Below, one piece after another: positions 1-64,000 of a stretch of DNA of 64,000 nucleotides. Position 1 is the stretch's first letter, and every line of letters starts with the position of its first letter. The position numbers and the translations under genes were made by a program. Source of the DNA: Marinobacter lutaoensis (GTDB lineage: Bacteria; Pseudomonadota; Gammaproteobacteria; Pseudomonadales; Oleiphilaceae); the NCBI RefSeq assembly GCF_001981305.1, contig NZ_MSCW01000003.1, forward strand, positions 62,001 to 126,000, read 5' to 3'. The notes under the pieces were generated by a model. That model ran no database searches. It was not told the origin of the DNA and worked only from the letters and a program-made list of their open reading frames with translations.

Positions 1-498
1 CGCCCGGGTATCCACGCCACGCTGGATGACGGTGATGCGGGACGGGTCCACCCGGTAGTTGTCCAGGATGTACTGCTCCACACAGCGGGAGATGGCGATC
101 AGGTGCCGGGGGCGGGCCATGATCGCGCTGTAGGCATTGACCGAATACATGCCATGAAAGGTGCTCACCAGGGCCGGCCGCTCCCGGGCCGGCAGCTTGC
201 GCCAAGCCAGCCACACGATCCAGGCCGGCAGGCGTGAGCGGATATGGATGACATCCGGCTTCAGGGACTGGATCAGGGCGCGCACCGGGCGGACCTGGCC
301 GAACGACGCCAGCGATTTGCGGTGCACCGGCAGGGTAATGTGCCGGGAGCCTTCCTGCTCCAGCTGCGCTACCAGCAGGCCGCCGGACGACAGCACCAGG
401 GACTCGTGGCCCCGCCTCACCAGTTCCCGGGCAAATTCCACGGTTCCGCGCTCGACGCCGCCGCTGTTGAGCGCGGGGAGAACCTGCAGCACTTTCAT
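1..498 (-). CDS. Glycosyltransferase family 4, C-terminal part beyond the window
   Basis: The reverse strand reads open for 166 codons from an ATG at 498 to the window edge. The N-terminus MKVLQVLPALNSGGVERGT is the typical opening of a GT-B fold family 4 glycosyltransferase, including the glycine-rich loop SGGVERGT. Further on, a THP-like segment (STFHGMYSV) and AISRCVEQYI also fit the acceptor-binding half. The nucleotide-sugar-binding half with the EX7E motif lies outside the window, so donor and linkage cannot be judged. The ATG overlaps the stop of the upstream ELM1-like gene by four bases (ATGA), so the two are probably translated together. With lipid A acyltransferases and waaA nearby, a role in lipopolysaccharide core or another surface glycan is inferred. 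Confidence 0.85.
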   Translation of the reverse strand, partial: MKVLQVLPALNSGGVERGTVEFARELVRRGHESLVLSSGGLLVAQLEQEGSRHITLPVHRKSLASFGQVRPVRALIQSLKPDVIHIRSRLPAWIVWLAWRKLPARERPALVSTFHGMYSVNAYSAIMARPRHLIAISRCVEQYILDNYRVDPSRITVIQRGVDTRA

Positions 499-1430
499 CG
501 ATGCTCCTTGTACTGTTCCAGTAGCCATTGTGCGGCCCGGTCGGCCTCCCACAGGGTGGGCCGCTGCCCCGGCTCGGTTGCCATCAACACCCGGCGTGTG
601 CACCAGGGGGCCGCCATCCCATCGGTCAGCAGTCCCTGTACTCCGCGCGCAATCCGGCTGCCTTGGATCGGCGCAAGATCAAACAGGCCCGTGGGCAGGC
701 CCGTGGTTATGGCTTCATATACCATGGAAACGCTGTCCGGTGTGACCCAGGCAACCCGAGACGCCGCCAGCGTTTCGGGCAGCCAGGACGGCGGCGTCTG
801 CTGGTGGTGAAGATATTGGAGATTGGGGCGGGTCAGTGCCCGGAGCCTGTCAACCAGTTCGGCCGGGGTGCGTCGGGACGTGGTGACGGTCCAGTGCCAT
901 TCCGGGTATTCCTCGGTCAGTGTCAGCACCTGTTGATAGACGTGCGCATCGTCCCAGCGGTAGTGCCGGGAGGGGCCTCCCAGCAGCATCAGTCCCCGGG
1001 GATCGTGGACCGGTACGGTCTGGGGGACCACCGCGTTGAGGACGCCCCGGGTGACCAGAATATCCGGGCGTTGGGGGGGCTCGTCGTGGGCCGGGATGAT
1101 CGCCAGGTCGCACCAAGCCAGCGGGAAGGACGGGCGCATCAGGACCACCGTCAGGGCTCCCAGCCGCCGGCATGCCAGCAGCAGTCGCTGGGTGCCCGTC
1201 CCGGCCGCAATGATCAAGTCCGGGGCGGGGGCATCGATGCCGGGGGCCCGGCCCAGCAGAGCCTGGATCAGGGAGACCGGATGATCGCTGGCGTTGATCC
1301 AGACACCGTGGGCGCCGGCCCGGGCCTGAAGTCGTTCGGCCAAGCCCCGCAGCTGGTTGCGGTGGCCCGGCTTGTTATCGGTTAGCAGCCAAACCACCGG
1401 TGCCTGGCCTTTATTTCCGTGCTCTGCCAT
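495..1430 (-). CDS. ELM1/GtrOC1-type (mitochondrial fission ELM1-like) protein
   Basis: A 311-residue protein starting at the ATG MAEHGNKG. Longer in-frame starts give an arginine- and proline-rich N-terminus that does not look real. It begins with VVWLLTDNKPGHRNQ and continues with DLIIAAGTGTQ, GGPSRHYRWD and WVTPDSVSMVYEAITTGLP, the pattern of the ELM1 (DUF1022) family. These are GT-B-like proteins related to plant ELM1 and found in many Proteobacteria. The bacterial function is not established; neighbours suggest surface polysaccharide or lipopolysaccharide work. It lies 31 bp downstream of an acyltransferase gene and overlaps the next glycosyltransferase gene by 4 bp, so it is the middle member of an apparent reverse-strand operon. 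Confidence 0.85.
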   Translation of the reverse strand: MAEHGNKGQAPVVWLLTDNKPGHRNQLRGLAERLQARAGAHGVWINASDHPVSLIQALLGRAPGIDAPAPDLIIAAGTGTQRLLLACRRLGALTVVLMRPSFPLAWCDLAIIPAHDEPPQRPDILVTRGVLNAVVPQTVPVHDPRGLMLLGGPSRHYRWDDAHVYQQVLTLTEEYPEWHWTVTTSRRTPAELVDRLRALTRPNLQYLHHQQTPPSWLPETLAASRVAWVTPDSVSMVYEAITTGLPTGLFDLAPIQGSRIARGVQGLLTDGMAAPWCTRRVLMATEPGQRPTLWEADRAAQWLLEQYKEHR

Positions 1431-1461
1431 GGGTTGCGTCGTCCTGATACCGGTGTGGGGG

Positions 1462-2367
1462 TCAGCAGGTGCGCCCCTGATTGTAGGGGTTGGGTTGGCC
1501 CGGTGGCCGGTGCCGCAAGCGTTTGTATTCCCACTGATACTGTGCCGGGCAGTGGCGGACCACCGCCTCGATGGAGCGGTTGAGCGCGGTGGCGGCAACC
1601 ACCGGATCGTCATGGTCCAGCCCCGGTTCGGCGCGGGTTACCCGAATCCGGAACCCCTGGGCGCCGGGCAGGCGCTCGGCGTAGGTGACCAGGGCGGTGG
1701 CGCCCGTCTTGCGCATGAGTTTGTTCACCAGCGTCATGGTCAGCACGTCGATGCCGAAAAACGGCGCGTAGGCATTGGTTTTACTCCGGGGCGACTGGTC
1801 TGGAAGGATGCCCGCGACGCCACCCTCCTTCAGAATCGCCATCAGCCGGATCAGGCCCTTGCGGTCCCCCCGCACCAGCTCGGATCCCAGACGCCCGCGC
1901 ACGCGAATCATGTAATCCTCCAGCTCGCGGATGTGGGGCGGGCTGTACAGGGCCGCCATTCGGTAGCGGGAGGAGAAGAACAGGCCCGCCAGCTCCCAGT
2001 TGCCCAGGTGGGGGGCCAGCAGGATCAGCCCCCGGCCAGACGCCAGGGCTTCGTCCACCAGCTCCAACCCTTCGGTTTCCCGGATCAGGCCCAGGCACTT
2101 TGCCACCGGCCACTCCCACATCAGCGGGATCTCCAGAGTGGTCATGCCAGTATGGATGAGAGACTCCCGGGAAAGCTGCCGGCTCTGGTGTTCGGACAGT
2201 TCCGGCAGGCACAGCCGGATATTGGTATCGGTCACTTTGCGGGCGTTGCCGCCCAGCCGCCAGGCAAGCAGGCCCGCCCACCGGCCGATGGTCTGGGCTA
2301 CGGCCAGCGGCAACGAGCCGGCCAGTCGCAGCAGGCCAGCAACCAGAAAGTACTTCAGCTTGCTCAT
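1462..2367 (-). CDS. Lysophospholipid acyltransferase family protein (HtrB/LpxL-LpxM type)
   Basis: A 301-residue membrane-associated acyltransferase starting at the ATG MSKLKYFLVAG, with a hydrophobic N-terminal helix at about residues 5-35. The catalytic HX4(D/E) motif is visible as H120-L-G-N-W-E125, followed downstream by PDQSPRSKTNAYAPFFG, which matches the second conserved block of HtrB/MsbB enzymes. These enzymes add a secondary acyl chain to lipid A at the inner membrane. It is the second of two adjacent paralogues on this strand; the other (2479-3447) resembles E. coli LpxL more closely. This copy may be the LpxM-like enzyme or act on another lysolipid; the sequence alone does not decide. 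Confidence 0.85.
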   Translation of the reverse strand: MSKLKYFLVAGLLRLAGSLPLAVAQTIGRWAGLLAWRLGGNARKVTDTNIRLCLPELSEHQSRQLSRESLIHTGMTTLEIPLMWEWPVAKCLGLIRETEGLELVDEALASGRGLILLAPHLGNWELAGLFFSSRYRMAALYSPPHIRELEDYMIRVRGRLGSELVRGDRKGLIRLMAILKEGGVAGILPDQSPRSKTNAYAPFFGIDVLTMTLVNKLMRKTGATALVTYAERLPGAQGFRIRVTRAEPGLDHDDPVVAATALNRSIEAVVRHCPAQYQWEYKRLRHRPPGQPNPYNQGRTC

Positions 2368-2478
2368 GGGTGATCACTAGGTCTTTTAACAGCGGGCCAG
2401 TTTAGCACAGCGCCCGGGGCGCGAACGCGGCCGGGCGTCAGGGATTTCCGGGAGCGACATCGGTCGGGGTATGCGGCC

Positions 2479-3447
2479 TCAACGGCGGCGTCGTTTCTTC
2501 GCCTTGCGCCCGTAAAAGCCGGGGTCGTTCCGGTTAGGTCGGGTTTTGAACCGGCGGTGCATCCACAGGTATTGATCCGGTGCCTTGCGGATTTCCTGCT
2601 CGATGATGCGGTTGATCCGGGTGGCGTCCGCCAGGTCGTCGCCGCTGGGGAAGTTCTCCAGCGCCGGGTGGAAGTAGATGTCATAGCCCGGCCGGTCCGG
2701 GTGCCGGAAATGGCTGAACGGGACCACTCGGCAGCCGCTGCGCTCGGCGATGCGGGAGGTGGCGGTGATGGTGCCGGCGGGGATGCCGAAGAACGGGGCG
2801 AACACGATGTCCTTGCGGCCGTAGTCCTGGTCGGTGGCGTACCAGACCGTGCGCCCCTGGCGCAGGCACCGGAACAGGCCGCGCAGGTCCCGTGCGCCCA
2901 GGACCGTGCCATAGCGTCGTTCTCGGGCCCGGGTCATCACGGCGTTCATCAATGGGTTGTTGTGGTCCCGCTGCATGACGTCGGCTTCGATGTACTCGGT
3001 GACCAGGCTGCCGCCCAGGTCGAGGGTGCTGTAGTGGGCCCCCAGCAGCAGGACGCCCTTCCCCTCCGCCAGTGCCTGCCGGTAGTGCTCGATGCCGTGT
3101 ACCCGGGTGATACCGGTCAGCTTGGCCGGGTCGCGGAACCAGGCGATCCCCAGCTCCATCAGGCCGATGCCGTTGGCGAGAAAGCTCCTGCGTACCAGCG
3201 CGGCCTGCTCCCGCTCAGAGCGTTCGGGGAAGCACAGGCGGATGTTGATCTCCGTGATGCGCCGGCGCTCGTGGGCGAATTTCCAGGCCAGCCAGCCGGC
3301 CGCCCGGCCCAATGGCCATTGCCAGCGGATCGGCAACTGGGCCCCCAGCCACATGAGGCCGATCAGGGCCCAGGTTGGCCACCAGCGAGGATGTCGGTAA
3401 GCTGCGTAATCGGTGTTTCTGGGAAGTTTGCGGTGCTTCTTCTTCAA
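2479..3447 (-). CDS. lpxL: Lipid A biosynthesis lauroyl acyltransferase
   Basis: A kdo2-lipid IVA acyltransferase of about 322 residues. Blocks matching E. coli LpxL include HPRWWPTW near the N-terminus, NIRLCFPERSE, the catalytic HX4D motif H138-Y-S-T-L-D143, WYATDQDYG and the C-terminal APDQYLWMHRRFKTRP. The frame has no ATG at the expected place. I chose the TTG at 3447 because AGAAGG sits 9-10 bases upstream of it; another TTG at 3489 would add 14 residues. A hydrophobic segment at about residues 26-40 anchors it to the inner membrane. It runs divergently from waaA, whose KDO transferase makes its likely substrate, so acylation and KDO addition sit at one locus. Confidence 0.88.
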   Translation of the reverse strand: MKKKHRKLPRNTDYAAYRHPRWWPTWALIGLMWLGAQLPIRWQWPLGRAAGWLAWKFAHERRRITEINIRLCFPERSEREQAALVRRSFLANGIGLMELGIAWFRDPAKLTGITRVHGIEHYRQALAEGKGVLLLGAHYSTLDLGGSLVTEYIEADVMQRDHNNPLMNAVMTRARERRYGTVLGARDLRGLFRCLRQGRTVWYATDQDYGRKDIVFAPFFGIPAGTITATSRIAERSGCRVVPFSHFRHPDRPGYDIYFHPALENFPSGDDLADATRINRIIEQEIRKAPDQYLWMHRRFKTRPNRNDPGFYGRKAKKRRRR

Positions 3448-3548
3448 AACCGTGAACCTTCTGTCGACAACTCGTCTGTCCCCGGGCAAGATGCCGCCCC
3501 GGGTTGGTTTCTCGCTATGATAACGTACTGTTTTGCCGGGAGTCCTGC

Positions 3549-4802
3549 GTGTTCCAGTTTCTTTATTCCCAGCTTGTCCGTCTGGCCCTGCCGCTGATCT
3601 TTCTGCGCCTGTGGTGGCGGGGTCGCCGGACCCCCGAACTGCGCCGGAACTGGCGGCATCGGTTGGGGCTGGCGCCTCGGCTCCAGGGGCCGGTGGTCTG
3701 GGTTCATGCCGTTTCCGTTGGGGAAACGGTGGCCGCGGGCCCGATGGTCCGTCGGTTGCTTGAGCGGTTGCCGGAAGCCTCGGTGCTGATGACCGCGATG
3801 ACCGCCACCGGCTTGGCCCAGGCGAAGCGCATGTTCGGCGACCAGGTGACCTATGCCTATGCGCCCTACGATACGCCGGGCGCGGTGCGGCGTTTTCTGA
3901 ACCGTGTTCAGCCCCGCATTCTGGTGATCATGGAAACCGAAATCTGGCCCAATATGATCCGCCAGAGCCGCGTGCGAGGGGTCCCGGTGTTTCTGGTCAA
4001 TGCCCGTCTGTCCGAACGCTCCGCCCGGGGCTACGAGCGCATTCGCCCGTTGGCGTTGCCGGTGATGCGGGACATCAGCTGGGTGGCGGCACAGGCAGAC
4101 AGCGACGCCGAGCGGTTTCGCCGCATTGGGGTGGCACCGGACCGGGTTGACGTCACTGGCAGTGTCAAGTTTGACGTGGATATCCCGGCCGGGGTACGGG
4201 AAGCCGCCGGGCAGCTTCGGGCCCGGTTCGGTGACCGGCCAGTGTGGGTGGCGGGCAGCACACACGCCGGCGAGGAGAGCCCGGTGCTGGCGGCGCACCG
4301 GCGGCTGCTGGCGGCCCACCCCGATGCCCTGCTGATTCTGGTGCCCCGGCACCCCGAACGCTTTGACTCGGTTGCCGGCCAGGTCTCCGATCAGGGGCTG
4401 TCCCTGGCCCGTCGGAGCCGGAACCAGGACCCGGCCGGCGCTCAGGTCTACCTTGGCGATACCATGGGCGAACTGATGATGCTCTATGGCGCCAGCGACA
4501 TGGCCTTTGTCGGCGGCTCCCTGGTTGACCGGGGCGGGCACAATCCGCTGGAACCGGCGGCCTGGGGCATTCCGGTGTTTTCGGGGCCACACGTATTCAA
4601 CTTCGAGACGATCTATCAGCGACTGCTGGACGATGCCGCGGTGGGGATGGTGTCGGGCGCCGAGGATCTGGCGAGGCAGTTGATCGCCCTGTGCTCCGAT
4701 CCGGATCGGCGGGCGGCGGCCGGGCAGCGGGCGCTGCGGGTGGTGGAGAAAAACCGGGGCGCCTTGGATAAGGTGGTGGCCGGGGTGGTGGGCCGGGTCT
4801 GA
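3549..4802 (+). CDS. waaA: 3-deoxy-D-manno-octulosonic acid transferase
   Basis: A 417-residue KDO transferase that attaches KDO to lipid IVA at the inner membrane. The start is a GTG at 3549 with GGGAG just upstream. The product then begins MFQFLYSQLVRLALPL, aligning with the short N-terminal membrane helix of E. coli WaaA. Family blocks present are HAVSVGET, METEIWPN, NARLSERSARGY, VTGSVKFD, THAGEES, LVPRHPERF, GDTMGEL and FVGGSLVDRGGHNPLEP. Length is normal for the family. It is divergent from the lpxL-like gene and convergent with tolC. One or two KDO residues added per molecule cannot be predicted. Confidence 0.95.
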   Translation: MFQFLYSQLVRLALPLIFLRLWWRGRRTPELRRNWRHRLGLAPRLQGPVVWVHAVSVGETVAAGPMVRRLLERLPEASVLMTAMTATGLAQAKRMFGDQVTYAYAPYDTPGAVRRFLNRVQPRILVIMETEIWPNMIRQSRVRGVPVFLVNARLSERSARGYERIRPLALPVMRDISWVAAQADSDAERFRRIGVAPDRVDVTGSVKFDVDIPAGVREAAGQLRARFGDRPVWVAGSTHAGEESPVLAAHRRLLAAHPDALLILVPRHPERFDSVAGQVSDQGLSLARRSRNQDPAGAQVYLGDTMGELMMLYGASDMAFVGGSLVDRGGHNPLEPAAWGIPVFSGPHVFNFETIYQRLLDDAAVGMVSGAEDLARQLIALCSDPDRRAAAGQRALRVVEKNRGALDKVVAGVVGRV

Positions 4803-4810
4803 CCCGCAAC

Positions 4811-4834
4811 GGGCACGACCAGGCGGCCGTGCCC
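4811..4834. terminator. GC-rich hairpin between convergent waaA and tolC
   Basis: A perfect 7-bp inverted repeat (GGGCACG and CGTGCCC) with a 10-base loop lies in the 46 bp between the two convergent stop codons. No T-run follows on either strand, so intrinsic termination is only a possibility suggested by position. Confidence 0.35.
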
Positions 4835-4848
4835 CCGGGGCGCAGAGA

Positions 4849-6207
4849 TTACTGGGTGGGATCGTCCAGAGTGTTGTCCTCGGTGGCCAGGGCTTCGATC
4901 CCGGGTGCCGTCTCGCTCAGCCAGTTGTTCAGGGCAATGAGATCCTGCGGACTCAGGGTGCCAGCGGCCTGTTTGAGTTTGAGGGTGTTGATGACGTAAT
5001 CGTAGCGGGCGTTGGCGTAGTCCCTCAGCGCCACATAGTACGCCCGCTCGGCATCCAGAACTTCCACGATGTTGCGTGTACCGACCTCGTAGCCTGCCCG
5101 GGTGGCGTCCAGGGCGCTGCGCCGGGACAGAATGGTTTTCTCCAGGGCGGAGGCGGTCTCGATGTTGTTGTTGACGGTCAGGAACAGGCTGCGGGTGTTT
5201 ACGCGCACGTCCCGGCGGACGGTGTTCAGGTCCTGTTCGGCCACGGTGACCAGCGAGCGCTGCTGACGCACCCCGGCGGAGGTGCCGCCGCCGGTGTAGA
5301 TGGGAACGTTCAGAGTCAGGCCGATCAGCCCCTGGGTGGCGTCACCCTGGGTCGGCCCGCCTCCGTCGATCTGGGTGTCGCCATAGGACGCGGTCAGGTC
5401 CAGAGTGGGGTAGTGGCCGGCCTTGGCGACCTTGAGACTGGCCTTGTTGGCATTGAGGGATTGCAGGGCCGCCTGGATCGACCAGTTCTGGGCCAGGGCG
5501 GTGGTTTCCCAGGCCGATGGATCCATGGGGTCGGGCCGGCCCAACGGGAATGTCTGTTTCAGGTTCTCAAGGGCTTCGGGGTATTCCCCAGTCAGGCGGG
5601 CCAGCTGTTCGCGGGCCACGTTGAGTTGGTTTTCCGCGGCGATGCGCTGGCTTTTACTGTCGTCATAGCTGGCGCGGGCCTCGTACACCTCGGTGATGGC
5701 GATAAGCCCCACATCAAAACGTTCCTGGGCCTGCTCATACTGCCGCTGGATCGCGGCCTCGGTGGCCCGGGCCGTGGTGACCGTGTCTTGGGCCCGGAGC
5801 ACATTGAAGTAGGCCGAGGCGACATCCAGGATCAGCTGCTGCTGGGCCAGATTGTATTGCGCCCGAGCGGCTTCGGTCTGAAATTTGCTCGCGTCATAGC
5901 GGAACCAGGCGTCCGCCTGGAACAGCGGTTGGGTCAGTTGAACACCATAGCCGGTGGACTTGTAACTTTCATCCACCAGTTCGCCGTCGACATCGTAGTG
6001 GTCGGCTTCGGCGTAGGCACCGACTTGCGGCAGCAGCGCACTTCGGGTGACTTCACTGGCGGCTTGCTGGGCCTCGTAGCTGGCCTGGGCCGAGGCGATA
6101 CCGGAATCGTAGGACAGGGCCTTTTCGTAGGTTTCGACGAGGTCCAGGGCACACACGGGATGCGCTGCCATGAGACCGATCAGTCCGGAAATCAATCGCT
6201 TTTTCAT
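4849..6207 (-). CDS. tolC: TolC family outer membrane channel protein
   Basis: A 452-residue outer membrane efflux protein. It starts at the ATG 6207 preceded by AGGAG; the first 20 residues (MKKRLISGLIGLMAAHPVCA) form a signal peptide ending in a signal peptidase I site. Two OEP repeats follow, with the typical LVETYEKALSYD opening, QPLFQADAWFRYD, NVPIYTGGGTSAGVRQ and VGTRNIVEVLDAERAYYVALRDYANARYDYV. This matches TolC-type trimeric beta-barrel/alpha-tunnel channels used by type I secretion and tripartite efflux. There is no pump gene beside it, as is usual for a general tolC. The divergent neighbour is thiC with its riboswitch. Confidence 0.93.
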   Translation of the reverse strand: MKKRLISGLIGLMAAHPVCALDLVETYEKALSYDSGIASAQASYEAQQAASEVTRSALLPQVGAYAEADHYDVDGELVDESYKSTGYGVQLTQPLFQADAWFRYDASKFQTEAARAQYNLAQQQLILDVASAYFNVLRAQDTVTTARATEAAIQRQYEQAQERFDVGLIAITEVYEARASYDDSKSQRIAAENQLNVAREQLARLTGEYPEALENLKQTFPLGRPDPMDPSAWETTALAQNWSIQAALQSLNANKASLKVAKAGHYPTLDLTASYGDTQIDGGGPTQGDATQGLIGLTLNVPIYTGGGTSAGVRQQRSLVTVAEQDLNTVRRDVRVNTRSLFLTVNNNIETASALEKTILSRRSALDATRAGYEVGTRNIVEVLDAERAYYVALRDYANARYDYVINTLKLKQAAGTLSPQDLIALNNWLSETAPGIEALATEDNTLDDPTQ

Positions 6208-6349
6208 TCTTGCTCCTGAATACCTGTGCACGAAAGCGCCAGTTCAAGGGGGGCGTCGGCCGGGCTGTCATCGGCTGGGTCCGACAGGAATCCGGCAGGC
6301 TCATGGACGGCCATTATGGACAATAATTGGCCCCGGCTCTACACTTGCA

Positions 6350-6372
6350 AATGCCACATAAATGTAGGCATT
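6350..6372. promoter_or_regulatory. Dyad between tolC and the thiC riboswitch
   Basis: An almost perfect inverted repeat: AATGCC-ACAT on the left and ATGT-A-GGCATT on the right, with a 2-base centre and one unpaired A. It ends 16 bases before the riboswitch aptamer in the 382-bp divergent gap 6208-6589, where promoters for both tolC and thiC must lie. It could be an operator; no regulator can be assigned. Confidence 0.35.
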
Positions 6373-6387
6373 ACCGAATACGCACGC

Positions 6388-8470
<2,083 letters not shown>

Positions 8471-8479
8471 TCTTGCCCG

Positions 8480-8512
8480 CCGGGGCGGCCCGCGCAACGC
8501 CGGCCGCCCCGG
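8480..8512 (+). terminator. Strong GC hairpin after thiC
   Basis: An 11-bp perfect stem (CCGGGGCGGCC pairing with GGCCGCCCCGG) with an 11-base loop starts 10 bases after the thiC stop. It lacks a T-run, so it may be a factor-assisted terminator or a 3'-end protecting structure. Confidence 0.45.
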
Positions 8513-8578
8513 TGCCGGCTTGCATTCCCCCGGAGCCTGAGGCTATCGTTCTGAGTCGGTTCCACGAAGGGGTGTGCG

Positions 8579-9199
8579 ATGACCAGGCTGTTCCAGTTCG
8601 ACGCCAGTGACGTCAAGATCAAAAAGCGCGAGACGGTTTTTCAGGGCTTTTTCCGGATGGACAAACTCTGGTTGACCCACCCGCGTTTCGACGGCCGCGA
8701 GATGCCGGTGTTCACCCGGGAACTGTTTGTTCGTGGTGACGCCACGTGTGTCCTGCCGTACGACCCTGTCCGGGACGAGGTGGTCCTGCTGGAACAGTTT
8801 CGCCTTGGAGCCCTGGGGCGTGACCAGTCGCCCTGGCTGTTGGAATTGGTGGCGGGCATGAACGAGGAGGGCGAGAGCCCGGAACAGGTGGCCCGGCGGG
8901 AAGGTCAGGAAGAAGCGGGCCTTACCTTTCGGCAACTGGAGCGGATCTGCGAGTATCTGGTGTCGCCCGGGGGCAGCACCGAAATGGTTCATCTGTACTG
9001 CGGCCTGGTATCCAGCGAGCATGCCGGAGGTCTGTTCGGCGTGGAGCATGAACACGAAGACATCCGCGCCCATGTGCTGGCGGCAAGCGAGGCCATGGCC
9101 ATGGTGCACGACGGCCGGATCAACAATGCTGCGGCCATCATCGCCCTGCAATGGCTGGAGCTGAACCGGCCGCGGCTGCGTCGGGAGGCCGGCCAATGA
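8579..9199 (+). CDS. nudF: ADP-ribose pyrophosphatase (Nudix hydrolase)
   Basis: A 206-residue Nudix enzyme expected to split ADP-ribose to AMP and ribose 5-phosphate. The complete Nudix box GX5EX7REUXEEXGU covers residues 93-115 (G93, E99, R107, E108, E111, E112, G114). The N-terminal half (ETVFQGFFRMDKLWLTHPRFDG) and the block EQFRLGAL are those of E. coli NudF. The start has AAGGGG at good spacing. Its stop overlaps the start of the DUF1249 gene (ATGA), and cpdA follows, a gene order (nudF-yqiB-cpdA) shared with E. coli and many gammaproteobacteria. Confidence 0.93.
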   Translation: MTRLFQFDASDVKIKKRETVFQGFFRMDKLWLTHPRFDGREMPVFTRELFVRGDATCVLPYDPVRDEVVLLEQFRLGALGRDQSPWLLELVAGMNEEGESPEQVARREGQEEAGLTFRQLERICEYLVSPGGSTEMVHLYCGLVSSEHAGGLFGVEHEHEDIRAHVLAASEAMAMVHDGRINNAAAIIALQWLELNRPRLRREAGQ

Positions 9200-9681
9200 C
9201 CGAGTGGATCCGCCGGCCCAAACCCTATGTTCCGGACCTGCGCCAGCTGGGCGCCCTGTGTGAAGGCAACTATCAGCGGTTGCACCGGTTGCGGCAGCTG
9301 GAAGTGGCCGGTTGCCCGGTCAGCGAGTTCGAGCTGCACCGGGAGCATCTGTATCTGGGACGGGTGCGGATCCAGGTGCTGCAGACCGCCCGCTACACCG
9401 AAACCCTGTTGCTGGAGCAGACCCACAACGCCGGGCGCTGGCTGAATAACCCCGAGATGACGGTGCGGGTCTACCACGACGCCGCCATGGCGGAAGTGAT
9501 CAGCTGCTACCGGGACCGCCGGATCGCCCCCGCTAACGACTACCCCAACCGTTTCATGCACCACCCGGATGAAAAGGTGCAAGTGAATGCCTTTCTGGCG
9601 GACTGGCTGGACTTTTGCCTGCGGTTTGGCCATCTGCCGATGGAACAGCCGGCCTGGTCCGCCGGTGAGGGCCTTGAGTGA
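9196..9681 (+). CDS. yqiB: DUF1249 family protein (YqiB)
   Basis: A 161-residue protein with the DUF1249 pattern: YVPDLRQLGALCEGNYQRL, then LTLLEQ-like TLLLEQTHNAGRW, MTVRVYHDAAMAEVISC and YPNRFMHHPDEKVQVNAFLADWLDFCL. The start ATG at 9196 overlaps the nudF stop by 4 bases, so translation is likely coupled. The family function is unknown; the constant position between nudF and cpdA suggests a link with nucleotide or cyclic AMP metabolism, but that is inference. No signal peptide or membrane helix is visible. Confidence 0.9.
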   Translation: MTEWIRRPKPYVPDLRQLGALCEGNYQRLHRLRQLEVAGCPVSEFELHREHLYLGRVRIQVLQTARYTETLLLEQTHNAGRWLNNPEMTVRVYHDAAMAEVISCYRDRRIAPANDYPNRFMHHPDEKVQVNAFLADWLDFCLRFGHLPMEQPAWSAGEGLE

Positions 9682-9844
9682 GCCCCGGGAGGCGGTGTGG
9701 TCGAGTTGTCAAATCTTGCAAATTCCGGTCAAACTCCTCCCAGGAATGTGATGCCGGTGGCATTCCCGACCACGGCACGCGTGGTGTCTCGTCGTACACT
9801 GGTTATCGTTCTCACTGGACAGCAGCAGGCTAGACAGGAATCCC

Positions 9845-10651
9845 ATGACCCGACCGGATAAGGCCCCCTCATTGCGTGTGCTCCAGATCACGGACCCTCA
9901 TCTGATGGCCCGTGCCGAGGGCGCGTTGCTGGGGGTAAACACCCGGGACAGCCTGTCCGCGGTCATCGGAGAGGCTCGCCGCCACCATGGCCAGCCGGAC
10001 CTGATTCTGGCCACCGGTGACCTGGCCCAGGACGGCTCGGAGGCCGCCTATCGGGTGTTTGGTGACAGCTTGGCGTGTTTCGGCAGCGATATGGCCTGGC
10101 TGGCCGGCAACCATGATGACACGGCGACGCTGGCCCGAACGGCCGCGCACTATGGCGCCGATCGGCGGCAACTGGTACGGGGTGGCTGGAACATCGTGTT
10201 GCTGGATTCCTCCGTGGCCGGTCAGGTGCACGGCGAGCTGGTGGCTCGGGAACTGACGTTTCTGGATACCGCGCTGGCGGCGGAGCCGCAGCGGCCCGCC
10301 CTGGTGGCGCTGCATCATCACCCGGTGGATATCGGGTCGGGCTGGATGGACCGGATCGGGTTGCGCAACCGGGAGGCATTCTGGGCGGTGATCGATCGTC
10401 ATCCGCAGGTTCGGGTGGTTTTGTGGGGGCATGTGCACCAGGCGTTCGATGGCGAGCGTAACGGTGTCCGGCTGCTGGCGACGCCTTCCACCTGCATCCA
10501 GTTCGCCAGGGGTTCCCGGGAGTTTGCGGTGGAGCCGCTGGCTCCCGGTTACCGATGGTTGGAGCTGGCGCCGGACGGCGGCCTCGTTACCGAGGTCCGC
10601 CGCGCCGACGGGTTCCGGTTTGAACTGGACCAGAACAGCTCGGGTTACTGA
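9845..10651 (+). CDS. cpdA: 3',5'-cyclic-AMP phosphodiesterase
   Basis: A 268-residue calcineurin-like metallophosphoesterase of the CpdA/Icc class that hydrolyses cAMP. The metal-binding set is complete: D17-x-H19 (ITDPHL), GDLAQDG, GNHDD, LHHHPV and GHVHQ. Length matches E. coli CpdA. The start has CAGGA five bases upstream. It sits after nudF and yqiB with a 163-bp gap containing a small hairpin (ATGCC/GGCAT near 9751-9763) but no clear promoter. Its last 7 bases overlap the end of the convergent metE gene. Confidence 0.93.
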
Positions 10652-12960
10652 ACCCCAGCCTCGCAGCGATCGCGGGCCGGTGCCAGGGCTTCCTGGCGCA
10701 ACCTTGCCGCCGCCGTCACCATGGCTGTGAGCGAGGGAATCACTTCCTCCCAGCGGCGGGTTTTCAGGCCGCAGTCCGGGTTGACCCAGAGGCGTTCCGG
10801 GGGAATCCGCTGAGCTGCCTTGTGCATCAGAGCCACGATGTCGTCGGCATCGGGGATGTTCGGCGAGTGGATGTCGTAGACGCCGGGCCCGATGTCGTTC
10901 GGGTAGTCGAAGCTCTGAAACGCTTCCAGCAGCTCCATGTCGGAGCGGGAGGTCTCGATGGTGATGACATCCGCGTCCATGCGCGCGATGTCCGCCAGGA
11001 TGTCGTTGAACTCCGAGTAACACATGTGGGTGTGGATCTGGGTTTCGTCCCGGACACCGTTGGCCGTGATCCGGAAGGCATCGACCGCCCACTCCAGGTA
11101 GCTGGGCCAGTCCGACCGGCGCAGGGGCAGGCCTTCCCGCAGGGCCGCCTCGTCAATCTGAATGATGGTGACGCCGGCCCGTTCCAGATCCAGTACCTCC
11201 TCGCGGATGGCCAGGGCCAGTTGCCAGCAGGTTTCCGACAGGGGCTGGTCGTCGCGCACGAAGGACCAGTTCAGCATGGTCACCGGCCCGGTCAGCATGC
11301 CTTTCACCGGCTTGTCGGTCAGTGACTGGGCATAGCGGATCCAGTCCACGGTCATTGGCCGGGGCCGCGACACGTCCCCGAACAGGATAGGCGGCTTGAC
11401 ACACCGGGAACCGTAGGACTGCACCCAGCCTCCCTGGGTGAAGGCAAACCCCTCCAGCTGCTCGCCGAAATACTCCACCATGTCGTTGCGCTCGGCCTCG
11501 CCGTGCACCAGCACGTCCAGTCCGAGGGCTTCCTGCTCGCGGATGCAGCGGGCGATTTCCGCCTCCATGAGGCTCCGGTACTGGTCGGGGGCCAGTGTAC
11601 CTTCCCGGTACTGCCGGCGCGCCTGGCGGATCTCCGGTGTCTGGGGGAAGGAGCCGATGGTGGTGGTCGGGTACAGGGGCAGGTGCAGGCGGCGTTGTTG
11701 TATCGGCTTGCGCTGGGCGTAGGGGCTCTGACGCTGGCCGTCGCGGGGGGACAGCCCGGCCAGGGCCTGGCGCACGGCGGGGTTGCGGGTGCTGGGGGCA
11801 TGCCGGCGGCTATCGATGGCGCGCCGGTTCTCCGCCAGCGCTTCGTGAACGGCCTCGCGCCCCAGGTCCAGAGCCCGGGCCAAGAGTTCCAGCTCGTCCA
11901 GTTTCTGACGGGCGAACGCCAGCCAGGTGCGGACATCGGTGGCCAGGTTCTGTTCCCGGGACAGGTCGACGGGCACGTGCAGCAGCGAGCAGGAGGGGGC
12001 CAGCCAGAGGCGCTCCCCCAATCGTGCGTGGATGGGCTCAAGCCAGTCGAGTACGCGGTTCAGATCGGTTTTCCAGACATTTCGGCCATCGACCACGCCC
12101 AAGGACAGAACCTTGTGCGGGGCCAGCCAATCGGCCAGCTGGCCGGCTTCCGGCTGGGCGCTGACGGCGTCCAGGTGCAGGCCCGCCACCGGCAGCTCGC
12201 AGGCCAGTTGCAGAGTGTCCCGAAGCTGGCCGAAATAGGTGGTCAGCAGCAGTTTGGGTCGACTGGACTTGAGGTGATGGTAGGCCAGCTGGAAGGCGTG
12301 CCGCCAGGCCTCGTCCAGCTCGGTTACCAGAGCCGGTTCATCCACCTGGATCCACTCGGCGCCGGCCTCCGCCAGGGTATCCAGCAGTTCGCCGTATACC
12401 GGTAGCAGTCGGTCCAGTAGCGCCAGCCGGTCACTGTCATCCTTGCTCTTGCCCAGCCACAGATAGGTGACCGGACCGATGATCACCGGCTTCGGCCGGT
12501 GCCCCTGGGCCCGGGCCTCGGCAAACTGCTCCAGCAGACGGCGGCTGTCCAGCTGGAAGCGGGTGTCACGGGTAAACTCGGGTACGATGTAGTGATAGTT
12601 GGTGTCGAACCACTTGGTCATTTCACCCGCGGCCACGCCTTGGCCCGGCTGATCCGTGGCGCTGCGGCCCCGGGCGGCCCGGAAGTACTGGTCCAGCAGT
12701 TCCCCGCCCCGTTCCCGCACGCGTGGCGGCAGATTGCCAAGGGTGACGCTCATATCCAGGACCTGATCGTAGAGGGAAAAATCACCGACGGGCTGGAACC
12801 CGAGGCCGGCCTGGTCCTGCCAATGTTGGCGCCGAAGCTGCTCGGCGGTGGCAAGCAGCTCGGTTTCGGAGCTCTGGCCTTGCCAGTAGTGCTCCAGGGC
12901 GAACTTGAGTTCCCGCTGGGCGCCGATGCGGGGGTATCCCAGTGAATGGGTGGTGGTCAT
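10645..12960 (-). CDS. metE: Cobalamin-independent methionine synthase
   Basis: A 771-residue 5-methyltetrahydropteroyltriglutamate-homocysteine methyltransferase. It begins [23 protein letters not shown], chosen over upstream codons because AGGAG precedes this ATG. The C-terminal half carries the zinc and homocysteine site: [18 protein letters not shown], the HMCYSEFN segment and [11 protein letters not shown] with the second zinc cysteine. Length is normal. It is transcribed divergently from a MetR-like regulator, the classical arrangement, so expression probably responds to homocysteine through MetR. No cobalamin riboswitch is present upstream. Confidence 0.96.
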
Positions 12961-13079
12961 TCGGTGCTCCTGAATTGAATGGCTTGTTGGATGTCCGGGC
13001 AAGGTTAGAAAGTTCTGATCATGAATAAAAATGGTATTATTTCAGAGATCCATGACTTTCATTCATTTATGGTGCGGCA
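12961..13079. promoter_or_regulatory. Divergent metE-metR control region
   Basis: This AT-richer 119-bp gap separates metE and metR. It contains an imperfect dyad with TGAATAA at 13022 and TTATTTCA at 13037-13044, plus further TTCA/TGAA half-sites near 13058-13065. E. coli MetR sites are TGAA-N5-TTCA; the spacing here is longer, so MetR binding is suggested by context and half-site content only. Confidence 0.45.
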
Positions 13080-13973
13080 ATGATCGATCGGAATCATCTG
13101 GAAATCCTGCGCGCCGTCGACGATGCCGGCTCGCTGACGGCGGCCGCCGAGACGCTGCATCTGACGCAGTCGGCGCTGAGTCACTCCATTCGCAAGCTGG
13201 AAGCATCTCTGAATACCCGGCTCTGGATTCGGGACGGTCGGCGCCTGCGCCTGACTCAGGCCGGCGAGTACCTGTTGGCGCTGGCTCGCCGGGTGTTGCC
13301 CCAGCTGGAGCATGCGGAGACGGTGGTGTCGGAAATTGCCCGGGGGCAGCGGGGGATTCTGCGGATCGGCATGGAGTGTCACCCCTGCTACCAGTGGCTG
13401 CTCAAGGTGGTCCAGCCTTACTTGGCGCAATGGCCGGATGTGGATGTCGACGTCAAACAGAAATTCCAGTTTGGCGGGATCGGTGCCCTGTTCGGCCACG
13501 ACATCGACCTGCTGGTTACCCCGGACCCGCTGGACCGTCCTGGGCTCAGGTTTGAGCCTGTGTTCGATTACGAGTTGGTGCTGGCCGTTGCCCGGCAGCA
13601 CCCGCTGGCGGGGCAGGACTGGGTCGGGCCGGAGGCGCTGGCGCAGGAGACTCTGATTACCTATCCGGTGCCGGTGGAACGGCTGGACATCTTCACCCGT
13701 TTCTTCCTGCCGGCCCAGGCCGGTCCGGCCCGGCACAAGGTGATTGAGACCACGGACATCATGTTGCAAATGGTGGCGGCGGGACGGGGCGTAACGGCAC
13801 TGCCGGGTTGGCTGGTGGCCGAATACGGCCAGTCTTTGCCCATCGTGCCCGTGCGGCTGGGGGCCCATGGCTTGGACAAGCAGATCTTTCTGGGGCGGCG
13901 AGAACAGGACCAGGGCATCGATTACCTGGAGGCGTTCATGGCGCTGGCGCGCGCAGTTCGCTGGGACCCATAA
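13080..13973 (+). CDS. metR: LysR-family regulator MetR
   Basis: A 297-residue LysR-type transcription factor with an N-terminal winged helix (residues 1-60, with GSLTAAAETLHLTQSALSHSIRKLE) and a C-terminal effector domain. The segment GMECHPCYQWLLKVVQPYL is typical of MetR orthologues, and divergence from metE supports the name. MetR normally uses homocysteine as co-regulator to activate metE and other methionine genes. The stop lies 40 bp before gcvH, which has its own ribosome binding site. Confidence 0.92.
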   Translation: MIDRNHLEILRAVDDAGSLTAAAETLHLTQSALSHSIRKLEASLNTRLWIRDGRRLRLTQAGEYLLALARRVLPQLEHAETVVSEIARGQRGILRIGMECHPCYQWLLKVVQPYLAQWPDVDVDVKQKFQFGGIGALFGHDIDLLVTPDPLDRPGLRFEPVFDYELVLAVARQHPLAGQDWVGPEALAQETLITYPVPVERLDIFTRFFLPAQAGPARHKVIETTDIMLQMVAAGRGVTALPGWLVAEYGQSLPIVPVRLGAHGLDKQIFLGRREQDQGIDYLEAFMALARAVRWDP

Positions 13974-14013
13974 CTTGCGTTACACTGCGCCCGAAATCGC
14001 AGAGGAACCCATC

Positions 14014-14406
14014 ATGAGCGAAATCCCGGCAGACCTGAAATACATTGAGACGCACCAGTGGGTGCGGGTATCGGACGACGGCACCGCTACGGTTGGCATT
14101 ACCGACTTTGCCCAGGAGCAACTGGGTGATGTGGTCTACATTGGCGTGCCCGACCTTGGGGCCACCGTGAACGGCGGCGAGGAGGCCGGCGTGGCCGAAT
14201 CGGTCAAATCCGCCTCCGACGTGTTCAGCCCGGTTACTGGCGAGGTCATCGCGGTCAATGAGGCCCTGGAGGACGAGCCCGAGCGGGTGAACGAGGATCC
14301 CTACGGTGAGGGCTGGATGTTCCGGGTACGCATGACCGATCCGGGGGAGCTCGACGGTCTGATGGACGCCGCCGCCTATGCCGAGCACATTGCCGATCAT
14401 GACTGA
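14014..14406 (+). CDS. gcvH: Glycine cleavage system H protein
   Basis: A 130-residue lipoyl carrier that shuttles the aminomethyl group between the P, T and L proteins of glycine cleavage. The lipoylated lysine is K65 in ESVKSASD, and YIETHQWV plus GITDFAQEQLGDVVYIGVP are standard family blocks. AGAGGA lies upstream of the ATG. No gcvT or gcvP is nearby, so this is a detached gcvH copy. It could serve the main system or act as an alternative lipoyl carrier. It follows metR closely; co-transcription is possible. Confidence 0.95.
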   Translation: MSEIPADLKYIETHQWVRVSDDGTATVGITDFAQEQLGDVVYIGVPDLGATVNGGEEAGVAESVKSASDVFSPVTGEVIAVNEALEDEPERVNEDPYGEGWMFRVRMTDPGELDGLMDAAAYAEHIADHD

Positions 14407-14454
14407 TCGGTTGATAATCCGCGCCCCATTCCACAGTTTCGGTTGATACGCCCG

Positions 14455-15651
14455 ATGAACTTTCCTGTCCTGTACCTGCGCAAGGGCGCGGAGCGCCGTC
14501 TCCGTGCCGGCCACCTCTGGGTTTACAGCAACGAAGTCGATATCCGGCGGTCGCCTCTGACCGCCTTCGAACCCGGCGATCAGGCGGAAGTGCGTGCCAG
14601 TAACGACAAACCCCTGGGCACCGTGTTCGTCAATCCCCACGCGCTGATTTGCGGGCGCCTGATCAGTCGGGATCCGGGGCAGGGCATGACGCCCCAGCGA
14701 CTGACGCAACGGATGGAGGTGGCGCTGGCAATACGAGATCGGCTGTTCGACCGGCCTTTCTACCGTTGGGTGTTCGGTGACAGCGATGGCCTTTCCGGGT
14801 TGGTGGTGGACCGTTTCGGCGACACCGTGGTGGTACAGATTTCCAGTGCCGGCATGGAACGGATGAAGGACGCCGTCGTGCGTGCTGTGCAGCGGCTGGT
14901 TCAGCCGACCTCCATCATCCTGAAAAACGACGGCAAGATGCGCCGGGTGGAAGGGCTGGAAACATACGTCGAGCAGGCGTACGGCGCCGAGACCGACCGG
15001 CTCCTGGTGGAAGAGAACGGCGCCCGCTTCGAGGTGGCCTTGGCAGGGGCTCAGAAAACCGGCTGGTTCTACGATCACCGGATGAACCGCCGGCGCCTGC
15101 AGGCCTATGCTCCAGGCAAGCGGGTGCTGGACGTGTTCAGTTACGTCGGTGGCTGGGGATTGCAGGCGGCGATGGCCGGGGCGGCGGAGGTGACGTGCGT
15201 GGATGCCTCGGCGGTGGCGCTGGAGGCCGTGCATCACAACGCCCGCCTGAATGGCCTGGAGCCGGTGCGGACGTTGGCTGGGGACGCCTTCGAGGTCCTC
15301 AAGGGACTGGCCGAGGACAAACAGAAGTTCGATGTCGTGGTACTGGACCCGCCGGCGCTGATTCCCCGGCGCCGGGATCAGAAGGCCGGGGAACAGGCTT
15401 ATGCCCGTCTCAACCAGCTGGGACTCCGGCTGCTGGAGCGGGACGGCGTGCTGGTGTCGGCTTCCTGCTCCATGCACCTGTCTCAAGAACGGCTGGTGGA
15501 CATCCTTCGTGCCAGCGGTCGAAAAATCGACCGCTTTGTACAGTTGCTGGAACAGGGGCACCAAGCTCCGGATCACCCGGTGATTCCCGGGATTCCGGAA
15601 ACGGACTACATCAAGGCCTGCTTTGTCCGGTCACTGACCGGTTTCCTCTGA
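14455..15651 (+). CDS. rlmI: Class I SAM-dependent rRNA methyltransferase (RlmI-like)
   Basis: A 398-residue protein with an N-terminal PUA-like domain (about 1-75, LRKGAERRLRAGHLWVYSNEV) and a Rossmann methyltransferase domain. The SAM-binding loop is VLDVFSYVGGWGLQAA, followed by CVDAS, the substrate motif LDPPALIP and VSASCSMHLS. This matches RlmI, which methylates C5 of C1962 in 23S rRNA, and related enzymes; exact target is inferred. The start is the ATG MNFPVLYLRKG rather than an upstream TTG. It is convergent with the HAD phosphatase gene. Confidence 0.88.
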   Translation: MNFPVLYLRKGAERRLRAGHLWVYSNEVDIRRSPLTAFEPGDQAEVRASNDKPLGTVFVNPHALICGRLISRDPGQGMTPQRLTQRMEVALAIRDRLFDRPFYRWVFGDSDGLSGLVVDRFGDTVVVQISSAGMERMKDAVVRAVQRLVQPTSIILKNDGKMRRVEGLETYVEQAYGAETDRLLVEENGARFEVALAGAQKTGWFYDHRMNRRRLQAYAPGKRVLDVFSYVGGWGLQAAMAGAAEVTCVDASAVALEAVHHNARLNGLEPVRTLAGDAFEVLKGLAEDKQKFDVVVLDPPALIPRRRDQKAGEQAYARLNQLGLRLLERDGVLVSASCSMHLSQERLVDILRASGRKIDRFVQLLEQGHQAPDHPVIPGIPETDYIKACFVRSLTGFL

Positions 15652-15653
15652 CG

Positions 15654-15672
15654 GACGGGCCGCCGGCCCGTC
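15654..15672. terminator. Hairpin between convergent rlmI and HAD genes
   Basis: A perfect 8-bp GC stem (GACGGGCC and GGCCCGTC, 3-base loop) starts 3 bases after the rlmI stop and runs into the stop codon of the opposing gene. It could serve as a two-way terminator, though no T-run follows. Confidence 0.45.
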
Positions 15673-16327
15673 AGCCCCGTAGCGAAATCACCGGCCAGCC
15701 CGCGGCCTTGGCCTGCTGCTCCAGGGTCGGGTCCGGGTCCACCGCCACTGGATGGGTCACCGCCCGCAGCAGTGGCAAGTCGTTGTGGGAGTCACTGTAG
15801 AACCACGCGTTTTCCAGTGTGTGCCCGTGGCTTGCCAGCCAGTCCTTGAGCCGGACCACTTTGCCCTCCTGGAAGCTGGGAACCCCGGCAACTTCGCCCG
15901 TGAAGCGGCCATTGACCATTTCCGGCTCCGTGGCGATGAGGTGCTCGATGCCCATCAGCTTGGCGATGGGTTCGGTGACAAAACGGTTGGTGGCGGTAAT
16001 GATCATCAGGGTATGTCCCTGCTCCCGGTGGCGCTCCACCAGCGCCTGGGCCCGCGACTGCAGCATGGGCCGTATTTTCTGCTCGACGAAGCGTTCCCGC
16101 CAGGCCAGGAGGTCGTTCAGGTCGTGGCGGGTCAGGGGTTGCAGCGCGAAACGCAGGTAGTGAAAGATGTCCAGCTCGCCGTTCAGGTACTCCTGATAGA
16201 AACGGTCGTTGGCCTGGCGATACGCCTCCGCGTCGACCAGGCCCTCTTCCACCAGAAACTCCCCCCAGGCGTGGTCACTGTCGCCAGCCAGCAGGGTGTT
16301 GTCCAGATCAAACAATGCGAGCGTCAA
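15671..16327 (-). CDS. HAD-IB family hydrolase (phosphoserine phosphatase-like)
   Basis: A 218-residue HAD phosphatase with motif I FDLDNTLLAGDSD (D7 and D9), motif II IITATN, and motif III/IV FYSDSHNDLPLL. These features place it in subfamily IB with SerB-like enzymes. The start is a TTG at 16327 with GGAGG seven bases upstream; an in-frame start further upstream gives a poor N-terminus. Pseudomonas aeruginosa keeps a homologous hydrolase gene next to rppH and ptsP, as here. The physiological substrate is unknown. Transcription is divergent from rppH. Confidence 0.88.
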   Translation of the reverse strand: MTLALFDLDNTLLAGDSDHAWGEFLVEEGLVDAEAYRQANDRFYQEYLNGELDIFHYLRFALQPLTRHDLNDLLAWRERFVEQKIRPMLQSRAQALVERHREQGHTLMIITATNRFVTEPIAKLMGIEHLIATEPEMVNGRFTGEVAGVPSFQEGKVVRLKDWLASHGHTLENAWFYSDSHNDLPLLRAVTHPVAVDPDPTLEQQAKAAGWPVISLRG

Positions 16328-16435
16328 GGGCTGTCCTCCATGGGTAACAGGGGGTTGGCTAGCCGTCCAGTCTAGCACGACCTGACGGGATCGGCTGCGT
16401 TTGCCCAACCCTGGGGTTTCTGTAAGAATGAGAGC

Positions 16436-16472
16436 AATTTGGACAAATTTTGCCGGTCAAAACTTGACCGGC
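16436..16472. promoter_or_regulatory. Two stacked dyads upstream of rppH
   Basis: Two perfect inverted repeats lie in 37 bp: AATTTG-GA-CAAATT at 16436-16449 and GCCGGTCAA-AAC-TTGACCGGC at 16452-16472. The second ends 25 bases before the rppH GTG. They may be operators in the divergent HAD/rppH gap, or hairpins in the rppH leader RNA. Confidence 0.55.
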
Positions 16473-16497
16473 GACCGACTTTTGAGAGGACTGTGCC

Positions 16498-17028
16498 GTG
16501 ATTGATAAAGACGGTTTCAGACCCAACGTCGGAATCATTCTGGCCAACCACAGGGGCGAAGTTCTCTGGGCACGGCGAATCGGACAGGACTCCTGGCAGT
16601 TTCCGCAGGGCGGCATCAAGCCCAACGAATCACCCGAGGAAGCGTTGTACCGGGAGCTTGGAGAGGAAATCGGCCTCACGGCGGATGATGTCGAGATCAT
16701 CAGCTGTACCCGGGGCTGGCTGAGGTACCGTCTGCCCAGGCGGATGGTGCGCCACAACTCACACCCTGTGTGTGTGGGGCAAAAACAGAAATGGTTCCTG
16801 CTGAGGATGTTGTCGCCGGACGCGCAGGTGTGCGTGGACGGAACCGATTCACCGGAATTCGATGGGTGGCAGTGGGTCAGCTACTGGTATCCGTTGGGCC
16901 AGGTGGTTTCATTCAAGCGAGAAGTCTACCGGCGCGCATTGCGGGAACTCGCGCCCAGGTTGTTCCACAACCTGGAACAGTGGCGCAAGTCGGAACCGGA
17001 ACGGCGCCTTAGGGAACACTCACGATAA
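16498..17028 (+). CDS. rppH: RNA pyrophosphohydrolase
   Basis: A 176-residue Nudix enzyme that converts 5'-triphosphate mRNA ends to monophosphates and so starts RNase E-dependent decay. The Nudix box spans residues 38-60 (G38, E44, R52, E53, E56, E57, G59) within the RppH-specific context [22 protein letters not shown]. The N-terminus [15 protein letters not shown] is nearly invariant in RppH. It starts with GTG and has GAGAGGA upstream. ptsP follows 15 bp later on the same strand, a linkage (rppH-ptsP) conserved in enterobacteria and pseudomonads. Compared with E. coli RppH the length is normal. Confidence 0.95.
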
Positions 17029-17043
17029 CGGATTGACCCTGCC

Positions 17044-19347
17044 ATGCTGAGCATACTGCGAAGTCTTGTACAAGAGGTAAACAGCGCCCGCGATTTGCAG
17101 GAGGCGCTGGATATCATCGTATCGCGGGTGCAAAAGGCAATGGGCACGGAAGTCTGTTCGGTCTATTTGCAGGATCCGGTGACCAACCGGTACATCCTGA
17201 TGGCGACCGAGGGTTTGTATCGCAAGGCCGTGGGGCGCGTCAGCCTGGGTTACTCCGAAGGCTTGGTTGGCTTGGTGGGTTCCCGCGAGGAGCCGATCAA
17301 CCTGGAAGACGCTCCGTCCCACCCTCGTTACCGCTATTTCCCGGAAACCGGCGAGGAGCGTTTCCGGTCGTTTCTCGGGGTTCCCATCATCCACCACCGC
17401 CGCGTGCTGGGTGTGCTGGTGGTCCAGCAGCGGGAAAGCCGGTGTTTCGACGAAGGTGAAGAAGCATTTCTGGTGACCGTGTCCGCCCAGCTGGCGGGCG
17501 TTATCGCCCACGGCGAGGCGACCGGGGCCATCAGCGGCATGTCGCTGACCGGGCGCGAGGCCAGAGACGTCTCCTTCAACGGGGTGCCGGGAGCCCCCGG
17601 CGTGGCCATTGGCACCGGCGTGGTGGTGTATCCGGCCGCGGACCTGGACGCAGTTCCGGAAAAACCCACCGACGATATCGAGAGCGAAGTTGCGTTGTTC
17701 CAGTCCGCCGTGCGAGCGGTTCGGGAGGATATCGAGCGGGTGGCCAACCGGCTGGCGAGCCAGCTGCGGCCGGAGGAGCAGGCCCTGTTCGATGTCTATC
17801 TGCGCATGCTGGGAGACGAGGCTCTGCCTGGGGAGGTTGTCAATCGGATCCGCGAGGGGATCTGGGCCCAGGGGGCGCTCAAGCAGGTGGTTCAGCAGTA
17901 CGTACGCCACTTCGAAATGATGGACGACCACTATCTGCAGGAGCGGGCAGTGGATGTCCGTGACCTGGGGCGCCGTCTGCTGTCGCACCTTCAGGAAGGG
18001 GAGCAGCGGCACCTGGTGTATCCGGAGAAAACGGTGCTGGTGAGCGAGGAGCTGACGCCTGCCATGCTGGGTGAAGTGCCCAAGGGACGGCTGGTGGGGC
18101 TGGTTTCGGTCAAGGGCTCCAGCAACTCCCACGTGGCGATACTGGCGCGGGCTATGGGCGTGCCGACGGTGATGGGGCTGGTGGACATTCCGGTCAATCA
18201 ATTGGACGGCAAGGAGCTGATCGTCGACGGCTTCGAAGGGCAGATCTTCGCGTCGCCGTCCGCGGACCTTCGCGCGTTTTACCAGGAAATCTGTGACGAG
18301 GAGGATGAGCTGGTCCGAGGCCTGGAAGCGCTGCGTGACAAGCCCTGTGAAACCACCGACGGACATCGGGTGTCGCTGCTGGTGAACACGGGCCTGATGA
18401 CCGACGTGGTGCGCTCCCTCTCGCACGGTGCGGAAGGTATCGGCCTGTACCGGACCGAAGTGCCGTTCATGATCAAGGATCGGTTCCCCTCTGAGCAGGA
18501 GCAGCGGGAGTATTACCGCGAGCAGCTCGAAGCCTTCGCGCCCAATCCGGTCACCATGCGAACCCTGGATGTGGGGGGCGACAAGGCGCTGGCCTATTTC
18601 CCCATCAATGAGGAGAACCCCTTCCTGGGGTGGCGGGGCATCCGGGTCACTTTGGATCACCCGGAGATCTTTCTGGTCCAGGTGCGTGCCATGCTCAAGG
18701 CCAGCGAGGGGCTGAACAACCTGCAGATCATGCTGCCGATGATCAGCAACGTCTCCGAGGTCGAGGAGTCGCTGCACCTGATCTACCGGGTGTATCACGA
18801 GGTCCGGGAGGAGGGGTACGACATCCACATGCCCAAGGTGGGTGTGATGGTGGAGGTGCCTGCCGCAGTGTATCAGATCCGGGAGCTGGCGGACCGTGTC
18901 GACTTCCTGTCGGTGGGCTCCAACGACCTGACTCAGTACCTGCTGGCAGTGGACCGCAACAACCCGCGGGTGGCTCAGCTGTACCATTCCTACCACCCGG
19001 CGGTGCTGCAGGCCCTTGTGCGAATCGCCCAGGACGCGCATGCTGTGGGTAAGCCCGCAGGCATTTGCGGCGAGCTGGCGGGCGACCCTGGTGGTGCGTT
19101 GTTGCTGATGGCCATGGGGTACGACTCGCTGTCCATGAACGCGGCCAGCCTGCCGAAGGTGAAGTCGGTGATTCGCAGCGTCAGCCGGGAATGGGCGATG
19201 CAGCTGCTGGAGGACGTGTTAATGCTGGACTCCCCTCATGTGATCAAGAGTTGTGTGGACTTGGCGTTGAGAAACGCGGGTTTTGGCCGTTACCTGAGAC
19301 CCGGCAAGACCTCCTCCCTGGCGCTTTCCGAGCAGGCGGCGTCCTGA
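17044..19347 (+). CDS. ptsP: Phosphoenolpyruvate-protein phosphotransferase, nitrogen PTS enzyme I
   Basis: A 767-residue EI-Ntr protein that takes phosphate from PEP and passes it to NPr. It has an N-terminal GAF domain (about 1-160), the PEP-utilising N-terminal and swivelling domain with the phosphorylated histidine H363 in SSNSHVAILARAMG, and the PEP-binding TIM barrel (GADGIGLYRTE-like HGAEGIGLYRTEVPF; VGSNDLTQYLLAVDRNN; GICGELAGDP). Length matches E. coli PtsP. It lies 15 bp after rppH, and its stop overlaps the start of the patatin-like gene (TGATG), so that downstream protein is translationally coupled to it. In pseudomonads and Azotobacter ptsP affects nitrogen, carbon-storage and virulence control. 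Confidence 0.96.
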   Translation: MLSILRSLVQEVNSARDLQEALDIIVSRVQKAMGTEVCSVYLQDPVTNRYILMATEGLYRKAVGRVSLGYSEGLVGLVGSREEPINLEDAPSHPRYRYFPETGEERFRSFLGVPIIHHRRVLGVLVVQQRESRCFDEGEEAFLVTVSAQLAGVIAHGEATGAISGMSLTGREARDVSFNGVPGAPGVAIGTGVVVYPAADLDAVPEKPTDDIESEVALFQSAVRAVREDIERVANRLASQLRPEEQALFDVYLRMLGDEALPGEVVNRIREGIWAQGALKQVVQQYVRHFEMMDDHYLQERAVDVRDLGRRLLSHLQEGEQRHLVYPEKTVLVSEELTPAMLGEVPKGRLVGLVSVKGSSNSHVAILARAMGVPTVMGLVDIPVNQLDGKELIVDGFEGQIFASPSADLRAFYQEICDEEDELVRGLEALRDKPCETTDGHRVSLLVNTGLMTDVVRSLSHGAEGIGLYRTEVPFMIKDRFPSEQEQREYYREQLEAFAPNPVTMRTLDVGGDKALAYFPINEENPFLGWRGIRVTLDHPEIFLVQVRAMLKASEGLNNLQIMLPMISNVSEVEESLHLIYRVYHEVREEGYDIHMPKVGVMVEVPAAVYQIRELADRVDFLSVGSNDLTQYLLAVDRNNPRVAQLYHSYHPAVLQALVRIAQDAHAVGKPAGICGELAGDPGGALLLMAMGYDSLSMNAASLPKVKSVIRSVSREWAMQLLEDVLMLDSPHVIKSCVDLALRNAGFGRYLRPGKTSSLALSEQAAS

Positions 19348-20591
19348 TGGCGGCCTCCTCGACGCCGCGCCAACCCCGCATCGGGCTCGCCCTGGGCGGG
19401 GGCGGTCCCCTGGGCGGAATCTACGAGATCGGCGCCCTGCGAGCGCTGGATGAGGCGCTCGATGGCCTCGACTTCAATCGGTTGTCGGTGTATGTGGGCG
19501 TCAACGCCGGCGCCTTTGTGGCCGCCAACCTGGCCAACCAGATGACGACGGCCCAGCTGTGCCGGATCTTCGTGCGTAACGAGGCCGAGGTCCACCCGTT
19601 CCATCCTGAGGTCTTCTACCGTCCCGCGTTCAGGGAAATCGGCCAACGTTTGTTGGCAATTCCCGGCCTGGTATCCACTGCCATCGGGCGCTTCGTCAAC
19701 AACCCCTATGACCAGAGTTTTCTGGAGGCCCTGACGATCCTGGCCCAGGCCGCGCCGGCGGGGTTGTTCGACAACGAGGGGCTGCACGACTACCTGAGTC
19801 GGGCTTTCACCATGCTCGGTCGTACCAACGACTTTCGGGAGCTGAAGCACAGCCTGTACGTGGTGGCGGCGGACGTGGAAAGCACCGAGGCTGTGTGCTT
19901 CGGTGCCCCGGGGTTTGACCATGTACCCATTTCCAGGGCCATTCAGGCCACCACGGCGTCTCCGGGACTGTACGTCCCGGTGGAAATCGACGGGCGTTAC
20001 TATGTGGACGGTACCCTGCGCAAGGGCTTGCATGCGTCGGTGGCTTTCGAGGATGGCGCGGACCTGGTCTTTGCCGTGAACCCTCAGGTGCCGATAGATG
20101 CCAGTGCTGCGGTACGCGCCGGTTCCATGAAGCCTGGCGAGCTGACCCGCTCGGGGATGCCGAATCTCCTCTCCCAAATGTTCCGTACCATGGTGTACTC
20201 GCGGATGCAATCCGGCATTGCTCAGTATGCCCGTGACTACCCGGACAAGGACATTCTCCTGTTCGAACCCACCCGGGACGATGCCAAGCTGTTCTTTTCC
20301 AATGTGTTCAGTTTCCAGAGCCGGCGCATGGTCTGTGAACATGCCTATCAGATGACGCGGCGCGACCTGCTGCTCCGGGCCGACGAGTTGGAGCCCAAGC
20401 TGGCGAAGTATGGCATCACGCTCCGGCGCGACCGTCTGGAAGACGAGCAGCGTACCATCAGCACCAGTCTATACGGGGAGCTGTTGCCGCTGTACGTGGC
20501 CAAGGCAAAGGACAGGAAACGCCCGTCAGACAGACGTCGGAAGGGGGCGGGCCTGGGTAACGTCTCACAGCTGTTCTCCAGAGCCCAGTAG
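19347..20591 (+). CDS. Patatin-like phospholipase family protein lacking the usual catalytic serine
   Basis: A 414-residue patatin-fold protein. The oxyanion-hole glycine loop is present (LALGGGGPLGG, near residues 13-23) and the second dyad residue is kept as D221 in YVDGT. The position of the nucleophile elbow GXSXG instead reads G51-V-N53-A-G55, with a clear AAC codon. As read, the usual Ser-Asp dyad is incomplete. It has no signal peptide; the C-terminus is basic (KAKDRKRPSDRRRKG). The ATG overlaps the ptsP stop (TGATG), which indicates coupled translation. It could be a pseudoenzyme or lipid-binding regulator. A subfamily that naturally uses asparagine here is possible but I cannot verify it. 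Confidence 0.85.
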   Translation: MAASSTPRQPRIGLALGGGGPLGGIYEIGALRALDEALDGLDFNRLSVYVGVNAGAFVAANLANQMTTAQLCRIFVRNEAEVHPFHPEVFYRPAFREIGQRLLAIPGLVSTAIGRFVNNPYDQSFLEALTILAQAAPAGLFDNEGLHDYLSRAFTMLGRTNDFRELKHSLYVVAADVESTEAVCFGAPGFDHVPISRAIQATTASPGLYVPVEIDGRYYVDGTLRKGLHASVAFEDGADLVFAVNPQVPIDASAAVRAGSMKPGELTRSGMPNLLSQMFRTMVYSRMQSGIAQYARDYPDKDILLFEPTRDDAKLFFSNVFSFQSRRMVCEHAYQMTRRDLLLRADELEPKLAKYGITLRRDRLEDEQRTISTSLYGELLPLYVAKAKDRKRPSDRRRKGAGLGNVSQLFSRAQ

Positions 20592-20594
20592 GGG

Positions 20595-20626
20595 CGCACC
20601 GACCCGCTCCTTGGCGGGCCGGTGCG
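20595..20626. terminator. Convergent terminator-like hairpin, patatin gene and hslU
   Basis: A long stem made of CGCACCG plus CCCGC pairing with GCGGG plus CGGTGCG, one A-C mismatch and a 6-base loop, starts 4 bases past the patatin-gene stop and ends 9 bases before the hslU stop. It is well placed to stop transcription from both sides, although T-runs are lacking. Confidence 0.5.
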
Positions 20627-20634
20627 GTTGGCGG

Positions 20635-21966
20635 TCAGAGGATGTAGCGGGACAGGTCCTCGTCCTCCGACAGTTCTCCGAGCTTTTCGTCCACATAGTC
20701 CGCCGTGACCTCGAAGCGGTCGGTGATCCGGTCGCCGGCGTCAAAGGACAGGCTTTCCAATAGCCGTTCGAGCACGGTGTGCAGCCGCCGCGCTCCGATA
20801 TTCTCGGTGCTTTCATTCACCTTCCAGGCGACTTCGGCGATGCGGGCGATGGCCTCGTCGGTAAAGCTCAGATTGACGCCTTCGGTCGCCATCAACGCCT
20901 GATACTGCTGAACCAGGGAGGCATCCGGCTCGGTCAGGATGCGCTTGAAGTCCTCCGGCGTGAGCGCCTGCAGTTCCACCCGGATCGGCAGCCGGCCCTG
21001 GAGTTCCGGAATCAGGTCCGAGGGCTTGGACAGATGGAAGGCACCGGAGGCGATGAACAGGATGTGATCGGTCCGGACCGCGCCGTACTTGGTGCTGACG
21101 GTACTGCCCTCAATCAGGGGCAGAAGGTCTCTCTGGACCCCTTCCCGGGATACATCCGAGGCGGTGTTTTCGGAGCGCTTGGCGACCTTGTCGATCTCGT
21201 CGATGAATACGATGCCATTCTGTTCCACCGCCTGGATGGCCTTCTGCTTGATTTCCTCTTCATTGACCAGCTTGGCGGCTTCCTCGTCCTTGACCAGTCG
21301 CAGAGCTTCGGACACTTTCATCTTGCGGGTCTTGCGCTTGTCCGAGGATAGACTAGAGAAAATGCTTTGCAGCTGGCTGGTCATTTCCTCCATGCCTGGC
21401 GGCGCCATGATTTCAACGCCCGGCCCGGCGCTGCGCACCTCGATTTCGATCTCTTTGTCATCCAGTTCGCCTTCCCGAAGCTTCTTGCGGAACAGCTGGC
21501 GGGTGGAGGAGTCCTGGCCGCCGCGCTGGCTGTCTTCAGTGAAATCTCGGGGAGGCGGCAGCAGCGCGTCGAGGATGCGATCCTCCGCCGCGTCCAGTGC
21601 CCGGTTTTCGTGACGCTTCATTTCCTTCTCGCGCATCATCTTGACCGCCATGTCGGCAAGGTCCCGGATGATGGACTCCACGTCGCGGCCCACGTAGCCG
21701 ACTTCGGTGAACTTGGTGGCCTCAACCTTGAGGAACGGGGCATCCGCCAGCTTTGCCAGACGCCGCGCGATCTCGGTTTTGCCGACGCCGGTCGGGCCGA
21801 TCATCAGGATGTTCTTGGGCGTCACTTCGTCCCGCAGGCGGCTGTCCAGCTGCATGCGCCGCCAGCGGTTGCGCAGCGCGATGGCCACGGCCCGCTTGGC
21901 TTCTTCCTGGCCCACGATGTGCTTATTGAGTTCGTGGACAATTTCACGGGGTGTCATTGCGGACAT
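20635..21966 (-). CDS. hslU: ATP-dependent protease ATPase subunit HslU
   Basis: A 443-residue AAA+ unfoldase that feeds proteins into the HslV peptidase. Walker A is GPTGVGKT (57-64), Walker B is FIDEIDK, and the insertion (I) domain with its acidic stretch separates them as in E. coli HslU. The C-terminal end DLSRYIL is the tail that docks into HslV pockets. The gene begins 12 bp after hslV on the same strand, the normal hslVU operon order. Heat-shock control is usual for this operon, but I did not identify a sigma-32 promoter. Confidence 0.97.
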
Positions 21967-21978
21967 GGTTGCTCCGGG

Positions 21979-22509
21979 TCAGTCGGTCTTGGGTAGGACT
22001 TCGATGGTGAGGTTGTGGTTGGTGTAGATGCAGATATCGGCAGCTATCTCCAGGCCTTTTTCCACAATCTCTCGGGCTGACAGGTCGGTGTTTTCCAGCA
22101 GCGCCCGGGCGGAGGCCTGGGCGAAGGGGCCGCCTGAGCCGATGGCGATCAGGCCCTGCTCCGGCTCGATGACGTCTCCGTTACCCGTGATAATCAGCGA
22201 TGCGGTCTTGTCCGCCACCGCCAGAAGGGCCTCGAGCTTCCTGAGTGCTCGGTCCGTTCGCCAGTCCTTGGCCAGCTCGACCGCCGCCCGGGTGAGGTTG
22301 CCCTGGTGCTTTTCCAGTTGAGCCTCGAACCGTTCAAACAAGGTAAAGGCATCCGCCGTGCCGCCGGCAAAGCCTGCGATCACCTGGCCATTGTATAGCC
22401 GCCGTACTTTGCGGGCGTTACCCTTCATTACGGTATTTCCCAGGGAAACCTGGCCGTCGCCACCCATGGCGACTTCGTCGTCTCGCCTGACGGATAGAAT
22501 GGTAGTCAT
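21979..22509 (-). CDS. hslV: ATP-dependent protease peptidase subunit HslV
   Basis: A 176-residue threonine peptidase forming a dodecamer with HslU caps. After removal of Met the N-terminal nucleophile is the threonine of [35 protein letters not shown] and [17 protein letters not shown] are nearly identical to E. coli HslV. TGGAGC precedes the ATG. The upstream SPOR-domain gene ends 106 bp before it on the same strand. A fold-unrelated start is not needed; the length is normal. Confidence 0.97.
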
Positions 22510-22615
22510 CTGGGCTCCACTTGCCTGTTCGAGTGAGTTATCCAGCTGTTATGGAGGCGTGATGTGGGTTTTCAAGGGTCGAAACGGCCCCCCGCCTTGG
22601 CCCGGGAGTCGTTGG

Positions 22616-23230
22616 CTAGCCGTTCTTGGGAACCTTGCGGATCAGCGGCTGGATATTCAGGGACACCAGCTTGTCGATGGCTGAATTCATCTGGCTGCGG
22701 GAGTCGAATGGCCCCACGTTGACTCGGTACCAGGTGCTTCCGTTGTCCAGGTCAATGCGCTGGATACTCGCTCTCAGACCCTGAAACGCGATCTGGGCTC
22801 GCTGGCGTTCGGCGTCCTCTCGGCTGCGGAAGGAGCCCGACTGGACCAGGTACTGGAAGTCCTGAGCCTTGGGGGAGGGACTGTACTCCTGGACATCCGG
22901 TGGTACCACTTCCGACTCTGGCAGCATCTCGTAAAACCGGAACTGCGGTTTTTTCTCCTGCGCCTGGGCAGGGGCGACCGCTTTCGCCTCAGGCGCCTGA
23001 ATCCGGGCGGGGACCGGCTCCGGTTTGGGGGCGGTCGGCAGGGAGTGCAGGTAGAAAATGAAGCCGATAAAGCCGCCCACGGCCGCCAGCGAGGCAATCC
23101 ATTTCAGGGACAGGCTGCCGTGCTGGTGCCGCCCGGGCGCAGGCTTGGTCCTGGCCTGCGGGGCCGGTCGCCGGGCGGCCGATGGCCGGGGGGCGCTGGG
23201 ACGGTTTTTCCTGGCGTAGTCGCGGGCCAT
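22616..23230 (-). CDS. SPOR domain-containing cell division protein (FtsN-like)
   Basis: A 204-residue bitopic membrane protein: basic, proline-rich cytoplasmic tail (1-40), one transmembrane helix (about 41-61), a proline/glutamine-rich periplasmic linker and a C-terminal SPOR domain (about 125-204, with YLVQSGSFRSREDAERQRAQI and WYRVNVGPFDSRSQMNSAIDKL). SPOR domains bind denuded septal peptidoglycan. In gammaproteobacteria such a gene sits between argS and hslVU and is often called ftsN; architecture and position fit, sequence identity to FtsN itself is not shown. AAGG precedes the ATG. Confidence 0.88.
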   Translation of the reverse strand: MARDYARKNRPSAPRPSAARRPAPQARTKPAPGRHQHGSLSLKWIASLAAVGGFIGFIFYLHSLPTAPKPEPVPARIQAPEAKAVAPAQAQEKKPQFRFYEMLPESEVVPPDVQEYSPSPKAQDFQYLVQSGSFRSREDAERQRAQIAFQGLRASIQRIDLDNGSTWYRVNVGPFDSRSQMNSAIDKLVSLNIQPLIRKVPKNG

Positions 23231-23239
23231 CGGAGTACC

Positions 23240-24925
23240 TTACATTTCCTCCGGCGCGTTGACGCCGAGCAGCGCCAGACCGTTGGCCAGCACCTGCCTG
23301 ACCGCCAGGTACAGGCTGACCCGGGCATCACGCAGCTCGGTGTCCTCGGTCAGAACCTTGTGGGCGTTGTAATAGGTATGGAACTGGCCGGCCAACTCGC
23401 GGAGATAGTGGGCCACATGGTGGGGCTCCCGCTGGGCGGCGGCATTGGCCACCAGTTCCGGGAAGCGGGCCAGCTGATTGGCCAGCTCCTTTTCCTCGTC
23501 GAGTGTCAGCCGTGACAGGTCGCCCCGGCACTCGTTACGGTCACGCTCCACTCCTTCGGCGGCCAGTTTGCGCAGAACGCTGCAAATCCTCGCGTGAGCG
23601 TACTGAATGTAGTAAACCGGGTTCTCGTTGGTTTGGGAGCGGGCCAGGTCAATGTCGAAGGTCAGCTGGGAATCAACCCGGCGCGCGGCCAAGAAAAACC
23701 GGGTGGCATCCCGGCCGACTTCGTCGATCAAGTCGCGGAGGGTGACGTAGCTTCCCGCCCGCTTGGAAATCTTCACCTCCTGGCCGGACCGGGTCACGGT
23801 GACCATCTGGTGCAGGACATAGTCTGGCCACCCCTCTGGAATGCCGGCTTTTAGGGCCTGCAGTCCGGCGCGTACCCGGGTCACCGTGGAGTGATGGTCC
23901 GCCCCCTGCTCGTTGATCACGCGGGTGAAGCCCCGCTGCCATTTGTCCAGGTGATAAGCGACGTCGGGCAGGAAGTAGGTGTAGCCTCCGTCCTTCTTGC
24001 GCATGACCCGGTCCTTGTCATCCCCGAACTCCGTGGTTCGCAGCCAGACGGCGCCATCTTTCTCGTAGGTATAGCCATTTTCCGTCAGGCGCTGGACGGT
24101 GGCTTCGACCTTGCCGTCGCGATACAGCGAGGATTCCAGGAAATAGACATCGAAGTGCACGCCGAAGGCTTTAAGATCCAGGTCTTGCTCCCGGCGCAGA
24201 TAAGCCACGGCAAACTCCCGGATGGCATCCAGGTCATCCGGGTCACCTTGGCCGGTGACTTCGCGGTCGTCGGCGGTGACGGTTTCCCGGGCGAGGTAGG
24301 CGTTGGCCACGTCAAGGATGTAATCGCCACGGTAGCCGTCGGTGGGCCAGCCCTCATCCTCCGGCGTCAGCCCCTTGGCTCGGGCCTGGACGGAAAGCGC
24401 CAGGTTGTTGATCTGGGCGCCAGCGTCGTTGTAATAGAACTCGCGAGTCACGTCATAGCCGTTTGCCTCGAGCAGGCGGCAGAGGCTGTCGCCAATTGCC
24501 GCGCCCCGCCCATGGCCGACATGCAGGGGGCCGGTCGGGTTGGCGGACACGAACTCCACCTGGACCTTTTCTCCCTGGCCACTGTCGTTGTGGCCGAATC
24601 GCTCGCCCTGCTCAAGGACTGTTTTCACGACACTGAAGGCGCTGGCGGTACTCATGAAAAAGTTGATGAAGCCCGGGCCCGCGATTTCAACGTTCGCCAC
24701 CGCGTCACTAGCCGGCAGTCGGGCAACCAGTGCCTCGGCCAGTTGCCGGGGCGGGTAGCCGGCCGCCTTGGCTGCGACCAGGGCGATATTGCAGGCATAA
24801 TCACCGTGCGCCTTGTCCTTGGTGTTGCCCACTTGCGGTGTAAAAGCTTGATCCGCGGGCAGGACACCTTCGGACTGCAGGGCTGCAAGCGCAGACTGGA
24901 GCAGGTCGGAAACGGTTTCTTTCAT
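23240..24925 (-). CDS. argS: Arginyl-tRNA synthetase
   Basis: A 561-residue class I aminoacyl-tRNA synthetase. The ATP-binding HIGH motif appears as HVGH (135-138) in [15 protein letters not shown]; the KMSK loop is the [12 protein letters not shown] variant. The N-terminal Add-1 domain and the C-terminal DALR anticodon-binding domain are present, the latter ending [10 protein letters not shown]. Length is as expected. The Shine-Dalgarno sequence is weak. It is followed 9 bp later by the SPOR-domain gene, so they likely share a transcript. Confidence 0.96.
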
Positions 24926-25023
24926 CGTGTCGGGTGACTCTTGGTTTGCTCGAAACGGGGTGTGTCGGGGCTGGCCCGGTGAAAACAGGAGGCGGCTATT
25001 ATCGCGGAAAGGGGGGGCATTCT

Positions 25024-25060
25024 CAAATCCGGGCCTGCCGTATCGGCAGGTCCGGATTTG
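25024..25060 (-). terminator. 17-bp hairpin after the Ig-like lipoprotein gene
   Basis: A near-perfect inverted repeat: CAAATCCGG then CCTGCCG on one arm pairs with CGGCAGG then CCGGATTTG on the other, with a single G-T wobble position and a TAT loop. It begins 14 bases downstream of the lipoprotein stop when read on the reverse strand. No clear T-run follows, but its length makes it the likely end of that transcript. Confidence 0.5.
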
Positions 25061-25074
25061 AGTCGGCGGGCAGA

Positions 25075-26772
25075 TCAGTCCTGGACAGTTATTTGCTCGT
25101 AGAACGGATTCCCACTGAATGGGGAGGGAGGCGTGACTTCGACCGTCAGTATGCCAGAGGATGATGTGCTGTCTGCTTCAAGCAGGACACAGAACTCGAC
25201 AGGGGTTTCCCGATAGTTTGTGGGAGAACTGAAGCTGGATGGGGCTACAATGTTGCCATTGGTCGTGGAGAAATCAATCTGGGTTCCCCCTGGGGGCGGG
25301 CCTTCAACAAGCACTCCGTTGTTATAAAAAACTCCCGCAATGGTGGCACAGGCCTGGCCGGGGATGTCGAGGGGAGTGGGGGTCGTGAATGTGATGCTGA
25401 TGTTGTCGCTGGCCATGAAAATCCGTCCAGTTTCACTGATTTCCAGCAAATCGCTCGTACAGTTGCTGCCGGAACAGGCGCTGCCGTTATATATACCGTT
25501 CCCGGCATCGTAGCTGCCATTGCTGTTGTAGTCGAAATAAACCTCGTTGGCGTCGTATGCCTCATTGCGATTGGCGTCTAAAAAGGCTTCGCCCCTGTCG
25601 TCACTCGGATTGAACGTATCCGTACCCGATACATACTTGCCATCACTGTTTACGTCTGTAAAACTTTCTTCGCCAACTGTTCTGGCGAGAATTTGTACAA
25701 CGCTGTCTGCGGGGCGTGGGTCTTGGCTGATCCACTCGATGGAGCAGGCTCCGTCCTGGAGGATGCATTCGCTCTGCACTGACCCACCGTTCGTCAGGAA
25801 ATTCACAACTGCATCGCTGACTCGGTTGTTATTCCTGTCCGCCGCGCGAATCGTGACTGGAACGCTAACGCCATCATAGTTTCGGGCATTGGGGAGGAAG
25901 TTTTCCTCAATTGACAGTGAAAAGCTGTTCTGGTCTGGAATGGATGCGCTGATAGAAATTGGTGCAGAGGTTGTCTGAATAGCAGAGCCGCTATCTGGCG
26001 TATAGGTGGCAGTGACACTAACTACAGTAGCGACGGTTCCGGCATTGACTCGAGTGGTGGCGAGTCCCTCCTGGTCCGTGACCGTGGAAGACTGGGAAAG
26101 GGAAACACCACCCACGGTTGTCGACAGGCTGAATGATATGTCTTCCTCTGTGGTGATCGGATTACCGTTTTTGTCTGTGAGTCGGAAGGTGACTTTAGAA
26201 ACGCTAGGGCGGGAGCTGTTGGAGCTGCCGCTCAATGCGATGGAATCTGGGTCGACGCTGACAAACTCGAGTTCGCCCACCTCTGGTGCAGCGACATCGA
26301 CGGTTACTGACGCGGTCGCGCCATTAGCCAACCGTGCAGTAATAGTGTCCTGTCCAGCACAGCCGGCCTCATAGGTAGTGGAGAATATCCCAGTGCTTGT
26401 GGTGAGCGGAGTATCGAAAACGGCGCTTTCGCACAGGGAAGAGATGTTGACGGTTGTGGATTCGGCATTATAGATGGCATTTCCGTCCGCCGCGTTGACA
26501 ACGTTGAAGTCCAGTCGCGTGGTGCCTCCTGCGGATAGGTTTGTAGCCGAAGCAATGATTTGGCCGCTAACGAAGTTGGAGCCGCTGCCGGACCCCAGCT
26601 CCAGAACGACTTCTTGCTCACTGCTGGAGTCGTCTCCCGAAGAAGAGTCTCCTCCGGAATTGGTGCTTCCCCCCGTTCCAACCAGCGGGGCTGAGTTCTC
26701 GTCGCCGCCACACGCAGCCAGTATTAGGATGAGAGAGAGGGCAGATGCACGCGCTAGGATATTCCCTGACAT
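25075..26772 (-). CDS. Ig-like domain lipoprotein with calcium-loop-like segments
   Basis: A 565-residue predicted surface or periplasmic lipoprotein of unknown function. The signal peptide ends in the lipobox LAAC (Cys21), followed by a Ser/Gly/Asp-rich linker (about 22-58). The rest is Ser/Thr-rich beta-strand sequence typical of bacterial Ig-like (Big_1-type) repeats, e.g. [22 protein letters not shown] and [20 protein letters not shown]. Three DxNx(D/N)-type loops (near 373-380, 399-410, 414-425) resemble EF-hand or dockerin calcium sites. Eight cysteines besides Cys21 could form disulfides. The ATG has GGAG upstream. Its codons are visibly less GC-rich than its neighbours and it splits the conserved argS-priA neighbourhood, suggesting acquisition by transfer. 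Confidence 0.8.
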
Positions 26773-26934
26773 TGTGTTTTTCTCCAAAGCTCATAGATGG
26801 CGTTATGACGGCTCCTAGAGTTAGCACCGCCTTATGCCTTGTGCGCCCCTGTCCCGATCCTTTCATGAGGAAGTCTTCAGAGCGCGTGGTTTGAGGTAAA
26901 TTTGGAATCAAAGATCCCGAGTATTTTTTGAAAA

Positions 26935-26961
26935 ATCATAGCACAGGAAGTGCTTAGTAAA
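26935..26961 (-). promoter_or_regulatory. Candidate promoter of the Ig-like lipoprotein gene
   Basis: Read on the reverse strand, an extended -10 element TGCTATGAT (hexamer TATGAT, complement of 26935-26940) lies 15 bases after TTTACT (complement of 26956-26961). A 5-bp dyad AGCAC/GTGCT overlaps the spacer. The downstream 160 bases before the ATG would form a long leader. The surrounding gap 26773-27007 is AT-rich and holds no gene. Confidence 0.4.
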
Positions 26962-27007
26962 GTTGATTCACCTCTGTTTTCTGAAAAAGATTGTAACTGC
27001 CCAGTCC

Positions 27008-29182
27008 TCACCCAGTCTCGATAGGATCAACATCGATCGACCAGCGGAGGCGAGTCGATGGTTTTCGGAGCTCGAGCATTGTGCATAGTTGTGACAATGC
27101 CTGATTGAGGCAGCTGCGGCGATCACTCAGGAATACCAGTTGGGCGCGGTGCCGGTCGGCCTTCCTGGCGATGAGGGCTGGCAGTGGCCCCCAGACAGTG
27201 AGTTCGCTCGGGAAGGATGCATCCGCTTTGACGGTGTTCAAAAGCGTGAGGCTTTGCTCCATGGTATCGGCCTCGGCCCGCAAGATCGCCATATGCCGGA
27301 AGGGGGGAAAACCGCCGGTTTGCCGTTCGGCCAGCAACTGGTCCGCGATGGTCAGGTAGTCATGCTGGCAGAGCTGCTGCAGCAAGGCGGCGTCGCTGTG
27401 GCAGGTCTGGATGAGCACGCGTCCCGGTTTCTGGGCCCTGCCGGCGCGGCCGCTGACCTGTAGCAGAGTTTGCATCAGTCGTTCAGGTGCGCGGAAGTCG
27501 GTACTGAACAGGCCGCCGTCGGCGTTGATGACGACCACCAGTGTGACGTTTGGAAAATCGTGCCCCTTGGCGAGCATCTGTGTGCCAACCAGAATACAGG
27601 GGTGGCCGCTGTTGACGCGTTGCAGAATACCTTGGATGCTGCCCTTGCGCTGGGTGCTGTCCCGGTCGACCCGAACGACGGGGTAGTCGGGGAAGGTCTC
27701 GGCGAGCGTGTCCTCGGCCCGTTCCGTTCCCTGGCCAACGGGTTTGAAGTTTTCGCTCTGGCAACTGGGGCAGTGGTCCCGTGCCGCAGCCTGGTAGTTG
27801 CAATGGTGGCAGCGCATGGCCCGGTCCTGGCGGTGATAGGTCAGGCGGGTGTCGCACCTGGGACATTCCTCGACGTAGCCGCAGTCAAAACACATCATGA
27901 CTGGGGCATAGCCCCGGCGATTGACGAACACCAGGGCCTGCTCGCCGTTCTCGAGGGTGCGCCGTATCGCCTGGATCGCAGGGCGGGAGAGCCCTCCTTC
28001 TAGGGGGCGGCTGCGAATGTCCAGTAGGTGCAGGCTGGGGGGCGTGGTGTTTTGGGCTCGTTGCTCCAGGCGGATCAGGCGGTATCGGCCTTGCTTGGCG
28101 TTGTGATAGGACTCCAGCGATGGCGTGGCGGAACCCAGAATCGCGGGGCATCGGTTCAGTCTGGCTCGGTAGACGGCAAGGTCCCGGCCGGAATAGCGGA
28201 AACCGTCCCCCTGTTTGTAGGAGCCGTCGTGCTCCTCGTCCACGATGACGGTCGCCAGGCTGGTGAAGGGCAGGAGGGCCGCAGAACGCGTGCCGACCAG
28301 AATCAGCGGCTCTCCCCGGCGCACCCGGAGCCAGACCGCAAGCCGTTCTGCGTCATTCAGGGCTGAGTGCCAGACCCCGATGCGGTCGCCAAAATATTGC
28401 CGGAACCGGGCCACGGTCTGGGGGGTCAGGTTGATTTCGGGGACCAGAACCAGGGCCTGTCGGTCTTTGGGAAGATGGGTTTTCAGGTGGTGGATGTAAA
28501 GCTCGGTTTTGCCGCTGCCGGTGACACCGTACAGCAGGGCGGTGTTGAAGCCCTCGGCCGGGGTCGGGAGCTGCTCGGCCGCGGCTGACTGTGCGGGAGT
28601 GAGGGTGGGTGTCAGCTCGGGTTCATCGGCGATGCCGGCGAAGGCTGGAGCAGCGGCCGGGCGGATCCGCTGCTTGTCAGCCAGGCTCTTGAGTTGGCTG
28701 GTCGTGAAGCCGGCTGCCCGTATGCTCGTGGTACTGGCCGGAGCGGGTTGCTCCTGAAGCCAGGCCAGCAGTGCCTGTTGTCGGTGGGCATTGGCAGGCA
28801 GTGCCTGCCCTTCACCGTCGGGAGCAGGTTGCCAGTATGACTCGTGCTTCTCCTTGGCTGGCTGTCCCCGGCGCAGGGCCGGCGGCAACGCCATGAATAG
28901 GCATTCTCCCAGCGGGTGTTGATAGTAGCGGCTGGCCCAGTTGAGCAGGTGAAAGGTTTCGGTAGGCAGCACGGGCCAGGGTTCCAGGGCCCGCTCGATG
29001 GACCTGAGTTCGATACCGTCCGGTGGCGGAGTGTCGGTGTCGACGACCAGGCCGGTAAGCGTCTGGTGTCCGAAGGGAACGCGTACGCGTTGCCCGGGCT
29101 CCAGTGTCAGGTCTTCGGGAATCCGGTAGTCGAACAGTCTCCGTAGGGGGCGGTTCAGGGCAATTCGGGCGGTTCGCGGCAC
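27008..29182 (-). CDS. priA: Primosomal protein N' (replication restart helicase)
   Basis: A 724-residue superfamily 2 helicase that reloads the replisome at collapsed forks. The N-terminal DNA-binding domain starts MPRTARIALNRPLRRLFDYRIPEDL; Walker A is GVTGSGKTE, Walker B DEEH. The cysteine-rich zinc module has eight cysteines (CFDCGYVEECPRCD and CHHCNYQAAARDHCPSC). The helicase C block GTQMLAKGHDFPNVTLVVV and SGRAGR complete it. The start is GTG with GGAG upstream. It diverges from rpmE, as in pseudomonads. Confidence 0.96.
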   Translation of the reverse strand: MPRTARIALNRPLRRLFDYRIPEDLTLEPGQRVRVPFGHQTLTGLVVDTDTPPPDGIELRSIERALEPWPVLPTETFHLLNWASRYYQHPLGECLFMALPPALRRGQPAKEKHESYWQPAPDGEGQALPANAHRQQALLAWLQEQPAPASTTSIRAAGFTTSQLKSLADKQRIRPAAAPAFAGIADEPELTPTLTPAQSAAAEQLPTPAEGFNTALLYGVTGSGKTELYIHHLKTHLPKDRQALVLVPEINLTPQTVARFRQYFGDRIGVWHSALNDAERLAVWLRVRRGEPLILVGTRSAALLPFTSLATVIVDEEHDGSYKQGDGFRYSGRDLAVYRARLNRCPAILGSATPSLESYHNAKQGRYRLIRLEQRAQNTTPPSLHLLDIRSRPLEGGLSRPAIQAIRRTLENGEQALVFVNRRGYAPVMMCFDCGYVEECPRCDTRLTYHRQDRAMRCHHCNYQAAARDHCPSCQSENFKPVGQGTERAEDTLAETFPDYPVVRVDRDSTQRKGSIQGILQRVNSGHPCILVGTQMLAKGHDFPNVTLVVVINADGGLFSTDFRAPERLMQTLLQVSGRAGRAQKPGRVLIQTCHSDAALLQQLCQHDYLTIADQLLAERQTGGFPPFRHMAILRAEADTMEQSLTLLNTVKADASFPSELTVWGPLPALIARKADRHRAQLVFLSDRRSCLNQALSQLCTMLELRKPSTRLRWSIDVDPIETG

Positions 29183-29264
29183 TCGGGACTCCAGGGTGAG
29201 AGGCTGGCTGCCGGCCGGCGGAGCCGGCCGGTTGGCGTGAACGCCTGGGCCTGCCCGACGGGGC

Positions 29265-29293
29265 TTGCCTGTGACCAGTATAGTCAGTATGAT
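29265..29293 (+). promoter_or_regulatory. Sigma-70-type promoter of rpmE
   Basis: TTGCCT (29265-29270) and TATGAT (29288-29293) are separated by exactly 17 bases. Transcription would begin near 29300, giving a leader of about 115 nt before rpmE. Confidence 0.6.
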
Positions 29294-29416
29294 TCGCGGT
29301 CTATTTTGGGCAGGGCGTGATTCTGCCTTGCCTTGTGTCTGGATTCAAACATGCGGTGCCCGGCGCGGAAAATAAGAGCTGTGACTGGGTAGCGGCATGA
29401 CCGATTGAGGTTCGCC

Positions 29417-29638
29417 ATGAAAGAAGGTATCCATCCGAAGTATGTAGAGATTACCGCAACTTGTTCCTGCGGTAACGTTATCAAGACCCGCTCCACCGTT
29501 GGTCACGACCTGCAGCTGGACGTCTGTTCCCAATGTCATCCGTTCTACACCGGCAAGCAGAAGGTGATGGATACGGGGGGCCGCATTGATCGCTTCAATA
29601 AGCGCTTTGGTGGTCGTATCGGCGGCAAGAAAGCTTGA
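29417..29638 (+). CDS. rpmE: 50S ribosomal protein L31
   Basis: A 73-residue L31 of the zinc-binding type. The four zinc cysteines are C16, C18, C37 and C40 (TCSCGN and [10 protein letters not shown]). The C-terminal [14 protein letters not shown] is the standard ending. The chosen ATG gives the usual [12 protein letters not shown] opening. The gene has its own promoter and an intrinsic terminator, so it is a monocistronic unit. The zinc-free paralogue (C-minus form) is not in this window. Confidence 0.97.
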
Positions 29639-29657
29639 ATTGAGCTTTGGCCCCAGA

Positions 29658-29683
29658 AAAAAAGCGCCGTATGGCGCTTTTTT
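29658..29683 (+). terminator. Intrinsic terminator of rpmE
   Basis: A stem of AAAAAAGCGCC pairing with GGCGCTTTTTT around a GTAT loop, ending in a T-run, 19 bases after the rpmE stop. The A-run on the left makes it potentially two-way. Confidence 0.9.
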
Positions 29684-29697
29684 GTGTCTGTCTCAAC

Positions 29698-29720
29698 TTA
29701 TGTATCTGGCGTGTACATAA
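29698..29720. promoter_or_regulatory. Inverted repeat upstream of the malic enzyme promoter
   Basis: Perfect 7-bp arms TTATGTA and TACATAA separated by 9 bases, 43 bases upstream of the -35 element of the malic enzyme gene. The GTA-N9-TAC core is compatible with a dimeric repressor or activator such as a GntR-type protein; the protein is unknown. Confidence 0.45.
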
Positions 29721-29763
29721 GCAATTAGCCGTATTGACTGATCACAAATTGCTCTCCTGCCAC

Positions 29764-29792
29764 TTGTCGTTTTGGGTCGGGCGGGCCATAAT
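29764..29792 (+). promoter_or_regulatory. Sigma-70-type promoter of the malic enzyme gene
   Basis: TTGTCG (29764-29769) and CATAAT (29787-29792) are 17 bases apart, about 65 bases before the coding start at 29858. Confidence 0.6.
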
Positions 29793-29857
29793 GGCGCGCT
29801 CCGTTGGGGGAGACCTGGCGGTGTTTACCTATAAACGTGACAAACGGAACAGTGGCA

Positions 29858-31126
29858 ATGTCTCAAGATCTGAAAGAAGCAGCCCTTGAATATCACGCCA
29901 AGCCGCGGCCTGGTAAGCTGAGTGTTGAAATCACCAAGCCGACCCGGACTTCCCGCGACCTTTCCCTGGCGTACAGCCCCGGGGTTGCCGAACCGGTCCG
30001 CGAAATCGCAAAAGACCCGGAGAATGCGTACAAGTACACTGCCAAGGGCAACCTTGTGGCCGTGATCTCTGACGGTTCCGCGATTCTGGGTCTGGGTAAC
30101 TTGGGCCCGCTGGCGAGCAAGCCGGTCATGGAAGGCAAGGGTGTGCTGTTCAAGCGCTTTGCCGGAATTGATGTGTTTGATATCGAGGTCAACTCCGAGA
30201 GCCCGCAGGCCTTCATTGAGACCGTTGAGCGCATCGCCGATACCTTTGGTGGCATCAATCTGGAAGACATTAAGGCCCCCGAGTGCTTCGAGATCGAGCG
30301 TGCTCTGATTGAAAAGTGCAGTGTGCCGGTGTTTCATGATGACCAGCATGGCACAGCCATTGTGACCGCGGCCGGTATGCTGAATGCCCTTGAGTTGCAG
30401 GGTAAGAAGATCGAAGAAGCGACCGTTGTCTGTCTGGGAGCCGGTGCGGCGGCCATCGCCTGTATGAAACTGCTGATCAGCTGTGGCATCCGTTCCGAAA
30501 ACATCTTCATGCTCGACCGCAAGGGTGTGATCCACTCTGGCCGGGACGATCTGAATCAGTACAAGGCCATGTTCGCCAGCGAGACGGACAAGCGCACGCT
30601 GGATGATGCTATTGACGGTGCGGACGTGTTTGTTGGACTGTCCGGCCCGAATCTGCTGTCGGCCGAGCAGTTGAAGAAAATGGCGCCGAATCCGATTGTC
30701 TTTGCCTGTTCCAACCCGGATCCGGAAATCAGTCCTGAGCTGGCCAATTCGGTCCGTGACGACCTGATCATGGCGACTGGCCGTTCCGATTACCCAAATC
30801 AGGTGAACAACGTGCTCGGTTTCCCGTTCATTTTCCGGGGGGCACTGGACGTCCGTGCCACGGCGATTAACGAAGAAATGAAGGTCGCGGCGGTTCACGC
30901 CATTCGCAAACTGGCCAAGGAGCCGGTGCCTCAGGAGATTTGCGAGGCTTACGGTGTCGACAAGTTTGAGTTTGGCCGGGATTACATCATTCCGAAGCCG
31001 ATGGATGTGCGCCTGCTGGAGGTGGTTCCGGCGGCGGTTGCCCGGGCCGCGGTGGATTCCGGCGTCGCGCGCAATCCGTATCCGGCGCACTATCCGCTGA
31101 AATCGCTGGATGACATCATCATCTGA
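29858..31126 (+). CDS. maeB: Malic enzyme (oxaloacetate-decarboxylating malate dehydrogenase), short form
   Basis: A 422-residue malic enzyme converting malate to pyruvate and CO2 with reduction of NAD(P). Motifs: SLAYSPGVAEPVREIA, the metal site FHDDQHGTAIVTAAG, the nucleotide loop VCLGAGAAAIAC and VFACSNPDPEISPELA. The C-terminal phosphotransacetylase-like domain of long MaeB proteins is absent, as in the P. aeruginosa homologue next to ponA, so allosteric control by acetyl-CoA through that domain is not expected. The cofactor cannot be assigned with certainty. The ATG at 29858 was chosen because upstream codons precede the family's N-terminus. Symbol by homology. Confidence 0.93.
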   Translation: MSQDLKEAALEYHAKPRPGKLSVEITKPTRTSRDLSLAYSPGVAEPVREIAKDPENAYKYTAKGNLVAVISDGSAILGLGNLGPLASKPVMEGKGVLFKRFAGIDVFDIEVNSESPQAFIETVERIADTFGGINLEDIKAPECFEIERALIEKCSVPVFHDDQHGTAIVTAAGMLNALELQGKKIEEATVVCLGAGAAAIACMKLLISCGIRSENIFMLDRKGVIHSGRDDLNQYKAMFASETDKRTLDDAIDGADVFVGLSGPNLLSAEQLKKMAPNPIVFACSNPDPEISPELANSVRDDLIMATGRSDYPNQVNNVLGFPFIFRGALDVRATAINEEMKVAAVHAIRKLAKEPVPQEICEAYGVDKFEFGRDYIIPKPMDVRLLEVVPAAVARAAVDSGVARNPYPAHYPLKSLDDIII

Positions 31127-31146
31127 CGATTTTGCGATCCCCGTAA

Positions 31147-31180
31147 GAAAAAAACCGGCGGTGATCCCGCCGGTTTTTTT
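31147..31180. terminator. Two-way intrinsic terminator, malic enzyme gene and ponA
   Basis: A 7-base A-run, an 8-bp stem (ACCGGCGG pairing with CCGCCGGT, 5-base loop) and a 7-base T-run lie between the convergent stops at 31126 and 31189. It is symmetrical and should act on both transcripts. Confidence 0.92.
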
Positions 31181-31188
31181 GTCTCGAC

Positions 31189-33675
31189 TCAGAATAGCTG
31201 GCGGGATAGATCGCCGCCGCCCGTGCCGCCGTTGCCGTTACCGTCATCTGAGAGCAGTGGCGGCGCTTGCTCTGCCTTGAACAGTTCGAAAACACCCTCT
31301 TCCCCTGGGCGTGCGCGTTCCCCGGTCTCTGGGTTGATCCGCACGTTGACAATGCCATTGGGGCGGGGCATGAAGGCGGGAGGGCGCCCCTGCAAGGCGA
31401 CCTTCATGTAGTCGATCCAGACCGGAAGCGCCGTGCTGGCGCCATACTCGCCCCGGCCCAGGGGGGCGGGTTGATCGAAGCCGACCCAGACAGTGGTGGC
31501 GATATCGTGGTTGAAGCCGGCGAACCAGGTATCTTTCTGTTCGTTGGTGGTTCCGGTCTTGCCCGCGAGGTCATCGCGCCCCAGGACCCGGGCGCGGCGG
31601 CCGGTTCCCCGTCGAATGACATCCTGCATCATGGAGTGGAGGATGTAGACCGAGCGCTCGTCGGCGAGTCGATGCATGATCCGGGGGGGAGGCGGGGCGT
31701 CGGCCGCTGCCGCCCTGCCGGTTTCTCCGATCTCCGGGACCGGTGTCTCGGCCACGGGGGGCGTCGCCGGAGGGGCGCAGTCGGTGTCGCACAGGCGCGT
31801 TTCCGGAGCTTGGTAAAGAGTATCGCCGTGGATGTCGGTGATCTCCTCAATGAGGTAGGGCTCGACATCGTACCCGCCGTTTGCAATCACGGCCTGGGCG
31901 CGGGCCAGTTCCATGGGAGTCAGCAGGCCACTGCCCAGGGCTAAGGACAGGTCCTTGGGCATGTTATCGGTGGGGATTTTCAGTTGTGCCAGCATGTCCA
32001 GGGCGGTCTGGATGCCAAGGTCCCGCAGCAGCCGGATGGAAACCAGGTTCTTTGACCGGTAAAGGGCCTCACGCAATCGGGTCGGTCCCCCGAACTGGCC
32101 GGACGAGTTCTGGGGGCGCCAGGCGGCGCCCAGCTCCGATGTGTCTACCACGATGGGAGCGTCGTTGTAGATGGTTGCCGGCGTCATGCCGTTTTCCAGT
32201 GCCGTCAGATAGAGGAAGGGCTTGAAGGTCGAGCCCAGCTGCCGTTTTGCCTGGGTGGCGCGGTTGTATTTGCTCTGGCTGAAGCTGTAACCGCCGGCAA
32301 GTGCCTGGATGGCGCCGGTCTTGGCGTCCAGGGAAATCAGCGCGCCCTCGATGCGGGGCAGCTGGCTCAGGGCGACGATCGGCAGGCCGGGCCTGTTGCT
32401 CTCGAGGGTCTGGGGGTCGGCCGGAGATTGGAATTTTACGTAGACGACGTCGCCGGTCGCGACCACGTCCGAAGGCTTGTCCGGGGTCGGGCCCTTGAGG
32501 TCTTCGGTTTTGTAGCGCCGGGCCCAGGTCATGGTTTCAAAGGGCAGAACGGCAGGGCCTAAGTCGCGGGCGTAGACTCGGGCTTCGCCTTGGGGGTCGT
32601 CGACGGCGGTGACGATGGCGGGGATCAGGGATTCGATTCGCGGGTAATTTTTGATCAGCCGTTCCAGGTCGGCCCCGCGCAGGTCATCCTCGCTCAACTG
32701 GCCGATGGGGCCTCGGTACCCGTGTCGCTGGTCATAGGCCTCGAGGCCAGCCCGAAGGGCCTTCGTGGCGGCCTGCTGTTTGTCGCTCTCGACGGTCAGG
32801 CGAACCGAGTAGCCGTCGGTGTAGGCATCCTCGCCGAAGCGGCGGACCATTTCCGTGCGTGCCATTTCCGCAACGTAGTCGGCGTCCACTTCGCTCTCGA
32901 TGGCATTGTAACTGGCGGTTAGGGGCGCGTTCACCGCCAGTTCGTAGGCGTCCGGGGTGATGTATCCGAGCTCCTTCATGCGGCCCAGGATCCAGTTGCG
33001 GCGAACCAGTGCACGTTGCGGGTTGGCCAGCGGGTTGTAGGCGGAGGGGGCCTTGGGCAGGCCTGCCAGCATCGCCATTTGTGCCAGTGACAGCTCGTTC
33101 ACCGGTTTGTTGTAGTAAACCTGGGCGGCCGCCGCAATGCCATAGGCCCGGTTGCCCAGGTAAATCTTGTTCAGGTAGAGCTCAAGGATCTTGTCCTTGT
33201 CCAGCTCACGCTCAATCTGAAGTGCCAGGAGTATCTCGTTGAACTTCCGAATAAACGTCCGGTCGCGTGACAAAAAGTAATTTTTTGCAACCTGCATGGT
33301 GATGGTGCTGCCGCCGGACTGGATTGAACCGGTGGAGATCAGCTCGACGGCAGCCCGCACCAGGCCTTTGATGTCAACGCCAAAGTGCTCGTAGAAGCGG
33401 GCGTCCTCGGCGGCCAGGAAGGCTTGTAACTGAATTGTTGGGATCTGTTCGATTGTGATTGGTGTCCTTCTCTTTTCGCCGAATTCTGCTATTAATCTGT
33501 TGTCTTTGCTATATACCCGAAGAGGGGTCTGCAACTTGATGTCCAGCAGCTGCTCCACCGGTGGAAGCCCGGGGCGCAGGTAAAGGTAAAAGCCGGAGAC
33601 GGTAATGACAGCCAGGCTCAGGCCGGTGAAAAAGAACCAGGCGAAAAGGCGAGATGTACGCAACAAATGAGACAT
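31189..33675 (-). CDS. ponA: Penicillin-binding protein 1A
   Basis: An 828-residue class A PBP that polymerises and cross-links peptidoglycan at the inner membrane. Residues about 8-32 form the membrane anchor. The glycosyltransferase domain shows AAEDARFYEHFGVD and GGSTITMQVAKNYFLSRDRTFIRK. An OB-like domain follows. The transpeptidase domain has SXXK in GSTFKP, SXN as SKN, and KTG as AGKTGTTNE. A proline/alanine-rich insert with two cysteines (CDTDCAPP) sits near residue 640, and the C-terminus is Gly/Asp-rich. It diverges from pilM across a 197-bp gap, the order seen in pseudomonads. Confidence 0.96.
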   Translation of the reverse strand: MSHLLRTSRLFAWFFFTGLSLAVITVSGFYLYLRPGLPPVEQLLDIKLQTPLRVYSKDNRLIAEFGEKRRTPITIEQIPTIQLQAFLAAEDARFYEHFGVDIKGLVRAAVELISTGSIQSGGSTITMQVAKNYFLSRDRTFIRKFNEILLALQIERELDKDKILELYLNKIYLGNRAYGIAAAAQVYYNKPVNELSLAQMAMLAGLPKAPSAYNPLANPQRALVRRNWILGRMKELGYITPDAYELAVNAPLTASYNAIESEVDADYVAEMARTEMVRRFGEDAYTDGYSVRLTVESDKQQAATKALRAGLEAYDQRHGYRGPIGQLSEDDLRGADLERLIKNYPRIESLIPAIVTAVDDPQGEARVYARDLGPAVLPFETMTWARRYKTEDLKGPTPDKPSDVVATGDVVYVKFQSPADPQTLESNRPGLPIVALSQLPRIEGALISLDAKTGAIQALAGGYSFSQSKYNRATQAKRQLGSTFKPFLYLTALENGMTPATIYNDAPIVVDTSELGAAWRPQNSSGQFGGPTRLREALYRSKNLVSIRLLRDLGIQTALDMLAQLKIPTDNMPKDLSLALGSGLLTPMELARAQAVIANGGYDVEPYLIEEITDIHGDTLYQAPETRLCDTDCAPPATPPVAETPVPEIGETGRAAAADAPPPPRIMHRLADERSVYILHSMMQDVIRRGTGRRARVLGRDDLAGKTGTTNEQKDTWFAGFNHDIATTVWVGFDQPAPLGRGEYGASTALPVWIDYMKVALQGRPPAFMPRPNGIVNVRINPETGERARPGEEGVFELFKAEQAPPLLSDDGNGNGGTGGGDLSRQLF

Positions 33676-33863
33676 TTTTTTCTGACAACTGTTGGATATA
33701 GGTCTATCATTTGAGAAATTGCTTTAGGAAGGATGAGCCACTTTACCGATCTGCAAGGCTTCCCAACCGAAGAAGAACTGGCATTGTAGACGGAAAGCAG
33801 AAGAAATTCTCTTACATAAAAAACACATATGTAACGTGACCGGGTGCTGGTAACCAGGTATAG

Positions 33864-34936
<1,073 letters not shown>

Positions 34937-34937
<1 letters not shown>

Positions 34938-35503
34938 TGGCAAAGATTAACCTCAGGCCCTGGCGGGAAGAGCTCCGGGCGGAGAAGCAGAAACAGTTCG
35001 TCGTCATGATCGTCGGGGCTGCGATTGTTGCTGCCGGCCTCGTGTTCCTCTGGAAATCGGACATGGATCGCCGCATTGCCTATCAGCAGTCCAGGAACGC
35101 TTATATCGAAACCGCGACCAAGAAACTGGACGCCCAGGCCAAGGAAATCGAGGACCTCAAGCGCCGGCGGGACGAGCTGCTGGCCCGGATGAAGGTGATT
35201 CAGGACCTTCAGGGCAAGCGGCCGGTGATTGTTCGGGTGTTCGACGAACTGGTGCGGACGTTGCCAGACGGACTGTACTACACCGACCTGAAGAAAGCCG
35301 GTGACAAGATCAGTATCGTCGGTATGGCAGAGTCCAACAACCGGATTTCCGAGCTGATGAGGTCGTTTGAGCGTTCCGACTGGTTCTCAGAGCCGAGTCT
35401 GTCCAATGTGTCCGCCGCTGACAAGAGTCGCGCCGGTTACAGCCAATTCAATTTGTCTGTTATGCAGAAAACCCCCGAGCCCCAAGGGGAGGACGCAAAA
35501 TGA
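34937..35503 (+). CDS. pilN: Type IV pilus inner membrane protein PilN
   Basis: A 188-residue bitopic protein. The conserved cytoplasmic PilM-binding motif INLRPWREE is at residues 4-12; a transmembrane helix covers about 20-40, followed by a coiled coil (about 45-90, rich in K, E and R) and a periplasmic ferredoxin-like fold. With PilO it forms the heterodimer that links PilM to PilP. The start overlaps the pilM stop, and the stop overlaps the pilO start (ATGA), so expression is tightly coupled. Confidence 0.95.
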
Positions 35504-36111
35504 GCCTTTCGGACTCTCTCAAAAGCCTGAATGAGTTTGATATCAATGATCTGGATATCAACAATGCCGGTATCTGGCCCGCGCCGATCAAGTTCATCGT
35601 CGTCCTGTTGATCTTTGGGCTGATTCTGGGCGGCGGCTACTGGTTCGTGGTGAAAGATCAGTACGCCCGGCTGGAGCGCGTTCAGAAAACGGAACAGGAG
35701 TTGCGCAAAAAGTACGAGGAAAAAGCCTATCAGGTGGCGAACCTCGAGGTTTTCAAAGCGCAAATGGCGGAAATGGAGGAAACCTTTGGCGCGCTGGTGC
35801 GTCAGTTGCCCAGTGAAACCGAGGTTCCCGGCTTGCTGGAGGACATCACCAACACCGCTCTGGGCAGTGGTCTGGCGCTTCAGGAGATTGCCCTGCTGCC
35901 GGAGCAGAAACGTGACTTCTATGCGGAACTGCCGATCAATATCCGGGTTACCGGCTCGTACCACGAGCTGGCAAGTTTCGTCAGTAGTGTGGCAAGTCTG
36001 CCACGGATTGTGACGCTACACGATTTAACCATCAAACCAACAGGCGGAGATGGAGAACGGCTTGAAATGCAGGTTGTTGCTCGTACCTACCGCTACCGGG
36101 CTGGAGAGTGA
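35500..36111 (+). CDS. pilO: Type IV pilus inner membrane protein PilO
   Basis: A 203-residue partner of PilN. It has a short cytoplasmic part, a transmembrane helix at about 30-50, a coiled coil (about 55-90) and a periplasmic domain with LLEDITNTALGSGLALQEIALLPEQ and the later YHELASFVSSVASLPRIVTLHD block typical of PilO. It lies between pilN (4-bp overlap) and pilP (2-base gap) in the pilus operon. Confidence 0.95.
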   Translation: MSLSDSLKSLNEFDINDLDINNAGIWPAPIKFIVVLLIFGLILGGGYWFVVKDQYARLERVQKTEQELRKKYEEKAYQVANLEVFKAQMAEMEETFGALVRQLPSETEVPGLLEDITNTALGSGLALQEIALLPEQKRDFYAELPINIRVTGSYHELASFVSSVASLPRIVTLHDLTIKPTGGDGERLEMQVVARTYRYRAGE

Positions 36112-36113
36112 GC

Positions 36114-36662
36114 ATGGCGGGAAAACATGCACGTAGGGCCTGGCTGAGTGTCATTCTTGTGTCTCTGTTGGCTGGGTGTTCCCAGGACCGTGGCTTTGCG
36201 GATCTGGACCGTTTCATGGATGAGACCCGCGCCAAGCCCCGTGGGCACGTCGAACCGCTGCCTGAGTTCAAGGCGTATGAGGCGTTTACCTATTCGGCGG
36301 CCGATCGTCGCTCACCGTTCGAACCGCCGGTGGAGGTTCAGCTGACCATGGCTGAACAGCCTCAGGAAAACAATGTGCAGCCGGATCTGGACCGGCCCCG
36401 GGAAGCGCTTGAGAACTTCGACCTGAAAGACCTGCGCATGGTGGGCACCCTCCAGGGTCCCTCCGGGGACCTCTATGCCCTGATTCGGGACAGTTCCGGT
36501 GGCATCCACCGGGTACGTACCGGGAATTACATGGGGCAGAACTACGGCCGTATTGTCGGAGTCAGCGAGACCCGGGTTGAATTGATCGAGATCGTTCCGA
36601 ATGGCTCGGGCGGATGGGTCGAGCGTCCCCGTTCCCTGTCCCTGGACGAAGAACAAGGCTAA
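36114..36662 (+). CDS. pilP: Type IV pilus lipoprotein PilP
   Basis: A 182-residue lipoprotein whose signal peptide ends in LLAGC (Cys22). The C-terminal domain (about 95-175) has ENFDLKDLRMVGTLQGPSGDLYALIRD and the GNYMGQNYGRIVGVSETRVELIEIV block that forms the HR-type beta-sandwich binding PilN/PilO and the secretin. The ATG at 36114 is preferred over a GTG at 36108 because GGAG is correctly spaced only for the former. It precedes pilQ by 11 bp. Confidence 0.94.
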   Translation: MAGKHARRAWLSVILVSLLAGCSQDRGFADLDRFMDETRAKPRGHVEPLPEFKAYEAFTYSAADRRSPFEPPVEVQLTMAEQPQENNVQPDLDRPREALENFDLKDLRMVGTLQGPSGDLYALIRDSSGGIHRVRTGNYMGQNYGRIVGVSETRVELIEIVPNGSGGWVERPRSLSLDEEQG

Positions 36663-36673
36663 GGAGCGGCGTA

Positions 36674-38794
36674 ATGATGACTGGACGAACTATGTACGAA
36701 GAAAACGGTTTGGGGTCGAGGCTAGCGATGTTCAAAAAACTCAATGTATACGTCGGCGTGATTGCTTTCGGACTGTGGTCCGGTCTGGCCAGCGCGGTCA
36801 CTCTGGAGGACGTGTCCCTGTCCTCGTTGCCGGGGGAGCGCCTGGAAGTTACGCTCAAGTTCGATGGCCAGCCGCCCGAGCCGACGGGCTATACCATCGA
36901 CCGCCCGGCCCGGATCGCTGTCGATCTGCGGGATACCACCAGCGGCCTGAACAGCCGGAGCATCCCGCTCGGTAACGGCAATGCCCAGAGCATGACGGTG
37001 GTAGAAACCAAGGATCGTACCCGCCTGATCTTCAACCTTGTCGAGCTGGTGCCCTACAGCACGGCCCGCAGCGGCAATGAACTGGTCATGGTGATTGGTG
37101 GCGACTCCGCAGCTGAACTGGCCGCTGCCTCCTCCGGGGCTCCGGCCTCCACTGCGGCGCCGGTGGCTGAGACGGGCAAAACCCTGGCCGGGGTCGATTT
37201 CCGTCGCGGCAAGGACGGCGAGGGGCGAGTGGTAATTGACCTGGGCTCCGCCAGCACGCCGGTGGACCTGTCTGAACTGGGCGGCAAGATTCGTCTGACC
37301 ATGCCAGAGTTGACGGTCCCCGAAAATCTGCGGCGCCGTCTGGATGTAACCGACTTCGCTACGCCGGTAACCCGCGTCGACACCTTCGTCGAAGACGGTA
37401 AGGCGATTGTCGAGATTCGCCCTGAGGGCAGCTATGACTACATTGCCTATCAGTCCGGCAGTCAGTTTACGGTCAGCGTAGAGCGGCTGAGTGAGGAAGA
37501 AGCGGAAGCTAGGCGGGAAGAAAAGTTCCCGTATACCGGTGAGAAACTGTCCCTGAATTTCCAGGATATTGAAGTGCGCTCCGTGCTGCAGTTGATAGCG
37601 GACTTCACCGGTCTGAACCTGGTTGCCAGCGACACCGTCAGCGGCAGCATTACCCTGCGCCTGCAAAATGTGCCCTGGGATCAGGCTCTGGACCTCATTC
37701 TCAAGACCAAGGGGCTGGACAAGCGCCAGATCGGGAATGTCCTGCTGGTGGCGCCGGCTGACGAAATTGCCGCCCGCGAGAAGCTTGAGCTGGAAACCAA
37801 CAAGCAGATTGCCGAGCTGGCTCCGGTGCGCCTGGACATTATTCAGATCAACTACGCCAAAGCGGCTGACATCGTCGAACTGATCAAGGCGGACGAGGAG
37901 TTGATCTCCGACCGGGGATTCGTCTCGTCCGACGTGCGCACCAACACCATCAGCGTGCGAGAAACCGCGGATAAGCTGGAGCAGATCCGACGTCTGGTCT
38001 CCACTTGGGATGTTCCGGTGCGGCAGGTCTCCATCGAGGCCCGTATTGTTCGCGCTCAGACCAACGTGGCGGAGAATCTCGGGGTGCGCTGGGGGGGGGC
38101 TGCTTATAACGTGAGCGGCGATAACGTTTTTTCTGTCGGTGGCTCCTTGTCCACGCTGGAGGAAGCGCGTCAGGCCGCGGCGGGCACGAGCACCACCATC
38201 AGCTTCCCGGATGCCTTGGCCGTTGACCTTGGGGTGACGGACGAAGGCACCTCCAGCTTTGCCATCGGTTGGGGCAGTGATGATTTTCTAGTCGATCTGG
38301 AAATCTCGGCGTTGGAGAGCGATGGCAAGGCTGAGCTGGTATCCCAGCCGCGCGTGGTAACGGCGGATCGTCAGACGGCGACCATCAAGTCCGGCGAAGA
38401 GATCCCTTATCAGGAAGCGTCCTCCAGCGGTGCCACCTCGGTGTCATTCAAGGAGGCGGTCCTGTCTCTGGAGGTGACGCCGCAGATTACTCCGGATGAC
38501 AAGATCATCATGGACTTGGTGGTCAATCAGGATTCTCGTGGTGAGGAGACGGCGGGGGTCCCTTCAATCAATACCAATGAAGTCGCGACACAGGTACTGG
38601 TTGGCAATGGAGAGACTGTGGTTCTGGGAGGGATATTCCAGTCTCAGGTATCCACTCAGATCACCAAGACGCCGTTCCTGGGAGATATCCCCTACCTGGG
38701 ACGCCTGTTCAAGCGCACCGACTATATCGACGAGCGTAGCGAGCTGCTGATTTTCATTACGCCTAAAATCGTCAAGAACGACCTTCTCAAGTAG
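36674..38794 (+). CDS. pilQ: Type IV pilus secretin PilQ
   Basis: A 706-residue outer membrane secretin that forms the pilus exit pore. AAGGAG lies 7 bases before the ATG chosen. The signal peptide is the hydrophobic stretch after MFKKLN, ending near WSGLASA. Two AMIN-type domains follow (starting LEDVSLSSLPGERLEVTLKF and GVDFRRGKDGEGRVVIDLG), then a secretin/TonB short N-terminal domain (LNFQDIEVRSVLQLIADFTG), an N1 domain and the C-terminal secretin pore with VPSINTNEVATQVLVGNGET and TPFLGDIPYLGRLFKR. AMIN domains bind peptidoglycan. It is the last gene of pilMNOPQ and is followed by a terminator. Confidence 0.96.
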   Translation: MMTGRTMYEENGLGSRLAMFKKLNVYVGVIAFGLWSGLASAVTLEDVSLSSLPGERLEVTLKFDGQPPEPTGYTIDRPARIAVDLRDTTSGLNSRSIPLGNGNAQSMTVVETKDRTRLIFNLVELVPYSTARSGNELVMVIGGDSAAELAAASSGAPASTAAPVAETGKTLAGVDFRRGKDGEGRVVIDLGSASTPVDLSELGGKIRLTMPELTVPENLRRRLDVTDFATPVTRVDTFVEDGKAIVEIRPEGSYDYIAYQSGSQFTVSVERLSEEEAEARREEKFPYTGEKLSLNFQDIEVRSVLQLIADFTGLNLVASDTVSGSITLRLQNVPWDQALDLILKTKGLDKRQIGNVLLVAPADEIAAREKLELETNKQIAELAPVRLDIIQINYAKAADIVELIKADEELISDRGFVSSDVRTNTISVRETADKLEQIRRLVSTWDVPVRQVSIEARIVRAQTNVAENLGVRWGGAAYNVSGDNVFSVGGSLSTLEEARQAAAGTSTTISFPDALAVDLGVTDEGTSSFAIGWGSDDFLVDLEISALESDGKAELVSQPRVVTADRQTATIKSGEEIPYQEASSSGATSVSFKEAVLSLEVTPQITPDDKIIMDLVVNQDSRGEETAGVPSINTNEVATQVLVGNGETVVLGGIFQSQVSTQITKTPFLGDIPYLGRLFKRTDYIDERSELLIFITPKIVKNDLLK

Positions 38795-38818
38795 CCATTC
38801 TCGTGAGGCTGCAGCAGC

Positions 38819-38849
38819 AAGCCGCCGGCTCAAACCGGCGGCTTTTTTT
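38819..38849 (+). terminator. Intrinsic terminator after pilQ
   Basis: A 10-bp stem (AAGCCGCCGG with CCGGCGGCTT, 6-base loop) and a 7-base T-run, 24 bases after the pilQ stop. It separates the pilus operon from aroK, in contrast to arrangements where these are co-transcribed. Confidence 0.92.
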
Positions 38850-38889
38850 GTGATATTCTCAACCGCCTGACACCTGTTGAGCGGAAACT

Positions 38890-39456
38890 ATGTCCTTGCC
38901 CAAACGCATTGTCCTGGTTGGCCCCATGGGCGCGGGGAAAAGCACCATCGGGCGTATGCTTGCCCGCGAGTTGGGGTATCGTTTTCTGGATACCGACCGG
39001 ATCATTGAGGAGCGATGCGGTGCCAACATTCCCTGGATTTTCGACGTCGAGGGGGAAGACGGCTTCCGGCAGCGTGAAACCGCGATGTTGAGGGAGTTGT
39101 CCCAGGAACCTCGTACCGTACTGGCCACGGGAGGGGGGGCCGTGATGCGGGAGGAAAACCTCCCATTGCTGAAACAGGACGCCATGGTGGTGTATCTGAG
39201 AACCTCCCTGGAACAGCAGGTAGAACGGACGCGCAAGGACCGTAATCGTCCGCTGCTTCAGAATGACAACCCGGAAGCGGTGTTGCGCAAGCTGTTTGCA
39301 ATCCGGGATCCGATCTATCAGCAGCTTGCGGATGTTGTCATGCAGACCGATCGTAAAAGTCCTCGCCTCGTGGTCAGGCAACTGGTGAACCGGATCAACC
39401 CCAGAACGCCCCGGCACAGGCGCCAGCTTCGAAAGGAAAGTCGTCAACATGGCTGA
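38890..39456 (+). CDS. aroK: Shikimate kinase
   Basis: A 188-residue kinase phosphorylating shikimate in aromatic amino acid synthesis. Walker A GPMGAGKS is at 11-18; the shikimate-binding set includes [13 protein letters not shown] and ATGGGAV; RNRPLL is the adenine-side loop. The C-terminus is basic and slightly extended ([17 protein letters not shown]). It overlaps aroB by 8 bp in a different frame. Confidence 0.96.
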
Positions 39457-40543
39457 GAATATTCGTGAACTGACCGTGGAACTGGGTGATCGGAGTTACC
39501 CCATACTGATTGGCCCAGGCCTGCTGGGTGAGTATGACCTGTCACCGTACGTCACGGGCTCGCAGGTGATGATCGTAACCAATGAGACCGTGGCGCCCCT
39601 CTATCTGGAACAGGCCATTCGGTGTTTTCCGGGCAAGGTGGTGGACTCGATCGTGCTACCGGATGGGGAAAAGTTCAAGGACTGGCAAACACTGAACCGG
39701 ATCTTTGACGGGCTGCTGGAACAGCGCCATACCCGAAAAACGACGCTGGTGGCCCTTGGGGGCGGAGTGGTCGGCGACATGACTGGCTTTGCCGCGGCCT
39801 GTTACCAGCGAGGTGTCTCGTTCATCCAAATACCGACCACCCTCCTGTCCCAGGTCGACTCGTCCGTAGGGGGCAAGACCGGTATCAACCACCCTCTGGG
39901 CAAGAACATGATCGGCGCGTTTCATCAGCCTCGGGCCGTGCTGATTGATACGGACTCGCTGCGGAGCCTGCCGCCACGGGAGGTGTCTGCCGGCCTGGCG
40001 GAAGTGATCAAATACGGCTTGATTCGGGCGCGTGACTTCCTGGACTGGCTCGAGGGTGCCGTCGACCGTTTGGTGGCACTTGAGCCTGAGGCCCTGTCCG
40101 AGGCCATCCATCGCTCCTGTGCCTGCAAGGCCGAAGTCGTCGCCAAGGACGAGCGGGAAGGAGGGCTCCGGGCCATCCTGAACTTGGGGCATACGTTCGG
40201 CCATGCCATCGAGGCTTTCGCGGGGTATGGCAACTGGTTACACGGCGAGGCTGTCGGTACGGGTATGGTCATGGCCACCGACCTTTCACTCCGGGAGGGC
40301 ATGATCTCGTCCGGGGATCTTGAGCGGGTGGTGGCGCTGGTGCGCCGTGCCGGGCTGCCTGAGCGGCCGCCTGCGGGCATGACCCCCGATGACTTCATGA
40401 CACGGATGGCCGTGGACAAGAAAAACGTCGATGGCCAGCTGCGCTTGGTGCTGCTCAAGGCGCTCGGGGCAGCGGTGGTGACCGCGGACATCCGGCCGGA
40501 AAATCTGGCGGCCACCCTGTCGGCCTTTTGTGAAGATGCCTAG
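39449..40543 (+). CDS. aroB: 3-dehydroquinate synthase
   Basis: A 364-residue NAD-dependent enzyme that cyclises DAHP to 3-dehydroquinate. The NAD loop [22 protein letters not shown], the substrate block [24 protein letters not shown], and the zinc ligands in [20 protein letters not shown] and [11 protein letters not shown] are visible. Length is normal. Overlap with aroK and a 31-bp gap to the damX-like gene indicate a three-gene operon, as in enteric bacteria and pseudomonads. Confidence 0.96.
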
Positions 40544-40574
40544 CAGGTGCTGACCGTATGGGCCAGGGGGCGGC

Positions 40575-42116
40575 ATGGATAAGGGGTTGAATGCCCGGGA
40601 CGACGGTGGCCTGTTCCCTCGTTTGCAACAGCGGTATGGCTTGCGTGCCGATCCCTTGGAAATGGAGGCGCCTTTTTACCCTGACGCGGCACGTCAGCAC
40701 GCGCTGGAAACGCTGCGCCACCTGTGTGGTTTTGGTGATTTGGCGTTGCTGCTGCTGGGGGCTCCCGGCATGGGAAAGACCCGTATCCTGTCGGAGCTGG
40801 TGCGGGCGGAGTCCGCCCGGCTTGATTTTCATCGGATCCCCGCCGCCGCGCTGACCAGTGCCTTGCCCCTGGCACGGGACTTGGCCGCGATTTCCCGCTC
40901 GCCGACGGATCAGGGCGGCTCGCCCCGGGAAACGGTGTATGCTTTTTTCCGGTGGTCGGAGGGGCGGACGCGAAAAGGGCAGCGAATGGTGCTCCTGATC
41001 GATGATGCCGACCGTGCTGCGCCGGAGGTCCTACGGCTGCTGTTGGCGGGGTTTCTGGCCTCGGATCCGGCTCGTGCGGCGGTTCCGGTCTTTGCCGGAA
41101 CGGATGCCCTGGTTTCCATGCTCGGGGTGGAGGAGGATGCCGCCGGACTGCACCCCATTCACCTTCCTGCGTTGAGTACCCAAGATATTGCGGCGTACCT
41201 TGAGCCTCGTGTCCAGAGGGCCGGCGGTCCGGTGGGCCAGCTGTTGACTCCCAGGCGTCTTGCTCAGATTTATGCTCTGAGTGGGGGCAGCTTTACCGGC
41301 ATCCGACGAGCCGCCCCCGCAGTCTGGCTGGGGCTGGTTGAGCCTCGGGTCGCCCGGGTCGGGCGTGGCCTGAACGTTGGTGCGCTGTTGTGGCCCGGGA
41401 TTGCGTTGACCTTGTTGGCGGTTTCGTGGTGGTTTGTGTCGGCACAATACGAACACTCGGTCTCTGATCAGCAGGCCCGGGACACCGCGCCGGCGGCGCC
41501 TGTCCGCAAGAGTGTCACCATCGGGCCCGGGGCATTGGCCGAGCCTTCGCCCGAAATGCCCGGGGACGCCGTTGATGGAGAGCGGAGCGATCCGGAGCCC
41601 GCACACCTGCGGCCAGCACCGGCATTGGTTCCTCCGGTGCCGGAGCGGGAACCTCTCGCAGAACCTGAACCTGAACCTGAACCTGAACCTGAACCTGAAC
41701 CTGAACCTGCACCTGCACCCGTGGCTGCGCCTGAACCTGCACCTGAACCTGCGCCTGCACCCGTGGCTGCCTCTGGGCCCGAGTCGCCTGCCGCAGTGGC
41801 GTCGCTGGCGTTCACGCCAGCCCGGCCTGAGGCGTTTGTTCCCCTCGCCAGCTTGAGTCAGGAGGACGGCTGGACCATCCAGCTGGTGGCCGGCCGGCTG
41901 GAGCGGACGGCGCTCAACATGCTGGAGCGAGGGCAGGGCGACGGAGGCGCCCTTCGGTATACCCTGGGAGAGCGTCAGGGAGAGCCCTGGTTCATGGTGT
42001 TGTATGGCCGTTATCCCAGCCGGGAGGCGGCGCAGGCGGCGGCTCGGCAGCTGTCCTCCCGGTTCGGAGTGTCGGACCCGTGGGTCCGCTCTCTGGCCAG
42101 CTTCAATGCGCACTGA
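40575..42116 (+). CDS. DamX-like protein: AAA ATPase, membrane helix, Pro-Glu repeat and SPOR domain
   Basis: A 513-residue membrane protein in the damX position after aroB. Unlike E. coli DamX its cytoplasmic part is an AAA/ExeA-like ATPase: Walker A GAPGMGKT (62-69) and Walker B VLLIDDAD (about 139-146). A transmembrane helix (about 268-290) leads to an acidic, proline-rich periplasmic linker (about 337-405, with an EP dipeptide run encoded by hexanucleotide repeats) and a C-terminal SPOR domain (about 432-508, WTIQLVAGRLERTA and WFMVLYGRYPSREAAQAAARQL). SPOR domains target septal peptidoglycan, so an ATP-linked role at the division site is inferred. A similar AAA-SPOR protein lies at this locus in pseudomonads. 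Confidence 0.9.
   Translation: MDKGLNARDDGGLFPRLQQRYGLRADPLEMEAPFYPDAARQHALETLRHLCGFGDLALLLLGAPGMGKTRILSELVRAESARLDFHRIPAAALTSALPLARDLAAISRSPTDQGGSPRETVYAFFRWSEGRTRKGQRMVLLIDDADRAAPEVLRLLLAGFLASDPARAAVPVFAGTDALVSMLGVEEDAAGLHPIHLPALSTQDIAAYLEPRVQRAGGPVGQLLTPRRLAQIYALSGGSFTGIRRAAPAVWLGLVEPRVARVGRGLNVGALLWPGIALTLLAVSWWFVSAQYEHSVSDQQARDTAPAAPVRKSVTIGPGALAEPSPEMPGDAVDGERSDPEPAHLRPAPALVPPVPEREPLAEPEPEPEPEPEPEPEPAPAPVAAPEPAPEPAPAPVAASGPESPAAVASLAFTPARPEAFVPLASLSQEDGWTIQLVAGRLERTALNMLERGQGDGGALRYTLGERQGEPWFMVLYGRYPSREAAQAAARQLSSRFGVSDPWVRSLASFNAH
41661..41708 (+). repeat. Eight perfect copies of the hexamer GAACCT inside the damX-like gene
   Basis: The unit encodes Glu-Pro, so changes in copy number stay in frame. 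Downstream the tract degenerates (GCACCT, GCGCCT), and a 17-bp block reading CCTGCACCCGTGGCTGC occurs twice, at 41712-41728 and 41754-41770. Confidence 0.95.
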
Positions 42117-42151
42117 AATGGTGCAATTTCGGGATCAGGATCGACAAAAAT

Positions 42152-42180
42152 TTGTATACGTAGTTTTACGTGTGTAAAAT
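42152..42180 (+). promoter_or_regulatory. Promoter of gltBD with an internal dyad
   Basis: TTGTAT (42152-42157) and TAAAAT (42175-42180) are 17 bases apart, giving a start near 42187. The spacer contains the dyad ACGTA-GTTT-TACGT (42158-42171), placed where a repressor would block polymerase. Confidence 0.6.
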
Positions 42181-42201
42181 CGCTTCCCCCCTTTTTCGGA
42201 G

Positions 42202-42243
42202 TCAGCGGATTTTGCGCACCGCTTTAGTGCGGTAGCTCGCTGA
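42202..42243 (+). promoter_or_regulatory. Structured leader before gltB with GCAC-N7-GTGC element
   Basis: TCAGCG at 42202-42207 can pair with CGCTGA at 42238-42243; inside it, ACCGC and GCGGT form a second stem around TTTAGT. The same stretch contains GCAC-N7-GTGC (42216-42230), the core of NtrC-type sites. It lies downstream of the predicted start, so an RNA hairpin is at least as likely as a DNA site. Confidence 0.4.
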
Positions 42244-42274
42244 TTGGAAAGCATTTATTCGCGAGAGAACGGTT

Positions 42275-45200
42275 ATGATGACAGGCTTGTATCATCCTGA
42301 TGAGTTCAGGGACAACTGTGGCTTTGGCCTGATTGCCCATATGAAGGGCGAGGCCAGTCACAAGCTGTTGCAAACTGCCATCGAGTCGCTGACCTGCATG
42401 ACCCATCGCGGTGGTATCGCTGCAGACGGCAAGACTGGCGATGGCTGTGGCCTGCTGATCCAGAGTCCAGAGGCTTTTCTCAGGAAAGCCTCGAAGTCGG
42501 CTTTTGGCAAGGAACCTGGCGACCTGTTTGCGGTCGGCCAGGTTTTTTTGTCTCAGGACCCGGCCAAGGCCGATGCCGGGCGTGCCGCGTTGGAGCGTCG
42601 CCTGTCCGAGCAGGGCCTGGATGTCCTGGGCTGGCGGGAAGTACCGGTCGACGACGGCTGTCTTGGGCCCATGGCTCGCGACTGCATGCCCCGGATCGAA
42701 CAGGTGTTCGTTGAGCCGGCCGGCAAGGATGAGAACGCCTTCGGTATCAGCCTGTTCCTCGCTCGCCGCTACGCCGAGCGGGACCTGGCCGACGACCCCG
42801 AGTTTTATGTGTGCAGCCTGTCGCACCGGACCCTGGCCTACAAGGGCCTGATGATGCCGGCCGATCTGGCCAACTTCTACAAGGATCTGGGGGACCCGGA
42901 CCTGAAGACAGCCATCTGCGTCTTCCACCAGCGTTTTTCCACCAACACCATGCCTCGGTGGCCGCTGGCTCAGCCGTTCCGTTTCCTCGCGCACAATGGC
43001 GAGATCAACACGATTGAGGGTAACCGCAACTGGGCCATCGCCCGTGCGGCGAAGTTCAGCTCGCCGGATCTGCCGGACCTGCAAACCCTCCAGCCGCTGG
43101 TCAACCTGACCGGTTCCGACTCCTCCAGCATGGACAACATGCTGGAGATCCTGCTGGCAGGCGGTGTCGACCTGTTCCGCGCGGTGCGCATGATGATTCC
43201 TCCGGCATGGCAGAACGTGGATACCATGGACCCGGAGTTGCGGGCCTTCTACGAGTACAACTCCATGCACATGGAACCCTGGGATGGTCCCGCTGGCTTG
43301 GTGCTTTCCGACGGACGCTACGCCGTGTGCATGCTGGACCGCAACGGCCTGCGTCCGGCCCGCTGGGTCATCACCCGGGACGACTTCATTACCCTGGCAT
43401 CCGAGATCGGTACCTACGGCTACCAACCGGATGACGTGGTCGCCAAGGGGCGGGTCGGCCCCGGCCAGATTTTGGCGGTGGATACCGAAAAGGGGGAAGT
43501 CCTCCATACCCGGGACATCGATCAGCGGCTGAAGAAAGCCCAACCCTACAAGCGCTGGCTCAAAGAGAACGCGCTTCGGGTCGAGACCACGTTGAACCAG
43601 GAAACGCCTGAGTTCAAGCTGATGGACGCGGATGAGCTGCTGGTGCACCAGAAGATGTTCAACATCTCCTACGAAGAGCGGGACCAGGTGCTGCGTCCGC
43701 TGGCGGAGCAGGGCCAGGAGGCTGTGGGGTCCATGGGGGACGACACCCCCATGGCGGTGCTGTCCAGCAAAGTCCGGCACGTGGCGGACTACTTCCGCCA
43801 GAAGTTCGCCCAGGTGACCAACCCGCCCATCGACCCGCTGCGGGAATCCATTGTCATGTCCCTGGAAACCTGCCTGGGCGCCGAGCGTAACGTCTTCGAG
43901 GAAACACCGGAGCACGCCAACCGAATCATTCTGAGCACGCCGGTGCTGTCGCCGGCCAAATTCTTGAAGATTGCCAACAATGACCGTCCGGGATTCGAGG
44001 TGGCCAGGATTGCCATGAGCTACCGGCCCGAGCAGGGTCTGGAACAGGCCATTCGCGATGTTTGCGACCGGGCGGAGCGGGCGGTGCGTGAGGGTAAGGT
44101 CCTGCTGGTGCTGACCGACAAGGATCTGGTGGAAGGCGAGCTGCCGGTCAACGCGCTGATGGCGACCGGTGCCGTGCACCATCATCTGGTCAGCCGGGGG
44201 CTGCGTTGTGATTCCAACATCATCGTTGAGACCGGTTGGGCGCGGGACCCCCACCACTTCGCAGTGCTGTTCGGCTTTGGCGCCACGGCTGTCTACCCGT
44301 ACCTGGCCTATCAGGTCATGAATGACATGATCCGCACCGGCGAGCTGCTGATGGATCCGATCGAGGCCAAGAACAACTACCGCAAGGGCATCAACAAGGG
44401 GCTGTTGAAGATCCTGTCGAAGATGGGGATTTCCACCATCACCTCCTATCGCGGCGCCCAGCTGTTCGAGGCGATTGGTCTGGCGGACGAGGTGGTGGAT
44501 TTGTGCTTCAAGGGGGTCCCGAGCCGCATTCAGGGCGCCGGCTTCATCGACTTTCAGGAAGATCAGGAAAAACTGGCGGACGTGGCCTGGAAACCGCGCA
44601 AACCCATTTCCCCGGGGGGCTTGCTCAAGTACGTCCACGGCCAGGAGTACCATGCCTTCAACCCGGACGTCGTGGGCCGGTTGCAGGAGGCCGTAGCCAG
44701 TGGTGACTACGGTAAGTACAAGGAATACGCGGCCCTAGTCAACGAGCGGCCGGTGGCGACCCTGAGGGATCTGTTGACTTTCCGCTCCGATATCAAACCG
44801 ATCGACTTGGCCGAGGTGGAGCCGGTGGAGAGTATTTTCCCCCGCTTCGACTCCGCCGCCATGTCCCTGGGCGCGCTGTCGCCGGAAGCGCACGAGGCCT
44901 TGGCGGTGGCGATGAACACCCTTGGTGGCCGCTCCAACTCTGGCGAGGGCGGTGAGGATCCGGCCCGTTACGGCACCAACAAACGCTCCAAGATCAAACA
45001 AGTGGCCTCCGGTCGGTTCGGTGTGACCGCGGAGTACCTGCGCAGCGCCGATGTCATGCAGATCAAGATCGCCCAGGGCGCCAAGCCCGGGGAAGGCGGC
45101 CAGTTGCCTGGCGGCAAAGTCAATGATCTGATCGCGCGTCTGCGTTACTCGGTGCCGGGGGTCACCCTGATCTCGCCTCCGCCGCACCATGACATCTACT

Positions 45201-46723
45201 CCATCGAGGACCTGGCGCAGTTGATCTTCGACCTGAAACAGGTCAACCCGGAGGCACTGGTCTCCGTCAAGCTGGTGTCCGAGCCTGGGGTGGGTACCAT
45301 CGCTGCGGGGGTCGCCAAGGCCTACGCTGACCTGATCACCGTGTCGGGCTACGACGGCGGGACCGCGGCCAGTCCGCTGACGTCCATCCGCTACGCCGGT
45401 TCCCCCTGGGAGCTGGGACTGACCGAAACCCAGCAGGCGCTGCGTGCCAACGATCTCCGTGGCAAGATCCGCCTGCAAACCGACGGTGGTATTAAAACGG
45501 GCCTGGATGTGGTGAAAGCGGCGATTCTCGGGGCCGAGAGCTTTGGCTTCGGTACGACGCCGATGGTGGCGCTGGGCTGCAAGTTCCTGCGTATCTGCCA
45601 CCTCAACAACTGTGCCACCGGTGTCGCCACCCAGAACGACTACCTGCGCGAGGAGCACTTTAAGGGTACGGTCGAGGCGGCCATGAACTTCTTCCGTTTC
45701 GTTGCTCAGGAAACCCGGGAGTGGCTGGCCAAACTGGGCGTGCGCAGCCTGGAAGAGCTGGTGGGGCGGGTCGACCTACTGGAGCGGCTGCCGGGGGATA
45801 CTCCGCGGCAACGCAAGCTGGATCTGTCCCGCCTGCTGCACAATGACCAGATTCCGGCGGACAAGCCGCAAACCTGCCAGGAGGAGCGCAACCGGCCGTT
45901 TGACCAGGGCGCCTTGGCGGAGCGGATGGTCAAGGACACCCTGACCGCCATCATCGAAAAGACCGGTGGCGCCTGGAGCTACCGCGTGACCAACTGTGAC
46001 CGCTCCATCGGCGCCCGGCTGTCGGGTGAGATCGCCGCGCGGCACGGCAACCAAGGCATGGCCGATGCGCCCATCACCCTTGATCTGACTGGGACCGCTG
46101 GCCAGAGCTTCGGGGTCTGGAACGTTGGAGGCCTGAACCTGATTCTTGAAGGCGACGCCAACGACTACGTCGGCAAGGGCATGACGGGCGGCAAGCTGGT
46201 CCTGCGCCCGCCCCGGGGCAGCAGTTTCAAAACCCAGGAGACTGCCATCATGGGCAACACCTGCCTGTATGGCGCGACCGGCGGCAAGCTGTTTGCAGCC
46301 GGTACCGCCGGTGAGCGCTTCGCAGTTCGTAACTCGGGCGCCCATGCTGTCGTGGAGGGGGCCGGCGACCACTGCTGTGAGTACATGACCGGCGGGCTGG
46401 TTACGGTGTTGGGTCACACCGGTTACAACTTCGGTGCCGGCATGACCGGCGGCTTTGCCTACGTGCTCGACCTCGACAACACCTTCGTGGACAAGTACAA
46501 CCACGAACTGGTCGAGATCCAGCGCATTTCCCGGGAGGATATGGAAGCCTACCGCAACCATCTGCGAGGTATCATCCGTGAACACATCTCGGAAACCGGA
46601 AGTGTCTGGGCAGAACACATTCTGGAAGATTTCGACGACTACATCGGCCGTTTCTGGCTGGTGAAACCCAAGGCGGCGAACCTGCGGAGCCTGCTGGCAA
46701 GCACCCGGGCGCGCCCGGAGTAA
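42275..46723 (+). CDS. gltB: Glutamate synthase (NADPH) large subunit
   Basis: A 1482-residue GOGAT alpha subunit that makes glutamate from 2-oxoglutarate and glutamine. The N-terminal glutaminase domain has its nucleophile Cys15 in [12 protein letters not shown], exposed after removal of a short propeptide. The FMN-binding synthase domain contains [20 protein letters not shown] and [28 protein letters not shown], the last holding the three cysteines of the 3Fe-4S cluster. A C-terminal GXGXG-repeat beta-helix domain completes it. Two ATGs (42275, 42278) are possible. Its own promoter lies upstream and gltD follows. Confidence 0.97.
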
Positions 46724-46789
46724 GCTGGCCATTCACTGGGTTTGGGGGCCGGGCGCAAGATCCGGCTTCCGTCGAAATCGTGCTGATGA

Positions 46790-48217
<1,428 letters not shown>

Positions 48218-48245
48218 CCCCGGCACCTTTTGACCGGTGTCAGGC

Positions 48246-48277
48246 AGGCGGCTTTCCGATGGAACGCCGCCTTTTTT
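48246..48277 (+). terminator. Intrinsic terminator of gltBD
   Basis: A 7-bp GC stem (AGGCGGC with GCCGCCT) extended by TCC/GGA pairing and ending in a 6-base T-run, 28 bases after the gltD stop. Confidence 0.88.
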
Positions 48278-48340
48278 ATTTGTGTGAACGCGGTATCATT
48301 CTCCCCTTCGATTTCCAAAGAGCCGACTGCTGGAACTGTT

Positions 48341-49405
48341 ATGACCGAGCTGAAAAACGACCGCTTCCTGCGTGCCCTGATGCGCCAGCCCGTGGACCGT
48401 ACCCCGGTGTGGATGATGCGCCAGGCCGGCCGCTACCTGCCGGAATACCGAGCGACCCGGGCGCGGGCGGGGGACTTTCTGAGCCTGTGCAAGGATGCGG
48501 AGCTGGCCTGCGAGGTCACGCTCCAGCCGCTGGAGCGCTTTCCGTTGGATGCGGCCATCCTGTTCTCGGACATCCTGACCATTCCCGACGCACTGGGGCT
48601 GGGGCTGTACTTTGAAACCGGCGAAGGGCCGAAATTCCGTCATGTGATTCGTTCCGGAACCGATGTGGCCGCTCTGCCCAAGCTGGATGCCGCGGTGGAC
48701 CTGGACTACGTCATGAAGGCCGTGGCCACCATTCGCGCCGCGCTGGCCGGCCGGGTGCCCCTGATCGGCTTTTCCGGCAGCCCCTGGACCCTGGCGACCT
48801 ACATGGTGGAAGGCGGCTCCTCCAAAGACTTCCGGGAAGCCAAGAAACTGATGTACGGTCAGCCTGAGGTCATGCACCGGCTGCTCGATCATCTGGCGGA
48901 CGCCGTGACCGACTACCTGAATGCCCAGATCCGAGCCGGTGCCCAGGCGGTCCAGATCTTCGACACCTGGGGCGGGGTGCTGAGCAGTTGGGCCTACGAG
49001 GAATTCTCCCTGCGCTACATGCGCAAGATTGTCGACGGTCTGATCCGGCACCATGAAGGCCGGGCGGTACCGGTGATCTTGTTCACCAAGAACGGCGGCC
49101 AGTGGCTGGAGGCCATCGCCGATTCCGGATGCGACGCGGTCGGGCTGGACTGGACCACCGATATTGGCCAGGCCCGCGCCCGCGTGGGCGACCGGGTGGC
49201 CCTGCAGGGCAACATGGATCCGGCCATGCTGTACGCGCCTCCGGCCCGGATCCGTCAGGAAGTGGCGGACATCCTGAGGCGTTACGGCGCGGGCTCCGGC
49301 CATGTTTTCAATCTCGGGCATGGCATCACGCCGGATGTTGATCCGGAGCACGCGCGGGCCTTCATCGAGGCGGTGGTGGCGTTGAGCCCGGAGTATCACG
49401 GCTGA
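48341..49405 (+). CDS. hemE: Uroporphyrinogen decarboxylase
   Basis: A 354-residue heme-pathway enzyme that removes four carboxyl groups from uroporphyrinogen III. Signature blocks are [50 protein letters not shown] and [15 protein letters not shown]. The ATG at 48341 gives the normal N-terminus [22 protein letters not shown]; a longer frame upstream crosses the gltD terminator and is rejected. The gltBD-hemE order matches pseudomonads. Confidence 0.97.
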
Positions 49406-49434
49406 GCTGGCCCCTTGGCCGGGCCTCCGGTGCG

Positions 49435-49450
49435 GTCTATAGTCATAGAC
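49435..49450. promoter_or_regulatory. Small dyad upstream of the PilZ gene
   Basis: GTCTAT and ATAGAC flank a 4-base centre, 29 bases before the GTG start of the PilZ gene. It could be an operator or a leader hairpin; it lies between hemE and that gene. Confidence 0.3.
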
Positions 49451-49479
49451 AAACAAGAGCGAACGACCGGAGGTCCGCC

Positions 49480-49848
49480 GTGCCATCCCCAGCCACCGAC
49501 AAACGTCGATTTCACCGCATTGAATTCGATGCCCCCTGCGAGCTCCATTGCGAGGATCGGGTCTGGACGACCGAAGTGCTCGACATCTGCCTGAAAGGTG
49601 TGCTGGTGCGACGGCCGGAGGACTGGGACGTGCCCCTGCACAAACCCTGCGAGGTGGTGGTTCATCTGGACGAGCGGCAAACGGGAATCGTCATGGCGGT
49701 GGAGCTGCGCCATGTGGAACCGCATCGCCTGGGGTTCCAGTGTCGATATATCGACTTGGAAAGCGCCTCCCACTTGAAGCGCTTGGTGGAGCTGAATCTG
49801 GGCGATCCCACACTGCTGGAGCGCGAATTCGCCCACTTGCTGGAATAG
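49480..49848 (+). CDS. PilZ domain protein
   Basis: A 122-residue single-domain PilZ protein, a likely cyclic di-GMP receptor. The first binding motif RXXXR is R9-R-F-H-R13 (RRFHR). The second motif, normally (D/N)XSXXG, reads D35-I-C37-L-K-G40, with cysteine in place of serine. The rest (VVVHLDERQTGIVMAVELRHVEPHRLGFQCRYIDLES) fits the beta-barrel. It starts with GTG preceded by CGGAGG. It is separate from the pilus operon; partners are unknown. It converges with radA at a 16-bp gap. Confidence 0.9.
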   Translation: MPSPATDKRRFHRIEFDAPCELHCEDRVWTTEVLDICLKGVLVRRPEDWDVPLHKPCEVVVHLDERQTGIVMAVELRHVEPHRLGFQCRYIDLESASHLKRLVELNLGDPTLLEREFAHLLE

Positions 49849-49864
49849 CCCGTCGCGGCCCGGG

Positions 49865-51241
49865 TCAGAGCGACTCCAGTGCCGCCAGTGCATCCGCCAG
49901 CCGGGTGACTGGAATCACCTGCATGCCGTCGACCGGTTTACGCGGCACGTTAGCCTTGGGGACCAGAGCCCGTGTGAAACCGTGCTTGGCGGCCTCGTAG
50001 ATGCGTTCCTGGCCGTTCGGCACGGGTCGGATCTCGCCGGACAGTCCAACCTCGCCGAAGATCACCAGATCCTGAGGCAGTGCCCGGTCCCGGAAGGAGG
50101 ATACGACCGCGGCGAGTAGGGCCAGATCGGCACTGGTCTCGCCCACCTTGACTCCGGCCACCACGTTGACGAACACGTCCTGATCGGAAACATGCAGGCC
50201 GCCGTGCCGGTGCAGTACCGCCAGCAGCATCGCCAGCCGGTTCTGGTCCAGCCCCACGGCCACGCGCCGGGGATAGCCGCCCTGGGCCATGTCCACCAGG
50301 GCCTGAATTTCCACCAGCATGGGGCGGGTGCCTTCCCAAACCACCATGACCACGCTGCCCGGTGCCGCCTCCTCACCACGGTTGAGGAAGATGGCGCTGG
50401 GATTCCGGACCTCCTTCAGCCCCTGCTCCAGCATCGCGAACACGCCCAGCTCGTTGACTGCGCCGAACCGGTTCTTGATGCCCCGCAGGGTTCGGTAACG
50501 GCTGTCGCTGGAGCCTTCCAGCAGCACCGAGCAGTCGATCATGTGCTCCAGTACCTTGGGACCGGCCAGGCTGCCGTCCTTGGTGACGTGCCCAACCAGC
50601 AGCAGGATGGTGCCGGTCTGTTTGGCAAAACGGGTCAGGAACGCGGCACTCTCGCGCACCTGGGAGACGGAGCCCGGCGCGGATTCGATGTCCGCCACGT
50701 GCATTACCTGGATACTGTCCACCACCAGAATCCGCGGCTGCTCGGCTTCCGCCACCTGGATGATTCGCTCGACGCTGGTTTCGGACAGCATCTTCAGATC
50801 TCGGGTGGGCAGCCCCAGGCGCTTGGCGCGCATGGCAACCTGCTGCAGAGACTCCTCACCGGTCACGTACAGTGCCGGCACGCTGGCCGCCAGATGGCAT
50901 ACCGCCTGCAGCAGCAGAGTGCTCTTGCCGGCGCCGGGGTGGCCTCCCATGAGGACGGCTGAACCCGCCACCAGACCGCCACCGAGCACCCGGTCGAACT
51001 CCTGCATGCCGGTGCTGATCCGGGGCTGTTCGCGCAGGCTGACCTCGTCCAGGCGCTGGACCTCGGAGAGGCTGCCGGCGAAGCCGTCGAAACGGGCACC
51101 GCGGCTGCCTTTGGCGGCACCGCCAACCCCTCGCACCTCACTGATGGTGTTCCAGGCGTTGCAGGCGGTGCACTGGCCCTGCCATTTGGAATAGTCGGCA
51201 CCGCACTCGGTGCAGACGTAGGCGGTCCGGGGCCTGGCCAT
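49865..51241 (-). CDS. radA: DNA repair protein RadA
   Basis: A 458-residue RecA-like branch-migration helicase in recombination. The N-terminal zinc finger has C10, C13, C24 and C27. Walker A GGHPGAGKST is at 99-108. The RadA signature KNRFG and the C-terminal Lon-like domain (VFVNVVAGVKVGETSADLALLAAV, FGEVGLSGEIRPV) are present. The start codon overlaps the ettA stop by one base (TAATG), so RadA translation is probably coupled to EttA. Confidence 0.96.
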   Translation of the reverse strand: MARPRTAYVCTECGADYSKWQGQCTACNAWNTISEVRGVGGAAKGSRGARFDGFAGSLSEVQRLDEVSLREQPRISTGMQEFDRVLGGGLVAGSAVLMGGHPGAGKSTLLLQAVCHLAASVPALYVTGEESLQQVAMRAKRLGLPTRDLKMLSETSVERIIQVAEAEQPRILVVDSIQVMHVADIESAPGSVSQVRESAAFLTRFAKQTGTILLLVGHVTKDGSLAGPKVLEHMIDCSVLLEGSSDSRYRTLRGIKNRFGAVNELGVFAMLEQGLKEVRNPSAIFLNRGEEAAPGSVVMVVWEGTRPMLVEIQALVDMAQGGYPRRVAVGLDQNRLAMLLAVLHRHGGLHVSDQDVFVNVVAGVKVGETSADLALLAAVVSSFRDRALPQDLVIFGEVGLSGEIRPVPNGQERIYEAAKHGFTRALVPKANVPRKPVDGMQVIPVTRLADALAALESL

Positions 51242-52902
51242 TACGCCAGCTTCTTGTATTTCATGCGGCGGGGCTGCATGGCGGAGTCGCCCTTGCGCCG
51301 CTTGAGGTCTTCGTCGTACTCACTGAAGTTGCCCTCGAAATACACCACCTCGCCGTCGTCCTCGAACGCCAGGATGTGGGTGGCGACGCGGTCCAGGAAC
51401 CAACGGTCGTGAGAAATCACCAGCGCCGAGCCAGGGAAATTGAGCAAGGCCTCCTCCAGGGCGCGCAGGGTTTCCACGTCCAGATCGTTGGTGGGCTCGT
51501 CCAGCAGCAGAACGTTACCGCCCTGCTTGAGCAGCTTGGCCAGGTGCAGCCGATTGCGCTCGCCGCCGGAGAGGTCGCCGACGCGTTTCTGCTGATCGCT
51601 GCCCTTGAAGTTGAAACGACCGACATAGGCCCGTGACGGTGTCTCGTAGTTGCCGACCCGGATGATATCCAAGCCATCGGAGACTTCTTCCCAGACGGTC
51701 TTGTTCGGGTCCAGTTCGCGCATCTGGTCCACGTAGGCCAGGTCCACGGTTTCTCCCAGGGTGATGGTGCCACTGTCCGGCTGTTCCAGTCCGGTCAGCA
51801 TCCGGAACAGGGTGGACTTACCGGCACCGTTGCCGCCGATGATGCCGACGATGGCGCCCGGTGGCACCCGGAAGGAGACGTTTTCGTACAGCAGTCGGCC
51901 GTCGAAGGATTTGCGGACGTTCTCGACCTCGATGACCTTGTCGCCCAGGCGGGGGCCCGGTGGAATGTACAGCTCGTTGGTTTCGTTACGCTTCTGGAAT
52001 TCCTGCGAGCTCATCTCTTCGAACCGGGCCAGGCGGGCCTTGCTCTTGGCCTGGCGGCCCTTGGCGTTGGCGCGAACCCACTCCAGCTCCTGCTTGACCG
52101 CCTTCTGATGCGCGGCCTCCTGCTTGGCTTCCATCTCCAGGCGTTTTTCCTTGGCCTCCAGCCACTGGCTGTAGTTGCCTTCGAACGGAATGCCCTGGCC
52201 ACGGTCCAGCTCCAGAATCCAGCCGGCGACGTTATCCAGGAAATAGCGGTCGTGGGTGATGGCGACGACGGTGCCCGGGTAGTCGTGCAGGAACCGTTCC
52301 AGCCAAGCCACGGATTCGGCGTCCAGGTGGTTGGTTGGCTCGTCCAGCAGCAGCATGTCCGGACCAGACAACAGCAGGCGGCACAGGGCCACGCGGCGAC
52401 GCTCGCCGCCGGACAGGTGTTTCACCTTCTGGTCCCAGGGTGGCAGGCGTAGGGCGTCGGCGGCCACTTCCATCTTGCGCTCAATGTCGTGGCCATCGGT
52501 GGCCTGGATGAAGGCTTCCAGTTCACCCTGGCGTTTGGCCAGGGCGTCGAAGTCTGCGTCCGGTTCGGCATAGGCGGCGTAGACCTTGTCCAACTCGGCC
52601 AGTGCCTCGTGAACGCCGGCCACCGCCTCATCGACGATTTCCCGGACGGTTTTCTCATCATCCAGCTCCGGTTCCTGGGGCAGGTAGCCAACCTTGATGC
52701 CAGGCTGCGGGCGGGCTTCGCCGATGTAGTCCTGGTCCACACCCGCCATGATCCGGAGCAGGGTGGATTTACCGGCGCCGTTCAGACCCAGTACGCCGAT
52801 CTTGGCGCCCGGGAAGAAGCTCAGGGATATGTCCTTGAGGATCTCGCGCTTGGGCGGGACGACCTTGCCCACGCGGTTCATGGTATATACATACTGGGCC
52901 AT
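51241..52902 (-). CDS. ettA: Energy-dependent translational throttle protein EttA (ABC-F)
   Basis: A 553-residue ABC-F ATPase that binds the ribosomal E site and gates translation according to ATP level. First ABC domain: Walker A GLNGAGKST (39-47) and LSGGERRRVALCR. Second: GGNGAGKST and LSGGERNRLHLAK. Between them lies the basic linker (EWVRANAKGRQAKSKARL). The N-terminus MAQYVYTMNRVGKVVPPKREIL is characteristic of EttA, not of other ABC-F proteins. It is upstream of radA in a two-gene unit and divergent from glyA. Confidence 0.96.
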   Translation of the reverse strand: MAQYVYTMNRVGKVVPPKREILKDISLSFFPGAKIGVLGLNGAGKSTLLRIMAGVDQDYIGEARPQPGIKVGYLPQEPELDDEKTVREIVDEAVAGVHEALAELDKVYAAYAEPDADFDALAKRQGELEAFIQATDGHDIERKMEVAADALRLPPWDQKVKHLSGGERRRVALCRLLLSGPDMLLLDEPTNHLDAESVAWLERFLHDYPGTVVAITHDRYFLDNVAGWILELDRGQGIPFEGNYSQWLEAKEKRLEMEAKQEAAHQKAVKQELEWVRANAKGRQAKSKARLARFEEMSSQEFQKRNETNELYIPPGPRLGDKVIEVENVRKSFDGRLLYENVSFRVPPGAIVGIIGGNGAGKSTLFRMLTGLEQPDSGTITLGETVDLAYVDQMRELDPNKTVWEEVSDGLDIIRVGNYETPSRAYVGRFNFKGSDQQKRVGDLSGGERNRLHLAKLLKQGGNVLLLDEPTNDLDVETLRALEEALLNFPGSALVISHDRWFLDRVATHILAFEDDGEVVYFEGNFSEYDEDLKRRKGDSAMQPRRMKYKKLA

Positions 52903-53153
52903 GCTGGCTGTGTCCTCTGAAGTGTTCGGATCGGTGGCAAGACACCACGGATGGATGTGCCACGTAAGGTAGCGAAACCGGGAAACTATGGCAATTGAGG
53001 GGATGCCGAAGCGGTGAGGCCGACGGCGCCGGTTGGTGCCCCGAAGGGTGATTTTCCAACCGGTTTCAAGCTAGAATAACGGCCCAATTTTTCAGGGGTC
53101 TCCGGGGCGCCTGGCGTGTCCGGACCAGCCAAACAGACAGGGGCAGCACATCC

Positions 53154-54407
53154 ATGTTTAATCGTGAAATGAAAATCGCCGGTTTTGACGATGAGCTCTG
53201 GGGCGCGATGGAAGATGAGCGCAAACGTCAGGAGGCGCACATTGAGCTGATCGCGTCCGAGAACTACACCAGTCCGCGGGTCATGGAAGCCCAGGGCAGT
53301 GTGCTGACCAACAAGTACGCCGAGGGCTATCCGGGCAAACGCTACTACGGCGGCTGCGAGTTCGTCGACAAGGTCGAGACGCTGGCGATCGAGCGTGCCA
53401 AGCAGCTGTTCGGCGCCGCGTACGCCAACGTCCAGCCGCACTCCGGGTCCCAGGCCAACTCCGCCGTATTCATGGCGCTGCTCAAACCGGGCGACACCGT
53501 GCTGGGTATGAGCCTGGCCCATGGCGGGCACCTCACTCACGGCGCCAGCGTTAACTTCTCCGGCAAGATCTACCATGCGGTCCAGTATGGCCTGAACCCG
53601 GAGACCGGCCTGATTGATTACGATGAGGTTGAGCGCCTGGCCGAGGAGCACAAGCCGAAGATGATCATCGCCGGCTTCTCCGCCTATTCCCAGGAGCTGG
53701 ATTTCGCCCGTTTCCGGGCCATTGCCGACAAGGTGGGCGCCTACCTGTTCGTGGACATGGCCCACGTGGCTGGCTTGGTGGCCGCGGGAGTCTACCCGGA
53801 TCCGGTGCCCCATGCCCACGTGGTCGCCACCACCACCCATAAGACCCTGCGCGGTCCGCGCGGTGGTTTGATCCTGGCCTGTGACGACGAGGAGATTCAG
53901 AAGAAACTGAATTCCGCCGTGTTCCCCGGTGGCCAGGGCGGCCCCCTGATGCACGTGATCGCGGCCAAAGCCGTGTGCTTTAAGGAGGCCATGAGTGACG
54001 AGTTCAAGGCCTATCAGCGCCAAGTGGTCAAGAACGCGGCGGCGATGGCGGATGTGTTCATTGAGCGCGGCTACGATGTGGTGTCCGGCGGTACCAGGAA
54101 CCATCTGTTCCTGGTCAGCCTGATCAAGCAGGACATCACCGGCAAGGATGCGGATGCGGCGCTTGGGCGTGCCCATATCACCGTCAACAAGAACGCGGTG
54201 CCCAACGATCCGCGCTCGCCGTTCGTCACATCCGGCCTGCGCATCGGTACCCCGGCGGTGACCACCCGCGGTTTTGGCGAGGCCGAGTGCCGCGAGCTGG
54301 CGGGCTGGATGTGCGACATCCTCGATAACCTGGAAGATGAGAGCGTGATCGAGCGCGTGCGTGGGCAGGTCGAAGCCCTGTGTGCCCGTTTCCCGGTCTA
54401 CGGTTAA
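53154..54407 (+). CDS. glyA: Serine hydroxymethyltransferase
   Basis: A 417-residue PLP enzyme interconverting serine and glycine while loading one-carbon units on tetrahydrofolate. The PLP lysine is K230 in [34 protein letters not shown]-type N-terminal and [11 protein letters not shown] blocks are standard. The upstream 251-bp gap from ettA contains TAGAAT at 53072-53077, a possible -10, without a good -35. No glycine riboswitch is present. It heads the run nrdR-ribD-ribB-ribH-nusB-thiL-pgpA. Confidence 0.97.
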
Positions 54408-54425
54408 TCTTCTGGCAAGACCCCA

Positions 54426-54450
54426 GCCGGGCCACACCCCGTGGCCCGGC
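54426..54450 (+). terminator. Perfect GC hairpin between glyA and nrdR
   Basis: A 10-bp stem (GCCGGGCCAC with GTGGCCCGGC, 5-base loop) 19 bases after the glyA stop. No T-run follows. It may end or attenuate the glyA transcript or protect its 3' end. Confidence 0.5.
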
Positions 54451-54472
54451 GACGCTCCGGAGCCCCTGAACC

Positions 54473-54997
54473 ATGCATTGTCCTTTCTGTGGTGAAGCCG
54501 ATACCAAGGTGATTGACTCCCGGCTGGTGGCCGAGGGGGATCAGGTGCGTCGCCGCAGGGAGTGTCTGTCCTGCCACGAGCGGTTCACCACGTTTGAGAC
54601 GGCCGAGCTGGTGATGCCCCGGGTGGTCAAGCAGGACGGTTCCCGGCAGCCGTTTGATGAGGACAAGTTGCGGGCCGGTATCATGAAGGCTCTGGAGAAA
54701 CGCCCGGTCAGCATTGAGGCGATCGATGCCGCCATCAACCGGATCAAGTTCCGGCTGCGGGCCACCGGCGAGCGGGAAGTCAAGTCGATGCAGCTGGGTG
54801 AAGAGGTGATGACGGAGCTTCGGCAGCTGGATAAGGTGGCCTATGTCCGGTTCGCTTCGGTCTACCGGAGCTTTCAGGACATCAATGAGTTCAAGGAGGA
54901 AATCGAGCGCCTGTCCGCCAATAATCACGGCGAGCCGGCCGCGGTGGATGTCGCCAAGGCCCTGGCGGAAAATCACGCCAAGCAAGGGAAGTCATGA
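54473..54997 (+). CDS. nrdR: Transcriptional repressor NrdR
   Basis: A 174-residue repressor of ribonucleotide reductase genes. The zinc ribbon uses C3, C6, C31 and C34 ([16 protein letters not shown]). The ATP-cone domain covers about 49-139, sensing ATP/dATP. The C-terminus is longer and more polar than in some orthologues ([27 protein letters not shown]). Its stop overlaps ribD (ATGA). Linkage to riboflavin genes is widespread in gammaproteobacteria. Confidence 0.96.
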
Positions 54998-56109
54998 GTT
55001 CTGTCCGTGACCGGGCGATGATGGCCCGGGCGATCCAGCTGGCATGGCGAGGGCGTTACTCCACGCACCCGAATCCCCGGGTGGGATGCGTCATTGCCCA
55101 GGGCGACCGGATCGTGGGCGAAGGCTGGCACGAGCGGGCCGGCGAGGCGCACGCCGAGGTTCGGGCACTGAGTCAGGCCGGAGCCGAGGCCCGGGGCGCC
55201 ACCGCCTACGTTACCCTGGAACCCTGCAGTCATTTCGGTCGCACGCCGCCCTGTGCCCGGGCCTTGATCGACTCGGGGGTTGCCCGTGTCTTTGCTGCGA
55301 TCACCGATCCCAATCCGGCGGTGTCCGGTCGTGGCTTGGCCATGCTCCGGAGCGCCGGCATCAAGGTGCACGAAGGGCTGTTGGCGGAGCAGGCCCGGCG
55401 CCTGAATCCCGGCTTTTTGAAACGGATGACCACCGGGCGTCCCTGGGTTCGTCTCAAGATGGCTGCCAGCTTGGATGGCCGTACCGCCATGGCCTCCGGG
55501 GAAAGCCAGTGGATCACCGGCCCTGAGGCCCGTCAGGATGTCCAGCGCTTGCGTGCCATGAGTGACGCCATCCTCACCGGAGTGGGTACCGTCCTGGCCG
55601 ATGACCCGGCGCTGACGGTGCGGCGGGATCAGTTGGGGGACATTGGCGCGGCAACGGAACCCTCGCGTCAGCCCCTGAAAGTCATCGCCGACCGGGACGC
55701 GCGAACGCCGGTTACCTCGAAAGTCCTGCGTGGCGGCAATGTCCACCTGTACTGCGCCGCCGCCTCGGTGGCATCGGCCCGGGCGCAGGATCTGGCGGCC
55801 CTGGGCGTTGGTCTGACCGGCATCGCCTGGACACCCCAGGGGGTGGATCTGGGGGAACTGCTGGATTCTCTGGGCGAGCAGGGTGTGAACGAACTGCTGG
55901 TGGAAGCCGGGCCGACGCTGGCGGGCGCGTTCATCCGGGACGAGCTGGTGGATGAACTGTGGCTGTATCAGGCGCCCGTGTTTCTCGGCAGCACCGGCCG
56001 GCCGACGGCTCATCTGCCGCTGGAGCGGATGGCGGAAAAAGTGCAGTGGCAGGTCCTGGATCGACGTCAGGTGGGCGAGGATCAACGTTTGATTCTCACC
56101 CGTCGCTAA
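54994..56109 (+). CDS. ribD: Bifunctional riboflavin deaminase/reductase RibD
   Basis: A 371-residue two-domain enzyme. The N-terminal deaminase has zinc ligands H53 (HAE motif), C78 and C87 in [13 protein letters not shown]. The C-terminal reductase (from about 147, [28 protein letters not shown]) reduces the ribosyl group with NADPH. It overlaps nrdR and is separated from ribB by only 58 bp, a gap where many relatives carry riboflavin synthase. Confidence 0.96.
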
Positions 56110-56125
56110 TTCATCAAAGCAAGCT

Positions 56126-56148
56126 CCGGAGTGGCATTGCCACCCGGG
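56126..56148 (+). promoter_or_regulatory. Hairpin in the ribD-ribB gap
   Basis: CCGG-A-GTGGC and GCCAC-C-CGG can pair around an ATT loop. It is the only structure in the 58-bp gap; no FMN riboswitch motif is present. Confidence 0.35.
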
Positions 56149-56167
56149 CGCGAGGGTGCAACACGGT

Positions 56168-57283
56168 ATGGCACTGAACAGTATTGAAGAGATCATCGAA
56201 GATATCCGCCAGGGTAGGATGGTCATCCTGATGGATGACGAGGACCGCGAGAACGAGGGAGACCTGGTCATGGCGGCCGAACACTGTACGCCGGAGGCCA
56301 TCAATTTCATGGCCAAGTTCGGGCGTGGCCTGATCTGTATGCCCATGACCCGCGAGCGCTGCGAGCAACTGGGGCTGCCTCTGATGGTGCAGCAGAACGC
56401 CTCCGGTTTTGGCACCAAGTTCACCCTGTCGATCGAGGCGCGTGAAGGCGTGACGACCGGCATTTCCGCCGCCGACCGGGCCCGTACCGTGCAGGCCGCG
56501 GTGGCCAAGGACGCCAAGCCGTCCGATCTGGTCCAGCCGGGCCATATTTTCCCGCTCATGGCGGATCCGGGCGGCGTGCTCAGCCGAGCCGGCCACACCG
56601 AGGCTGCCTGTGATCTCGCGGCGCTGGCCGGATGCGAGCCGGCGGGGGTCATCTGCGAGGTGATGAACGACGATGGCTCGATGGCGCGCCGGGAAGACCT
56701 GGAGCGGTTCGCGGAGCAGCATGGCCTGAAGATCGGGACCATCGCCGACCTGATCCACTACCGGACCACCAACGAGCGGACCATCGAGCTGTTGGATGAG
56801 AACGAGCTCGACACTGAATATGGCGTATTCTCGCTCCGCACCTATCGGGATACGATTCAGGGCGGCACTCATCTGGCGATGGTGAAAGGCGATATTTCCG
56901 GAGACGAGCCGGTGTTTGTCCGGGTGCACATCACCGACACCCTGCGTGATCTGCTGGGTGCGCGTCGCAAGGATTCCCCCAGCTGGCCGCTGCACCACGC
57001 ACTCGCGAAGGTTGCAGCGGAGGGCAAGGGCGTTGTGGTCCTGCTCAACAGCGCCGAGGACAGCCACAACCTGGAAGACCGGATCCATGAGTTCTTCGAC
57101 CGGGGCACCAAGCCTGCGGCGAAGGGCAGTGCCGGTGTGTATTTCACGGTGGGTACCGGCTCCCAGATTCTGCGTGACCTGGGGGTCCGCAAGATGCGTT
57201 TGCTGAGCCCGCCCGTCAAGTTTTCAGCCATTTCCGGATTCGACCTGGAAGTGGTGGAGTACGTACCCTTTTCCCCTGAATGA
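56168..57283 (+). CDS. ribB: 3,4-dihydroxy-2-butanone-4-phosphate synthase with degenerate GTP cyclohydrolase II domain
   Basis: A 371-residue RibBA-type protein. The N-terminal DHBP synthase (about 1-200) is intact: [52 protein letters not shown] and [21 protein letters not shown]. The C-terminal GTP cyclohydrolase II-like domain has lost the three zinc cysteines: where E. coli RibA has ECLTGD and RCDCG, this protein reads TDTLRD and RKDSP. So only the RibB reaction is expected; such RibBX proteins are known in pseudomonads, with RibA encoded elsewhere. The ATG at 56168 is preceded by GAGGGT. Confidence 0.93.
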
Positions 57284-57329
57284 ACAACCCGGTTGCCGGT
57301 GTTCCCGGACAGCCCGTGAAGGAGCCAGC

Positions 57330-57806
57330 ATGGCAAATATCAAAGTGATTGAAGGTGATTTTACCCAGTGCAGTGGCCGTTACGCTCTGGTGGTGGGCCG
57401 CTTCAACGGCTTCGTGGTGGAACGTTTGGTTGAGGGCGCGGTGGACACCCTGCGCCGTCACGGCATCTCCGAGGACGATATTGTGATCGTCCGGGTGCCG
57501 GGAGCCTATGAGATGCCGCTGGCGGTCAAGCGCGTTGCCGAGACCGGGGACTATGACGCGATCATTGCCCTGGGGGCGGTGATCCGTGGCGGTACCCCAC
57601 ATTTCGAATACGTCGCGGGCGAGGCCTCCAGCGGCCTGGGCGCAGTGAGCCTGGACACCAACGTGCCGGTCACCTTTGGCGTGCTGACGGTGGACTCGAT
57701 CGAGCAGGCGATCGAACGTTCCGGTACTAAGGCCGGCAATAAGGGCGCGGAAGCCGCCCTCACTGCATTGGAAATGGTCAGCCTGTTCAAGACACTGGGT
57801 GAGTGA
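57330..57806 (+). CDS. ribH: 6,7-dimethyl-8-ribityllumazine synthase
   Basis: A 158-residue lumazine synthase joining the RibD pyrimidine and RibB butanone phosphate. Family blocks: [56 protein letters not shown] and [29 protein letters not shown] is 6 bases before the ATG. Its stop overlaps nusB (TGATG). Confidence 0.97.
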
Positions 57807-58282
57807 TGAGTACGACCGACGATACCAGTCCCAAGCCTGCCTCTTCCGGACAGCCCAAGGCAGGCGATCGGCGCCGTGCCCGCGTGCTGGCGATGCAGGG
57901 GCTATACCAGCGCCATTTCAGCAAGAGCGCCATCTCAGACATCGAAGCCGAGTTCATGGTCGACAACGACATGAGCAAGGTGGACCTGCTGTACTTCCGT
58001 GACCTGCTCCGGGGAGTGCACCGGGAGCAGGGCGAGCTGGATGCCTTGCTGGGGCCGGTCCTCGACCGGCCGATCGAGGAAGTCGATCCGATTGAATTGG
58101 CCATCGTTCGGTTGGGGGCCTACGAACTGAAGCACCGCCTGGATGTGCCCTACCGGGTTGTAATCAATGAGGGCATCGAGCTGGCCAAGCGCTTTGGCGG
58201 CACCGATGGCCACAAGTTCGTCAACAGTGTCCTGGACAAATTGAGCCGCCGCCTTCGTCTGGCCGAGACTCGTCCCCGCTGA
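57806..58282 (+). CDS. nusB: Transcription antitermination factor NusB
   Basis: A 158-residue all-helical RNA-binding factor for rRNA antitermination with NusE. The N-terminal arginine-rich segment RRRARVLAMQGLYQRHFS and the C-terminal YRVVINEGIELAKRFGGTDGHKFVNSVLDKLS are diagnostic. The chosen ATG overlaps the ribH stop; a polar 20-residue extension precedes the core. The ribH-nusB-thiL order is conserved widely. Confidence 0.96.
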   Translation: MSTTDDTSPKPASSGQPKAGDRRRARVLAMQGLYQRHFSKSAISDIEAEFMVDNDMSKVDLLYFRDLLRGVHREQGELDALLGPVLDRPIEEVDPIELAIVRLGAYELKHRLDVPYRVVINEGIELAKRFGGTDGHKFVNSVLDKLSRRLRLAETRPR

Positions 58283-58285
58283 GCC

Positions 58286-59242
58286 ATGGGCGAGTTTGAC
58301 CTGATCCGCCGGTACTTCGATCCGGTGGCCCGAGAACAGGGCCACCCGGATCTGCGACTGGCCCTGGGGGATGACTGCGCCATCCTGCGGGTGCCGCCGG
58401 GACGGGATCTGGTATTTTCCATGGACACCCTGGTCGAGGGTGTCCACTTCCCCCGTGCCTATCCCGCTGAACGCCTCGCCTGGCGTGCCCTGGCGGCGGC
58501 CGCCAGTGATCTGGCGGCCATGGGCGCCGATCCGGTCTGTTTCACCCTGGCACTGACAATCCCCCGGTCCGAAGAGCGCTGGTTGGCGGCGTTTGCCCAG
58601 GGCCTGTCCGAGGCGGCCCGGTCGTTTGGGCTGGCGCTGGCGGGCGGTGATACCACGCGGGGGCCCCTGACGGTGACCCTGCAGGTGCAGGGTACCGTTC
58701 CCCAGGACCAGGCGCTCAGGCGCGACGGCGCGGCCGTTGGCGACCTGATTGTGGTGTCCGGAACCCTGGGCGATGCGGCGGCGGCCTTGGCCTATCTCGA
58801 CGAACGCTCGCCGTCGGAGGATGCGCGGGCGCTGCTGGCCCGGTACCACCGTCCCGTGCCCCGGTTGGCGCTTGGGCAGGCCCTGCGCGGTATCGCGTCG
58901 GCCGCCATCGATGTGTCCGACGGTCTGGGGGCGGACCTCCAGCATCTGCTGTCACGTTCAGGTGTTGGCGCCTGCCTTGACCTGTCCCAACTGCCGTTGT
59001 CGCCGGCGCTGCGACGCTGCCGGGGTCCCGAGGCCTCGCATCTGGCCTGGTGCGGTGGCGATGATTACGAGTTGTGCGTGACCCTTCCAGAAACCGGCTG
59101 GCACCGGTTGGCGCCGGCCGTCCGGGCGCAGTTGACGCCGATCGGGCGGGTCGAGTCCAAACCGGGGCTTCGGTTTCAGGAGGGCACTCCGGAGCCGGAT
59201 GGCTCGGCGGGGTTTGATCACTTCAGGAGTGAGGACGGATGA
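58286..59242 (+). CDS. thiL: Thiamine-monophosphate kinase
   Basis: A 318-residue PurM-fold kinase making thiamine pyrophosphate from thiamine monophosphate. Motifs: LALGDDCAIL, FSMDTLVEGVHFP, the magnesium aspartate in ASDLAAMGADP, GGDTTRGPL and DVSDGLGADL. It begins 3 bases after the nusB stop and its own stop overlaps pgpA (ATGA). Its product TPP is the ligand of the thiC riboswitch at 6.4 kb. Confidence 0.95.
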   Translation: MGEFDLIRRYFDPVAREQGHPDLRLALGDDCAILRVPPGRDLVFSMDTLVEGVHFPRAYPAERLAWRALAAAASDLAAMGADPVCFTLALTIPRSEERWLAAFAQGLSEAARSFGLALAGGDTTRGPLTVTLQVQGTVPQDQALRRDGAAVGDLIVVSGTLGDAAAALAYLDERSPSEDARALLARYHRPVPRLALGQALRGIASAAIDVSDGLGADLQHLLSRSGVGACLDLSQLPLSPALRRCRGPEASHLAWCGGDDYELCVTLPETGWHRLAPAVRAQLTPIGRVESKPGLRFQEGTPEPDGSAGFDHFRSEDG

Positions 59243-59766
59243 GTCACGAGGATGACTTTCAGGAACCGGAGCTGCCACAGGCGCTGTTGCCGCCTGGCTT
59301 CCTGAAGGATCCGGTTCACCTGCTTGCCTTCGGACTGGGTAGCGGTGCCATGGCTCGTGCGCCGGGAACCTGGGGCAGCCTGGCGGCGATTCCGGTCTGG
59401 TACCTGTTTGCGTGGGTGCCTGGCCCGGTGTATTGGGGGGGGGTGCTGGTGGCCTTCCTGGTGGGGATATGGCTGTGTGGCCGGACCGCCAGCGATCTGA
59501 AGGTGCATGACCACTCGGGCATCGTGTGGGACGAGTTCGTTGGCATGTGGGTGGCGCTGGGCCTGTTCCCGGACACGATATACGGGGTTCTGGTGGCCTT
59601 CGCGCTGTTCCGCCTGTTCGATATCGTCAAGCCCTGGCCGATCGGGTGGCTGGACCGGCGTTTGCCCGGAGGCCTGGGCATCATGGTGGACGACGTGCTG
59701 GCGGGCGTCATGGCCTTGGTGTGCCTGCTGGCGATCGACCGCTGGTTGATGCCGGTGGTGCTCTAG
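59239..59766 (+). CDS. pgpA: Phosphatidylglycerophosphatase A
   Basis: A 175-residue inner membrane phosphatase that forms phosphatidylglycerol. It has several hydrophobic segments (about 46-62, 65-83, 96-118, 150-172) and the conserved GSGAMARAPGTWGSLAAIP, HDHSGIVWDEFVGMWVAL and FRLFDIVKPWPI blocks. Start overlaps thiL. It is the last gene of the run that begins near nrdR and converges with the DUF6316 gene. Confidence 0.94.
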   Translation: MSHEDDFQEPELPQALLPPGFLKDPVHLLAFGLGSGAMARAPGTWGSLAAIPVWYLFAWVPGPVYWGGVLVAFLVGIWLCGRTASDLKVHDHSGIVWDEFVGMWVALGLFPDTIYGVLVAFALFRLFDIVKPWPIGWLDRRLPGGLGIMVDDVLAGVMALVCLLAIDRWLMPVVL

Positions 59767-59771
59767 GCGGC

Positions 59772-59984
59772 TCAATGCAGCTGGGGTTCCTCGGGTTGCT
59801 CGGGCAGCATGCGGACCACGTGCAGAAAGCGTTTCAGGCCGATTTCCGCTCGCTCCCGCGAGGCAAAGGGGCCGCTGTCGAAGCCCTCACGGGTGGTGAA
59901 ATACCACTTGCCGCCCACACAGAAAAATCGGCTGCTGCGAAAAGGTACGGGGCCTTCTTCTCCAGCGCGTCGCTGAGTGTCCAT
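59772..59984 (-). CDS. DUF6316 family small protein
   Basis: A 70-residue cytoplasmic protein (MDTQRRAGEEG...) with the compact pattern VPFRSSRFFCVGGKWYFTTREG and GPFASRERAEIGLKRFLHVV. I recall this pattern as DUF6316, present in pseudomonads and Marinobacter; function unknown. No membrane helix or signal is visible. AGGAG sits 5 bases before the ATG. It ends 5 bases from the convergent pgpA stop. Confidence 0.85.
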   Translation of the reverse strand: MDTQRRAGEEGPVPFRSSRFFCVGGKWYFTTREGFDSGPFASRERAEIGLKRFLHVVRMLPEQPEEPQLH

Positions 59985-60033
59985 GGTGTCTCCTGAGCCC
60001 ACTTATGATTTTTTGCTTTTCGGGCAGCGCGTT

Positions 60034-60066
60034 GATTAAGCCGATTGTTTAAAATTAATCCAATCG
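60034..60066 (-). promoter_or_regulatory. AT-rich control region of the DUF6316 gene with interleaved dyads
   Basis: GATTAA (60034-60039) pairs with TTAATC (60055-60060), and CGATTG (60042-60047) pairs with CAATCG (60061-60066), so two dyads interleave. On the reverse strand TTGAAT and TAATTT, 16 bases apart just upstream, form a possible promoter. The 254-bp gap 59985-60238 holds no other gene that I can support. Confidence 0.4.
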
Positions 60067-60111
60067 TGGGCGAATTCAACATTTTTTTACATTTTTCCAG
60101 CCGAATGCCGC

Positions 60112-60154
60112 AAAAAAGGGCGGGCCGGAGGCGCCGACGCGGTTACGGCCCGCC
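60112..60154 (-). terminator. Reverse-strand terminator-like hairpin upstream of the DUF2057 gene
   Basis: A 9-bp stem (GGCGGGCCG with CGGCCCGCC, 18-base structured loop) is followed on the reverse strand by CTTTTTTG. The only gene on that strand in reach is the wax ester synthase, ending 668 bp upstream, so its transcript might run antisense through the lipoprotein gene to this point. Confidence 0.55.
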
Positions 60155-60238
60155 TTGCGCCCAGGAAGCACGCCGGTCAGAATGCCTCGGTTGAACGCGA
60201 ATCCGAAAACCTTCCTAACTTTTCGACGAGGAGTTTAC

Positions 60239-60889
60239 ATGACACTTTCCCATGTTACCGGTTGGTGCCGGCCCCTGTTGGCGGGTGTGCTGGTGCTGAT
60301 GCTTTCGGCCTGTGCATCATCGGTGTCCCGGGTGGAGACCTGGCAGGGAAATCCGGCGGCGGCTTCGGAAGCGGCCGTGCTGAAAGCACCGGGCGAGATC
60401 CAGGTGAAGAATGTCAACGGTCGCAGCATGACCAATTTCCTGATCGACGATCTGGATCTGGACTATGCACTGCTGCCGGGCGAGAACCAGGTGGTGTTCA
60501 CCTACAAGACCATCTGGGCCAACCCGGGGGTGGTCGAAAATGGGGAGTCGAAGGTCTTTACCGTTGAAAGCGACCCTCAGGTCGTGCGCTTTGACGCGCG
60601 TCCAAACGCCGTCTATCACTTCGAGTTTGACAAGCCCGCCACCCGGCCCGAGGCGGAGGCCATGATGCCGACCTTCAGCGCGACCCTAGTGGACGCCCAG
60701 GGGCAGGTGGTTGCCACTTCCAACCGGTGGACGCCGACCGCGGGGACGGCTGCTCGTACGCCGCTGCCGGCTCTGGGTGAAACCGCATCCGAGAGTGCCG
60801 ATGGTTCCACCCTGGAGCGGCTCAAGGCTGTTTGGGCGACCGCCTCCGACGAGGAAAAACGCGCCTTCCTGCGCTGGGCGTTTGAATAG
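60239..60889 (+). CDS. DUF2057 (YccT-like) lipoprotein
   Basis: A 216-residue predicted lipoprotein: signal peptide about 1-21 ending LMLSAC. The mature part matches DUF2057/YccT: KNVNGRSMTNFLIDDLDLDYALLPGENQVVFTYKTIW, FDARPNAVYHFEF and the C-terminal EEKRAFLRWAFE. Family function is unclear; E. coli YccT has been linked to curli regulation. The ATG has GAGGAG upstream. Its last 68 bases overlap the end of the wax ester synthase gene on the opposite strand. Confidence 0.87.
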   Translation: MTLSHVTGWCRPLLAGVLVLMLSACASSVSRVETWQGNPAAASEAAVLKAPGEIQVKNVNGRSMTNFLIDDLDLDYALLPGENQVVFTYKTIWANPGVVENGESKVFTVESDPQVVRFDARPNAVYHFEFDKPATRPEAEAMMPTFSATLVDAQGQVVATSNRWTPTAGTAARTPLPALGETASESADGSTLERLKAVWATASDEEKRAFLRWAFE

Positions 60890-62330
60890 CCTCGGGCGTT
60901 GCTCCGTCCTCCGGAGGGCAGTGGCGAGCCTGGCTCTCAATGGCATCCAGGCTTGCGCTGACATGGTCGCTGAGTGAGGCTCCGTCGGCAACGACATCGG
61001 GGCACAGCGTGAAGTTCAGGGTCAGCGTGCCCTGATAGCTGACCGCCACCACCACCAGTCCCAGGCTGTCGAACAGGGGCGCACTGTTGTACTGCCGGAC
61101 CAGCCGGGCGCCCTGTAAATACAGGGGCACCTGGGGCCCGGGGACATTGGTGATGGGCAAGTTGAACAGCGGCTGATAGCGCTGAGCCACCTGGAGTTCG
61201 GAGTAGAGCCGGGCGGAAAGCGCGAGCAGGGTGGAGGGCAGCAGTTCTGTCAGGCGGTCGGCCGCGATCGCCTCGCGATAGGGTTCGCTGGCCACGGCAT
61301 TGCGGTGGATGTGCCGGATCCGCCGGGCCGGGTCCGGTTCGTCGGTGGCCAGGTCCAGCAGCATCGCGGACATCTGGTTACCGGTGGCGCGCCGAAGGCT
61401 GCTGGAGCGAACGGAAATGGGGGTCATTGCCACCAGCGGGCGCACGGGCGTGGCCCCTTGGGCCTTCAGGTAGCGGCGCAGGGTTTCCGCGCAAAGGCCC
61501 AGCACCACATCATTCAGAGTGACATCGCCGAGCTCGGCCTTGATGCGCTTGAGGCGGGCCAACTCAATTCGTGTCGCTACGATTTCGCGCCGGCGCGTGA
61601 CGTGGCGATTGAACGGGCTGGTGGGTGCGGAGAACAGCGGTACCGGCCAGGGCAGCCTGCGCAGATAGCGCTGTACCAGGCCCTTCGTCGTGGCTTCCGT
61701 GGCCCGGGCGGCGAGAGCTGTCAGCGTCAAGGGCGCCTTGATCAGCTGGGCCCCCGCCTGCAATAGCACCCGCTCCCGTGACGGTTCTGGGTGAGGGCGC
61801 CAGGGGCGTGGCGCCGGTATGGGCGCGGGCTCCGGAAGGTATTCCAGCAACAGCCCCATGATTTCCTCGCCACTGAACGCGTCGATGGCGGCGTGATGCA
61901 GTTTGACAATCAGCGCGAAGGCGGCTTTGTCCTGACCGCTGCCCTCCAGCCGAAAACCGTCGACGAAGGTGATGTGCCAGAGTGGCCGGTCCCGTTTCAG
62001 GGGTGTTTCCAGAATCTTGGCCGCCAGGGCCATGAGGCTGGCCTCTCGCCCCTGATCACCGAGATTCACGTAGGCGAGGTGGCGCTCAATGCTGAACTCC
62101 GGGTCATCGACCCAGTAAGGGCGCCCCAGTTGCCAGGGCATGTCCCGCAACCGTTGCCGGAACAGGGGCACCACGTGCAGCCGGCTGCGCAGATAGGCGA
62201 CGAAGGTGCTGAACGCCAGGGGGGCGTCCCGGTCGCTGGCATCGAACAGGTAGATACCGCCGATGTGCATAGGCGTGGTGTCCGATTCCAGATACAGGAA
62301 CGACGCATCCAGTTCCGAGAGCTGCCGCAT
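60822..62330 (-). CDS. Wax ester synthase/diacylglycerol acyltransferase (WS/DGAT)
   Basis: A 502-residue storage-lipid acyltransferase condensing acyl-CoA with fatty alcohols or diacylglycerol. The N-terminal MRQLSELDASFLYLES and the PLW motif (DRPLW) are typical. The catalytic HHXXXDG motif reads H145-H-A-A-I-D150-A151, with alanine for the final glycine. The NDVVL motif and ITNVPGP block are present. The C-terminus is a basic tail (GRRVFPRRRRSPKQP) that lies in the overlap with the DUF2057 gene. Marinobacter species carry several such genes. No lipid gene is adjacent. Confidence 0.92.
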   Translation of the reverse strand: MRQLSELDASFLYLESDTTPMHIGGIYLFDASDRDAPLAFSTFVAYLRSRLHVVPLFRQRLRDMPWQLGRPYWVDDPEFSIERHLAYVNLGDQGREASLMALAAKILETPLKRDRPLWHITFVDGFRLEGSGQDKAAFALIVKLHHAAIDAFSGEEIMGLLLEYLPEPAPIPAPRPWRPHPEPSRERVLLQAGAQLIKAPLTLTALAARATEATTKGLVQRYLRRLPWPVPLFSAPTSPFNRHVTRRREIVATRIELARLKRIKAELGDVTLNDVVLGLCAETLRRYLKAQGATPVRPLVAMTPISVRSSSLRRATGNQMSAMLLDLATDEPDPARRIRHIHRNAVASEPYREAIAADRLTELLPSTLLALSARLYSELQVAQRYQPLFNLPITNVPGPQVPLYLQGARLVRQYNSAPLFDSLGLVVVAVSYQGTLTLNFTLCPDVVADGASLSDHVSASLDAIESQARHCPPEDGATPEAIQTPSAGRRVFPRRRRSPKQP

Positions 62331-62423
62331 GGTCTAACTCCTTCCGGCACGGTTTTCGGCAGTATAAACCAGCGTCGGCCAGTCCTGGTTGACCCACTGG
62401 CCATTCCCGGAAGCGGCTTCCGG

Positions 62424-63359
62424 TCAGGGGGCCTCTGGAGGGCTGGCCTGCGGCGCCAACCAATCCCGAAGGGCGGGGTCCTGTTGCAGCCGCTCCCAGA
62501 ACCAAGTGAGGGCATTGCCCTGATCTTCGGCACGTCGGGCCAGGTGCAGTACGATGGGCTGGCGGGGGTCCTGTACGGCTTTCTCCACCAAGCGACCACT
62601 CCGGAGCTGCTCCCGAATCCGGGGTCTGGGCAGCCAGCCGACGCCCAGGCCCGCCTCCTGAACCGCGATTTTCTGATCGATGTTGCTGACAGTCAGGGTT
62701 CGCTGGCGGCGGAAGATACCCGCGTTGCCCGGGGGCAGGGCGCGGGAGGTGTCGGCGGCGACGGCCGCGGGGTATTGGGCGATGAGCTCCTCCGATAAGG
62801 GCTCGGTGGCGAGGGCGAGCGGATGCCCGGGTGCGACCGCGAAGATGAAGTCGATTTCTCCCAGAGTCCGGGTACTGAAACTGCCAGCTGGCTTGCTGAA
62901 ATGGTCGGCGCCGACGATCAGATCCACCCGGCGGCTTTGCAGGGCATCCCAGGCCCCGGCAAACACCTCCTCGACGATCTGGACGTCGACGGGCACGCCC
63001 AGCTGCTGGAAGTCACGGATGGCCGGGAACAGGCAGGTGGCAGGCATCAGGGAGTTGAAGCCGATGCGCAGCCGGGTTTCCCAGCCCTGGGCCACTTGTC
63101 GGGTGGCGTGGGCGAGATTCTCCGCGGCTTCCAGCAGTGCCCGTCCTTCCTCCAGCAGGTAGCGGCCTGCCGGTGTCAGTACCGCCCGGTGTCCACTGCG
63201 GTCGAAGATCCGGGTATCGAGGTCCTCTTCCAGTTTCTGCACGGTGTAGCTGATGGCCGAGGGCACCCGGAACAGCTCGGCGGCGGCGCCGGCGAAGCTG
63301 CCTCTGCGGTCGATGGCGTCCAGGACTTTCAAGGCATCGAGGGATAGGGCGGTGTGCAT
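62424..63359 (-). CDS. LysR-family transcriptional regulator
   Basis: A 311-residue LysR-type regulator. The N-terminal winged helix (about 1-60) contains LDAIDRRGSFAGAAAELFRVPSAISYTVQKLEEDL; the effector-binding domain follows (LRIGFNSLMPATCLFPAIRDF). The start is the ATG at 63359; a TTG two codons upstream is possible. It is divergent from a glutathionyl-hydroquinone reductase gene, the usual sign that it controls that neighbour. The 98-bp gap between them contains short AT-rich tracts but no clear LysR box. Confidence 0.9.
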   Translation of the reverse strand: MHTALSLDALKVLDAIDRRGSFAGAAAELFRVPSAISYTVQKLEEDLDTRIFDRSGHRAVLTPAGRYLLEEGRALLEAAENLAHATRQVAQGWETRLRIGFNSLMPATCLFPAIRDFQQLGVPVDVQIVEEVFAGAWDALQSRRVDLIVGADHFSKPAGSFSTRTLGEIDFIFAVAPGHPLALATEPLSEELIAQYPAAVAADTSRALPPGNAGIFRRQRTLTVSNIDQKIAVQEAGLGVGWLPRPRIREQLRSGRLVEKAVQDPRQPIVLHLARRAEDQGNALTWFWERLQQDPALRDWLAPQASPPEAP

Positions 63360-63457
63360 GTTCAAATTTACTGAGGTTGTTGGCCAGAAATGCTTGTTTG
63401 AGAGGGTAGCAGGCTCGAACGTATTCTTCTCTACAAATTGTTTGTCAGGAGAATGCG

Positions 63458-64000
63458 ATGGGATTGCTGATCGAGGGCCAGTGGCACGACCAGTGGTATG
63501 ACACCGACAAGACCGGTGGCCGCTTCGAGCGGGAAAAGGCCCGGTTCCGGCACTGGGTCACCCCTGGCGGTTCGCCCGGTCCTAGTGGTCAGGGCGGTTT
63601 CCCGGCTGAAAGTGGCCGCTATCACCTGTATGTGTCCATGGCCTGTCCCTGGGCGCACCGGACCCTGATTGTCCGTGCGCTGAAGGGGCTGGCGCCGCAT
63701 ATTTCGGTGTCGGTGGTGCACCCGGACATGTTGGAGAATGGTTGGGAATTCCGGCCGGACGATGAACGGTACCGGGACCATCTCCATAATCACCGTTTTC
63801 TGCATCAGGTCTACACCCGGGCGGTGCCGGACTACAGCGGGCGGGTGACGGTGCCAGTGCTGTGGGACCGGCGGCGGGACACCATCGTCAGCAACGAATC
63901 GGCGGAGATCATCCGGATGTTCAACAGCGCCTTTGACGGGCTGGCGGGTGTCCGGTCGGATCTCGATATCTACCCGGAACCGTTGCGAGCGGAAATCGAG
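63458..64000 (+). CDS. Glutathionyl-hydroquinone reductase (Xi-class GST, YqjG type), 3' end outside window
   Basis: The frame is open for 181 codons from an ATG preceded by AGGAG to the window edge. The motif C63-P-W-A-H-R (MACPWAHRTLIVRALKG) with its nucleophilic cysteine defines Xi-class glutathione transferases, which reduce glutathionyl-hydroquinones. VPVLWDRRRDTIVSNESAEIIRMFN supplies the glutathione-binding (E)S site. The C-terminal helical domain is cut off. Divergent LysR gene upstream is its likely regulator. Confidence 0.92.
   Translation, partial: MGLLIEGQWHDQWYDTDKTGGRFEREKARFRHWVTPGGSPGPSGQGGFPAESGRYHLYVSMACPWAHRTLIVRALKGLAPHISVSVVHPDMLENGWEFRPDDERYRDHLHNHRFLHQVYTRAVPDYSGRVTVPVLWDRRRDTIVSNESAEIIRMFNSAFDGLAGVRSDLDIYPEPLRAEIE

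Follow-up and report, generated by a model that had tools for sequence, protein, structure and literature searches.

A possible terminator-loss allele at the overlapping ends of a WS/DGAT-like gene and a DUF2057 lipoprotein gene in Marinobacter lutaoensis

Convergent genes and antisense RNA

Overlapping 3' UTRs of convergent genes with no intervening terminator constitute one of the classes of overlapping transcription set out in a review of the excludon (PMC7154746). The WS/DGAT-like acyltransferase gene (WS) and the DUF2057 lipoprotein gene of Marinobacter lutaoensis resemble this class in being convergent genes with no terminator between them, one of which has a predicted mRNA antisense to its neighbour, and differ from it in that they are known from sequence alone and show an arrangement private to one of the species compared. 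The same review gives menE-menC-MW1733-ytkD-MW1731 as an example of a noncontiguous operon (PMC7154746). The gene order WS (-), DUF2057 (+), DUF6316 (-) would permit such an operon if the hairpin discussed below were read through; unlike the described case, however, a strong terminator candidate between DUF2057 and DUF6316 would interrupt the transcript.

In S. aureus, read-through of the sbrB terminator produces a lexA antisense RNA, to an extent that varies between strains (PMC8745188). The likeness with M. lutaoensis lies in a natural change that disables a convergent terminator and leads to antisense RNA, the latter being predicted here. Whereas in sbrB-lexA the change is a mispair in the hairpin, established by experiment, in M. 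lutaoensis it would be a deletion of the junction together with a gene end. In Rickettsia prowazekii, convergent ends without clean termination also give rise to antisense RNA, which was measured there and is predicted here, and the abstract of that study does not mention a backstop hairpin beyond the neighbour (PMC3027695). Neither a WS-DUF2057 excludon nor the word Marinobacter was found in the literature among the matches listed. Antisense RNA arising from the loss of a convergent terminator is already known, and M. lutaoensis would be a predicted further case, if the region is transcribed in this way.

The two genes and their shared ends

The window analysed is a stretch of 64 kb from the M. 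lutaoensis genome (3.83 Mb in 25 contigs), in which the local order is pgpA (+), DUF6316 (-), DUF2057 (+), WS (-) and LysR (-). For comparison, 124 Marinobacter genomes were searched and a DUF2057 match was obtained in 119, with one locus taken from each, that of M. lutaoensis included. WS is convergent with and adjacent to DUF2057 in 104 of these 119 loci; in the remaining 15 the extracted stretch yielded no WS, and later counts leave them out. A second, named set consisted of the 80 loci kept of 108 WS matches (L180-L259), 74 of them labelled Marinobacter and many being the same assemblies as in the genus set; 74 of the 80 were measurable.

The DUF2057 gene (60239-60889, + strand) encodes a protein of 216 residues with a Pfam DUF2057 match of 6.3e-22 and a lipobox-like LSAC read from the sequence; a member of this family, yccT, has been linked to peroxide stress in Salmonella (PMC6955953). 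Its likely start is the ATG at 60239, with GAGGAG upstream, and a longer ORF that begins with TTG at 60155 is disfavoured because a conserved promoter falls inside it. This predicted promoter (60155-60183, + strand) is composed of TTGCGC (60155-60160), a 17-nt spacer and CAGAAT (60178-60183). CAGAATG is present upstream of DUF2057 in 63 of the 104 loci, and a TTGC-type hexamer precedes it by 17 nt in 60 of those 63, the best of spacings 16-18 being taken.

On the opposite strand, WS (60822-62330) encodes 502 residues assigned to the WS/DGAT acyltransferase family by the Pfam domains WS_DGAT_cat (4.5e-52) and WS_DGAT_C (2.3e-25) and by TIGR02946 (400.7 bits against a cut-off of 309.95). The catalytic motif of this family is HHxxxDG. 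In M. lutaoensis the corresponding motif (61878-61898) reads HHAAIDA, and the same change of Gly to Ala is found in 80 of the 80 named loci, so that the group next to DUF2057 carries HH-x-x-[I/V]-D-A in place of HHxxxDG. Because of this Ala, the name wax ester synthase and the storage-lipid role given in the initial annotation have to be used with care, and the WS group adjoining DUF2057 may not share the activity of the wax ester synthases that have been characterised. The same genome encodes three more proteins of the family.

The two coding regions share 68 bp on opposite strands (60822-60889), as the initial annotation had described, with the WS ORF ending at 60822 on the minus strand and that of DUF2057 at 60889 on the plus strand. 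Its statement that no terminator is visible near the WS stop was likewise borne out, since hairpin scans of the junction gave no U-tailed candidate on either strand, and the pair thus has the convergent, terminator-free anatomy of the 3'-overlap excludon. Terminator absence is nevertheless common: only 4 of 22 unit ends in the window, defined by a rough ORF call in which several ORFs have no Pfam match, carry a U-tailed hairpin of dG <= -12 within 180 nt, so that the absence at the WS stop says little alone.

The 18 unit ends without such a hairpin speak for ordinary compact convergent ends, at which the WS 3' end would be formed soon after the stop by Rho or by 3' trimming and the distant hairpin would rarely meet RNA polymerase. 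RNA antisense to a neighbour beyond a stop codon is untranslated and accessible to Rho, which favours this alternative, as does the tight spacing usual in the window: of its six Pfam-supported convergent pairs, four are separated by 46, 62, 16 and 5 nt and two overlap, by 7 and 68 nt, five further pairs without Pfam support on at least one side being left out of the count. Long gene overlaps in prokaryotes, moreover, have a fat-tailed length distribution (PMC2174442). Compact ends would, however, leave without a job a very strong hairpin that is private to this species and toward which WS is the nearest reverse-strand gene to point, and we regard this explanation as possible but doubtful. The C/G ratio of the antisense strand reaches only 1.48, a modest C excess with little sign of a Rho site.

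Two other convergent junctions of the window may be described here. The overlap of 7 nt (10645-10651) lies between a metallophosphatase gene and metE, and pgpA and DUF6316 converge at 59766-59772 with a 5-nt gap and without a terminator candidate within 180 nt of either stop, so that antisense read-through may reach over DUF6316 as well.

The junction across the genus

The overlap is rare in the genus. ORFs of WS and DUF2057 overlap in 2 of the 104 convergent loci, M. lutaoensis (68 nt) and G020, also labelled L160 (21 nt), while in the remaining 102 the genes are separated by 2-68 nt, with a median of 33. In the named set, Marinobacter fuscus L241 overlaps, L255 does so by about 4 nt and in Tamilnaduibacter the genes lie 124 nt apart. 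L160 shares its tail with M. fuscus L241, the 21-nt overlap being accompanied by loss of the last WS residues, and its region upstream of DUF2057 contains a weak minus-strand candidate (dG -9.8), with no backstop comparable to that of M. lutaoensis.

Three further apparent overlaps were discarded as artefacts of tblastn segments that extended beyond a stop. The 68 nt in G023 and the 338 nt in G086 became gaps of 28 and 22 nt when the frame was walked from the conserved core, and the 97 nt in L255 corresponds to the overlap of about 4 nt between its in-frame ORFs.

Comparison with relatives supports a deletion as the origin of the M. lutaoensis overlap. The distance from the conserved xFTLCPD codons of WS to the stop of DUF2057 is 127 nt in M. 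lutaoensis, against 237-239 in the close loci L002-L006 and L008; the median of all other loci is 249 nt and their lowest values are 151 and 192. L007, ranked among the close loci, has a 71-residue WS tail and a 22-nt gap. When the six close loci are aligned with M. lutaoensis, the gap directly adjoins the DUF2057 stop, which places the putative deletion point within 60890-60932, between that stop and the last WS codons that can be aligned, where relatives have about 110 nt more. Most parsimoniously, this lineage appears to have lost a net 110 nt or so between the core of WS and the stop of DUF2057. The comparison has one genome per species, and an assembly error at the junction is for this reason possible.

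In close relatives the C-terminus of WS is formed by a segment such as LTDEALTxLEGxLRKTLKRFRA, which is missing in M. lutaoensis, where an Arg-rich new tail ends in AGRRVFPRRRRSPKQP. Both the Pfam C-terminal domain (which ends at residue 464) and the stretches matched by solved structures (ends at 465 and 462) stop short of the lost segment. The new stop (60822-60824) sits across Leu-Lys codons of DUF2057 that are common to the seven aligned loci. Measured over the 104 convergent loci, the WS tail has 69-75 residues in 102, the exceptions being M. lutaoensis with 64 and G076 with 42. Five basic residues among the last twelve of the new tail equal the median of the 104 loci, so that a basic tail has been retained, by chance or by selection.

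Separately, the 42-residue tail of G076 (L011) retains a basic end and a 22-nt gap and has an internal deletion in the same linker. Another locus, L145 (G050), has one TGA inside the WS match, being either a broken copy or a sequencing error.

In other members of the genus the junction tends to fold. Of the 104 loci, 60 have a junction fold z of -2 or lower on the plus strand and 52 on the minus strand, compared with 6 that reach this value in a control segment taken from the plus strand of DUF2057, and U-tailed hairpins are present in 52 (+) and 40 (-) of the 104, against 32% and 19% in shuffles. With a gap of 33 nt assumed for both overlapping loci, the junction z is -1.3 (+) and -0.1 (-) in M. 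lutaoensis and -0.7 and 0.1 in L160. The predicted junction hairpin varies among clades, in some of which the last WS codons form one of its arms; the close relative L002 has no fold excess on the minus strand (z +0.96). U-tracts of these hairpins are often poor, and those hairpins may merely stabilise 3' ends. Covariation is weak: in four clades chosen by eye (13, 6, 7 and 9 sequences), compensatory and broken cells numbered 2 and 8 of 143, 0 and 7 of 95, 2 and 5 of 63, and 5 and 7 of 63. U-tailed candidates also occur inside antisense DUF2057 in 38 of 104 loci, a count made without a shuffle control, so that the junction is not the sole possible stop in other loci.

The hairpin beyond DUF2057 and predicted read-through

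The next reverse-strand hairpin with a T-run had been placed past the whole lipoprotein gene, and there it was recovered, as a minus-strand stem-loop at 60154-60119 (dG -25.1 kcal/mol) followed by a C and six U (60117-60112), the tract as a whole spanning 60118-60112. The stable G+C-rich stem-loop and U-tract give it the form of an intrinsic terminator, for which it is a strong candidate. It was omitted by the standard terminator scan, with its loop limit of 8; in a relaxed scan of the minus strand from 60840 to 60101 it was accompanied by three others, each having four U in 8 (-15.5, -9.3 and -6.8). A 63-nt fold around it gives the same stem with a z of -1.88, 8 of 200 shuffles being equal or better, and in this fold part of the U-tract pairs with upstream GCAA.

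Apart from this hairpin, no site on the minus strand of the 64 kb combines dG <= -15 with at least six U in 8. Sixty block shuffles gave on average 3.15 sites per 64 kb at that threshold, 0.88 at dG <= -20 and 0.15 at dG <= -25, and the chance of a site this strong in an intergenic stretch of about 235 nt is about 6e-4, a value scaled post hoc, when the place had already been seen. One hairpin of such strength per 64-kb strand (about 0.15) is not very rare; the hairpin is notable for its strength and its place, not for the number of sites. Origin from a repeat or mobile element was rejected: when its own genome was searched with 106 bp, the matches other than the hairpin itself were 19 in number, all short and weak, and the best of them (27 bp, 89%, E 0.004), the one inspected by eye, is a G-rich stretch without the hairpin-plus-T layout.

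The reverse-strand genes pointing toward the hairpin are WS and then, further upstream, LysR. An evolved excludon, in which a WS 3' end of about 0.7 kb would repress DUF2057 in antisense and DUF2057 transcription would in turn repress WS, would account for a hairpin lying beyond the whole DUF2057 gene. No counterpart of the hairpin is present, however, in the DUF2057 upstream region of the seven close loci L002-L008; it is the most stable in that region across the 104 loci, the next reaching -16.5; and minus-strand candidates at the upstream position, found in 22 of 104 loci against 19% in shuffles, are not enriched. With an overlap in 2 of 104 loci the arrangement is private rather than conserved, and a functional link between the WS and DUF2057 proteins was not found. 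The proposal of an excludon-like pairing therefore keeps its anatomical part, convergent genes without a terminator and a strong candidate beyond them, and loses its support as an evolved switch, which we consider improbable. Compensation between junction and upstream hairpins was also rejected as a genus-wide rule, the mean minus-strand junction z being -1.89 in loci with an upstream hairpin and -1.88 in those without.

The hairpin lies just past the 5' end of DUF2057 on the antisense strand, a place that would also suit the terminator of a short antisense RNA starting in DUF2057 or its leader, independently of WS. A consensus scan of 57000-64000 gave a single promoter-like hit, at 63398 and on the plus strand, which is weak evidence against such an RNA since the scan also misses the conserved DUF2057 promoter. 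No Rfam match up to E 1 was obtained in 59000-64000, and we hold such an RNA to be very unlikely. The -35 hexamer of DUF2057, starting at 60155, follows directly on the right arm, whose last base is 60154, so close that the inverted repeat could be imagined to work as a DNA operator beside this element; but with its arms separated by about 18 nt and a six-base T-tract present on just one strand it has the form of a terminator, the seven close loci have no such hairpin, and this function is the least credible of all.

We give about an even chance to the explanation that a deletion of about 110 nt was followed by partial antisense read-through from WS to the hairpin at 60119-60154, the effect on DUF2057 being a by-product. 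The deletion, which the comparison supports, appears to have taken the C-terminal segment of WS, its stop codon and the short gap that carries an inverted repeat, and WS translation now extends 68 nt opposite DUF2057 to a chance stop. Without the junction hairpin, some transcription from WS would continue along the antisense strand of DUF2057 and over its promoter; Rho would remove some of this read-through and the remainder would end at the hairpin, with 3' ends at 60112-60119. A long antisense WS tail over the whole DUF2057 gene is thus predicted and may exist. Any interference with DUF2057, whether through polymerase collision, promoter occlusion or RNA pairing, would arise under strong WS transcription as a by-product, not as an evolved switch.

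The hairpin cannot shield the DUF2057 promoter, because polymerase arriving from WS crosses that promoter first. It would instead shield the DUF6316 gene (59772-60002, - strand; Pfam 2.6e-22), the next reverse-strand gene beyond it, while DUF2057 would stay exposed. Should the hairpin fail, the read-through would extend to DUF6316. Between DUF6316 and DUF2057 there is also an A+T-rich block (60028-60100, with stretches like TTTAAAATTAATCCAATC...AATTCAACATTTTTTTACATTT), conserved in most of 14 loci inspected, which could contain the promoter of DUF6316 or, on the plus strand, a terminator for an operon ending with pgpA; plus-strand terminator candidates are found in this intergenic region in 51 of 104 loci.

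The same deletion could have been followed by relocation of the terminator, a new one having arisen beyond DUF2057 to give WS a 3' UTR of about 0.7 kb, able to pair with the whole of the DUF2057 mRNA, and the species a newborn excludon of its own. Such a relocation, resting on a single case, may have taken place in this species, although we hold this sequel to be unlikely. If it were true, a newborn excludon could be compared with relatives that have intact gene ends. Judged on the genomic comparison, the locus is better described as a natural case of terminator loss, possibly with a backstop, than as a conserved excludon.

Before a tail-to-tail overlap seen in a single genome is given a regulatory meaning, the same junction should be examined in relatives. 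If read-through from WS exists, M. lutaoensis would offer a natural experiment, in which this species has lost the junction and has a strong hairpin past the neighbouring gene, whereas the gene ends lie apart in 102 of 104 loci. It could then be asked whether antisense overlaps begin as neutral accidents and whether backstop terminators are acquired afterwards.
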